DNA of 43,805 nt from Thermaurantimonas aggregans (GTDB taxonomy: Bacteria > Bacteroidota > Bacteroidia > Flavobacteriales > Schleiferiaceae). Of this stretch, positions 1 to 43,805 are shown one piece after another. The notes under the pieces were generated by a model, which had not been told where the DNA came from, did no database searches, and was given only the letters and a program-made list of their open reading frames with translations. Location: assembly GCF_003851885.1 (NCBI RefSeq), contig NZ_BHZE01000023.1:1-43805 (forward strand), in the 5' to 3' direction. The stretch's first letter is position 1; each line of letters opens with the position of its first letter. The position numbers and the translations under genes were made by a program.

Positions 1-85
1 TTTGCCGGGTTGCTGTTTAAAGACTACTCGCCTCACTTAAAATGTCTATGATGGCTCTAATTTACTTCAATTAAGGGTTTTATCA

Positions 86-125
86 AAATAAAAAAGAAGG
101 CGTCCTTTACTTTTTGGACACCTTC
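86..125 (-). terminator. Leftward-facing intrinsic terminator-like hairpin
   Basis: Arms at 96-105 (GAAGGCGTCC) and 116-125 (GGACACCTTC) pair over ten positions with a single C/A mismatch, around a 10-nt T-rich loop. On the plus strand the hairpin is preceded by an A-rich run at 86-95, which reads as a U-rich tail on the minus strand, so it would stop leftward transcription. No minus-strand gene lies to its right, since the next gene at 280 runs rightward. It may end an untranslated leftward transcript through the repeat at 133-229. The fold is clear; the function is inferred. Confidence 0.55.
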
Positions 126-132
126 AAAAATC

Positions 133-229
133 ATTAAACACTTTTACGACCCTCTGCGAGTTCTGCAGGAAAAAATCCTCCATTTTTAAATCCATCAGAT
201 TTAGAGAGAGGAAAAGAGGCTGAGTAAAA
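133..229. repeat. Intergenic repeat element, copy A (short form)
   Basis: This 97-bp segment shares both ends with the segment at 8190-8334. One end holds ATTAAAC followed by CTTTTA and, at 155-166, the exact 12-mer TGCGAGTTCTGC, then a GG..AA.AATCC stretch ending near 178. The other end is TGAGTAAAA (221-229), matching TGAGTAGAAA in copy B. The middle is about 48 bp shorter than in copy B. Read on the minus strand, both copies have an open frame containing PAELA followed by E or N and G, closed by a stop at the matching place. I do not recognise the family. Confidence 0.6.
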
Positions 230-240
230 GACGAAATATT

Positions 241-248
241 TACTTTTG
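241..248 (+). promoter_or_regulatory. Bacteroidota -7 promoter box
   Basis: TACTTTTG is an exact match to the TAnnTTTG -7 element of Bacteroidota promoters. It ends 31 nt before the TTG at 280 and 103 nt before the alternative GTG at 352. No clear TTG was seen at the usual -33 distance. It is the likely promoter of the giant PKD-repeat gene. Confidence 0.5.
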
Positions 249-279
249 AAATTCGATCGTTCATTCTTTTACAAAAAAT

Positions 280-3200
280 TTGAAACATAATAGGAAAATT
301 AATCCATTCGACCTCTTCTTTCAGCCAATTTTTGCTCATAATTCAACACTTGTGAAAATTCGCTCTGCCCAACTAATGGTAATCGTGTTCTTATTGCTGC
401 TCGGCATAAGGACTAATGCGCAATGGGGCATTGTGACTACTCCACCTTCAGCAAGCGATACGTTAGTTATATGCCGCAACTACCCTATTTTCTTTCAGGC
501 AGACACCAGTAGTTTCGGAGCACCGATCGATTCGGTGCGCTGGCTTTTGCCCGGTGCTACACCCGCTACTGCTACTACTTTCAATGTTCAAAATGTAAAA
601 TATAGTGCCTCTGGTATCTATTTGACTCGGCTTATTCTTTATCAAGGTGCTTCGGGTACTGAAGATTCGCTATATGTGCAGGTATTACCCTCAGTAACGC
701 CTTCTATTCAAATACTTAATACTACGTCCGGCAGCTTTCAGGGCATCACCACTTTTTCCCGCTGTGCAGGGCTTTCTATCGATACGTTTGTCATCGTAAA
801 CACCACTTCGCAGCCCTATACAAAGTTTTATTTTGACTTTGGCGATGGTACTACCGACTCGGGTACCACCTTCAGCACATACAACAAGGTTTACGCAAAT
901 TCGGGCTATTACAACTGTGCTTTGGCACTCCAATCCTCCAATGGCTGCTGGGACACGCTGAAGTTTCGGATTTTTTATGGCTCAAATCCGGCTGTAGGAC
1001 TTGGCACTCAGGGCAACAATACCGGATGTGTAGGCAGTCAGGGAGTTACATTGGCTTTCGATATACTCAACACAGCAAACAATCCACCGGGTACGACCTA
1101 CACGATTGAAGTAAGTGATGGCAGTCCGCCGATTATGTTCAATCATCCGCCCCCGGCACAATATTTACACACGTTTACCATCGGTTCATGTGGTTATACT
1201 GTACCAGGTGGGGGCGGTAATAATGCATTCTATGTTCGCATTACTGCCACTAATCCCTGCGATGTGAGCGTCGCACAAATCAGCCCAATTCGCATTGCAT
1301 CTCCCATTACTGCCGGCTTTAACAATCCCGACAGCGTCTGCGTGAGTCGTCAGGTAATCATTTCTGACCAAAGCCAAAAGGGGAGTATTCCCACCAACAC
1401 GAGTTGCGATAGTACTGGCCGCATCCTATGGAATATCACACCTGGTACCTTTACCATAAATGCCGGTTCGCTTGGCAACAGCAACAACTCCATCAATCCA
1501 CAAAGCTGGATTACAGGTTCTTCTACCCTTAATGTTACCTTCAATCAACCCGGTCTTTACCAGGTACGCCAGGTTGTAGCAAACAGCATAAACTGCGACT
1601 ATGACACACTCATAAAGACCATCTGTGTCAATCAATTGCCTGATTCCGGCTTCTCGATTTCCCCACTTCCAGCTTGCTCTGGCGACACCCTCCAGCTGAC
1701 CAATCTCGCCAACCTTGTCAACACCTGTAGAAACAATGAAGTCTATTACCAGATAACTCCTGCCACCGGCTGGTCGGCCATCGACAGCCTTCGCCATCCC
1801 AATCCGCAAGTTCGATTCAACACAGCTGGCCAGTACCAGATCCGCCAATTCGTTTATAATTATTGCGATACCGCATCGGTAGATACTGCCATCATTATTA
1901 GCGGTCGGCCAGGGCTGCTTCTGCCACAGGATACCGTGCACTGCGGATCGCTGATGCTCAATTTTTCGGCTGCAGGACTGCAACCTCAGGAATTCGACAG
2001 CCTCTCGCCCATTACTTCCCGGCTTTGGACGATCACCCCTGCCACGGGTTGGTCTTTCATTTCAGGCTCAGCCACTTCAGCACAACCTACTCTACAATTC
2101 AACCAGGCAGGTACCTATCAGCTTGTACTTCAACTTCAGAATGGCTGCGGCACTTCCGCTGATACCATGTTTGTCACCATCTATGACCTGCCATCGGCCA
2201 ATCCGCTCAACGATACACTGGTGTGCTATGGCAGCAGTGTGTCGTTTTCACTTCAAAACCTCACCGGCCAGGCTCCCGTGCAAGTTTCATGGGCATCCAA
2301 CCCACCAGGCTTCACAGCTGCTGGCCCTTCAGCTACTTTTTCAAACCTTACCCAATCCACCCAATTCTTCGCTTTCCTGCTAGATGCAAACGGCTGCCGC
2401 GATACGCTTACGTCCCTTGTCACCGTAAATCCGCAAATCATTGCCAACGCCGGATCCGGGGGCATCATCTGCGATACAAACAATATTCAGCTCAATGGCT
2501 CAGCCTCAGGCGGTAGCGGGCAACTTCAAATCCAATGGACACCAGCTACAGGCCTGAGCAATCCAAACATTCTAAATCCCACAGTCAGTGGTTTGACTTC
2601 CAGTACGTGGTTCACCCTCACCGTATCCGATTCCGTTGGTTGTACGGCGTTTGATTCTGTGCTGATTGCCGTAAATCCGCTGCTCACAGCTTTTGCTGGC
2701 AACGACACCGTAGTGTGCAGCGGCAGTCCATTCCAACTGCAAGCCATCGCTACAGGCGGTGCCGGCAGCTATCAGTACAATTGGTCACCGGCCACAGGTC
2801 TGAGCAATCCAAACATTCCCAATCCCAACGTTTCAGGTCTAAATGCCCCTCAGCAATACATCCTCACTGTAACTGACTCCCTCGGCTGTATTGCCCGTGA
2901 TACGGTTGTTATTTCGCTCTTTCCACCTATCACAGTCGATGCTGGTCAAAATGTAGAAACGTGTTTTGGCGAAAACATTCAACTCTCGGGCACGGTATCA
3001 GGTGGCACCGGACCGCTCGCGTACCAATGGCAACCGGCCGCATTCCTCCAAAACGCTACCACACTTACTCCCACCTTTGTTAATCCTCAACAAAACCAAT
3101 GGTTTTACCTGTATGCTACCGATTCGGTAGGCTGTCAGTCGGTGGATAGCGTATTTGTTTTGGTCGCACCTCTTCCTGCGGCCAATGCCGGACCTGACAC

Positions 3201-6200
3201 TACCATTTGCAAAGGCGATAGCTACACATTGGGGCAACCCGGCAATCCGGCCTTCCAGTATGTGTGGACGTCAATTCCGCCAGCAGTATTAGCCGCAACG
3301 CCACAGATTCAGGCTATAGACACAGCCAATTACACCTATATTCTTCAGGTAATTGATACCCTTACGGGCTGTGTGAATTACGATACGGCTACAGTCAACA
3401 TCTCACTGCCGCCTATTGCTGGCTTTACCATTTCTACCGATAGCGGATGTTCACCGCTCCCTGTCCTGCTAACCGACACTGGCACAGCTGCCCCCACTCG
3501 CCGTTGGTACGCCGGCAACACCCTCATTGGTACTTCTGCTGCCTTGACCTACACAGCTACCAATCTTTCAAATACTAACGACAACATCATTCCTATCTCC
3601 CTTGTGCTCATCAATGCACAGGGCTGTCGCGACAGTGTTACTCGTTGGATCAACGTCTTTCCAAATCCGCTGGCTTCTTTTCTTCCCTCCGACACCGTGA
3701 TTTGTGCAGGCGACAGTATTACCGTAATCAATCAGTCTTTGGGGAAAAATCCCTTGCAGTACCAATGGACGGTTACCGGCAGCGCTGCTATCAGTAATAC
3801 CACCTCAGCTCAGCCAACCTTTTATTTTCCAAACTTTCAAGGCAATCAAGACAGTCTTTATATCATCACCCTCACAGTTACATCGCCTGATGGCTGTGTG
3901 GACGATACTTCCATTACAATTCGTGTGAAAGCCCAACCAGTGGCAGCATTTGCTCTTTCCAATTCATCCGGCTGTGGGGGTGCTTCGATTATAGCGACCA
4001 TTGCTAATCACTCACCGACCAATACGTATCAATTTACCTCAACACCTACCCTGAATTTTTCCCTTTCTGGTAATACAGCCACCTTCACTCCTCCCCCATC
4101 TAGCAACGACTCCGTAACCTACACCATTCGAATGACCCTCACCACGCCTGAAGGTTGTATCGATTCTACCTCTGCTGCATTTACCGTCTATCCCACGCCC
4201 ACGGCTTCTTTTGTGTCTTTGCCGCCTGATACATGTACGCCAGCGACTTTTTCTTTTACCAATCTTTCGTCCACCAACCTTACTGGAAGTCCTCAAAGCG
4301 CCTTGTCTTTTCAATGGAACTTTGGTGGATTGGGCACTTCTTCAGCGGCCAATCCTTCCTTTACCTTCACCAATTCGGGCACTTCTGACACTACCTATCC
4401 AGTTACATTAATTGCCACAAATGCTTTTGGCTGCTCCGACACAGTGGTAGGCCAAGTTACAATACATCCCCTGCCAAAGGCTCAGCTACAAGTTATTTCC
4501 AATGCTGATTGTGCACCTTTTGCAGTGGATACTTCTCAAATTAAAGCAGTCGATTACCCCGGGGCCAATGGTCAATACATCTGGAAAGTTCTTTCTTCAG
4601 CCAACACGCTGCTGGCTACTTTCACAGGCCTCAATGCACTTCAATACAACCTTACTGCCCCAAATGACACTGTCATCATCCGGCTGATTGCGGTGAGTCC
4701 TTTTGGCTGTGGACAAGACTCCGTACAAACTTTGGCTTACACGTTGTCAAACCCGGTAGCCAACTTTAGCTTATCAACTCAGGTCGGCTGTAGTCCGCTA
4801 TCCGTACAGGCGTACGATTCCAGCTCCGGAGGCATTCAGTACCAATGGTTTGTAAACAACCTACCGGTTTCTACTCTTCCGAATCCTTCCTTTACGTTCC
4901 AAAACAATCAACTTACTGACAGCACCTTAATCATTAAACTGCGCATTAGCACCCTATCGGGCTGTGCAGATTCTCTGGAAAATACCATTACCATCCTCGG
5001 TCGGCCACAGGCTAACTTCCTCCCACCGACCGGATGTGTGGGCGATACCTTGCAGTTTATTGGCCAAAATACCAGCCTTCGTCCACTCACCAACTTCTTG
5101 TGGAATTTTGGCAATGGCGATACCGCTACCACTGCAAATGCCTCCTATGCGTATCACACTGCCGGCACGTACTTGGTTTCCTATACCATTACCGATTCGG
5201 CCGGATGTACGCATTCGAAGATTGACACCGTTATCATCCGTCCTAAGCCTTCAGTGAATTTTGCCGTCACCGGCGGTTGCTTTTCTGACAGCATCTGCCA
5301 GGGTATTCCTACCCAAATGACCGACCAATCATCCCTTCCGCCTTTAGGCGGCAGCATCTCGACTCGACAATGGGACATTGGCAACAACGGCATCATCAAT
5401 TACACCACACCCACCATCACCCACACCTTTCCCGATACCGGCTTGGTGTCTGTGCGCTTGCGCGTAGTATCGCAGTTTGGCTGCGACTCCGAACGCGTGA
5501 AAGATTTCTATGTCTTGCCGGCTCCTGTCGCCTCTTTTACCCTTAATACCTCCATCATCTGTGCCGGCCAACCCTCTCCGTTTGTCACCCAACTTTCCTC
5601 CGGTTTTATACAAGCTTATCAATGGACACTTTACGCCCTCAATGCCTCTAATCAGCCCGTCGTAATCACTTCAGGAAATCAATTTTTTCCACCGACATTA
5701 CCTGTTCTTACCGGTTCTTTGGTCAATGACACTACTTACTACCTAAAGCTGGTGGTTAGCAGCTGTTGTGCGGCCGACAGCCTCGTTCGCACCATCACCG
5801 TAAGGCCACAGCCCACAGCCGCATTTTTGGCCTCTGATACAGTGGGGTGCAGCCCAAAACTCATTAATTTTCTGATAGATGGTCAGACTCTGGGCCAACC
5901 TGACTACATCCTTATCAACTGGGGCGACGGTAGTCCGATCGATACAGCTTATCCAACTACCATCATCACACCACAAGGTCCTATCACGCAATTTGGCATT
6001 AAAACCCACTTGTTTACCTACAACGGCCCTAATAACGATACCCTTTACACTGTAAGCATGACAGCCGTAAATGGCTGTGGTTCGTCCACCTTCACCCGCA
6101 CGGTACGCATCATCCGCCAAACGCTCAACGGCTTTTTTACCGCATCTCCTGGCTCCGGGTGTTCCCCACTTACTGTTCAGTTTCAGGATCAGACTCCCAA

Positions 6201-8016
6201 TAGCACCACTACTGCCTGGTGCTTCAACTTTAATACCACTACCAACCAATGCATCGGTGGAGTCGCTACGGGCAAAAGTGTACAGTTTACCTTCCCGGCA
6301 GCAGGCACTTACAACGTTTCGATGACCGTAACCGATGGTTGTTCAGTTGATACGGTTTATCAGCTCATTCAGGTCAATCCCTCACCAGTAGCCGACTTCA
6401 CGTTCAACAACAACGTCTGTCTCGGCGATACTACCTATTTCACATCATCCGCTACTATTACAGGTGGTACCATCACGGGCTATCAATGGAACTTCGGCAA
6501 CGGCCAAACCTCGATCCTACAAAATCCGGCTGTCCGCTTTGATACTGCCGGCACCTACACGGTATGCCTCACCGTCACAAGCTTCAACGGTTGCACACAC
6601 ACCGTTTGCAAGTCTGTTACCATACAGCCTATGCCTGTCGTACAATTTACTGCTCAGAATACGTGTCTCAATCAGCAGCCCATCACCTTCACAAATCAAA
6701 CGATTCTCGCTTCCGGCACCCTTACCTACACCCTCTGGGATTTTGGCGATGGCAACACTTCCACCCAGCTCAATCCCCAGCACATCTATGCAACGCCCGG
6801 CACTTATACGGTAACCCTCATTCACGGCACCCAGGCAGGCTGTTACGACACGGCTACGCAACAAATCACCATTCACCCTGTGCCCACTGCAGCTTTTACG
6901 GCTGCCTCCGTCTCGCAGACCGTATGTGGAGCCCCTCAAACTTTTATCTTTACCAATCTATCCACAGGCGCCCAGGGATACCTCTGGGACTTCGACGCAC
7001 TTGGCAATCCGGGATTCTTTACCTCCACCCTGTCTAATCCCACCTTCACCTACACCTCCACCGGACTCTATCGCGTTCGCCTTATCACCACCAATGCCCT
7101 TGGCTGCTCCGACACCTCAGAGCAAGACATCATTGTATCACCCTTACCCGTTGCCGGATTTTCAATCTCCGATACCAGCGGCTGCCAGCCTCTTGAGGTT
7201 ATTTTCACCAATCTGAGTACTTTCCCTGATTCTACATTAGGCCAGATCGTGCGCTGGCGTTACGAGTTTGGCGACGGCACCGTGCAAGACGGCCCATCGC
7301 CCAATGCCACCCACCTCTATCAGCAGGCCGGCACCTACATTGTCCGACTCATCGTCGAGACCAATCTCGGCTGTCTCGACACCTTCCAGTTCCCTATACC
7401 CATCGAAGTACTGCCCACTCCCACCGCCATCTTTAGCTGGGACATCGACGAGCGCGGCCTTGTCGTCTTCACCAATCAATCCATCCACCTTCCGGGCCAG
7501 ACCACCTTCACATGGCAAATGGGCGACGGCACCACCATCGTAGCTGACAGCGTGCGTTACCGCTACCGCGTCAATCGCCTCCTGAGCGACTACACCTTTA
7601 CCGTCTGCCTCACTGCAGCCCACACCAATGGTTGCTCCCACGACACCTGTCTCACCGTATTTCTGCCCCGCCTCAATCTCACCGTCCCAAATGCCCTGGC
7701 ACCCGATGCTCCCGACGCCGGCCAGGCAGGCCTCTTCCTGCCCAAGGGGCATTCCCTGCGCGAATATGAGCTGCTTATCTTCGATCAGTGGGGCAATCTC
7801 GTTTTCCGTACCGACTCCCTCACCCCTGACCGTCAGCCCGCCATCGGCTGGAATGGCCGCCACTTCAACACAGGCGCCGAACTACCTTCCGGCACCTATG
7901 TCTGGAAAATTCGCGCCCTCTTTATCGACGGCACCCGCTGGCCAGGCTCCAATCTCGAAACCGACTCCCCCGACGACAAGCCCCACACCAGCGGCTACAT
8001 CTACCTTATTCGCTAA
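280..8016 (+). CDS. Giant PKD/SprB-type repeat protein with type B T9SS sorting domain
   Basis: A 2578-residue exported protein, probably a surface adhesin or gliding-related filament; this role is inferred from architecture. A signal peptide ends at TNAQ (about residues 26-48), followed by about twenty modules of 80-100 residues. Many end in GC followed by D and T or S. PKD-type FGDG or GDG turns occur near residues 186, 1606 (FGNG), 1879, 2152, 2327 and 2410. Residues about 770-1030 hold SprB-like modules, two sharing PATGLSNPNI. The last 110 residues (about 2467-2578) match the gliding-motility-associated C-terminal domain that directs T9SS secretion, including FDQWGNLVF and SGTYVWKI. The start is uncertain: TTG 280 fits the promoter spacing, GTG 352 gives a compact signal peptide, and ATG 376 lacks a basic N-region. 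The 3' end is much richer in G+C than the 5' end. Confidence 0.88.
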   Translation: MKHNRKINPFDLFFQPIFAHNSTLVKIRSAQLMVIVFLLLLGIRTNAQWGIVTTPPSASDTLVICRNYPIFFQADTSSFGAPIDSVRWLLPGATPATATTFNVQNVKYSASGIYLTRLILYQGASGTEDSLYVQVLPSVTPSIQILNTTSGSFQGITTFSRCAGLSIDTFVIVNTTSQPYTKFYFDFGDGTTDSGTTFSTYNKVYANSGYYNCALALQSSNGCWDTLKFRIFYGSNPAVGLGTQGNNTGCVGSQGVTLAFDILNTANNPPGTTYTIEVSDGSPPIMFNHPPPAQYLHTFTIGSCGYTVPGGGGNNAFYVRITATNPCDVSVAQISPIRIASPITAGFNNPDSVCVSRQVIISDQSQKGSIPTNTSCDSTGRILWNITPGTFTINAGSLGNSNNSINPQSWITGSSTLNVTFNQPGLYQVRQVVANSINCDYDTLIKTICVNQLPDSGFSISPLPACSGDTLQLTNLANLVNTCRNNEVYYQITPATGWSAIDSLRHPNPQVRFNTAGQYQIRQFVYNYCDTASVDTAIIISGRPGLLLPQDTVHCGSLMLNFSAAGLQPQEFDSLSPITSRLWTITPATGWSFISGSATSAQPTLQFNQAGTYQLVLQLQNGCGTSADTMFVTIYDLPSANPLNDTLVCYGSSVSFSLQNLTGQAPVQVSWASNPPGFTAAGPSATFSNLTQSTQFFAFLLDANGCRDTLTSLVTVNPQIIANAGSGGIICDTNNIQLNGSASGGSGQLQIQWTPATGLSNPNILNPTVSGLTSSTWFTLTVSDSVGCTAFDSVLIAVNPLLTAFAGNDTVVCSGSPFQLQAIATGGAGSYQYNWSPATGLSNPNIPNPNVSGLNAPQQYILTVTDSLGCIARDTVVISLFPPITVDAGQNVETCFGENIQLSGTVSGGTGPLAYQWQPAAFLQNATTLTPTFVNPQQNQWFYLYATDSVGCQSVDSVFVLVAPLPAANAGPDTTICKGDSYTLGQPGNPAFQYVWTSIPPAVLAATPQIQAIDTANYTYILQVIDTLTGCVNYDTATVNISLPPIAGFTISTDSGCSPLPVLLTDTGTAAPTRRWYAGNTLIGTSAALTYTATNLSNTNDNIIPISLVLINAQGCRDSVTRWINVFPNPLASFLPSDTVICAGDSITVINQSLGKNPLQYQWTVTGSAAISNTTSAQPTFYFPNFQGNQDSLYIITLTVTSPDGCVDDTSITIRVKAQPVAAFALSNSSGCGGASIIATIANHSPTNTYQFTSTPTLNFSLSGNTATFTPPPSSNDSVTYTIRMTLTTPEGCIDSTSAAFTVYPTPTASFVSLPPDTCTPATFSFTNLSSTNLTGSPQSALSFQWNFGGLGTSSAANPSFTFTNSGTSDTTYPVTLIATNAFGCSDTVVGQVTIHPLPKAQLQVISNADCAPFAVDTSQIKAVDYPGANGQYIWKVLSSANTLLATFTGLNALQYNLTAPNDTVIIRLIAVSPFGCGQDSVQTLAYTLSNPVANFSLSTQVGCSPLSVQAYDSSSGGIQYQWFVNNLPVSTLPNPSFTFQNNQLTDSTLIIKLRISTLSGCADSLENTITILGRPQANFLPPTGCVGDTLQFIGQNTSLRPLTNFLWNFGNGDTATTANASYAYHTAGTYLVSYTITDSAGCTHSKIDTVIIRPKPSVNFAVTGGCFSDSICQGIPTQMTDQSSLPPLGGSISTRQWDIGNNGIINYTTPTITHTFPDTGLVSVRLRVVSQFGCDSERVKDFYVLPAPVASFTLNTSIICAGQPSPFVTQLSSGFIQAYQWTLYALNASNQPVVITSGNQFFPPTLPVLTGSLVNDTTYYLKLVVSSCCAADSLVRTITVRPQPTAAFLASDTVGCSPKLINFLIDGQTLGQPDYILINWGDGSPIDTAYPTTIITPQGPITQFGIKTHLFTYNGPNNDTLYTVSMTAVNGCGSSTFTRTVRIIRQTLNGFFTASPGSGCSPLTVQFQDQTPNSTTTAWCFNFNTTTNQCIGGVATGKSVQFTFPAAGTYNVSMTVTDGCSVDTVYQLIQVNPSPVADFTFNNNVCLGDTTYFTSSATITGGTITGYQWNFGNGQTSILQNPAVRFDTAGTYTVCLTVTSFNGCTHTVCKSVTIQPMPVVQFTAQNTCLNQQPITFTNQTILASGTLTYTLWDFGDGNTSTQLNPQHIYATPGTYTVTLIHGTQAGCYDTATQQITIHPVPTAAFTAASVSQTVCGAPQTFIFTNLSTGAQGYLWDFDALGNPGFFTSTLSNPTFTYTSTGLYRVRLITTNALGCSDTSEQDIIVSPLPVAGFSISDTSGCQPLEVIFTNLSTFPDSTLGQIVRWRYEFGDGTVQDGPSPNATHLYQQAGTYIVRLIVETNLGCLDTFQFPIPIEVLPTPTAIFSWDIDERGLVVFTNQSIHLPGQTTFTWQMGDGTTIVADSVRYRYRVNRLLSDYTFTVCLTAAHTNGCSHDTCLTVFLPRLNLTVPNALAPDAPDAGQAGLFLPKGHSLREYELLIFDQWGNLVFRTDSLTPDRQPAIGWNGRHFNTGAELPSGTYVWKIRALFIDGTRWPGSNLETDSPDDKPHTSGYIYLIR
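2554..2818 (+). repeat. Tandem module repeat inside the giant PKD gene
   Basis: A 19-nt identical stretch (CTGAGCAATCCAAACATTC) occurs at 2554-2572 and 2800-2818, exactly 246 bp or 82 codons apart, inside a longer imperfect match. It encodes the shared core of two neighbouring SprB-like modules. This is direct evidence that at least part of the gene grew by duplication of an 82-residue unit. Confidence 0.75.
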
Positions 8017-8052
8017 TCATTATCCGAAAAAAAATTTTCCTTCTGTAATTAT

Positions 8053-8187
8053 TTGACCCTGCCCCAAGCCATGGAGTCGACTGGCGCTTTCACCAATAGG
8101 ACTGCCCAGACTAAGTGCTGCCTGCGCTGTGAGCTTTCGCGCGTCCTCCGCATGCCTCACACGATGCGCAGCATGGCCAAGCGCTAA
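8053..8187. other. GC-rich intergenic segment of unknown origin
   Basis: Part of the 430-bp gap between the giant PKD gene and the VWA gene. My hand count gives 38 G+C in 8101-8160 (63%), against about 42% in ordinary parts of the window. It begins with TTGACCCTGCCCC and contains CGCAT/ATGCG inverted repeats near 8150-8168. The minus strand is open for about 50 codons, but I recognise no protein family and GC-rich DNA has few stops by chance. It could be a decayed mobile element or part of a longer repeat; I cannot decide. Confidence 0.4.
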
Positions 8188-8189
8188 GA

Positions 8190-8334
8190 ATTAAACTTTT
8201 AACCCTTTCTCATCCCATTTGCGAGTTCTGCGGGTAATAATCCCTTCTTTGTTGACGAAGGCAAGAAATACCTGAAAGTGCCAAGAAAGTTCGAAAGAGC
8301 TTTCGCTGGTAGGTGCCAGAGGGGTGAGTAGAAA
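8190..8334. repeat. Intergenic repeat element, copy B (long form)
   Basis: This segment matches the element at 133-229 at both ends: ATTAAACTTTTA, the 12-mer TGCGAGTTCTGC at 8220-8231 and AATCCC at one side, and GTGAGTAGAAA at the other. The longer middle carries inverted repeats CGAAAG/CTTTCG (8292-8305) and CTGG/CCAG (8306-8319), which could fold as RNA. On the minus strand an open frame runs through the element and ends in a PAELANG stretch, parallel to PAELAEG in copy A. It lies 113 bp upstream of the VWA gene. Whether it is a dispersed repeat, a structured RNA or a coding remnant is open. Confidence 0.6.
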
Positions 8335-8418
8335 TCCTTTGATAGGTTAAAAAAAGAGCACAAAAAAATCATTTTTATTGCTCTCACAGCATTTCGATGA
8401 ATCAAGCCATTTGCTACA

Positions 8419-8426
8419 TACTTTTG
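8419..8426 (+). promoter_or_regulatory. Bacteroidota -7 promoter box for the VWA operon
   Basis: TACTTTTG matches TAnnTTTG exactly and ends 20 nt before the ATG at 8447. This leader length supports 8447 rather than the upstream in-frame start at 8378. A weak hairpin (8356-8383, arms GAGCA and TGCTC) lies just upstream. Confidence 0.6.
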
Positions 8427-8446
8427 ACAACTGCTTCAATCAAAAA

Positions 8447-9796
8447 ATGAAAAAAATAGCACATCCTCTTACAATTTTTCTGGTTTTTCTCTTTAATCTC
8501 AATGCCCAAAAAACTACGAATCGAATTCTCTTCATCTTCGACAGCAGTAATTCCATGCAGGCCCGTTGGGAATCGGCTACGCGAATGGATGTAGCTAAAC
8601 GTTTTTTAGCCGAATTAATTGACAGCATTGCCCAACTGAAAAATTCAGATGTAGAACTTGCCCTTCGACTCTACGGGCATAGCAAAGGATTTCCTCCGCA
8701 AGACTGCAACGATACCCGCCTTGTAGTGCCCTTCGAGCCCAACAATCACCAAAAAATCAAACGCATTATTCAAAACCTACGTCCTATGGGCACTACTCCT
8801 ATTGCCCAATCGCTTGAAAAAGCAGCTGATGACTTCCCGACTTGTAAGAGTTGCCGAAATTTAATCATCCTCATAACAGATGGTATAGAAGAGTGTGGTG
8901 GAGATCCATGTGCTGTTTCTGAACGACTGCAAACCGCTGGTATAGTCATTCGCCCCTTTGTAATTGGCATAGGACTCGACGAACATCAGCGCAAGGCTAT
9001 GCAGTGTGTGGGGCGCTATTACGATGCAGCTCGAGAAGAAGATTTTCGCACTGTTCTTGGACTTGTCATTTCGCAAGCGTTAGAGCAAACTACCTATCAA
9101 ATCAATTTACTCGATGCAGGGAATCTTCCATCAGAAACCGATGTGGCTTTTACAGTTTTCGATCAAAAATCTAATAAGGTAGCTCTCCGAATGATGCATA
9201 CTCTCAACAGCCGGGGGGTACCTGATACTTTACCCGGAGATCCGCTGCTCACCTACAGAATTGTAGTACACAGCATACCTGAAGTTGAAATTCGCGATGT
9301 AACATTAGCTACAGGTAAGCACAACGTTGTTGCAATACCTCTACCACGTGGACGGCTTTCAGTTAAGACCCAAAAACTAATTGGATATAAGGAACTTAAG
9401 ATCCTGTTGCGCAACGAAAAGGGAGAAATCCTGAATATTCTGGACATTAATACTGATGCCAGGGTACTCGCAGGTCGCTATCACATTGAGGTTCTCACAA
9501 ACCCGCCGTATCGCACTCAAATTGGTATTAATCCAGCTGAACTTACCTCCGTTGAGGTGCCGGTAGCCGGAGTACTCTCTTTTCAAGCAGCCACAGTGGG
9601 CTATGGCACTGTGATCGATGCCGATGGTCATCGCGTAATAGACCTCGATGAAAATTCTACCCGTCACACCATTCCTATGCAACCTGGTAGGTATACCCTT
9701 GTATTTCGCCCTAAGTCGGCTCGCGACATTTTCTTTTCTTTTTCAAAAGACTTTGAAATTGTAAGTGGCAGCACTACTATTGTAAAGGCGAACTGA
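8447..9796 (+). CDS. Secreted von Willebrand factor A domain protein
   Basis: A 449-residue protein starting with a signal peptide that ends near NLNAQ (residue 21). The VWA domain fills about residues 25-210. Its metal-ion-dependent adhesion site is intact: DSSNS at 32-36 (DxSxS), the threonine pair in MGTTPIAQS, and the aspartate in ITDGIEECGGD. The fold resembles bacterial VWA proteins often labelled Ca-activated chloride channel-like. Several cysteines (CNDT, CKSC, CGGDPC) suggest disulphides outside the cytoplasm. The last 240 residues look like beta-rich, carboxypeptidase-regulatory-like modules, and I see no T9SS sorting domain. The ATG at 8447 is chosen over 8378 because a -7 box lies between them. 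The ligand is unknown. Confidence 0.8.
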   Translation: MKKIAHPLTIFLVFLFNLNAQKTTNRILFIFDSSNSMQARWESATRMDVAKRFLAELIDSIAQLKNSDVELALRLYGHSKGFPPQDCNDTRLVVPFEPNNHQKIKRIIQNLRPMGTTPIAQSLEKAADDFPTCKSCRNLIILITDGIEECGGDPCAVSERLQTAGIVIRPFVIGIGLDEHQRKAMQCVGRYYDAAREEDFRTVLGLVISQALEQTTYQINLLDAGNLPSETDVAFTVFDQKSNKVALRMMHTLNSRGVPDTLPGDPLLTYRIVVHSIPEVEIRDVTLATGKHNVVAIPLPRGRLSVKTQKLIGYKELKILLRNEKGEILNILDINTDARVLAGRYHIEVLTNPPYRTQIGINPAELTSVEVPVAGVLSFQAATVGYGTVIDADGHRVIDLDENSTRHTIPMQPGRYTLVFRPKSARDIFFSFSKDFEIVSGSTTIVKAN

Positions 9797-9797
9797 C

Positions 9798-10583
9798 ATG
9801 AATTTAATCAATATACTGATCATTCTTCTTGCAGGGGTTGGCACTTTTGCTGCTGGTGCCTCTGTGTATCGATCTGGTTTGCCCTTATCACTTATATTAT
9901 TGGCATTGTTGCCGTGGTTTTTGCCCCTGGGGTTGGCTGTTTTCACAATAGCTTGTGTTCACTTTGTCGATTTTTTGATCAAGTTTTCCGTAATGCGTTA
10001 TCGGGCAAATGTTCGAGGCGTTATCCAGTTTGGCTTGTTTTCGATGGTAGGAGCGTGGTTGAGCGCCAATTTTTTAACTGATCTGCAGGGTTACAGCCCA
10101 GTTGTGATCAACAGCCACATTTCCTTATCCCCTTTTTTGCTCTTCATTGTCGGTGTGATTTTATTCTCTGTCCTTTTCGAATGGTTAGGAAATAGAGGTT
10201 TTAAACTTCCTTTTCAACTGCCCGATATACTTTCTGGTATTTTCTGCGGTTTAGCTAGTGGAGCTTCGGGTGTGTTTGAATCCTTCAAAAAAGTCATCTA
10301 CAAACCTCGTGGATTGAACTTTGTACAACTAAGTGCTACCACAATCGTATCGTCGCTGTTTACAGATATGGTACGCCTTCCCGTCTATCTTGCACTGGTA
10401 TATGGTGGGAGCTATTCTCCTCTTTACAATGCTCTGGCACTCTCATCTGGCTTAGGCGCGGTGATTTCTGTTTTAGGTGGTTTGCGTTACTTAAAGGAAG
10501 CTCAATTTGAAAGCTTTAGAAAATGGAGTCTGATTCTGATCGCTCTTTCGGCTTTTGGGTTAATTATCCAAAACTTTGTGTAA
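9798..10583 (+). CDS. TSUP (TauE/SafE)-like integral membrane protein
   Basis: A 261-residue protein with about eight hydrophobic segments, the usual size and layout of the TSUP family of anion or organosulfur exporters. The family-like halves are visible: a first block with CVHFVDFLIKF and a short basic loop (RYRANVRG) before a glycine-rich helix, and a second block with LFTDMVRLPVY. It starts one nucleotide after the VWA stop codon and ends directly at the next start, so the three genes are almost certainly cotranscribed. Substrate cannot be read from sequence. An unrelated polytopic membrane protein is the alternative. Confidence 0.6.
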   Translation: MNLINILIILLAGVGTFAAGASVYRSGLPLSLILLALLPWFLPLGLAVFTIACVHFVDFLIKFSVMRYRANVRGVIQFGLFSMVGAWLSANFLTDLQGYSPVVINSHISLSPFLLFIVGVILFSVLFEWLGNRGFKLPFQLPDILSGIFCGLASGASGVFESFKKVIYKPRGLNFVQLSATTIVSSLFTDMVRLPVYLALVYGGSYSPLYNALALSSGLGAVISVLGGLRYLKEAQFESFRKWSLILIALSAFGLIIQNFV

Positions 10584-11642
10584 ATGGCATTTCATGCTCC
10601 ATTAGTCAGTGTAATTGTTCCAAATTACAATCATGCTCCCTATTTAATTGAAAGATTAAAAACTATTGAAAATCAAACATATAAAAATGTCGAAATAATA
10701 CTTTTAGACGACTGTTCAACCGACGATAGTGCAGAGATACTCAAAAATTGGTCAGTCAGAAATTCGCATACAAATTTGATAATCAATGATAAAAATTCAG
10801 GATCACCCTTTGCTCAATGGAACAAAGGCATATCATTAGCGCGTGGTGAGTATGTGTGGATAGCAGAAAGCGATGACGCTTGCGAGCCTAACCTCTTAGA
10901 AGTTTTAGTCAATGTTCTTGAAAATGAAAAAGATGCATGTCTAGCTTTTTGCCAAAGTATTTTGATTGACAAAGAAGGAAATCAGCTTCACAGTTTTAAC
11001 GAACACTACAAGTTTGTTTTTAAATCTGACCGATGGGAGAATGATTTCTGCGCCGATGCCCGCGAAGAATGCAGACGATACATGCTTTTTCACAACACTA
11101 TACCCAATGCTTCAGCCGTTCTCTTTCGTCGCAAAGATTTGCAAAAAGTCATACCTGTTGATCAAGAATTTAAGTTAAATGGTGATTGGTTTTTTTATGT
11201 GAAATTGCTTTCTGTTTCTACCAAATTTTGCTATACAGCTCAACCGCTTAACTATTTTCGGTATCACGCCAACACTCAGCGACTTTCTGCGCGAAACAAA
11301 ACCTATGCTTTTTTTGAAATCATTCGAATTCAAGATTTTATACTCGAGAAATTTCCAGAAGCAAAAGATGATTTTATAAAAGCCAGAAGGTTGTGTGCTT
11401 ATTGGTGGATTGGCAATATAAATGGTAAATCTCTGTTTAACAAAGCTCTACTAAAACAGCACATTCAACTTTACAAGCTTTTTTCGCCCTATTTCAAGCA
11501 CTTTTGGTGGCGAATTGTTTGGCATTTCTCGTTTATTTCAATTCGTAAAGTATTGATATTTACCGGACTTAAAAAACCTCTAAAGCGACTTCGAGCCAAA
11601 TTGTTTCCCGGTAAGTATTTCGAGCTGGAGCTACCTGAGTAA
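10584..11642 (+). CDS. Family 2 glycosyltransferase
   Basis: A 352-residue protein with a GT-A fold at the N-terminus: VSVIVPNYNHAPYL at residues about 8-21, LLDDCSTDDS at 39-48 for nucleotide-sugar binding, and WIAESDDACEP around 92-102 as the metal-binding DxD-type site. The C-terminal third is rich in aromatic and basic residues and may touch the membrane. It probably transfers a sugar to a surface polysaccharide or glycoprotein. Its ATG follows the TSUP stop with no gap. It is richer in A+T than the giant PKD gene. The last 12 bp overlap the convergent DUF2141 gene. Confidence 0.85.
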   Translation: MAFHAPLVSVIVPNYNHAPYLIERLKTIENQTYKNVEIILLDDCSTDDSAEILKNWSVRNSHTNLIINDKNSGSPFAQWNKGISLARGEYVWIAESDDACEPNLLEVLVNVLENEKDACLAFCQSILIDKEGNQLHSFNEHYKFVFKSDRWENDFCADAREECRRYMLFHNTIPNASAVLFRRKDLQKVIPVDQEFKLNGDWFFYVKLLSVSTKFCYTAQPLNYFRYHANTQRLSARNKTYAFFEIIRIQDFILEKFPEAKDDFIKARRLCAYWWIGNINGKSLFNKALLKQHIQLYKLFSPYFKHFWWRIVWHFSFISIRKVLIFTGLKKPLKRLRAKLFPGKYFELELPE

Positions 11643-12032
11643 TATCCGAATTTTGGTTGTCGTCATTCCCGAAACCTGGAACAAGGTTAACTCAAAATCG
11701 GGAGGACCGAAGCTTCCACGTACATTGTTTGAAAATCCGTATGGTTCGCGGGGTATGCCGAAGGGATTGGTGTCGAGCTTGCCGTTGTTGTTTTGATCGT
11801 GAAAGGCTTCAACGGAATAGTTACCTGGTGTCAGGTCGGTGTAGCGTATGGTTGCTTTTTTGTTTTCTACAGGAATTATTGATTCTTTGACGGTAGAATT
11901 CTGTTCGTTTTTTAAGCGCAGGTAAACCTTGCCATTGTCTTTGGCGCTTTGGATCTCAAATTCGACAATTAAGATTTGACCTGAGACATAAAAATTTAGC
12001 AAACTAATGATTAACAGCCAGAAAAACTTCAT
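11631..12032 (-). CDS. DUF2141 family exported protein
   Basis: A 133-residue protein with a signal peptide (hydrophobic to about residue 19, ending VSGQ). The DUF2141 hallmarks are clear: AFHDQNNNGKLDTN at about residues 76-89, then FGIPREPYGFSNN and FGPPDFE. The first of these resembles a calcium-binding DxDxNG loop. Family members are small, secreted or periplasmic beta-sandwich proteins of unknown function. It lies 24 nt downstream of the endonuclease gene on the same strand, so the two are probably cotranscribed. It overlaps the glycosyltransferase gene tail to tail by 12 bp. Confidence 0.88.
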   Translation of the reverse strand: MKFFWLLIISLLNFYVSGQILIVEFEIQSAKDNGKVYLRLKNEQNSTVKESIIPVENKKATIRYTDLTPGNYSVEAFHDQNNNGKLDTNPFGIPREPYGFSNNVRGSFGPPDFELTLFQVSGMTTTKIRILLR

Positions 12033-12056
12033 TTCAATGGAAAACCTGTACGAGAT

Positions 12057-13625
12057 TTATGAATGCGTCACTACAAATTTCTTTGCAAATTGGTTGCCAA
12101 AAAAGTCTTTGATCAGCAAAATGTAGTTTCCTGCTGGTAGATTTTTGATGGATAAGTACGGCTGAAAATCTCCCTCAAACACTTTCTGACCAAAAGGGGT
12201 GAGTATTTGAAGGCTCTTTACATCGATAGATGTCTCGATATATAAATGTTCATCTGCCGGATTAGGATATAAATGGATTTCAACTTGTTCTGGAAATTCT
12301 TCTAAACTGAGCTGAAAAGTGTGATAAAAATACAAGCTCTTCTGTATGGTTCCGGAGTAGGCGGTGGCTGAGTATACTCCTGTTGGCAAGTTTGCAGGTA
12401 GGGCAAGTGTACATCGAGCTGCTGAAAACGCTGGTACAGTGAGCTGCGAAATGGTAAACTGGCTGCCTGGAGCTGAAATTTTAATAGAGTCGATGCTTAG
12501 AGGGTAATATCCTTGATTCCACAAACTGAAGTATGTACTTGTAAAAGAAGTCTTGGTAAAAAGTGTGTCTGAAGACCAGCGGAAGTTTTTTGTATTAGGA
12601 AAATCGGCCTGGCCGGTGAGCGAATTGATTCGATGCAAAATGAAAGGGTATTTGATAAAAACATTGTGTTTGCCCTGATGCACTGCTATGATGCTGTCGC
12701 GCCGGCGATCCATCGCATCGGGCAGATGCTGAAAGTGCCAGTTGCGAAGTAGATTTTCCTGAGGAGCTACAAAGTTTGAATAATCCTGGTAACGCACTAC
12801 AAAGTAAAGCAATGCCCGCGCAACACGACCTTTTGCTGAGTCGCGTGGTTCGAAAACACCGTTTTGTAATTTAGATCCATTATTTTGCCAGCTGGGATTG
12901 CCGGTGATGATGCCATAAGGGTAATTTGATCGAATGTTGTTTGCAGTTTCGTCGGTGCTGTAGAGGTGATTTAGATCGCTTCTCATGGGTTCGTTTTGAT
13001 TGAAAAAGCTTTGCGGGAACACATGCTCAGCATTGAAGTTGTTTGCTGTGGCACCTGCACGTGTATTGAACTGTGCCATGCGCCCGGTATACAAACAGGT
13101 GACCCAGCCATTGATGTTGTCCAGCTTACTGTACATTAAGTCGCGAGCACCGTTGTACCCAAGGTTAGTGTGATTGCTCTGGTAAGAGGCTAGTGCTTGT
13201 TTCAGCGCAAGTCCTGTCTTATTTTCAGTGAATTGGCCTATAGAAGAAAAAAATTTGCCTTGTCCAGTTAGTAGCACAGTGTAGTCGCCACCGGCAGATT
13301 CGGTGCGCAAAATTAGCGGTACGCGATAGTAGATGTCGTTAAGTGGATGAAAGCGCACGATCAGTTGAGATGTACCTGGAGGAATGGAGGTTGGTATATT
13401 TGAAAGCGTAAAGGCGAGATCGTTGTACGCCTTGCCGATCTCAACAGATTTTAACTGGATAGCGGTCGTCGACTGATTGACAATCGTAATCGATCCCGTG
13501 AGCGTATCACCATATTCTGTAGGAGGGAACCATAGGCTATCTGATTGAATGGTAAGAATTTGGCCGGGAAGTATGTTGTGTAAGAAGACAATTAATAAAA
13601 CGAATAAGCGCCTTATCGTATGCAT
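12057..13625 (-). CDS. Secreted endonuclease I with type A T9SS sorting domain
   Basis: A 522-residue exported nuclease. After the signal peptide (MHTIRRLFVLLIVF to PGQ) comes an N-terminal beta-sandwich of the HYDIN/choice-of-anchor type (about 20-115). The endonuclease I domain (about 120-340) has the beta-beta-alpha-metal motif NAEHVFPQS near residue 198 and DLNHLYSTDETANN after it. A second beta-rich linker follows. The last 70 residues, starting LYPNPADE and ending with KKFVV, are a type A T9SS sorting domain. It should cleave extracellular DNA or RNA for nutrient or phosphate scavenging. The in-frame ATG at 13646 is rejected because it sits inside the -7 box at 13644-13651. Confidence 0.9.
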   Translation of the reverse strand: MHTIRRLFVLLIVFLHNILPGQILTIQSDSLWFPPTEYGDTLTGSITIVNQSTTAIQLKSVEIGKAYNDLAFTLSNIPTSIPPGTSQLIVRFHPLNDIYYRVPLILRTESAGGDYTVLLTGQGKFFSSIGQFTENKTGLALKQALASYQSNHTNLGYNGARDLMYSKLDNINGWVTCLYTGRMAQFNTRAGATANNFNAEHVFPQSFFNQNEPMRSDLNHLYSTDETANNIRSNYPYGIITGNPSWQNNGSKLQNGVFEPRDSAKGRVARALLYFVVRYQDYSNFVAPQENLLRNWHFQHLPDAMDRRRDSIIAVHQGKHNVFIKYPFILHRINSLTGQADFPNTKNFRWSSDTLFTKTSFTSTYFSLWNQGYYPLSIDSIKISAPGSQFTISQLTVPAFSAARCTLALPANLPTGVYSATAYSGTIQKSLYFYHTFQLSLEEFPEQVEIHLYPNPADEHLYIETSIDVKSLQILTPFGQKVFEGDFQPYLSIKNLPAGNYILLIKDFFGNQFAKKFVVTHS

Positions 13626-13643
13626 AAAAGGGATTTTTAGGTA

Positions 13644-13651
13644 CAAACCTA
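13644..13651 (-). promoter_or_regulatory. Bacteroidota -7 promoter box for the endonuclease
   Basis: On the minus strand this reads TAGGTTTG, an exact TAnnTTTG match, 18 nt upstream of the ATG at 13625. It decides the start of the endonuclease gene and suggests that gene and DUF2141 are transcribed separately from prfC. Confidence 0.6.
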
Positions 13652-13709
13652 TTGAAATGAAATCGATGTGAATTAAATTATTTGAATTAAAGACAGTTGA
13701 AAACGAATT

Positions 13710-14075
13710 TTAATATTGCCCTGTGCTCAGTAATACCAGATTACAGGCTACTTCGCATTGAATGCCTTGACTTTCTGCAAGTCTGATCAACTCTTGATTG
13801 TACGTACCCGGATTAAAAATGATTCTTTTAGGTTTTAATGACAAGATGTAGTCGTAGTAGGGTTTTTGATTCTCTGGTGACAGGTAGATGGTAATGGTGT
13901 GAATGCCCGTTTCTTCGATCGGACCTTTGTGGATGGGAATACCATATGCTTCTCCGGGGCGGTTGCCAACTGCCACTACAGGGTGGCCTGCAGCTTTGAG
14001 TCGGTATAGCGCCATATTTGAATAACGGTCAGGATTTTCGCTGGCGCCAAGCACCAGGGTTTTCTTTTTTTCCAT
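13710..14075 (-). CDS. CoA-binding domain protein (YccU-like)
   Basis: A 121-residue single-domain Rossmann protein of the CoA_binding_2 family. The nucleotide-binding start TLVLGASENPDRYSN lies at residues 6-20, and the conserved IIFNPGTYNQEL follows at about 84-95. Family members bind coenzyme A, but no reaction is established for most. Its ATG overlaps the prfC stop codon by one base (TGATG), which implies translational coupling. No function linked to termination can be deduced from this. Length is normal for the family. Confidence 0.88.
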   Translation of the reverse strand: MEKKKTLVLGASENPDRYSNMALYRLKAAGHPVVAVGNRPGEAYGIPIHKGPIEETGIHTITIYLSPENQKPYYDYILSLKPKRIIFNPGTYNQELIRLAESQGIQCEVACNLVLLSTGQY

Positions 14076-15655
14076 CAGTCGTTTGACTTAAAAGTAAATT
14101 GAATATCGGGAAATTTTTCGCGGGTCATTTGGAGGTTAAATTCGGAGTCAGCCAAGAAGACAAGCCTGTCATGCTTGTCGCGTGCCATGTTGCGTTGTTT
14201 GGTTCTGCGTAGCTCGGCAAGTTGGCTTTCGTTGTCGGTTTGTATCCAGCAGGCCTTCCAGGCCGGGAAGGGTTCGTAAGTACAACGCGCTCCATACTCG
14301 TGCTCAAGGCGGTACTGGATCACATCGTATTGAAGCGCTCCCACAGTGCCTATTACCTTGCGCCCGTTTTGTTCAAGGGTAAAGAGCTGGGCTACACCTT
14401 CGTCCATGAGCTGGTCGATGCCTTTGGCCAATTGTTTGGCTTTTAACGGGTCTGCGTTGTTGATGAATCGGAAGTGTTCAGGCGAAAAACTCGGAATGTC
14501 GCGGAAGTGAATGACTTCGCCTTCAGAGAGCGAATCCCCGATTCGGAAATTGCCACTGTCAGGTAGACCAACGATGTCGCCTGGATAAGCCTCGTCCACC
14601 ACTTCTTTTTTTGCAGCCAGAAACATGTTGGGGCTGCTGAACTTCATGGTTTTGCCCAATCTGACATGCAGGTAATTTTTATTGCGCTCAAATTTTCCTG
14701 ATACAACCTTTACGAAGGCAATTCGGCTGCGATGATTGGGGTCGATGTTGGCGTGGATTTTAAAGACAAAGCCGGTAAACTTAGGTTCGAATGGGTCTAC
14801 AAGGCGTTCGTCGGCCTTTTTGGGCTGTGGCCAGGGAGCGATTTCTACAAAGCAGTCGAGCAGTTCGGCCACTCCAAAGTTGTTGAGGGCAGAGCCAAAA
14901 AACACGGGTGAGAGCTGACCCTTCAGATAGGCTTTGCGATCGAAAGCCGGATATACCTCGCGCACGATTTCTACCTCTTCGCGTAGTTTTTCTGCCTGTC
15001 GCTCGGTAATAAAGTCGGTGAGATCGTCGCTGAAGATATCTGTAATTTCTACGCTTTCGCTTACGCGTTGTTTGTTGTTTCCGAGATAAAATTTGAGTTT
15101 TTGTTCCCAAAGATTGTAAACCCCTTCGAAGTCTTGCCCCATGCCGATGGGCCATGAAAGGGGGCACAGGCGCAGACCGAGTTTCTGCTCGATTTCGTCG
15201 AGCAGGTCGAAAGCGTCTTTGCCTTCGCGGTCGAGCTTATTGATAAACACAATGATCGGTATATCGCGCATGCGGCATACCTGCACGAGCTTTTCGGTCT
15301 GTGTTTCCACCCCTTTAGCCACGTCGATTACCACAATTACACTGTCTACGGCCGTAAGGGTGCGATAGGTGTCTTCGGCAAAGTCTTGGTGACCCGGGGT
15401 GTCCAGAATGTTAATTTTATAGCCTTTGTATTCAAAGGCAAGTACAGAGGTAGCCACCGAGATTCCGCGTTGACGTTCGATTTCCATAAAGTCGCTGGTT
15501 GCGGCTTTTTTGATTTTGTTGCTCTTTACCGCCCCAGCCTCCTGGATGGCCCCGCCGAAAAGTAAGAGTTTTTCTGTAAGAGTCGTTTTACCAGCATCAG
15601 GATGTGAGATGATTCCAAACGTGCGCCGACGCTTAATTTCCTGTTCAAAAATCAT
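14075..15655 (-). CDS. prfC: Peptide chain release factor 3
   Basis: A 526-residue translational GTPase, close to the 529 residues of the E. coli protein. RF3 uses GTP to recycle RF1 and RF2 from the ribosome after termination. The G1 loop SHPDAGKTT is at residues 17-25, with DTPGHQDF (G3) and NKLDRE (G4) following. The early part IKRRRTFGIISHPDAG is typical of RF3 and differs from EF-G (AHIDAG). Domains II and III fill the rest. It has a -7 box 27 nt upstream and is the first gene of a two-gene unit with the CoA-binding protein. Confidence 0.96.
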   Translation of the reverse strand: MIFEQEIKRRRTFGIISHPDAGKTTLTEKLLLFGGAIQEAGAVKSNKIKKAATSDFMEIERQRGISVATSVLAFEYKGYKINILDTPGHQDFAEDTYRTLTAVDSVIVVIDVAKGVETQTEKLVQVCRMRDIPIIVFINKLDREGKDAFDLLDEIEQKLGLRLCPLSWPIGMGQDFEGVYNLWEQKLKFYLGNNKQRVSESVEITDIFSDDLTDFITERQAEKLREEVEIVREVYPAFDRKAYLKGQLSPVFFGSALNNFGVAELLDCFVEIAPWPQPKKADERLVDPFEPKFTGFVFKIHANIDPNHRSRIAFVKVVSGKFERNKNYLHVRLGKTMKFSSPNMFLAAKKEVVDEAYPGDIVGLPDSGNFRIGDSLSEGEVIHFRDIPSFSPEHFRFINNADPLKAKQLAKGIDQLMDEGVAQLFTLEQNGRKVIGTVGALQYDVIQYRLEHEYGARCTYEPFPAWKACWIQTDNESQLAELRRTKQRNMARDKHDRLVFLADSEFNLQMTREKFPDIQFTFKSND

Positions 15656-15997
15656 TAATTACAGCTACTTATTAAAGGCTGACAAAGGTATTTATTCTGT
15701 CAGGGATGTTGTGCTAAACGAGTGAGAAAAGGTTTGGCCGATTAATGTTTTAGAGGTTTTTACTCATTGTTTAAAATAATTTCAAAAACAAGTTACTTAT
15801 AAAACAGAAAGCATCACTTCGCTTTTGTGATCTGGTTTTTTCTCATAATGTCTTTATGGCCGAAGTTGATTTTAAGGCAGATTTTCTGACTTTTTGATCT
15901 AAACTTTTTCACAACGTTTTTTCCTCAATTGGCGTAAATTATAGGCAGGTATCATTCTTCACCAACAAGTATCAACTAACGAAAAAATCTCATAGAA
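15656..15997. other. Intergenic region upstream of prfC
   Basis: A 342-bp A+T-rich gap between the 3' end of the BNR-repeat gene and prfC, both on the minus strand. It contains the prfC -7 box near its left end. A small inverted repeat ATCAC/GTGAT lies around 15810-15830, but no U-tract follows it in the needed direction, so I do not call a terminator. I see no credible open frame, RNA gene or copy of the repeat found at 133-229. Confidence 0.5.
15683..15690 (-). promoter_or_regulatory. Bacteroidota -7 promoter box for prfC
   Basis: The minus strand reads TACCTTTG, an exact TAnnTTTG match, ending 27 nt before the prfC ATG at 15655. No convincing -33 TTG was found. Confidence 0.55.
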
Positions 15998-18511
15998 CTA
16001 TCTGGCTACCACTTTTTTTAATTCAGTAAGGCCAGATCTATCCGTAAATTTCAATACATACACACCGGAAGTTAGCCGGCCCGGGCGGTGTGTGGTCAAC
16101 GCCTCTTCGAGTTTACTTTCGTACACCTTTCGGCCTGCTACATCGAAGAGCTCCAAAGTACCTGGGCTATTGGTGCGTATGAGAAAAATTTCGTCAAAAG
16201 GGTTTGGATATACGTCGATAAAAGAAGCAAGCGACTGATCGTCCACAGAAAAGTTAAACCATTTGAGGTCGCTCATCCAGACCCCACGACCGTAAGTAGC
16301 AGCATAGAGTTTTCCATTGTTATAGTTGATTTCCAGTTCGCGCACAGGCACGTTGGGCAGTCCTTCGAAATAAGGTTCCCATTGATTCATGGTACTGTCG
16401 CGATAATATACCCCTATGCCCATACCTAGATACATGGCATTCAGTGGATTGTGTTCCTGAAAGATCACAGTCCATGCCTGCAGATTGGGCAGGTTTTGGG
16501 AAATGTTGGTCCAGGTATCTCCTCCGTCGAGGGAGCGAAATACTTTGGAATTGGCCGTAAACGAGCTGTAGGTAACGACTACATGATCCGGATTAGTTGG
16601 GTGTATGGCTATGGATGAGATACTCTGGAAGGGCAGAGATTGGCTCACAAGCGTCCAGTTACCTCCGCCATTGGTGGTTTTCCAAAGGTTATTTCCTCGA
16701 GAAAAATATATGACAAGTGGGTTAGACTTCGACCAGGCAAGGGCTCCGATATTGACGTTGTTTGAAGGCGAAATGGTATCCCAACTCATGCCGCGGTCGT
16801 AAGTTTCCCACACAGAGCGTCGGCCAACCAGCCATCGCTGGGGGTCGGTTGGATGAATGACAAAAGGGGTTATCCAGCCAGAGGGTTGTGTGATGCCGTT
16901 CATAAAGGGCGTAAACGAGTTTCCGCCGTCGATGGTGAGCAGCAACCCGCCGTTTTGATAGCTGATTACAGCAATGTTAGGTGTGGTATAATCGATTACG
17001 GCTTCCATGCCGTCGGCTCCAAAGGCTTGTCGCCAAGAGCCGTTAGGAAAGCGTCGCATGCTGCCATTGTCTTGTGAGCCAAAGTGTACTATTTGCGGAT
17101 GGGTATGCGATGTGCCCAACCGATACACCTGGGTAATGTTTAATCCGAAAGACAGGTCAGTCCAAGATTGACCTCCATTGGTTGTACGAAATATACCACC
17201 GTCGCATCCAGCGTAGAGAGCTCCATTGTAGAAACCCAAAAAATGAATGTCAGCATGCACATATGGAACGTTCTGATTGGTGTAAACCCAATGGGAATTA
17301 ATAGAAAAGGATGCTCCTCCATTGGTAGATTTCCAGATATTTATACCACCTGTGTAGACGATATCGGCGTTATCAGGGTCTACAGCTATTGCCAGATCAT
17401 ACCATGCCTGGCCACCGGTACCGGTACCTTGTTCAGAGCTGTGTAAAATATTTGGACTGGTGGCACGTACCTGAAAAGTCTGACCACCGTCGGTTGAGCG
17501 ACTGACGTTGAGAAAACCATTGTCTGTATTGCCCATCAGTAGATATACAATGCTTGTATCAGATGGGCTGATGGCCACTTCTATCCGCGAGATGGCTGAC
17601 TGAGGGGGGATGGTGTCGGTTATTGTCGTCCAGGTGAGACCGAAGTCGTGGCTTCGAATCACATGCCTAAATGCGGCAAATACAGTATTTGGGTTCTGTG
17701 GATTGTATACCAGACTTCTGGCTTGAATACCGTTTATCAGCGTCCAGGTTTGTCCGCCATTGGTGGTTCGATATAGTCCTTGAGAAGTGCTGGCCAACAG
17801 AGTAGCGGTGTCTTGTGGATGCATGATAAGTCTAAAGATGCGGACCATTTGAGCCTGGGTGAAGGTGAGCCCAGTGGGCTGCCAGCTTTGGCCGTTGTCT
17901 GTAGATTTTAAAATGCCTATTGAATAGGTATCAGCTCCGAAATTATCGCCTGTAGTCAAATACAACACATTGGAGTCCAGAGGGTTTATCACGAACATGC
18001 CACAACCGATGGAGGCGAGTGTATCAGTGAGCACGGTGTAGGTAGAACCCCCATCATAACTTCGCCACAGTCCACCCGATGGTGTACAGATGTACATAGT
18101 GTTGTTTCGAGCTGTATCTATATATATATAGTTAATGCGCCCCAGACCTGGACTATATCCGTTGTTCATCACCGTCCATGCTACAGGACCGAGTGGCGTC
18201 CAGTTAGAATTGTTGGTTTTTTTGTGGTGAGTCTGATTTCTCTTGTATTCATTCCATATGCTTGCAAGATCTACTACCGGCAAAAGACTGTCTTCGCCCA
18301 GGGCTTGAAGGGCGTGATATTCCCAACGCTTGTACCAGTTGTAGCCTACACCTCGTTGCGTTTTGTCGATTCGTTGGAAGTATTCTTCTGCACTTTTTCT
18401 GATCTTTCGAAAGTCGCGCTCGCCGTTAAGCACCATTTCGTACCACTGCTGTGCACTTGTTGAAAAGGAAACAAAAACTGCAAAAATCCCGGCAATTAAT
18501 TTTTTCGTCAT
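15998..18511 (-). CDS. Secreted BNR/sortilin-type beta-propeller protein with T9SS sorting domain
   Basis: An 837-residue exported protein. The signal peptide is MTKKLIAGIFAVFVSFSTSA, cleaved before QQW. The body carries many BNR/Asp-box-like repeats of the form S-x-D-x-G-x-(T/S)-(W/F), for example RSYDGGSTY, KSTDNGQSW, RTTNGGQTW and RSLDGGDTW, which build a VPS10/sortilin or YCF48-like propeller. The C-terminal 75 residues, starting near VYPNPFDE and ending LKKVVAR, are a type A T9SS sorting domain. Members are cell-surface or released proteins, some glycoside hydrolases, but no catalytic residues can be assigned here. A (TA)6 tract lies at 18119-18130. It is divergent from the aminopeptidase gene and appears monocistronic. 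Confidence 0.85.
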   Translation of the reverse strand: MTKKLIAGIFAVFVSFSTSAQQWYEMVLNGERDFRKIRKSAEEYFQRIDKTQRGVGYNWYKRWEYHALQALGEDSLLPVVDLASIWNEYKRNQTHHKKTNNSNWTPLGPVAWTVMNNGYSPGLGRINYIYIDTARNNTMYICTPSGGLWRSYDGGSTYTVLTDTLASIGCGMFVINPLDSNVLYLTTGDNFGADTYSIGILKSTDNGQSWQPTGLTFTQAQMVRIFRLIMHPQDTATLLASTSQGLYRTTNGGQTWTLINGIQARSLVYNPQNPNTVFAAFRHVIRSHDFGLTWTTITDTIPPQSAISRIEVAISPSDTSIVYLLMGNTDNGFLNVSRSTDGGQTFQVRATSPNILHSSEQGTGTGGQAWYDLAIAVDPDNADIVYTGGINIWKSTNGGASFSINSHWVYTNQNVPYVHADIHFLGFYNGALYAGCDGGIFRTTNGGQSWTDLSFGLNITQVYRLGTSHTHPQIVHFGSQDNGSMRRFPNGSWRQAFGADGMEAVIDYTTPNIAVISYQNGGLLLTIDGGNSFTPFMNGITQPSGWITPFVIHPTDPQRWLVGRRSVWETYDRGMSWDTISPSNNVNIGALAWSKSNPLVIYFSRGNNLWKTTNGGGNWTLVSQSLPFQSISSIAIHPTNPDHVVVTYSSFTANSKVFRSLDGGDTWTNISQNLPNLQAWTVIFQEHNPLNAMYLGMGIGVYYRDSTMNQWEPYFEGLPNVPVRELEINYNNGKLYAATYGRGVWMSDLKWFNFSVDDQSLASFIDVYPNPFDEIFLIRTNSPGTLELFDVAGRKVYESKLEEALTTHRPGRLTSGVYVLKFTDRSGLTELKKVVAR

Positions 18512-18530
18512 AAACCCTACATCTAAAAAC

Positions 18531-18538
18531 CAAAAATA
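18531..18538 (-). promoter_or_regulatory. Bacteroidota -7 promoter box for the beta-propeller gene
   Basis: The minus strand reads TATTTTTG, an exact TAnnTTTG match, 19 nt upstream of the ATG at 18511. It sits in the 70-bp divergent gap shared with the aminopeptidase gene. Confidence 0.5.
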
Positions 18539-18551
18539 GTCGAAGTTGGAC

Positions 18552-18559
18552 TAAAATTG
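18552..18559 (+). promoter_or_regulatory. Possible -7 box for the aminopeptidase C gene
   Basis: TAAAATTG matches TAnnTTTG with one mismatch and lies 22 nt before the ATG at 18582, the same spacing as the exact boxes in this window. Weak evidence alone. Confidence 0.3.
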
Positions 18560-18581
18560 CACGAAACATAACGGCCTACTG

Positions 18582-19772
18582 ATGAATAAGGTTTTATATC
18601 TATCCCTTGCATTTGTCTATTCGAGTTTACAGCTCAATGCTCAAGACGATTTAATCAATCACATTAAAGGGCACGGGCAGTCGGGAGCTGAACATAAGTT
18701 TGAGTTTACCATCCTAAAAAATCACGATGCCCTGCCGGTTAAAGACCAGGCTTCATCGGGTACGTGCTGGAGCTATTCGGCCACCTCTTTTATCGAAAGT
18801 GAGCTCAAGCGCCTTAAAAGACCTATGGTGGACCTATCTGAAATGTTCACCGTTCGCCAGGTGTATCTCGACAAGGGCATCAAATACGTGCGCATGCAAG
18901 GTCACCTCAACTTCGCTCAAGGAGGGCAGCTCCCTGATGTGTTGTATGTGATAAAAAAATACGGAGCAGTACCCGCTGCCATTTTTCAAGGCTTAGAATA
19001 CGGAGAATCAAAAAACAAGCATTCTGAGCTCGAGCTGGCTTTGAAATCTTTTCTCGATGCGATTGTAAAAAATCCCAATGGCAGATTATCGACAGCCTGG
19101 CTCTCTGCTTATGAAAGCATTATTTCAGCCTATTTAGGTAAATATCCTTCCGAATTTATGTGGGAAGGGCGTCGATACACTCCCAAGAGTTTTTTGTCAG
19201 ATTACTTAAAAATCAATCCAGACGATTATATCCAAATCACTTCTTTTACCCATGCGCCATTTTTCAAACCAATGTTTGTAGAGGTGCCTGACAATTGGGC
19301 ATGGGGTGAATCGTACAATCTGCCGCTCGACGATATGATGCGCACGCTGCGTCACGCCATCGACAACGGTTTCACCGTGGCATGGGCTACCGATGTGAGT
19401 GAAAAGGGATTTTCCATAAAAAATGGAATAGCCATCGTTCCTGAAAAGCCCTACGAAGAAATGACTGACGAAGAGCGCAAAACCATGTTTGACGGACCAA
19501 AGAAGGAAAAAATCGTAACCCAAGAGGAGCGCCAGCGCGCATTCGACAATTTCGAAACCACTGACGACCACGGCATGCATATTACCGGTATGGCAAAAGA
19601 TCAAAACGGCACCATTTATTACATTACCAAAAACAGCTGGGGAGAAATACCCAATACACACCGCAGTGGCTACATCATGGCCTCAGAGGCATATGTGCGA
19701 TTTAAAACGATTGCCTTACTCCTTCACAAAGACGCCTTGCCCCGCGATATCCGCTCAAAGCTTGGGCTTTAA
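18582..19772 (+). CDS. Exported aminopeptidase C / bleomycin hydrolase-like cysteine peptidase (C1B)
   Basis: A 396-residue papain-fold peptidase. The catalytic set is complete: Gln in VKDQASSGTCWSYSA, Cys62 in the same stretch, His333 in DDHGMHITG and Asn351 in TKNSWGE. Family C1B enzymes (PepC, bleomycin hydrolase) remove N-terminal residues from peptides and are usually cytosolic hexamers. Here the first 21 residues, MNKVLYLSLAFVYSSLQLNAQ, look like a signal peptide, so it probably acts in the periplasm or outside. It lacks a T9SS domain. The ABC ATPase gene follows after 33 nt. Confidence 0.88.
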   Translation: MNKVLYLSLAFVYSSLQLNAQDDLINHIKGHGQSGAEHKFEFTILKNHDALPVKDQASSGTCWSYSATSFIESELKRLKRPMVDLSEMFTVRQVYLDKGIKYVRMQGHLNFAQGGQLPDVLYVIKKYGAVPAAIFQGLEYGESKNKHSELELALKSFLDAIVKNPNGRLSTAWLSAYESIISAYLGKYPSEFMWEGRRYTPKSFLSDYLKINPDDYIQITSFTHAPFFKPMFVEVPDNWAWGESYNLPLDDMMRTLRHAIDNGFTVAWATDVSEKGFSIKNGIAIVPEKPYEEMTDEERKTMFDGPKKEKIVTQEERQRAFDNFETTDDHGMHITGMAKDQNGTIYYITKNSWGEIPNTHRSGYIMASEAYVRFKTIALLLHKDALPRDIRSKLGL

Positions 19773-19783
19773 GGATTAAAAAA

Positions 19784-19793
19784 CTTTCGAAAG
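19784..19793. repeat. Perfect 10-bp palindrome before the ABC ATPase gene
   Basis: CTTTCGAAAG lies between the aminopeptidase stop and the ABC ATPase start, 12 nt before the ATG at 19806. It could be an operator or chance; there is no T-tract, so it is not a terminator. Confidence 0.3.
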
Positions 19794-19805
19794 CAAAGAA
19801 CATAG

Positions 19806-20498
19806 ATGAGAGAAGCAGTTATACAGCTTCAGCAGATCAAGAGGGAATTTAAGATGGGTGGAACCATCGTGCAGGCTCTACGTGGTATTGACCTCACCGT
19901 TACGTGCAATGAGTACACAGCTCTTATGGGCCCCTCCGGAAGCGGAAAATCGACACTTATGAACATAATCGGATGCCTCGATACACCCACTTCCGGCACC
20001 TATATTTTGAATGGCAAAGACGTAAGTAAAATGAATGATGATGAGCTGGCACGCATCCGAAACAAGGAGATCGGTTTTGTCTTTCAGACCTTTAATCTAC
20101 TACCTCGCACATCGGCCCTCGAAAACGTGAGTCAGCCACTTATTTACGCTGGCATCAAGAAATCAGAGCGCTTAGAGAGAGCACGCGAAGTGCTCGTGCG
20201 CGTGGGCCTCGGCGATCGTCTCGACCACAAGCCCAATCAACTCTCCGGTGGGCAGCGCCAGCGCGTGGCTATTGCAAGAGCATTGGTCAACAACCCGTCT
20301 ATCATTCTAGCCGATGAGCCCACGGGCAACCTCGATTCAAAAACCTCCTACGACATCATGGAATTATTCGACGAGATCAATCGACAGGGAAATACCATAA
20401 TACTCGTCACACACGAAGAAGACATAGCTAGACGCGCCCGCAGAATTGTGCGTCTGAGAGATGGAATGATAGAAGGTGATACCTTGGCTGCCGAATAA
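19806..20498 (+). CDS. ABC transporter ATP-binding protein (MacB/LolD type)
   Basis: A 230-residue stand-alone ATPase. Walker [10 protein letters not shown] is at 42-50, the signature [15 protein letters not shown] starts at 146, and Walker [14 protein letters not shown] spans about 165-177. The lengths and the [20 protein letters not shown] wording match the MacB, LolD and FtsE branch, whose partners are four-helix permeases with a periplasmic domain that extrude lipoproteins, peptides or drugs mechanically. No permease gene is next to it: an aminopeptidase lies upstream and dnaN downstream. The partner must be elsewhere, so the substrate is unknown. Confidence 0.92.
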
Positions 20499-20535
20499 TT
20501 CCTCATTCAGAAAATTCCTTTTTGCAAAAACAGCA

Positions 20536-20543
20536 TACTTTTG
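20536..20543 (+). promoter_or_regulatory. Bacteroidota -7 promoter box for dnaN
   Basis: TACTTTTG matches TAnnTTTG exactly and ends 21 nt before the dnaN ATG at 20565. A TTTG at 20521-20524 is too close to act as its -33 element. Confidence 0.6.
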
Positions 20544-20564
20544 TGGCCTTAAATAATCGATCGA

Positions 20565-21680
20565 ATGAAATTTATAGTCAGCAGCAATAAATTACTCAAA
20601 TTCTTACAAAGTTCAGCAAGCTTACTTTCTACTAGCCAATCGATTCAGTACACGCAATATTTCTTGCTCGAACTGGCCGACGGAAAATTAAAGGTAACTG
20701 CCACCGACTCAGAGTCGATGATGATTTCTACCCTCGATGTAGAGTCAGAATCTGAAGGTTCAGTATGTGTGCTGGGTCGCACGCTGCTCGACCTTATCAA
20801 AAGCTTACCTGATCAGCCAGTTACTTTTACCCTGAATCCTGATCTCAAAGTACTCGAGATAATCTACGAAACTGGTAAAGCCAATCTCGCAGTGATCGAT
20901 ACAGATGAGTATCCGCGCATGCGCGAGATCGAAGCCCTCGCCGAAGTGCGAATTCCAACGGAGGTTTTATCGACTGCTATCTCTAAGACCCTTTTCGCAA
21001 CTGGTAATGATGAGATCCGCCTGGCTTTGACCGGGGTATTTTTCCAACTGACCAGCGAAGGATGCACCTTTGTGGCTACTGATGGGCACAAGCTGTCGAA
21101 ATACAAGCGCACCGATATTACCAGCGATCAAACTTCTGAATTTATCGTTCCCAAAAAGGCGCTTTCAATCGTTAAAAATCTCTTGCCCGATGCTGAAAGC
21201 GTGCTCATCAGCTCTAACAATACCAATGTGAAATTTATTACCGACGATCAGGTATTCATCACTAAGCTGGTGGATGCGCGCTACCCCATGTACGAAAACG
21301 TAATACCCAAAGACAACCCCAATCAACTTCGCATCGCTCGCAATTCTCTGCTCTCTGCCCTTAAGCGCATTTCGATAATTGCGAGTAAGACCTCAAACCT
21401 CGTAAAACTTACCATCAACGGCAGCATGCTTTCAGTGTTGGCCGAAGACATTGAGCTCTCTAACCGCGCTGAAGAAAACCTGCCCTGTGACTATACCGGA
21501 GCTGATATGAGCATAGGCTTTAATTCCAAAAATTTAATTGAAATTCTGTCTAACCTCGAATCAGAGTTTGTGAGGATGGAAATGTCAATACCTTCTAAGC
21601 CAAGCCTGGTGTTTCCAGAGGATGGACTCAATGAGGGCGAGGAAGTTCTCATGCTCATTATGCCACTGATGATTACTTAA
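20565..21680 (+). CDS. dnaN: DNA polymerase III sliding clamp (beta subunit)
   Basis: A 371-residue protein of normal length for the beta clamp, which forms a dimeric ring on DNA and tethers the replicative polymerase. The three repeated clamp domains are apparent: MKFIVSSNKLLKFLQ at the start, the central FVATDGHKLSKYK block (about 168-180) and the C-terminal LMLIMPLMIT, which corresponds to the MPMRL end in other species. It has its own promoter box. Unlike the classical dnaA-dnaN-recF arrangement, its neighbours are an ABC ATPase and a phosphatase. This separation is common in Bacteroidota. Confidence 0.96.
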   Translation: MKFIVSSNKLLKFLQSSASLLSTSQSIQYTQYFLLELADGKLKVTATDSESMMISTLDVESESEGSVCVLGRTLLDLIKSLPDQPVTFTLNPDLKVLEIIYETGKANLAVIDTDEYPRMREIEALAEVRIPTEVLSTAISKTLFATGNDEIRLALTGVFFQLTSEGCTFVATDGHKLSKYKRTDITSDQTSEFIVPKKALSIVKNLLPDAESVLISSNNTNVKFITDDQVFITKLVDARYPMYENVIPKDNPNQLRIARNSLLSALKRISIIASKTSNLVKLTINGSMLSVLAEDIELSNRAEENLPCDYTGADMSIGFNSKNLIEILSNLESEFVRMEMSIPSKPSLVFPEDGLNEGEEVLMLIMPLMIT

Positions 21681-21691
21681 TAAACTTAAAG

Positions 21692-21704
21692 CCTGTTAAA
21701 CAGG
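21692..21704. repeat. Short inverted repeat after dnaN
   Basis: CCTGTTAAACAGG (5-bp arms, 3-nt centre) lies in the 36-nt gap between dnaN and the phosphatase gene. There is no T-run after it, so it is not a standard terminator; an operator or chance are both possible. Confidence 0.3.
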
Positions 21705-21716
21705 TCAAATATTGCG

Positions 21717-22415
21717 ATGAATCTACTCGTTGTCGGCGATGTTCATGGGTGTCATTACACCTTTAAAAATCTGGTGAAAGCACACTGGAATCCCGAAAAC
21801 GAGTTTTTAATTCAATTAGGAGATTTCATCAACAAAGGTCCTCATTCGGCCAAGGTTATTCGATTTGCCCTGAAACTAATGAATAAGTACCCCTATTTAG
21901 TGTACTTTCTTCGGGGAAATCACGAGCACATGTTTCTCGATTCGCTACGTTCTGGTTCATTTAATGTGATCAATCGAGAAACATTTAATCAGGTTAAGGC
22001 TCATCCGAAATTGGAGCTCAATAAAGTAAAGAATTGGATCAAGAGTTTGCCCATTAAATGGGAAAACAAAAATGTACTCATCACCCACGCCGGCGTATCG
22101 CGAACGTCAATTGATCCGTTCAATCCTTACTCCGACCACAATGTGCTCATCAATCGAGAGCCATTGAAACTGATGCAAAAGCTGCAGATAGCTGGCCATG
22201 TCGTTCAGCCACTCGGTAAACCTACCTACGTACCTCGAGAGAATGCCTGGCATATCGATACAGGTGCCTATCTCGGCATGAAGTTGAGCGCGGTCAGAAT
22301 CAGCTACACTGGTCAGTTGCTTCAGATCATTACTGTAGATACTGACCCGAGAGACCTACCGCAGTCTGCTGCCAACACCACCCTTTCAACCAACGATTCT
22401 CTAAAGTTTTTTTGA
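21717..22415 (+). CDS. PPP-type metallophosphoesterase (serine/threonine phosphatase-like)
   Basis: A 232-residue calcineurin-fold phosphoesterase. The metal-binding motifs are in order: GDVHG at 7-11, GDFINKG at 35-41, GNHEH around 76-80 and HAGVS around 125. The second motif normally reads GDxVDRG; here N-K replaces D-R, so phosphate coordination may differ. Size matches bacterial PrpA/PrpE and ApaH-like enzymes, which act on phosphoproteins or diadenosine polyphosphates; the substrate cannot be chosen from sequence. It follows dnaN by 36 nt and precedes mvaD by 23 nt, and probably shares their transcript. Confidence 0.85.
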   Translation: MNLLVVGDVHGCHYTFKNLVKAHWNPENEFLIQLGDFINKGPHSAKVIRFALKLMNKYPYLVYFLRGNHEHMFLDSLRSGSFNVINRETFNQVKAHPKLELNKVKNWIKSLPIKWENKNVLITHAGVSRTSIDPFNPYSDHNVLINREPLKLMQKLQIAGHVVQPLGKPTYVPRENAWHIDTGAYLGMKLSAVRISYTGQLLQIITVDTDPRDLPQSAANTTLSTNDSLKFF

Positions 22416-22438
22416 CTTATTAAATATCGGAAACAAAT

Positions 22439-23467
22439 ATGTACACCACGCGTTGGATTGCGCCAAGCAATATAGCCATCGTTAAATATTGGGGAAAGTT
22501 TGACCATCAGATCCCGGCAAATCCCTCGCTGAGCTTTACGCTAACCCATTCTCACACTGACACGAAACTTACTGTGATTGAAAGTAAAACAACTCAAAAT
22601 GATGATCCTACTCTTGAGGTGTTTTACGACGGTATTTCAAAACCCGAATTTCAGCCGAAAATTCTTAAATTTTTGCAAGCAATACTCAATGAATATCCTT
22701 GGTTAAAGGGCAAACTATTAAAAATAGAAACTAAAAATACCTTTCCACACAGTTCGGGTATTGCTTCTTCAGCCAGCGGTATGGCGGCATTGGCTTGTTG
22801 TATTGAGGATCTTCATGCCACGTATTTTGTAGGGCAACCTTTTCGCTGGCATAAGGCTTCAGAATCAGCTCGCTTAGGCTCTGGGAGTGCATGTCGCAGC
22901 GTGTACGGCGGTTTTGTACAGTGGGGGCATTCTTCAGACGGAGAAGGATCGGATTTTTTTGCAACCCCAGTACAAGAGGTTCATCCTAACTTCAAAACTA
23001 TTTACGACTACATTTTAATTCTCGACTCCGGCGAAAAGTCGGTATCGAGCACTGTTGGTCATTCACTCATGAAAAATCATCCATACGCCAGTCACCGATT
23101 TAAACAAGGCAAGGAAAACACAGTCAAGCTCAAAGCAATATTAAAAACCGGTGACTGGAGAAGATTTATTGAACTGATGGAGTCAGAAGCACTTACCCTT
23201 CACGCAATGATGATGACCTCCACTCCACCGTTTATTCTTATGAAACCAAAGACGTTGGAAGCCATTCAAAAAATTTGGCAGTTTAGGCAAACTACGAATT
23301 TACCTATTGGATTTACACTCGATGCCGGGGCAAATCTTCATCTCATCTTTACAGCTGATGCCCTTGAGGCAGTAGAACAAAAATTATTGCCTGAAGTACA
23401 GTACCTTTGCGAACAAAATACCATTATCAAAGATTTAATTGGTCGAGGACCTTTTAAGGCTGATTAG
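22439..23467 (+). CDS. mvaD: Diphosphomevalonate decarboxylase
   Basis: A 342-residue GHMP-superfamily enzyme that converts mevalonate 5-diphosphate to isopentenyl diphosphate with ATP. Diagnostic stretches are IAPSNIAIVKYWGK at residues 7-20, the ATP loop PHSSGIASSASG near 101-112, and SARLGSGSACRSVYGGF near 140-156. These match MvaD better than other GHMP kinases. It begins a tight group with a mevalonate kinase-like gene (6 nt) and a UbiA prenyltransferase, so an isoprenoid pathway unit is likely. Phosphomevalonate kinase and HMG-CoA reductase genes are not in this window. Confidence 0.94.
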   Translation: MYTTRWIAPSNIAIVKYWGKFDHQIPANPSLSFTLTHSHTDTKLTVIESKTTQNDDPTLEVFYDGISKPEFQPKILKFLQAILNEYPWLKGKLLKIETKNTFPHSSGIASSASGMAALACCIEDLHATYFVGQPFRWHKASESARLGSGSACRSVYGGFVQWGHSSDGEGSDFFATPVQEVHPNFKTIYDYILILDSGEKSVSSTVGHSLMKNHPYASHRFKQGKENTVKLKAILKTGDWRRFIELMESEALTLHAMMMTSTPPFILMKPKTLEAIQKIWQFRQTTNLPIGFTLDAGANLHLIFTADALEAVEQKLLPEVQYLCEQNTIIKDLIGRGPFKAD

Positions 23468-23473
23468 AGTAAA

Positions 23474-24418
23474 ATGAGCAACTCTCCACTTTACTACGCG
23501 AAAATTCTCCTCTTTGGCGAATACGGTATAATTAGTAATTCAAATGCACTTTCTATACCTTTCAGCTCGTTTTACGGCAGTTTCGGATTTATAACCAAAG
23601 GAGCCGAAACTCCTGAGCAAATAGAGTCAAACAGGCATTTGGCTGAATATGCTAAATACTTGCAGACGCTCGAAATCAACGACGAATTTTTTACAAAATT
23701 TGATTTTGAGCGTCTCAATAGACATATAATAGAAGGTCTTTATTTTAATTCTTCTATTCCGCAAGGCTTTGGGGTAGGTAGTTCGGGGGCATTGGTTGCT
23801 GCTGTATACGATACCTATGCCATCAATAAAATAGATCCTGATACTACCCTGAGTCAAGAAAATCTGCCGTTGCTCAAAAAGCAGCTTGCCATTATGGAAA
23901 GTTACTTCCACGGCAAAAGCAGCGGTATGGACCCCTTGATTTGTTATTTGAAAATACCTGTACTGCTTAGCTCAAGCAATAACCTGAATCCCATCCAATT
24001 ACCTGAATCGGGTAACAGTAGTGCTGCCATTTTTTTAATAAACAGCGGAGTACCCGGCAAAACCCAATCGATGGTTTCTATCTTTATGGAAAAGATGAAA
24101 AACGAAGGGTTTCGCCGTTTGCTAAAAAATCAATTTATTAAGTACAATGATGCCTGCATCGATGCCTTTTTAAAAGGAGAAATCAAAGTTTTTTTCAAAA
24201 ACCTCAAAAAACTGTCAAGCTGGGTACTGACCCATTTTACTCCCATGATTCCTGAAAACCTCGTAGAGCTTTGGGAAAAAGGATTGGCTACCAATGAGTA
24301 TTATTTAAAGCTCTGCGGCAGTGGTGGTGGAGGTTTTGTATTGGGGTTTGCACCAGATTACGAAAAGGCATACAAAACACTATCTCCTTACAATCCGCAA
24401 ATTATCTTCCGCCTGTGA
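23474..24418 (+). CDS. Mevalonate kinase-like GHMP kinase
   Basis: A 314-residue GHMP kinase. The N-terminal YAKILLFGEYGIISNSNAL (8-26) resembles mevalonate kinase. The ATP-binding loop PQGFGVGSSGALVAA is near 96-110, KSSGMDPLI near 149-157 carries the likely catalytic aspartate, and LCGSGGGGFVLG near 283-294 closes the site. It probably phosphorylates mevalonate, though a phosphomevalonate kinase activity is not excluded. It sits between mvaD and the UbiA gene, and its TGA overlaps the next ATG by one base. Confidence 0.85.
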   Translation: MSNSPLYYAKILLFGEYGIISNSNALSIPFSSFYGSFGFITKGAETPEQIESNRHLAEYAKYLQTLEINDEFFTKFDFERLNRHIIEGLYFNSSIPQGFGVGSSGALVAAVYDTYAINKIDPDTTLSQENLPLLKKQLAIMESYFHGKSSGMDPLICYLKIPVLLSSSNNLNPIQLPESGNSSAAIFLINSGVPGKTQSMVSIFMEKMKNEGFRRLLKNQFIKYNDACIDAFLKGEIKVFFKNLKKLSSWVLTHFTPMIPENLVELWEKGLATNEYYLKLCGSGGGGFVLGFAPDYEKAYKTLSPYNPQIIFRL

Positions 24419-25338
24419 TGGAAGAAAACACCTCACATACCACAGGTTCATCTTCACCTACTATAACGCTCAAAATACTTGCTCTCTTAAGTCATGTGCG
24501 CTGGCAAAACATTTTAGTGCTCGCCCTATCGCAATATCTGGCAGTCTTCTTTGTATTAAACGATCCCAAAGATTGGAACAAGGTATTGACCGATTGGGTG
24601 ATGCACATCATTATACTGTGTGGTATGTTAGCGGTTGCTGGTGGGTATTTGATTAATAATTTTTATGACCGCGAAAAGGATCTGATTAATAGGCCGCATC
24701 GCACGCTGCTTGAGGCCTATGTAAACAACGATTTAATCGTAAGGCTGTATATTCTGATCAATTTTTTAGCCCTTGTATTATCACTACTTGTTTCGTTACG
24801 GGCCTTTTTTTATTATGTCGTTTTTATCGTTTTGCTTTGGTTTTATTCACATAAAGTCAAAAAAAAACCGTTGGCCGGAAATCTCTTGGCAAGTTCCCTG
24901 GCGATCTATCCATTTTTCTCGGTTTTTATATATTATAAGTTGCACAATTGGAATGTATTGTTCTACACTTTGCTTATCTGGATGCTGCTTTACACTCGTG
25001 AACTGATCAAAGACCTTGAGTCACATCGCGGAGACCTGATAGCCGGCTATCACACTTTACCAGTTTTAGTCGGAAAACTGAACGCGCAGATTTTTTTGCG
25101 GTGGATTTTATTGGCCGATGTAGTTTTTTTTCTCCTTTTTTCTGTTCATGTTTTTGGTCGATTGAACGTGTTGATTTATTACACTTTAGCTGTAGCAGGT
25201 GTGATATTTGGTATGTTTATTCTCAGTTTAAAGGAAAACATCAACATGTACATCGCACTTTGGCACCAGATTTTTCGAATCATAGTGTTTATAGGAGTAT
25301 TTTTTTTAGCACTGGAGCCCAACTGGCACTTGGTATAA
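24418..25338 (+). CDS. UbiA-family prenyltransferase (geranylgeranylglycerol-phosphate synthase-like)
   Basis: A 306-residue polytopic enzyme with about eight or nine hydrophobic helices. The two Mg-prenyl-diphosphate motifs are NNFYDREKD (about 81-89) and DLESHRGD (about 199-206). UbiA enzymes join a prenyl chain to an acceptor in the membrane. The Bacteroidota branch is often annotated as geranylgeranylglycerol-phosphate geranylgeranyltransferase; the acceptor is not readable from sequence. The ATG at 24418 overlaps the kinase stop (TGATG) and is preferred to the GTG at 24415. The position after two mevalonate genes fits an isoprenoid role. An A9 run lies at 24859-24867. Confidence 0.85.
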   Translation: MEENTSHTTGSSSPTITLKILALLSHVRWQNILVLALSQYLAVFFVLNDPKDWNKVLTDWVMHIIILCGMLAVAGGYLINNFYDREKDLINRPHRTLLEAYVNNDLIVRLYILINFLALVLSLLVSLRAFFYYVVFIVLLWFYSHKVKKKPLAGNLLASSLAIYPFFSVFIYYKLHNWNVLFYTLLIWMLLYTRELIKDLESHRGDLIAGYHTLPVLVGKLNAQIFLRWILLADVVFFLLFSVHVFGRLNVLIYYTLAVAGVIFGMFILSLKENINMYIALWHQIFRIIVFIGVFFLALEPNWHLV

Positions 25339-25369
25339 AAACTTAACATTCGCGAAATCGTGTAGAAAA

Positions 25370-25377
25370 TATCTTCG
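25370..25377 (+). promoter_or_regulatory. Possible -7 box for the PiT-like gene
   Basis: TATCTTCG differs from TAnnTTTG at one position and ends 23 nt before the ATG at 25401, the same spacing as other boxes in this window. Confidence 0.3.
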
Positions 25378-25400
25378 CAGCCCGATCTAAATTGTATTTT

Positions 25401-26594
25401 ATGCCTTCCGGCAAATCTTCCAAATCCAAAAAAAATACATCTTCAAAAAATCAATCCCTTGCCTTCGACTTATTGAGTTTAGATTTCAGTTCGGTATTAA
25501 TAGGTCGCAGATATAGAGTTTTACGTCTCTTTCTTTGGAAGGAACGCCAATTTTTACAATCGATCATCATTTTTTTTATCATAGCCGGCATTTTTTATCC
25601 TTACCCAAAGGTGGCTATGTGGCTGGGTTTTGCGTTTGCGGGCTACAGTGCTATAGCCAATGATTCCATTCAGACCATAGGAACCTTTTTGTCGTCGAAT
25701 GCTGATAAAAAGTGGTGGGTACTTTGGCTTTTTATAGGCGGTATTTTTTTGGTTACGATGACTACAGGGTGGATAATCTATGATGGCGATGTATCTTTTC
25801 AACGATTGCAATCCAAAGGATTTGAAAAGGTCCCGGAATCTTTTACCTTTTTACAATTAGCCGCCCCGCTTGTCCTACTCATTCTCACACGATTGAGGAT
25901 GCCTGTATCAACTACTTTTTTGCTGCTCAGTACATTTTCGGCTACGAGTTCAGGCATTATGAGCGTCTTGCAAAAAAGCCTTTTCGGGTATGTGATTGCT
26001 TTTGTGGTATCTTTAAGCGTTTGGTTTGTTTTTGCCAAAGGGATAAACAACCTAAACAAAGGAAAAGCACACCCCATTTGGACAGCTTTACAGTGGTTTA
26101 CCTCTGGCGTGCTTTGGTCAGTATGGCTGATGCAAGATGCAGCTAACATTGCTGTGTTTTTGCCTCGCAGTCTTTCTATATACGAATTTTTAGCATTTGT
26201 AAGCTATGTATTCTTCGGCATCGGCTTACTGCTTTATTTCAGAGGAGGGAAAATACAGAATATTATTAACGAGAAATCAGCCGTAAAAGACGTTCGCGGA
26301 GCTACGATCATTGATTTTATTTACGCGATGATCCTTTTGTTTTTCCAGAACTTGAGCAATATCCCCATGAGTACTACATGGGTCTTTCTTGGATTGTTGG
26401 CCGGTCGGGAGATTTCAATGAATTTATCACCCCTTTACACAACGATCAAGCAGAAAAAACTGCCGATAGTATTTAAGCTCGTGTGGCGCGATGCACTTTT
26501 TGCTTTATTAGGTCTATTGATCTCTGTTGCTATGGCTGTAGCTGTGAATCCTTCGATTCAGAAGGAAATCATGAACTTTTTTAACGGCCTTTAA
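25401..26594 (+). CDS. PiT-superfamily phosphate transporter-like membrane protein
   Basis: A 397-residue membrane protein with about ten hydrophobic helices after a Ser/Lys-rich N-terminal tail. Two half-repeats carry PiT-like signatures: SAIANDSIQTIGTF near residue 80-93 and MQDAANIAVFLPR near 244-256, each followed later by a short MPVSTT or IPMSTTW stretch. In PiT carriers these positions bind phosphate and the coupling ion. The match is divergent, as the classical GANDVAN wording is absent, so another anion is possible. The TTG nine bases upstream is rejected in favour of ATG 25401. It follows the UbiA gene by 62 nt. Confidence 0.65.
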   Translation: MPSGKSSKSKKNTSSKNQSLAFDLLSLDFSSVLIGRRYRVLRLFLWKERQFLQSIIIFFIIAGIFYPYPKVAMWLGFAFAGYSAIANDSIQTIGTFLSSNADKKWWVLWLFIGGIFLVTMTTGWIIYDGDVSFQRLQSKGFEKVPESFTFLQLAAPLVLLILTRLRMPVSTTFLLLSTFSATSSGIMSVLQKSLFGYVIAFVVSLSVWFVFAKGINNLNKGKAHPIWTALQWFTSGVLWSVWLMQDAANIAVFLPRSLSIYEFLAFVSYVFFGIGLLLYFRGGKIQNIINEKSAVKDVRGATIIDFIYAMILLFFQNLSNIPMSTTWVFLGLLAGREISMNLSPLYTTIKQKKLPIVFKLVWRDALFALLGLLISVAMAVAVNPSIQKEIMNFFNGL

Positions 26595-26743
26595 AAGTTA
26601 AAGGACGCTTAAAAATTCTTGCTCAAAAACATTTTTTACTCAAGTAAAACCCGCGAAGTACCTAAATAAGGCTTAAATCAATCGGTGAAAAACCGCCGGG
26701 AAAAAAAAGCATAATTACTTATTTGTCAGGAAAAAAAAATATG

Positions 26744-26751
26744 TACATTTG
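26744..26751 (+). promoter_or_regulatory. Promoter of the ribosomal protein cluster
   Basis: TACATTTG is an exact -7 match, and a TTTG at 26722-26725 lies 18 nt upstream as a plausible -33 element, the only complete pair in this window. Transcription would begin near 26758, leaving a 55-nt A+T-rich leader before rpsL. No riboswitch or ribosomal-protein binding structure is obvious in the leader. Confidence 0.7.
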
Positions 26752-26812
26752 CAGCCCCAATTAACGGGGGTATATTTTATTGTAAAACAAGAAATTTATT
26801 TTTTGCAATCAT

Positions 26813-27232
26813 ATGCCAACCATTCAACAACTGGTTAGAAAAGGAAGAACCAAGATTAAAAAGAAGAGCAAGTCAATAGCACTTACGGCTTGCCCTCAAA
26901 GAAGAGGGGTATGTACACGTGTGTATACCACTACCCCGAAGAAACCGAACTCAGCCATGCGTAAGGTGGCCCGTGTAAGGCTAACCAATGGCAATGAAGT
27001 AAACGCCTATATACCAGGCGAGGGCCACAACTTGCAGGAGCACTCTATCGTACTTGTAAGAGGCGGCCGTGTGAAGGACTTGCCCGGTGTAAGATATCAC
27101 ATTGTGCGCGGAGCACTTGATACAGCCGGTGTAGAAGGTCGTCGTCAGAGAAGAAGTAAGTATGGCGCCAAGCGTCCGAAAAAGGGTGCAGCTGCAGCAG
27201 CCCCAGCAGCTAAAGGTAAAGGTAAAAAGTAA
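26813..27232 (+). CDS. rpsL: 30S ribosomal protein S12
   Basis: 139 residues. S12 lies at the decoding centre and controls accuracy. [18 protein letters not shown] and [10 protein letters not shown] are the conserved loops; the lysine in PKKPNS that mutates to streptomycin resistance is wild type. The C-terminus is extended past the usual SKYG.KRPK end by an Ala/Lys tail of about 16 residues. It is the first gene of the cluster, with its own promoter at 26744. No Shine-Dalgarno sequence is seen. Confidence 0.98.
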
Positions 27233-27249
27233 TTCATAGCTGAATACAA

Positions 27250-27720
27250 ATGAGAAAAGGTAGAGCTAAAAAAAGAATTTTATTGCCAGACCCCGTGTAT
27301 GGCGATCAGCTCGTTACAAGGTTTGTGAATAACCTAATGTACGAAGGCAAAAAGGAAAAGGCCTTTAAGATTTTTTATGAAGCTATACAAATAGTGGAGC
27401 GCAAGTCTGAAAAGCCTAATGGACTTGAAGTTTGGAAGCAAGCTCTTACAAACGTAATGCCTCACGTAGAGGTAAGAAGCCGTCGGGTAGGTGGTGCTAA
27501 CTTTCAGATTCCGGTGCCAATCCGTCCCGACAGAAAAGTTTCATTGGCTATCAAGTGGCTCATTCAATTCAGCAGAAAGAGAAATGAAAAAACCATGTCT
27601 CTCCGCCTGGCCAATGAGATCCTCGCTGCAGCTAAAGAAGAAGGAGCTGCTGTAAAGAAAAGAATTGACACACATAAAATGGCTGAAGCTAACAAGGCAT
27701 TTGCTCACTTCAAAGTTTAA
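27250..27720 (+). CDS. rpsG: 30S ribosomal protein S7
   Basis: 156 residues, the normal length. S7 nucleates folding of the 30S head and contacts E-site tRNA. It begins MRKGRAKKRILLPDPVYGD and contains VEVRSRRVGGANFQIPVPI, the family signature. It follows rpsL by 17 nt and precedes fusA by 3 nt, the conserved str order. Confidence 0.98.
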   Translation: MRKGRAKKRILLPDPVYGDQLVTRFVNNLMYEGKKEKAFKIFYEAIQIVERKSEKPNGLEVWKQALTNVMPHVEVRSRRVGGANFQIPVPIRPDRKVSLAIKWLIQFSRKRNEKTMSLRLANEILAAAKEEGAAVKKRIDTHKMAEANKAFAHFKV

Positions 27721-27723
27721 AAT

Positions 27724-29853
27724 ATGGCTAGAGATCTTAATTATACTAGAAATATTGGTATCGCAGCTCACATCGATGCTGGAAAGACCACTACTACAGA
27801 GCGTATTCTGTACTACACCGGTAAGACCCACAAGATAGGTGAAGTACACGATGGAGCTGCTACCATGGACTGGATGGAGCAAGAGCAAGAAAGAGGTATT
27901 ACCATTACTTCAGCTGCTACTACCTGCCGTTGGAACTTCCCAACTGAGCAAGGCCGCAACATACCCGAGTCTAAAGAATATCACTTCAATATCATAGATA
28001 CTCCAGGCCACGTTGACTTTACTGTGGAGGTAAACCGTTCGCTTCGCGTTCTCGACGGTCTGGTATTCTTATTTTCAGCTGTTGATGGTGTAGAGCCACA
28101 GTCTGAAACCAACTGGCGCCTTGCCGATAACTACAAAGTGCCTCGCATGGGCTTTGTAAATAAAATGGACCGCCAGGGTGCAGACTTTCTCGCTGTGTGC
28201 CGTCAGGTACGTGAGATGCTTAAATCTAAGGCTGTGCCCATCGTACTGCCCATCGGAGCAGAAGAAACATTCAAGGGCATTGTTGACCTTGTAAAAATGC
28301 GCGCCATTGTATGGCACGATGAAACACAAGGTGCCACCTTCGATGTTATCCCCATCCCCGATGACATGAAGGATGAGGTTGAAAAATATAGAAACGAGCT
28401 CATCGAAGCAGTAGCTGAGGTGGACGATAGAATCATGGAGAAATTCTTTGAAGACCCTGATTCCATCACTGAAGACGAGATTAATGCTGCACTTCGTAAA
28501 GCTACTATCGAAATGCGCATCGTGCCGATGCTCTGCGGTAGTGCCTTCAAAAACAAGGGCGTGCAGTTTCTGCTAGATGCAGTATGTCTCTACCTTCCTT
28601 CACCACTCGACAAAGAAGCAATCACAGGTACCGATCCCAACACCGGACAAGAAATTAAGCGCAAACCATTACCAACCGAGCCATTCTGTGCCTTGGCTTT
28701 CAAGATTGCTACTGACCCATATGTAGGTCGTCTGGCCTTCTTCAGAGTGTATTCGGGTAAGCTGGATTCAGGCTCATATGTATTAAATTCTCGTACCGGT
28801 AATAAGGAGAGAATTTCCCGCGTGTACCAGATGCATGCCAATAAACAGAATCCAATCGACTTCATCGAAGCCGGTGATATCGGTGCAGGAGTTGGATTCA
28901 AGGACATTAAGACAGGTGATACTCTCTGCGACGAGAAACATCCAATAGTGCTCGAAAGTATGGTATTCCCCGAGCCAGTGATTGGTATCGCCGTTGAACC
29001 CAAGACAAAGGCTGATATCGATAAGCTCGGTATGGCACTTTCGAAACTTGCTGAAGAAGATCCTACTTTCCAAGTGAAAACTGATGAAGCCACCGGGCAG
29101 ACCATCATTAGTGGTATGGGTGAGCTTCACCTCGAGATTATTGTCGACCGCCTGAAGCGCGAGTTTAAAGTTGAAGTAAACGTAGGTCAGCCTCAGGTAG
29201 AGTACAAAGAAGCCCTTACAACCGCAGTTGAACATCGCGAGCTCTACAAGAAGCAAACCGGTGGTCGCGGTAAGTATGCTGATATCATCTTCCGCCTCGA
29301 ACCAGCTGAAGAAGGTAAATCAGGCCTCGAATTCATCAATGAAGTTAAAGGTGGTAACGTACCTAAAGAATACATTCCTTCCGTAGAAAAAGGCTTTAAA
29401 GAGGCTATGAAAAATGGTCCTTTAGCTGGATACGAAGTAGAAGGAATGAAAGTTACCCTGATCGATGGTTCTTACCACGCAGTGGACTCTGACTCGCTCT
29501 CCTTCGAGCTTGCAGCCAAACTTGGCTTCAAAGAAGCCGCCAAAAAGGCAAATCCAGTGATTCTCGAGCCCATCATGAAGCTTGAAGTGGTAACACCCGA
29601 AGAAAACATGGGAGACATCGTGGGCGACCTTAACCGCCGTAGAGGTCAGGTAGTTTCTATGGACGACAGAGCAGGTTCTAAGGTGATCAAAGCTTTGGTA
29701 CCCCTCTCTGAAATGTTCGGTTATGTTACCACTTTGAGAACCCTTTCTTCAGGGCGTGCAACTTCATCAATGGAATTCAGCCACTATGCTGAAACACCCA
29801 AGAACATAGCCGACGAAGTAATTGCTAAAGTAAAAGGACAGACAGTTAATTAA
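27724..29853 (+). CDS. fusA: Elongation factor G
   Basis: 709 residues. EF-G is the GTPase that moves tRNA and mRNA after each peptide bond and helps recycle ribosomes. G1 is AHIDAGKT at residues 15-22, the switch I region carries [13 protein letters not shown]3 is DTPGHVDF and G4 NKMDRQ. Domain IV begins near [12 protein letters not shown], and the C-terminus ends VIAKVKGQ. Position between rpsG and rpsJ supports the canonical copy. The tuf gene that often follows fusA in other phyla is absent; rpsJ starts 9 nt later. Confidence 0.97.
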
Positions 29854-29862
29854 ACCTCACAC

Positions 29863-30168
29863 ATGAGCCAAAGAATTCGAATTAAACTCAAAAGTTACGA
29901 TCACAACCTCGTAGATAAATCAGCCGAGAAGATCGTAAAAACCGTGAAGAGTACTGGCGCTGTGGTTAACGGGCCCATTCCGTTACCTACCGATAAGCGC
30001 ATCTACACAGTACTCCGCTCACCACACGTAAATAAAAAGAGTAGAGAGCAATTTGAGCTTAGTTCTTTCAAAAGACTGCTCGACATCTACAGCTCATCTG
30101 CCAAAACCATTGATGCCCTTATGAAGCTCGAGCTTCCAAGTGGAGTAGAAGTAGAAATTAAAGTGTAA
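29863..30168 (+). CDS. rpsJ: 30S ribosomal protein S10
   Basis: 101 residues. S10 is part of the 30S head and in many bacteria also pairs with NusB in antitermination. [15 protein letters not shown] at the start and [29 protein letters not shown] (quoted only as a landmark: GPIPLPT and [14 protein letters not shown]) are family-specific. It opens the S10 part of the cluster, 9 nt after fusA, without a separate promoter box in between. Confidence 0.97.
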
Positions 30169-30183
30169 ATACCTCAATACATC

Positions 30184-30801
30184 ATGCCCGGTTTAATAGG
30201 ACGTAAAATAGGAATGACTAGCATTTTCAGTGCCGACGGAAAAATGATTCCTTGCACTGTGATAGAAGCTGGTCCTTGTGTGGTAACACAAGTAAAAACA
30301 AAGGACGTTGATGGATATGAGGCTGTTCAGCTCGCCTTCGGCGAAAGAAAGCCAAAAAATACCCCTCAACCTCTCCTCGGACACTTTGAAAAAGCCAAAA
30401 CTACCCCAAAACAAAAATTGGCTGAATTCGATGTAAATGGTACTACCTATGAACTTGGCCAGATCGTAAATGTCGAAATCTTCAAAGAGGGAGACATAGT
30501 AGATGTGGCCGGTATTTCAAAAGGTAAAGGTTTTCAGGGCGTAGTCAAGCGCCACGGATTTGGTGGGGTAGGAGAGAGCACTCACGGTCAGCACAACAGA
30601 GCACGTCACCCAGGTTCAATTGGTCCTGGTTCTTATCCGGGTCACGTGGTGAAAGGTTTGCGCATGGCCGGAAGAACAGGAGGCAAGCGCGTTACAGTAA
30701 AGAACCTGAAAGTAGTAAAAGTAGATGTAGAAAAAAATCTACTGCTTGTAAAAGGCGCTGTACCAGGTCATAAAAACTCATTTTTAATTATTGAGAAGTA
30801 A
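30184..30801 (+). CDS. rplC: 50S ribosomal protein L3
   Basis: 205 residues. L3 reaches from the surface to the peptidyl transferase centre. [15 protein letters not shown] at the start and the extended loop with [14 protein letters not shown] and [15 protein letters not shown] identify it. The glutamine in the [14 protein letters not shown] segment is the usual methylation site region in other bacteria. Its stop codon overlaps the rplD start by one base. Confidence 0.97.
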
Positions 30802-31430
30802 TGGAACTATCAGTATATACCATAGAGGGAAAAGATACAGGCCGCAAGGTAACTCTTGATGAGCGCGTCTTTGGAATTCAGCCTCATACACAATCAGTAT
30901 ATCTCGATATCAAAAGATATCTGGCTCATCAGCGGCAAGGTACTCATAAGACTAAAGAACGTGCCGAGGTAGCTCGCACCACCAAAAAGCACCACCGTCA
31001 AAAGGGAACTGGAGGTGCTCGCCACGGATCTTTGAAAAGCCCCATCCACAGAGGGGGTGGTACCGTGTTTGGTCCAAGACCCCACGACTATGTAGTTCGT
31101 CTCAACATAAAAACCATTCGTCTGGCTCGTCGCTCTGCTCTTTCAGCGAAAGCTGCCGAAAACGCGATCACAGTGGTTGAGGATTTTACCCTCGAAAAGC
31201 CAAAAACAAAAGATTTTCTTAATATTTTAAAAAACTTGCAATTGGCTGATAAAAAATCACTTGTGATCATCGGGGATAAAGATAACAACGTATATTTGTC
31301 GTCCCGAAATTTAGAGCAATCAAAAGTTGTAATTGCCTCTGAATTAAACACTTATCAGATTATGAATGCTCAAAATCTCCTCATATCTGAGAGTGCTTTG
31401 GGAAAAATTCAGGACACATTAACCAAGTAA
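30801..31430 (+). CDS. rplD: 50S ribosomal protein L4
   Basis: 209 residues. L4 lines the exit tunnel. The tunnel loop KGTGGARHGSLKSPIHRGGG (residues about 71-90) and GPRPHDY are conserved. Start overlaps rplC (TAATG), giving translational coupling. In E. coli L4 represses its own operon through a leader; no such leader is visible here, since the gene lies inside the long transcript. Confidence 0.96.
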   Translation: MELSVYTIEGKDTGRKVTLDERVFGIQPHTQSVYLDIKRYLAHQRQGTHKTKERAEVARTTKKHHRQKGTGGARHGSLKSPIHRGGGTVFGPRPHDYVVRLNIKTIRLARRSALSAKAAENAITVVEDFTLEKPKTKDFLNILKNLQLADKKSLVIIGDKDNNVYLSSRNLEQSKVVIASELNTYQIMNAQNLLISESALGKIQDTLTK

Positions 31431-31433
31431 GTC

Positions 31434-31724
31434 ATGAGCATCTTAATAAAACCAATTATCACCGAAAAGGCAAATCGCCTCTCTGAGAAGAAAGGTGTGT
31501 ATTGTTTTCGTGTGCAGACAGACGCCAATAAAATTCAGATAAAAAAGGCTATTGAAGAGGCTTATGGAGTTAATGTGGAAAGCGTAAATACTGCTATCAT
31601 GCCGGCAAAAAGGGTGGTTAAATACACGAAAGCTGGAATGATACAGGGTAGAAAGCCAAAATTCAAGAAGGCCTATGTCAAGGTAAGAAGTGGTGAAGTA
31701 ATTAACATATACGAAAACATTTAA
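31434..31724 (+). CDS. rplW: 50S ribosomal protein L23
   Basis: 96 residues. L23 sits at the tunnel exit, where trigger factor and SRP dock. [19 protein letters not shown] at the start and a basic [12 protein letters not shown] near the end are typical. Separated by 3 nt from rplD and 2 nt from rplB. Confidence 0.95.
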
Positions 31725-31726
31725 CG

Positions 31727-32551
31727 ATGGGTCTTAGAAAATTAAAGCCGGTCACTCCGGGTACGCGGTTTAGAGTAATCAATGGATTTGATGCAATCAC
31801 AACATCAACTCCCGAGAAATCGCTGCTCGTTCCAAAAAAGAAAACCGGCGGTCGCAATAATACTGGCAAGATGACCATGCGCTATCACGGCGGTGGTCAT
31901 AAGAGAATGTACCGCGTCATCGATTTTAAAAGAGATAAGGAGGGCATTCCTGCAAAAGTTGCAACAATCGAGTACGATCCAAACCGAAGTGCTTTTATTG
32001 CGCTCTTACATTATGTGGATGGCGAAAAGCGGTACATCATAGCCCCTAATGGTCTTACAGTAGGTATGACTGTAATGAGCGGCAAGAGTGCTACGCCTGA
32101 TTTAGGCAATGCGCTCTATCTTTCTGATATACCCCTCGGTACAATCATCAGCTGTATAGAACTAAAGCCCGGACAGGGTGCAAAGATTGTTCGATCAGCC
32201 GGCTCTTTCGCTCAACTCCTGGCTCGCGATGGCAAATACGCAGTTGTAAAATTGCCAAGCGGTGAAACCCGTCAGATCCTCGTGACTTGCAAGGCTATGA
32301 TCGGATCTGTTTCAAACAGTGATCACTCACTGGTAGTTAGTGGTAAGGCTGGGAGAAGTCGCTGGCTCGGTCGTAGACCTCGCACACGTGGTGTAGCCAT
32401 GAACCCGGTAGATCACCCCATGGGTGGTGGTGAAGGTCGCGCTTCTGGTGGTCATCCAAGATCAAGGAAAGGTATTCCTGCCAAAGGATACAAGACCAGA
32501 AACAGAAAGAAGTACTCCAATTCACTGATCATAGAACGTCGTAAAAAATAA
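31727..32551 (+). CDS. rplB: 50S ribosomal protein L2
   Basis: 274 residues, standard length. L2 is needed for subunit association and peptidyl transfer. [20 protein letters not shown] near 36-55 and the C-terminal [17 protein letters not shown], which holds the conserved histidine near the catalytic centre, confirm it. The tail [17 protein letters not shown] is basic. It starts 2 nt after rplW. Confidence 0.98.
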
Positions 32552-32556
32552 GCTAA

Positions 32557-32838
32557 ATGGCTCGTTCACTTAAAAAAGGACCTTATATCCACTACAAGCT
32601 CGAAAAGCGGATTCAGGAGAACATAGCTTCCGGCAAGAAGACTGTAATCAAAACCTGGTCAAGAGCCTCTATGATTTCACCTGATTTTATCGGTCAGACC
32701 ATAGCTGTTCACAATGGTAAAGCTTTCATACCAGTGTATATTACCGACAATATGGTAGGCCACAAATTAGGCGAGTTTGCTCCGACGAGAACTTTCAGAG
32801 GCCATGCCGGAAATAGAAAAGATAAAGGTAAGAAATAA
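32557..32838 (+). CDS. rpsS: 30S ribosomal protein S19
   Basis: 93 residues. S19 binds 16S rRNA in the head together with S13. [15 protein letters not shown] at the start, [16 protein letters not shown] in the middle and [14 protein letters not shown] near the end are diagnostic. It lies 5 nt after rplB and 11 nt before rplV. Confidence 0.97.
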
Positions 32839-32849
32839 GATATTACATC

Positions 32850-33260
32850 ATGGGAGTAAGAAAAAGACAAAGTGCTGAGGCAAGAAAGCAGGCAAAAGCC
32901 CCGAAGGCTACTGCTACTCTGAGAAACTGTCCGACCTCACCCCGTAAGATGCGCCTTGTGGCCGACATCATTCGCGGACAGAGAGTTGAAAAAGCACTTT
33001 TTATCCTCAGAAATACCGGCAAACATGCTGCTCGTGATCTAGAAAAAGCCCTTTTAAACGCTATCAATTCATGGCAGCAAAAGAACGAGGGTGCCAACGT
33101 AGATGAGGCCGGATTGTATGTAAGCAAAATAATGGTTGGCTGTGGTCCAACTCTAAAGCGTATTCAGCCGGCTCCTCAGGGTCGTGCACACCGCATCAGA
33201 AAGCGCTCAAACCATGTTTTCATCGAATTAGGAACCCTCTCAACCCCTTCAAACGCATAA
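32850..33260 (+). CDS. rplV: 50S ribosomal protein L22
   Basis: 136 residues, longer than the 110 of E. coli because of an N-terminal basic extension (about 20 residues, ending near KAPKATATLRNCPTSPRK). L22 lines the exit tunnel with L4; the beta-hairpin GPTLKRIQPAPQGRAHRI is conserved. It starts 11 nt after rpsS and ends 3 nt before rpsC. Confidence 0.96.
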   Translation: MGVRKRQSAEARKQAKAPKATATLRNCPTSPRKMRLVADIIRGQRVEKALFILRNTGKHAARDLEKALLNAINSWQQKNEGANVDEAGLYVSKIMVGCGPTLKRIQPAPQGRAHRIRKRSNHVFIELGTLSTPSNA

Positions 33261-33263
33261 CAA

Positions 33264-33998
33264 ATGGGTCAGAAAACAAATCCAATAGGTAATAGATTAG
33301 GTTACATCAGAGGCTGGGAATCAGCCTGGTATGGCGGCCGTAACTATGGAGATAAAATTGCTGAAGATTATCAAATACGCAAGTATCTATACGCACGCCT
33401 CAGCAGAGCAAACATCTCTAGAATAGTTATTGAGCGCACTTTAAAGCTCATCACTGTAACCATCACTACCGCTAAACCTGGCGTAATCATCGGCAAAAGC
33501 GGTCAGGAAGTAGAAAAACTGCGCGAAGAGCTCAAAAAGCTTACTGATAAGGAGGTTCAAATCAACATTTTCGAAATTAAAAGACCTGAGCTCGATGCTA
33601 AACTTGTAGCCGACAGCATTGCACGCCAGATTGAAGGTAGAGTTAGCTATAAGAGAGCTGTAAAGATGGCAATCGCCTCTACCATACGTATGGGTGCCGA
33701 AGGCATAAAGGTGCAGATCAGCGGCAGACTGAATGGCGCTGAGATGGCCCGAAGCGAGATTTATAAAGATGGTCGTATTCCCCTTCACACCTTTAGAGCT
33801 GACATTGATTATGCCCTTGGTGAAGCTCTTACCACCTATGGCCTTATTGGCATTAAAGTGTGGATCATGAAGGGTGAGGTATATGGCAAAAGAGACTTGT
33901 CTAATTTCTTAGGTGTTACTTCTAAGAAAACAAAAGGAAACGACAAGCCTGCCCTGCCATCCAAGCCAGCTAAAGGTAAGAGAAAGTCGAAAGTTTAA
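33264..33998 (+). CDS. rpsC: 30S ribosomal protein S3
   Basis: 244 residues. S3 helps form the mRNA entry tunnel and unwinds structured m[21 protein letters not shown] at the start, the KH motif [13 protein letters not shown] (about 74-86) and the C-terminal [12 protein letters not shown] are conserved. After residue about 218 a Lys/Pro-rich tail of 25 residues follows, as on several proteins of this cluster. Confidence 0.97.
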
Positions 33999-34009
33999 AA
34001 TATTGTGCG

Positions 34010-34438
34010 ATGTTACAACCTAAAAAGACTAAATATAGAAAGCAGTTTAAGGGCAGAATGAAAGGTGCCTCACAAAGAGGTGCCACAATCGCCTTTGGAA
34101 GCTACGGCATCAAATCACTGGAAGCTTCATGGATTACTGCTCGACAGATAGAGGCTGCCCGTATCGCTGCCACTCGTTACATGAAGAGAGAAGGTCAGCT
34201 CTGGATTCGCATATTTCCCGACAAACCCATTACCAAAAAGCCCCTTGAAGTTCGTATGGGTAAAGGTAAAGGTAATGTGGAATACTGGGCTGCTGTAGTT
34301 AAGCCAGGCCGAATCATGTTTGAAATCGATGGCGTTCCTTACGAAGTTGCTAAAGAAGCTCTTCGTTTAGCAGCTCAAAAGCTGCCGGTTAAGACCTCTT
34401 TTGTAGTGCGCAGAGATTTACAACTTCAACAATTGTAA
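34010..34438 (+). CDS. rplP: 50S ribosomal protein L16
   Basis: 142 residues. L16 contacts A-site tRNA in the large subunit. [16 protein letters not shown] at the start, [18 protein letters not shown] and [17 protein letters not shown] match the family closely. It follows rpsC by 11 nt and is followed by rpmC after 6 nt. Confidence 0.97.
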
Positions 34439-34444
34439 GATCGT

Positions 34445-34642
34445 ATGAAACAATCTGTTGTATCACAAATGACCACTGAGGAACTCAAGGAGCAAATTTT
34501 CGAAATGAAAAAAGCCCTTGAAAAACTCAAAGCCACTCATGCTATCACTCCACTAGAAAATCCGATGGAGATACGCAACAAAAGAAGAAGCATTGCGAGA
34601 ATGCTCACTGAATTGACAAAAAGAAATAATCAAGTAGCCTAA
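34445..34642 (+). CDS. rpmC: 50S ribosomal protein L29
   Basis: 65 residues, two long helices. L29 lies next to L23 at the tunnel exit. [19 protein letters not shown] and the end segment [19 protein letters not shown] (NxxxIRxxRRxIAR) are the family pattern. Cluster position between rplP and rpsQ is canonical. Confidence 0.95.
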
Positions 34643-34653
34643 TAATTCACCCA

Positions 34654-34923
34654 ATGGAAGCAGTAGCTACCAAAAGAAATTTTAGAAAAGAGCGCGTAGG
34701 TGTTGTAACCTCTACAGCTATGGATAAGACAATTGCTGTATCTGTAGAGCGTAAGGTGAAGCACCCGAAATATGGTAAGTTCATGAAAACTACCAAAAAA
34801 TTTCATGCTCATGATGAGAAGAACGAATGCAAAGTAGGCGATATCGTTCGCATAATGGAAACTCGTCCGCTGAGCAAAACTAAGAGATGGAGATTAGTTG
34901 AAATAATCGAAAGAGCTAAGTAA
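34654..34923 (+). CDS. rpsQ: 30S ribosomal protein S17
   Basis: 89 residues, OB fold. S17 is an early 16S rRNA binder. [20 protein letters not shown] near the start, [10 protein letters not shown], and [19 protein letters not shown] are diagnostic. It is separated from rplN by a single base. Confidence 0.96.
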
Positions 34924-34924
34924 G

Positions 34925-35293
34925 ATGGTACAACAGGAATCAAGACTCACCGTAGCTGATAATACCGGAGCCAAAGAAGTTCTGGTTATCCGAGTAATAG
35001 GCGGTACCGGTCGTCGCTACGCATCTGTAGGCGATAAAATTGTAGTAACTGTAAAAGATGCATCGCCCTCTGGAAACGTAAAGAAAGGTCAAGTAGCCAC
35101 CGCAGTAGTAGTGCGCACTAAAAAAGAGGTGAGAAGACCAGACGGATCATACATCCGCTTTGACGACAATGCTTGTGTATTGCTCAATGCCGCAGGTGAA
35201 ATGAGAGGAACACGCGTATTCGGACCTGTAGCACGTGAGCTTCGCGATAAACAATACATGAAGATTATTTCATTAGCACCTGAGGTGCTCTAA
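34925..35293 (+). CDS. rplN: 50S ribosomal protein L14
   Basis: 122 residues, standard. L14 forms an intersubunit bridge and is the docking site of the silencing factor Rsf[20 protein letters not shown] and RIDD-type segment [13 protein letters not shown] identify it, with the end [23 protein letters not shown] cited by its ends GPVAREL and LAPEVL. It starts one base after rpsQ. Confidence 0.97.
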
Positions 35294-35305
35294 AATATTG
35301 GAAAA

Positions 35306-35623
35306 ATGGTAAAGATTCACATTAAAAAGGGCGATAAAGTTCGAGTGATCGCCGGAGATGACAAAGGTGCTGAAGGCGAGGTAATCCGAGTCATTCGCGA
35401 TAAATACCGCGCTGTGGTAAAAGGCGTAAACATGGTGAAACGCCACATAAAGCCCTCAGCTCAAAATCCGCAGGGCAAAATTGTGGAAATGGAAGCCCCC
35501 ATTCACATTTCTAACCTAATGCTCATCGATCCGAAGACCGGACAGCCGACCCGAATTGCAAGAAAAAGAGATGAGAATGGCAAGCCCATTCGTGTATCCA
35601 AAAAATCCAATGAAATCATTTGA
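35306..35623 (+). CDS. rplX: 50S ribosomal protein L24
   Basis: 105 residues with a KOW motif: [20 protein letters not shown] at residues 8-27. L24 starts 50S assembly near the 5' end of 23S r[23 protein letters not shown] and [15 protein letters not shown] are conserved. Its stop is 2 nt before the rplE ATG. Confidence 0.96.
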
Positions 35624-35625
35624 TC

Positions 35626-36180
35626 ATGGAAGCTAAATATGTTCCTAATCTGAAAAAACATTATAAAGAAAAGGTGGTACCTGCTCTCATGCAAGAGTAC
35701 TCTTATAAAAGCATTATGCAGGTGCCCCGTATTGAAAAAATAGTGATTAGCCAGGGTCTTGGTAAAGCGACAGCAGATAAAAAATTGATCGAATACGCTG
35801 TTGATGAGCTCACCAGAATAGCTGGTCAAAAGGCTGTTCCTACACGCTCAAAGAAAGACATCTCTAACTTTAAACTCCGTAAAGGAATGCCTGTAGGGGT
35901 GAAAGTAACCCTGCGAGGTGACAGAATGTACGAATTTTTGGAAAGATTGATGGTTGCAGCTCTGCCCCGTATTCGTGATTTTAACGGTGTAAAAGCAACA
36001 GGTTTCGACGGAAGAGGCAACTACAACATGGGCATCACCGAACAAATCATCTTCCCTGAAATCGATATCGACAAAGTAAATCAGATCTGGGGTATGGATA
36101 TCACTATTGTGACAACTGCCAAAACCGATAAAGAAGCTAAGTCCCTTTTAACCTTATTTGGATTACCCTTTAAAAAGTAA
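35626..36180 (+). CDS. rplE: 50S ribosomal protein L5
   Basis: 184 residues from ATG 35626. L5 binds 5S rRNA in the central protuberance. [14 protein letters not shown], the [19 protein letters not shown] segment and [20 protein letters not shown] are conserved. An in-frame TTG at 35620 overlaps the rplX stop and would add two residues; the ATG gives the usual protein. Confidence 0.97.
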
Positions 36181-36184
36181 TTAG

Positions 36185-36454
36185 ATGGCAAAAGAGTCAA
36201 TGAAAGCGCGCGAAAGAAAGCGCGAAAAACTTGTAGCCAAATACGCAGCTAAGAGAGAAGCTCTGAAGAAGGCTGGAGATTATGAAGCACTTCAGAAGCT
36301 CCCAAAAAATTCATCTCCGGTAAGACTGCGCAATCGCTGTAAACTTACTGGCAGACCGAGAGGTTACATGCGCCAGTTCGGAATTTCGCGTGTATTGTTC
36401 CGCGAAATGGCTAACAACGGTCTGATCCCGGGTGTAAAAAAGGCAAGTTGGTAA
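36185..36454 (+). CDS. rpsN: 30S ribosomal protein S14 (zinc-free type)
   Basis: 89 residues, the long form without the CxxC zinc ribbon; only one cysteine is present. S14 joins the 30S head late. [19 protein letters not shown] and the end [11 protein letters not shown] are conserved. It starts 4 nt after rplE; a 25-nt A+T-rich gap, the longest inside the cluster, separates it from rpsH. Confidence 0.96.
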
Positions 36455-36479
36455 TTTGTTTAATATAAAAAATTAAAGT

Positions 36480-36881
36480 ATGTACAGCGATCCGATTGCT
36501 GATTTTCTTACCAGAATACGCAATGCTGTGACAGCAGGACACAAGGTGGTAGAAGCACCATCTTCAAAGATGAAGCTCGAGATAGCCAGGATCTTAAAAG
36601 AAAATGGCTTTATTCACAGCTACAAAACCATAAAGCCCGAAAAGGGTCCAGAGATTTTAAAAATAGCTCTCAAGTACGACCCTGTAAATCGCATTCCTGC
36701 TATCAGAAGCATTAAGCGAGTAAGTACTCCAGGTCTTCGCATTTACAAAGGTGTACATGAACTTCCGCGTGTGCTCAACTCGTTGGGTATCGCCATTATA
36801 TCTACCAACAAGGGTGTAATGACCGACAAGCAAGCCAGAAAAGAAAATACTGGCGGAGAGGTAATTTGTTATGTTTATTAA
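36480..36881 (+). CDS. rpsH: 30S ribosomal protein S8
   Basis: 133 residues. S8 organises the central 16S domain; in E. coli it represses the spc operon. [19 protein letters not shown] at the start and [20 protein letters not shown] near the end are family-specific. It follows the longest internal gap, but no TAnnTTTG box is there. Confidence 0.97.
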
Positions 36882-36894
36882 TCGCTTTTAAGTC

Positions 36895-37455
36895 ATGTCA
36901 AGAATAGGTAAACTTCCCATCACCATACCAGCCGGTACCGAAGTGACCATCGGTCAGGACGAGGTAACCGTAAAAGGTAAATTGGGAACTCTTACAACTA
37001 AATACAACCCCGTAATCGAGATTAAAAAAGAGGGTAATACCATCACTCTAACTCGCTCTTCTGATGAAAAAACTGTAAGAGCTCTACATGGACTCTACAG
37101 AGCTCTGATAGCCAATATGGTAACAGGCGTTACTCAAGGCTTTGAAAAGCAACTTGAGCTTGTAGGGGTTGGTTACAGGGCAAATGCTACTGGTCAACTA
37201 CTGGACCTCTCTCTTGGATACTCGCATAACATTGTAATCGAGCTACCCAAAGAAATTAAAGTAGAAACAATTAACGAAAAGGGTAAAAACCCTATCATTA
37301 AGTTGCAATCACATGACAAGCAACTGCTTGGAATGGTGTGCGCGAAAATTCGGTCCTTCCGTCGCCCAGAACCATACAAGGGTAAAGGAATTCGCTTTGT
37401 AGGCGAAATCGTGAGAAGAAAAGCTGGTAAAACTGCAAGTAAAGGTAAAAAATAA
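36895..37455 (+). CDS. rplF: 50S ribosomal protein L6
   Basis: 186 residues, two similar domains. L6 lies by the sarcin-ricin loop and GTPase site. MSRIGKLPITIPAGTEV at the start, LVGVGYRANATGQLLDLSLG in the middle and EPYKGKGIRFVGEIVRRKAG near the end are diagnostic, followed by a short Lys tail. It ends 3 nt before rplR. Confidence 0.97.
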   Translation: MSRIGKLPITIPAGTEVTIGQDEVTVKGKLGTLTTKYNPVIEIKKEGNTITLTRSSDEKTVRALHGLYRALIANMVTGVTQGFEKQLELVGVGYRANATGQLLDLSLGYSHNIVIELPKEIKVETINEKGKNPIIKLQSHDKQLLGMVCAKIRSFRRPEPYKGKGIRFVGEIVRRKAGKTASKGKK

Positions 37456-37458
37456 GCC

Positions 37459-37821
37459 ATGGCTCTTAGTAAAATTGAACGCAAAGCGAGAATTCGCAAG
37501 AGAATACGCAAGGTTGTTTCTGGTACAGCTGAGCGTCTGCGCCTGTCTGTATTTAGAAGCAACAACGAAATATATGCACAGCTCATTAACGACGAAACAG
37601 GCACTACACTTGTAGCTGCTTCTACCATGCAAAAAGATATAAGAGAGAAAATTGCAGGAATGACGAAAGTAGAAGCAGCTCGTGAAGTGGGTAAAGCACT
37701 GGCTATTAAGGCGCTTGAAAAAGGTATCGAAGTTTGTGCTTTTGATCGCGGTGGAAACCTCTACCACGGAAGAGTGAAAGCTTTGGCAGAAGGTGCACGT
37801 GAAGGTGGTCTAAAATTTTAA
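37459..37821 (+). CDS. rplR: 50S ribosomal protein L18
   Basis: 120 residues. L18 binds 5S rRNA with L5. [20 protein letters not shown] near the start and [20 protein letters not shown] near the end match the family (FDRGGxxYHGRV). It lies between rplF and rpsE, 3 nt from each. Confidence 0.97.
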
Positions 37822-37824
37822 ACG

Positions 37825-38346
37825 ATGAAACAAAAAAATTATATACAAAGAGTTAAGCCCAGCGGTCTTGAATTAGTTGATCGCCTTGTAGCTGTAAACC
37901 GCGTTACTAAGGTAACCAAAGGAGGTCGTCACTTCCGCTTCTCAGCCATAGTAGTGGTGGGCAATGAAAATGGTATAGCCGGCTATGGCTTAGGTAAGAG
38001 CAACGACGTATCTGAAGCTATAGCAAAAGGCGTTGAAGATGCTAAAAAGAACCTCGTCAAAATACCCATTGTAAATCATACTGTGCCACACGAGCAAGAG
38101 GCTAAGTATGGAGGTTCAAGAGTTTTCTTGCGCCCTGCCAGCCATGGTACTGGTGTGATAGCGGGTGGTGCTATGCGCGCCGTGCTCGAATCGTTTGGTA
38201 TTCACGACGTACTGGCAAAATCAAAGGGTAGCTCAAACCCACACAATGTGGTAAAAGCCACTTTCAGAGCATTGACCTCTATGCGCGATGCATATCAAGT
38301 AGCTAAAGATCGCGGAATTACCCTCGATCAGTTGTTTAACAAATAA
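37825..38346 (+). CDS. rpsE: 30S ribosomal protein S5
   Basis: 173 residues. S5 contributes to mRNA entry and accuracy. The double-stranded RNA-binding domain has [20 protein letters not shown] and [17 protein letters not shown]; the C-terminal domain has [18 protein letters not shown]. rpmD follows after 11 nt, from a GTG start. Confidence 0.97.
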
Positions 38347-38357
38347 TTTCTATCACC

Positions 38358-38537
38358 GTGGAAAGGGTTAGAGTAACCAAAGTGAGAAGTACCATCAAGG
38401 CTTCAAAAAATCAAAAACTCAATATGAAAGCCTTGGGTCTGAATAAAATTAACTCCAGCAACGAATTTGACCTTACCCCACAAATTGCTGGAATCATTGA
38501 ACGTGTAAAACACCTTGTTAAAGTAGAAAAAATTTAA
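38358..38537 (+). CDS. rpmD: 50S ribosomal protein L30
   Basis: 59 residues, starting with GTG at 38358, the only non-ATG start in the cluster. Translation begins MERVRVTKVRSTIKASKNQK and contains LKALGL-like MKALGLNKINSS and the end IIERVKHLVKVEKI, as in L30. The size (58-60 residues) and the place between rpsE and rplO are canonical. No upstream in-frame ATG is available after the rpsE stop. It is too short for many gene finders. Confidence 0.94.
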   Translation: MERVRVTKVRSTIKASKNQKLNMKALGLNKINSSNEFDLTPQIAGIIERVKHLVKVEKI

Positions 38538-38540
38538 AGA

Positions 38541-38990
38541 ATGAAACTTGAGAATTTAAGGCCTGTTGAAGGATCGACACATCGCCAAAAGCGCATTGGT
38601 CGCGGTGAAGGTTCAGGACACGGAGGCACTTCTACTCGCGGTCATAAGGGTGATAAGCAGCACTCTGGCTTCAGAATAAAAAGAGGTTTTGAAGGTGGTC
38701 AGATGCCCTTGCAGAGAAGAATTCCAAAGTACGGTTTCAAAAATATCAACAGAGTTGAATACCGTGCTATCAACCTCGATGTGCTTCAAACTTTGATCGA
38801 CAACAATAAAGTAACTGACCGAATCGCTCCGGAAGATTTGGTCAAAAATGGCTATGCCAGCAAAAACGATTTGATCAAAATACTCGGCAGAGGTGAGATC
38901 AAAGCTAAAGTAGAGGTAATAGCTCACAAATTCTCTAATTCTGCAATAGAGGCTATTCAGAATGCCGGAGGCACTGTAGTGACCATTTAA
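38541..38990 (+). CDS. rplO: 50S ribosomal protein L15
   Basis: 149 residues. L15 is a late 50S assembly protein. The glycine-rich N-terminal arm (KRIGRGEGSGHGGTSTRGHK) and GFEGGQMPLQRRIPKYGF are diagnostic; the C-terminal domain ends AIEAIQNAGGTVVTI. It starts 3 nt after rpmD and ends 10 nt before secY. Confidence 0.97.
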   Translation: MKLENLRPVEGSTHRQKRIGRGEGSGHGGTSTRGHKGDKQHSGFRIKRGFEGGQMPLQRRIPKYGFKNINRVEYRAINLDVLQTLIDNNKVTDRIAPEDLVKNGYASKNDLIKILGRGEIKAKVEVIAHKFSNSAIEAIQNAGGTVVTI

Positions 38991-39000
38991 ACCGTATTCA

Positions 39001-40347
39001 ATGAAAAAATTTATTGAAGTACTGAAAAATATCTGGAATATCGAAGAGCTAAGGTCAAAGATCCTACTGACCTTAGGTCTTCTCTTCGTGTACAGACTGG
39101 GTTCTAACGTGGTGCTGCCAGGTATAGACCCCGATAGCCTCTCAGCACTTCAGCAGCAGACTGATGACAATAATTTACTCGGTATTCTCAACGCTTTCAC
39201 AGGAGGAGCTTTTGCCAATGCAAGTGTAATGGCTCTTGGCATTATGCCATACATCTCTGCTAGTATAGTTATACAATTGTTGGGCATCGCGGTACCAAGC
39301 ATTCAAAAGCTCGACAAGGAAGGCGAGAGCGGTAGGAGAAAGAAAAACAACTACACTCGTATTCTTACCATCTTCATTACTCTTGCCCAGGCACCCGGCT
39401 ATCTTGCTAACTTGATTGCTCAGCAGGTTCAGATAACAATCAGTCCTTCAACATTCTGGTTTCTTGGTATTTTAGTTTTAGTTACCGGAACTATTTTCGC
39501 TATGTGGCTGGGCGAGCGAATTACCGATAAAGGAATCGGTAATGGTATATCGCTGCTCATTATGATTGGTATCATTGCTACATTGCCTCAAGCTTTTCTG
39601 CAAGAGCTCATTACAAAAATTGAGAATCAAACAGGTGGTCTTCCCTTATTCTTGATTGAAGTAGCCGCTCTATTTGTTGTGATTCTTTTTTCAGTGGCGC
39701 TCATTTCGGCTACCCGAAAGATACCAGTTCAATACGCTAAACGCGTGGCAGGTGGACGTATGGCCGATACACAGCTTTCGCGCAGCTATATTCCACTCAA
39801 GGTAAATGCTGCAGGGGTGATGCCGATCATTTTTGCCCAAGCAATCATGTTCATACCAATTACAATTCTTACCTATGCCGGCGCTACCGACAATCTCGGG
39901 TGGATAGTTTCTCTATTTGGCAATATCAGTGGCTTTTGGTACAATTTCCTGTTTGCTGTTTTAATCATCCTTTTCACTTACTTCTATACTGCTATTCAGA
40001 TCAATACCAATCAAATGGCTGATGATCTGAAACGCAACGGGGGATTTATTCCGGGTATTAAACCTGGTAAGCCAACCGCTGAATACATCGACCTCATTTT
40101 GTCTCGAATTACACTGCCCGGGGCTATCTTTTTGGCAATCATTGCTATACTTCCAGCCTTTGCAATGCAAGCTGGGGTTACTACGCAGTTTGCCTACTTC
40201 TACGGTGGCACCTCGCTTTTAATTATGGTGGGTGTAGTAATAGACACTTTACAGCAAATTGAAAGCTATTTACTGGCAAGACATTACGATGGCTTGATCC
40301 AGAGTGGTAGGATTAGAGGTAGATCATCCATTTCGGTTGAACAATAA
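39001..40347 (+). CDS. secY: Preprotein translocase subunit SecY
   Basis: 448 residues, ten transmembrane helices. SecY is the protein-conducting channel of the inner membrane; exported proteins with signal peptides in this window pass through it before T9SS. LGIMPYISASIVIQLLG (helix 2), the GNGISLLIMIGI segment, and the cytoplasmic loop ADDLKRNGGFIPGIKPGKPT are conserved. It sits between rplO and infA; adk and map, often found here in other bacteria, are absent. Confidence 0.98.
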   Translation: MKKFIEVLKNIWNIEELRSKILLTLGLLFVYRLGSNVVLPGIDPDSLSALQQQTDDNNLLGILNAFTGGAFANASVMALGIMPYISASIVIQLLGIAVPSIQKLDKEGESGRRKKNNYTRILTIFITLAQAPGYLANLIAQQVQITISPSTFWFLGILVLVTGTIFAMWLGERITDKGIGNGISLLIMIGIIATLPQAFLQELITKIENQTGGLPLFLIEVAALFVVILFSVALISATRKIPVQYAKRVAGGRMADTQLSRSYIPLKVNAAGVMPIIFAQAIMFIPITILTYAGATDNLGWIVSLFGNISGFWYNFLFAVLIILFTYFYTAIQINTNQMADDLKRNGGFIPGIKPGKPTAEYIDLILSRITLPGAIFLAIIAILPAFAMQAGVTTQFAYFYGGTSLLIMVGVVIDTLQQIESYLLARHYDGLIQSGRIRGRSSISVEQ

Positions 40348-40357
40348 AATCTACTAA

Positions 40358-40573
40358 ATGGCAAAGCAGGCTCTAATCGAACAAGACGGAACCATTATCG
40401 AAGCACTTTCAAACGCCATCTTCAGAGTGGAACTCGAAAATGGCCACGTGGTAACCGCACATATTTCTGGTAAAATGCGAATGAACTACATCCGCCTTTT
40501 GCCAGGTGACAAAGTGAAAATGGAAATTTCACCCTACGATTTAACCAAAGCAAGAATCATTTATAGATATTAA
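40358..40573 (+). CDS. infA: Translation initiation factor IF-1
   Basis: 71 residues, a single OB fold. IF-1 occupies the A site during initiation. [39 protein letters not shown] and the end [11 protein letters not shown] match the family throughout. It follows secY by 10 nt and precedes rpmJ by 6 nt. Confidence 0.97.
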
Positions 40574-40579
40574 TCCATC

Positions 40580-40696
40580 ATGAAAGTAAGAGCATCTCTC
40601 AAAAAAAGAAGTCCTGAATGCAAAATCGTGCGCAGAAAGGGCAGACTGTATGTCATTAACAAAAAGAATCCAAAATACAAACAAAGACAAGGGTAA
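40580..40696 (+). CDS. rpmJ: 50S ribosomal protein L36 (zinc-free type)
   Basis: 38 residues: it begins [19 protein letters not shown] and ends [11 protein letters not shown], an unmistakable L36. Zinc-binding L36 has three cysteines and a histidine; here only one cysteine remains (SPEC) and the histidine position is Tyr, so this form cannot bind zinc in the usual way. It lies between infA and rpsM. It is short enough to be skipped by length cut-offs. Confidence 0.97.
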
Positions 40697-40707
40697 AACT
40701 TTGAACT

Positions 40708-41085
40708 ATGGCCAGAATTGCAGGTATTGATTTACCAAAGAACAAAAGAGGAGAAATAGGCCTGACCTATATCTTCGGTATCGGCAGAAGCCGTGCTCGT
40801 ACTATACTCGATATGGCTGGCGTTGATTACGATACCAAAGTACAGAACTGGACCGATGAGCAAATCCAGGCTATCCGCAAAGTGATCTCTGAAAACTTTA
40901 AGGTTGAAGGTGAGCTGAGGTCTGAAATTCAGCTCAACATCAAACGTCTGATGGATATCGGTTGCTACAGAGGTATCAGACACCGCAATGGTCTTCCAGT
41001 TCGCGGACAAAGAACAAAGACCAACGCCCGCACACGCAAGGGTAAGAGAAAGACTGTAGCTAATAAGAAGAAAGCCACCAAATAA
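40708..41085 (+). CDS. rpsM: 30S ribosomal protein S13
   Basis: 125 residues. S13 bridges the subunits through the head. [28 protein letters not shown] and [20 protein letters not shown] are conserved; the end is a Lys-rich tail that contacts P-site tRNA. It opens the alpha part of the cluster, 11 nt after rpmJ. Confidence 0.97.
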
Positions 41086-41098
41086 TCATTGAATACCT

Positions 41099-41488
41099 AT
41101 GGCTAAAAATACCAAAACAGTAAAAAAGCGCATTGTAAAAGTAGAGGCCGCCGGTGAGGCGCACATCAATGCTACCTTTAACAACATCATTATATCTCTC
41201 ACAAATTTAAACGGTCAGGTAATCAGCTGGTCGTCAGCTGGTAAAATGGGCTTCAGAGGTTCAAAGAAAAATACCCCTTACGCTGCACAGATGGCCGCTG
41301 AAGATGCCGCTAAGAATGCTCTTGAAGCCGGATTGAAAAAAGTGAAAGTATATGTAAAAGGTCCAGGAGCTGGTAGAGAATCAGCCATCCGAACCATCCA
41401 CAATACTGGTATAGAAGTAACTGAAATAGTGGACGTAACACCAATTCCTCACAACGGCTGCCGTCCGCCTAAGAAAAGAAGAGTATAA
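41099..41488 (+). CDS. rpsK: 30S ribosomal protein S11
   Basis: 129 residues. S11 forms part of the 30S platform near the E site. [40 protein letters not shown] and the end [15 protein letters not shown] are diagnostic. The N-terminus is Lys-rich. It is 13 nt after rpsM. Confidence 0.97.
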
Positions 41489-41508
41489 TAACAATTTTAA
41501 TCATCCAA

Positions 41509-42105
41509 ATGGCACGATACAGAGGTCCGTTATCAAAAATAGCCAGAAGATTTGGAGAGCCAATCTTCGGCCCAGATAAAGCCCTGGAGCGCAAAAACTA
41601 TCCTCCGGGCATGCATGGTTTTACCCGTAAGAGAGGTAAAAAATCAGAATACGCCATACAGCTTGCTGAGAAGCAAAAGGCGAAGTACACCTACGGAATT
41701 CTCGAAAAGCAATTCAGAAATCTCTTTGAAAAGGCTAACAGAGCAAAAGGTATTACTGGGGAAATTTTGCTTCAGCTCTGCGAAATGAGGCTCGACAACG
41801 TAGTGTATCGCCTCGGCATTGCTCCCACTCGCAGAGCTGCTCGTCAGTTGGTTAGCCATCGCCATATTGAGGTAAATGGTGAAGTAATCAACATTCCGTC
41901 ATATCACTTAAAGCCTGGAGATGTGGTGTCTGTAAGAGAGAAATCAAGGTCTCTCGAAGCAATTAATCTTACGAAAGGCACAAAGATGGATTGGCTCGAA
42001 TGGAACAGCGCTACTGCCTCAGGCCGAGTGCTAAACGCTCCACAGCGCGAGCAAATCCCAGAAAACATCAAGGAACAGCTTATCGTCGAGTTGTACTCTA
42101 AATAA
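41509..42105 (+). CDS. rpsD: 30S ribosomal protein S4 (zinc-free type)
   Basis: 198 residues. S4 starts 16S rRNA folding and represses the alpha operon in E. coli. [20 protein letters not shown] at the start has no zinc-binding cysteines. [20 protein letters not shown] and the S4 RNA-binding domain [20 protein letters not shown] are conserved. It lies 20 nt after rpsK and 21 nt before rpoA. Confidence 0.97.
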
Positions 42106-42126
42106 TTAATTCAAACACCTGATTCT

Positions 42127-43119
42127 ATGGCTATTTTAAATTTTCAAAAGCCTGATAAAGTTATTTTAATTCATAGCAACGACTTTGAAGGTCAGTTTGA
42201 ATTTAGACCTTTAGAACCCGGCTATGGTCTGACAGTGGGCAATGCCCTTCGCAGGGTTCTGCTGTCTTCACTCGACGGATATGCCATTTCTTCCATACGA
42301 ATCGATGGTGTAGAGCATGAGTTTTCTACTATAAAAGGCGTAGTAGAAGATGTAACGGAAATGGTTTTAAACTTCAAACAAGTTCGCCTGAAAAATCAAA
42401 TTCCTTCTCAGGAAAATGAGCTTGTTAAAGCCTCTTTTAGCGGAATGAACCGCATCACTGCTGGTGATTTGGGAAAGTTCATCTCTGCTTTCAAAGTGCT
42501 GAATCCGGAGCTTGTAATTTGCAATCTCGACCCCTCCGTTACACTCAACATCGAGTTTACCATCGACAAGGGTAGAGGGTATGTGCCAGCTGAAGAAAAC
42601 AAAAAAAGTACTGCTCCACTGGGTACCATCTTTCTCGATACCATTTACACGCCGATTAAAAATGTCAAATACAGCATTGAGAACTATCGTGTAGAGCAGA
42701 AAACTGACTACGAAAAGCTCATCATCGAGATCGTAACAGATGGTAGCATCACCCCTCAAGATGCCCTCACCGAGGCAGCAAAAATCTTGATCGAGCACTT
42801 CATGCTCTTCTCTGACAAGCTGGTAAATGTAGAGCCAGTTAAGGTAGAAGAGCCTGACACATTCGACGAGGAGATCATCCGCATGCGCAACTTGCTAAAA
42901 ACAAAACTCACAGATCTCGATCTTTCAGTGAGAGCGCTTAACTGCTTGAAGGCTGCGGAAGTCGAAACCCTCGGAGATCTGGTGTCGTACACCAAACAAG
43001 ATTTGATGAAATTCAGAAATTTTGGAAAGAAGTCGCTCACCGAGTTGGAGGAACTCATCGAGTCAAAAGGCCTCTACTTCGGAATGGACTTATCAAAATA
43101 CAAATTAGACAAGGAATAA
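42127..43119 (+). CDS. rpoA: RNA polymerase alpha subunit
   Basis: 330 residues. The N-terminal assembly domain (about 1-235) contains [20 protein letters not shown]; after a linker the C-terminal domain (about 255-320) has [20 protein letters not shown] and [13 protein letters not shown], with the arginine used for DNA-element contact. It dimerises to nucleate polymerase assembly. Canonical position between rpsD and rplQ. Confidence 0.98.
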
Positions 43120-43122
43120 AAA

Positions 43123-43656
43123 ATGAGACACGGACGCAAAGTAAACCACCTTGGCAGAAAAGCCGGTCACCGCAAAAATATGCTCTCCAATATGGCGAGC
43201 TCCCTCTTGCTGCACAAAAGAATTACCACAACACTGGCCAAGGCGCGTGAATTGAGAAAATTCGTTGAACCTTTGATCACTCGCTCAAAGGAAGACAATA
43301 CGCACAACCGCCGTATAGCATTCTCTTATCTGAAAAATAAATATGCCGTTACAGAACTTTTCAGGGAAATATCTGTAAAAGTGGCTGATAGACCGGGAGG
43401 CTATACCCGAATCATCAAATTAGGAAATCGACTCGGCGACAATGCTGAAATGGCTTTGATCGAGCTGGTAGATTACAACACCCTTTACACCAACGATAAA
43501 TCTGCTAAGAAGACCCGCAGAAGTCGCAGAGGTGGCAAATCAAAATCAGCTCAATCTGTTACTGAAGCAGCAACACAAACCGAATCGGCCACCACTCAAT
43601 CACAAGCTGAAAACATTGCCGAGTCAACGGAAACTAATGAAGCTGATAAGGCGTAG
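43123..43656 (+). CDS. rplQ: 50S ribosomal protein L17 with C-terminal tail
   Basis: 177 residues. The first 120 are standard L17: [40 protein letters not shown], and [18 protein letters not shown]17 lies near the tunnel exit. After that a basic patch ([13 protein letters not shown]) is followed by about 35 Ser/Thr/Glu/Gln/Ala-rich residues ending NEADKA, a disordered acidic tail not present in the 127-residue E. coli protein. It is the last gene of the cluster, 28 nt before the terminator. Confidence 0.96.
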
Positions 43657-43683
43657 AATTTCAAAGTATATCGATTTCAAAAG

Positions 43684-43714
43684 AAGCTGTCCTAAAAGAG
43701 GGCAGCTTTTTTTT
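43684..43714 (+). terminator. Intrinsic terminator of the ribosomal protein cluster
   Basis: Arms AAGCTGTCCT (43684-43693) and AGGGCAGCTT (43699-43708) form a 10-bp stem with one G-U pair and a 5-nt loop, running into eight consecutive Ts (43707-43714). It is the strongest terminator in the window and closes the transcript after rplQ. The remaining 91 bases to the window end show no gene. Confidence 0.9.
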
Positions 43715-43805
43715 ATCAGTTTTTAAATGGTATTTAATGTTACAAAAAATGAATTAGACTTAAAGCAGGTTTTTGGTAGTGATATTTCAAAAAATTGATT
43801 TTTGA

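What the first reader, a model, noticed from the sequence alone, without database searches (positions are those of the whole stretch)
133..8334. Two copies of an unrecognised intergenic element with conserved ends and a variable middle
Seen: 133-229 and 8190-8334 share ATTAAAC..CTTTTA, an exact 12-mer TGCGAGTTCTGC, a GG.AA.AATCC stretch and, at the far end, TGAGTA(A/G)AAA, but differ by about 48 bp in the middle. Both are upstream of plus-strand genes for exported proteins. On the minus strand both keep an open frame with FYS at one end and PAELA(E/N)G at the other, closed by a stop at the matching site. Copy B also has inverted repeats suited to RNA folding. This pattern fits a dispersed mobile or structured-RNA element, or decaying copies of a small gene. 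I know no family with this sequence.
Basis: partly seen in the sequence, partly recalled or inferred. Interest (0 to 1): 0.6.

Follow-up and report, generated by a model that had tools for sequence, protein, structure and literature searches.

The report
Modular repeat scattered between bacterial genes
The two matching stretches are weathered copies of a non-coding DNA repeat that occurs about forty times between genes in this bacterium, and one of its building blocks also occurs in hairpins beside a little-studied nuclease gene in related bacteria, which may be the enzyme that spreads such repeats.

Summary
In detail: copies A and B align better than all 2000 dinucleotide shuffles. They belong to a dispersed intergenic family, with 41 model matches in the window's genome, 1 in a same-genus genome (70% complete), and 2 marginal hits in 58 other genomes of the family. 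The middle difference is mainly one hairpin module, present in 10 of 18 aligned copies. I found no Rfam match, terminator or convincing covariation. Best reading: a decaying, non-autonomous modular repeat (BIME/BOX/MITE-like) lacking those families' defining marks. Its 5' module, ATCTGCGAGTTCTGCGGGA, is a Bacteroidota "CTGCG" hairpin unit (61 of 65 exact hits). Following it led to a stronger pattern: GxxExxY PD-(D/E)XK nuclease genes (PF13366) are bracketed by repeats of varied sequence in 51 of 64 loci against 3 of 170 control ORFs, as RAYT genes are by REPs. My limited paper searches found no report of this. That GxxExxY mobilises the window element is a hypothesis (about 0.25); transposition was not shown.

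The parts
123..231 (+). Copy A, short class (one hairpin module)
   Evidence: Model R1 match, E 9.1e-14 (in training set); alignment A1
153..174 (+). Copy A left module (CTGCG-type repeat unit, TCTGCGAGTTCTGCAGGAAAAA)
176..212 (+). Copy A middle hairpin (TCCTCC..AAATCCATCAGATTTAGAGAGAGGA)
   Evidence: Fold; AAATCCNNNGGATTTA-type motif also at G000 C1:30314 and C12:39887
217..229 (+). Copy A right-end motif (AGGCTGAGTAAAA)
8189..8337 (+). Copy B, long class (two hairpin modules)
   Evidence: Model R1 match, E 1.2e-25 (in training set); alignments A1 and A2
8217..8237 (+). Copy B left module (ATTTGCGAGTTCTGCGGGTAA)
8243..8261 (+). Copy B hairpin 1 (CCTTCTTTGTTGACGAAGG)
   Evidence: Fold; counterpart CCCTCTTTGTTGCC in other copies
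8285..8313 (+). Copy B hairpin 2 with its GGTAGG tail; this is the extra module that copy A lacks
   Evidence: (8279-8333 matches the C15 element, E 0.02)
8321..8333 (+). Copy B right-end motif (GGGGTGAGTAGAA)
8116..8164 (+). Decayed copy of a second, GC-rich repeat seen before several family copies in this genome
   Evidence: Alignment with a C15 copy scores 25.5 against a shuffle maximum of 18, and with a C31 stretch 22 against 17 (0 of 500 each); a third stretch tried did not match

Best explanation
Shown: A and B are two of about 41 matches of a non-coding, modular intergenic repeat that, in the 60 genomes of the family examined, is clearly found only in this genus. The modules are an AACTTTAACTAAAAC lead, a CTGCG left module, one or two hairpin modules, and a GGGGTGAGTAAAAA right end. 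Copies are diverged and lie in either orientation to neighbouring genes. Inferred: it is a selfish, non-autonomous DNA repeat that once spread by duplication or transposition in trans and is now decaying; it is neither a gene nor a cis-acting RNA. The modules appear to be shuffled parts of several repeat families. The left module is a unit of a Bacteroidota hairpin repeat, and GxxExxY (PDDEXK_3) nuclease genes are bracketed by repeats of this general kind; those nucleases are the best candidate for the enzyme that recognises such hairpins and spreads them, much as RAYT transposases do for REPs. Sub-confidences: dispersed non-coding modular family 0.95; selfish and decaying rather than host-functional 0.75; GxxExxY as mobiliser of CTGCG-type hairpins 0.28, and of this G000 family in particular 0.25.
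For: 41 matches at E<=0.01 in G000, 24 of them outside the training set (e.g. C1:4499 E 1.8e-18, C15 2.2e-18, C32 1.2e-12), two of the 24 being near-duplicates of training copies. Tandem arrays at C5 and C4 with copies 418-466 bp apart. Several end combinations: left+right, right+inverted right, left alone. 15 of 22 loci codirectional with the gene on the right-end side, p 0.13, so no clear fixed orientation (my tally; test). The exact 19-mer ATCTGCGAGTTCTGCGGGA lies in 65 stretches of a collection of 84,980 genomes, 61 titled as Bacteroidota and 40 of the 65 in two MAGs, where 27 of 40 are exact-ended palindromes of about 122-139 bp. Arms of those palindromes change together: within-copy identity 0.960 against 0.927 between copies, 0 of 5000 permutations. 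GxxExxY genes occur in 22 of 26 genomes taken mainly for their CTGCG matches. Inverted repeats flank 47 of 65 loci, against 2 of 170 control ORFs; inverted or direct, 51 of 64 against 3 of 170. G000 has one intact GxxExxY gene inside hairpin arrays and one broken copy about 150 bp from the exact left-module 18-mer.
Against: No empty site, target duplication or new insertion was shown. The one position tested shares its downstream flank with the same-genus genome, so spread is at least partly old, or the copy moved with the gene. No inverted left-module partner lies near the family copies: 3 of 28 had any match at up to 5 mismatches, two of them weak and over 300 bp away, the third being the pseudogene-side hairpin, which is not a family member. 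The intact G000 GxxExxY gene is surrounded by a different (CTGTG-type) repeat. The CTGCG motif itself, at no more than 1 mismatch, lies in only 3 of 30 GxxExxY loci against 0 of 30 Y1 loci (p 0.24); bracketing repeats differ in word from locus to locus. 13 of 64 loci show no repeat shared by both flanks. All but G001 of the 26 genomes are the window's own or were reached through CTGCG matches, and several loci come from one genome. PF05635 genes show the same bracketing (21 of 30), so it may be a general habit of small gene-plus-repeat cassettes.
Confidence: 0.67

Rival explanations
1. A structured RNA element (riboswitch-like leader, attenuator or small RNA) kept for regulation of neighbouring genes.
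For: Hairpin modules are conserved in sequence; copy B folds with z -2.05 on the plus strand; both window copies lie 5' of plus-strand genes; 6 of 23 predicted pairs in the 10 long copies have one double-sided change; 15 of 22 loci are codirectional with the next gene, a non-significant lean.
Against: 0 consensus pairs over 18 copies; no Rfam match in the window even at E 0.1; 7 of 22 loci face the other way; the second hairpin is optional; no terminator-like site at either copy.
Confidence: 0.1
2. Orphan REP/BIME repeats of a RAYT (Y1 transposase) that the genome has since lost; hairpin 2 ends in CGTCGGTAGG, which holds the tag words CGTC and GTAG of known palindromic repeat families.
For: Hairpin with GTAG next to the stem; some Y1 loci of other Bacteroidota carry repeats with CGGTAG tails; CGTC-tagged repeats are reported from Bacteroidetes (PMC3733652, passage), and TnpA-REP subclass 2.6, mostly Bacteroidetes, is flanked by atypical structures (PMC6006769, passage).
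Against: No Y1_Tnp gene in G000 or in the 70% complete G001. The CTGCG motif at up to 3 mismatches lies in 1 of 30 Y1 loci against 10 of 30 GxxExxY loci. The GTAG lies 3' of the hairpin, not at its 5' foot as canonical REPs have it.
Confidence: 0.12
3. Decaying copies of a small gene read on the minus strand.
For: The frame is open from FYS to PAELA in both window copies and has no stop between core and right end in 12 of 18 copies.
Against: Another minus frame is at least as open (stops in 4 of 18 copies against 6); wobble positions are not the most variable in the block tested. The translations were only read by eye, not searched against protein families.
Confidence: 0.03
4. Classical MITE of an IS element with terminal inverted repeats TTTTACTCACC..GGTGAGTAAAA, of which the left-module form is a rearranged derivative.
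For: Two elements, at C15 and C1, carry the right end at both sides in inverted orientation; array copies at C5 and C4 start with the inverted right end.
Against: Only those two symmetric elements (4 of 23 right-end hits, both strands counted) in the 163 kb held; no target duplication visible by eye at C15; a parental IS was not searched for.
Confidence: 0.15

Closest known systems
BOX repeats of Streptococcus pneumoniae (PMC3049150, abstract read)
   Same: Small interspersed repeats with extensive secondary structure, nearly confined to one lineage, judged parasitic, spread in the past and now slow; modular build with end modules and an optional middle (modularity recalled).
   Different: Different phylum; boxA/boxB/boxC sequences were not compared.
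REP/BIME elements with RAYT transposases (PMC2817692, abstract read; PMC6006769, passages read)
   Same: Mosaic of palindromic modules between genes; in relatives, a gene bracketed by repeats in inverted orientation.
   Different: No RAYT in G000, no 5' GTAG foot, elements of about 100-150 bp; the bracketed gene is a PD-(D/E)XK nuclease, not a HUH transposase.
GTAG- and CGTC-tagged palindromic repeats (PMC3733652, one passage read)
   Same: Palindromes with such tag words; CGTC repeats reported from Bacteroidetes; hairpin 2 here ends CGTCGGTAGG.
   Different: Not compared with that paper's consensus sequences; the left and right ends here are extra.
MITEs in Bacteroidota (PMC9769881, abstract read; PMC4596501, search listing only)
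   Same: Short, multicopy, lineage-specific.
   Different: No terminal inverted repeats in copies A and B, no parental IS known, no target duplication seen.
23S rRNA intervening sequences (PMC4990558, passages read)
   Same: Small ORF inside inverted repeats, an arrangement that GxxExxY and PF05635 loci resemble here.
   Different: The window copies are between protein genes, carry no ORF and lack a long terminal stem.

Membership tests
REP/BIME (RAYT-mobilised) | Y1 (HUH) RAYT transposase encoded in the genome | tested here: not met
   PF01797: 0 of 1 in G000; G000 and G001 also 0
REP/BIME (RAYT-mobilised) | 5' GT[AG]G at the foot of the palindrome | tested here: not met
   By reading: GTAG only 3' of hairpin 2; canonical position from PMC6006769
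MITE | Terminal inverted repeats | tested here: not met
   Absent in A and B; present in two C15/C1 elements
MITE | Target-site duplication | tested here: inconclusive
   None seen by eye at C15; copies too decayed for a fair test
MITE | Parental IS with the same ends | not tested
   No search of IS ends was made
Rfam RNA families | Match to a covariance model | tested here: not met
Protein-coding gene | Frame selectively open, wobble positions most variable | tested here: not met
   Stops in 6 of 18 copies against 8 and 4 in the other minus frames; pairwise difference 0.15, 0.26, 0.18 at codon positions 1, 2, 3
Intrinsic terminator | GC hairpin followed by a T run | tested here: not met
   0 found at either site
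Bacteroidota CTGCG hairpin repeats (unnamed) | TCTGCGNNNTCTGCGGGA-type unit | tested here: met
   Exact 12-mer and 1 mismatch in 17 bases in A and B; exact 19-mer in 61 Bacteroidota-titled stretches of 65
Bacteroidota CTGCG hairpin repeats (unnamed) | Both arms of the hairpin present | tested here: not met
   No inverted partner within 400 bp of A or B at up to 5 mismatches
Bacteroidota CTGCG hairpin repeats (unnamed) | Association with a GxxExxY gene | tested here: inconclusive
   Gene family in G000; one broken copy next to the exact 18-mer, intact copy among other repeats; those are at C6 and C25, not at the window contig C23

The most novel reading that the evidence does not exclude
GxxExxY (PDDEXK_3) proteins are hairpin-processing nucleases that stand to a Bacteroidota-wide class of intergenic hairpin repeats (CGCAGATTT/CTGCG and similar words) as RAYT transposases stand to REPs: the gene travels between repeat hairpins, and solo hairpins, including the left half of the window element, are its non-autonomous offspring. 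This would be a repeat-spreading system built on a PD-(D/E)XK nuclease rather than a HUH enzyme.
Probability: 0.28. Interest if true: 0.78.

Novelty: new variant of a known kind. Interest (0 to 1): 0.5.

Why it matters
Intergenic hairpin repeats of Bacteroidota clutter annotation with spurious ORFs (recalled) and can break assemblies (copies here lie at the ends of contigs C1 and C20), yet six sequence words of them occur in no paper of the library. Linking such repeats to a widespread, uncharacterised nuclease family gives a testable candidate for how they arise, and a function to test for GxxExxY proteins, a name found in only two papers of the library, one seen as a passage not about function and one as a listing.

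Tried and rejected
RAYT partner: none in G000; the Y1 genes of other CTGCG-bearing genomes carry their own repeats, and the CTGCG motif lies in 1 of 30 of their loci at up to 3 mismatches, or 2 of 30 weakly with another pattern at 4. Small gene: not supported. Rfam RNA: none. Terminator: none. Zinc-ribbon peptide CEFC on the plus strand: stops in 13 of 18 copies between core and right end. Integron attC-like arrays, suggested by the 420-460 bp spacing at C5 and by the G274 region: not pursued; no ORF of 80 or more codons recurs in every C5 unit, and in G274 the repeated gene is a 97% identical GxxExxY duplication. tRNA: none in the window. Strict triple-unit pattern over the phylum: 8 of 296 genomes at 1 mismatch, 0 in the reversed control, so the strict form is sparse. 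PF05635 genes are also bracketed by repeats (21 of 30), of other words. Script one search failed part-way; one search did its work another way. An earlier hand count of 7 of 18 copies with stops was mended to 6 of 18, and the odds of the small-gene rival were raised from 0.02 to 0.03 for that.

Row handling: one search used 28 of 30 GxxExxY and 28 of 30 Y1 loci (2 of each dropped by the script's flank and N filter). One search added 37 genes in 36 fetched regions, leaving out matches weaker than about E 1e-28 and the tandem partner already inside L279. One search required 300 bases of flank (64 loci) and 60 shuffles; inverted alone it gave 48 of 64 and 3 of 170. One of the ten motif-bearing loci (L278) has its hit over 1 kb from the gene, and seven of the ten are at 3 mismatches only. 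In the orientation tally I merged array copies and dropped C24:38224 (inside a gene), C6:92665 and C1:163525 (not model matches) and C5:138229 (no gene in reach), leaving 22; with C1:163525 it is 15 of 23. One search used stricter filters that lose weak matches. The search for 'PDDEXK_3' in papers was inconclusive.
Full report
Observation. The two stretches are as described, and their similarity exceeds all 2000 dinucleotide shuffles under two scoring schemes. The window is contig C23 of a 2.67-Mb, 57-contig genome, G000.

The family. Searches of the own genome with copy B, the 12-mer, an 18-mer and two whole elements brought out many partial matches. Laid side by side they share an architecture: an A/T-rich lead (AACTTTAACTAAAACTAAAACTTTTTCTGCGCCC), the left module ATCTGCGAGTTCTGCGGGAAA, a hairpin rich in CCCTCTTT..AGAGAGGGG, in the long class a second hairpin CCGACAAAGCTC..GAGCTTTCGTCGG followed by TAGGGG, and the right end GGGGTGAGTAAAAA. 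Some elements have the right end inverted at the left side. A sequence-only model of 18 copies (17 from G000, 1 from G001) finds 41 matches at E<=0.01 in G000, 24 of them not in the training set (two of these being near-duplicates of training copies), 1 in G001 of the same genus (70% complete), and two matches at E 0.004-0.005 among the other 58 genomes of the family. At C5, C4 and the end of C1 the element is part of a tandem array, with copies 418-466 bp apart at C5 and C4.

What it is not. There is no Rfam match in the window even at E 0.1, nor in 14 other loci at gathering level apart from one tRNA. RNAalifold gives no pairs over 18 copies and a weak consensus over 10. No terminator-like site lies at either copy. 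Of 22 loci with a readable gene on the right-end side, 15 are codirectional and 7 opposed (p 0.13; my tally with a crude ORF caller, test), so the element does not clearly behave as a leader of one gene.

Age. The single G001 copy lies upstream of a stretch that aligns with the region downstream of G000 copy C5:64670 (score 90.5, shuffle maximum 18.5), while upstream flanks do not align (11 against a mean of 10). That copy is therefore old, or travelled with the gene. Copies are diverged (mean column identity 61% in A1) except within arrays.

The left module elsewhere. The exact 19-mer ATCTGCGAGTTCTGCGGGA occurs in 65 stretches of the 84,980-genome collection, with records of the window's own genome possibly left out; 61 are Bacteroidota by title, 18 from MAG-362 and 22 from SAP1, and four are of other phyla (my count of titles). 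In those two MAGs 27 of the 40 stretches show it as both arms of a palindrome of about 122-139 bp; over these 27 the arms of one copy agree more with each other than with other copies (0.960 against 0.927, 0 of 5000 permutations; 20 matched and 37 one-armed or unequal changes). In G000 the inverted partner is missing, so the window element carries only half of that hairpin. The strict triple-unit pattern is found in 8 of 296 genomes of the phylum with no control hit.

The nuclease. In G274 such hairpins flank two 97% identical genes of PF13366/TIGR04256 (GxxExxY, PD-(D/E)XK superfamily). The family is present in 22 of the 26 genomes searched: the window's own, its same-genus relative and 24 reached through CTGCG matches. 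Testing 400 bp on each side, inverted repeats stronger than all shuffles bracket 21 of 28 and 26 of 37 loci, against 2 of 170 ORFs from 20 control stretches of 12 kb in twelve genomes (Fisher p 6e-32). Of the 170, 26 had at least 100 bp of intergenic space on both sides, none of them positive. With direct repeats allowed the figures are 51 of 64 and 3 of 170. Y1 (RAYT-type) loci, a class known to be repeat-bracketed, give 20 of 28, but with repeats of another kind. The CTGCG motif itself at up to 3 mismatches is in 10 of 30 GxxExxY loci and 1 of 30 Y1 loci (p 0.006), but at no more than 1 mismatch only in 3 of 30 and 0 of 30; the bracketing words vary from locus to locus. The loci are not independent, and the genomes were chosen for the motif. 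In one genome a GxxExxY gene is bracketed by two complete hairpins of the CGCAGATT/CTGCG kind (L297); in MAG-362 (L284) an intact hairpin of the window's unit sits directly upstream of such a gene. G000 itself has one intact gene of 123 codons with GPGLLESAYE and IDLLVENKVIVEIK motifs (my reading), embedded in arrays of another hairpin repeat, and a broken copy about 150 bp from the exact left-module 18-mer at C6:92665. PF05635 genes show the same bracketing with other repeat words (21 of 30); G000 has none.

Reading. The window element is best seen as a decaying, non-autonomous, mosaic intergenic repeat. Its spread by a trans-acting enzyme is inferred; GxxExxY is the candidate that the neighbourhood evidence suggests, but for the G000 family the link rests on one shared module and one pseudogene neighbour.

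Literature. A search for six sequence words of these repeats found no paper. 'GxxExxY' occurs in two papers of the library, one seen as a passage, one as a listing; a search for PDDEXK_3 was inconclusive. RAYT, BOX, TnpA-REP, tagged-palindrome, Cardinium MITE and Coxiella IVS papers were seen as abstracts or passages. Subscription literature is not covered, so novelty in print is not established.

Noticed in passing
window 8116-8164; G000 C15, C31, C3 and others: A second, GC-rich dispersed repeat (..GCGCGCCCTTCGCATGCCTCACGCGAGG..) precedes several family copies; the word CCTCACGCG occurs 12 times in the 163 kb held (stretches chosen around the repeats), where about 1.2 are expected at equal base frequencies.
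   Followed up: partly
L345-L374 (PF05635 loci; family in 25 of 26 genomes): Genes of the 23S rRNA intervening-sequence protein family are bracketed by arrays of short repeat words in inverted orientation in 21 of 30 loci, with different words at different loci.
   Followed up: partly
G000 C25:3000-4400 (L287): Intact GxxExxY gene embedded in roughly 80-bp hairpin tandem arrays (CTCTGTGTAACTCTGTGCCC..) on both sides.
   Followed up: partly
L082 3700-4800, L083 2500-3300, L084 1-400: Tandem arrays with a period of about 420-460 bp that join the element to GC-rich sequence and to TTTTTGGTTCCTTTTTGTGTCAAGACAAAAAGGAACG; the C1 array lies at a contig end and may break the assembly.
   Followed up: no
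window 280-8016: 2578-codon ORF with PKD repeats and a CHU_C type IX secretion signal directly downstream of copy A.
   Followed up: no
L161 (Lentisphaerae MAG): One of the four 19-mer hits outside Bacteroidota looks repeat-like too, with GACGCAGATGAACGCAGACA nearby.
   Followed up: no
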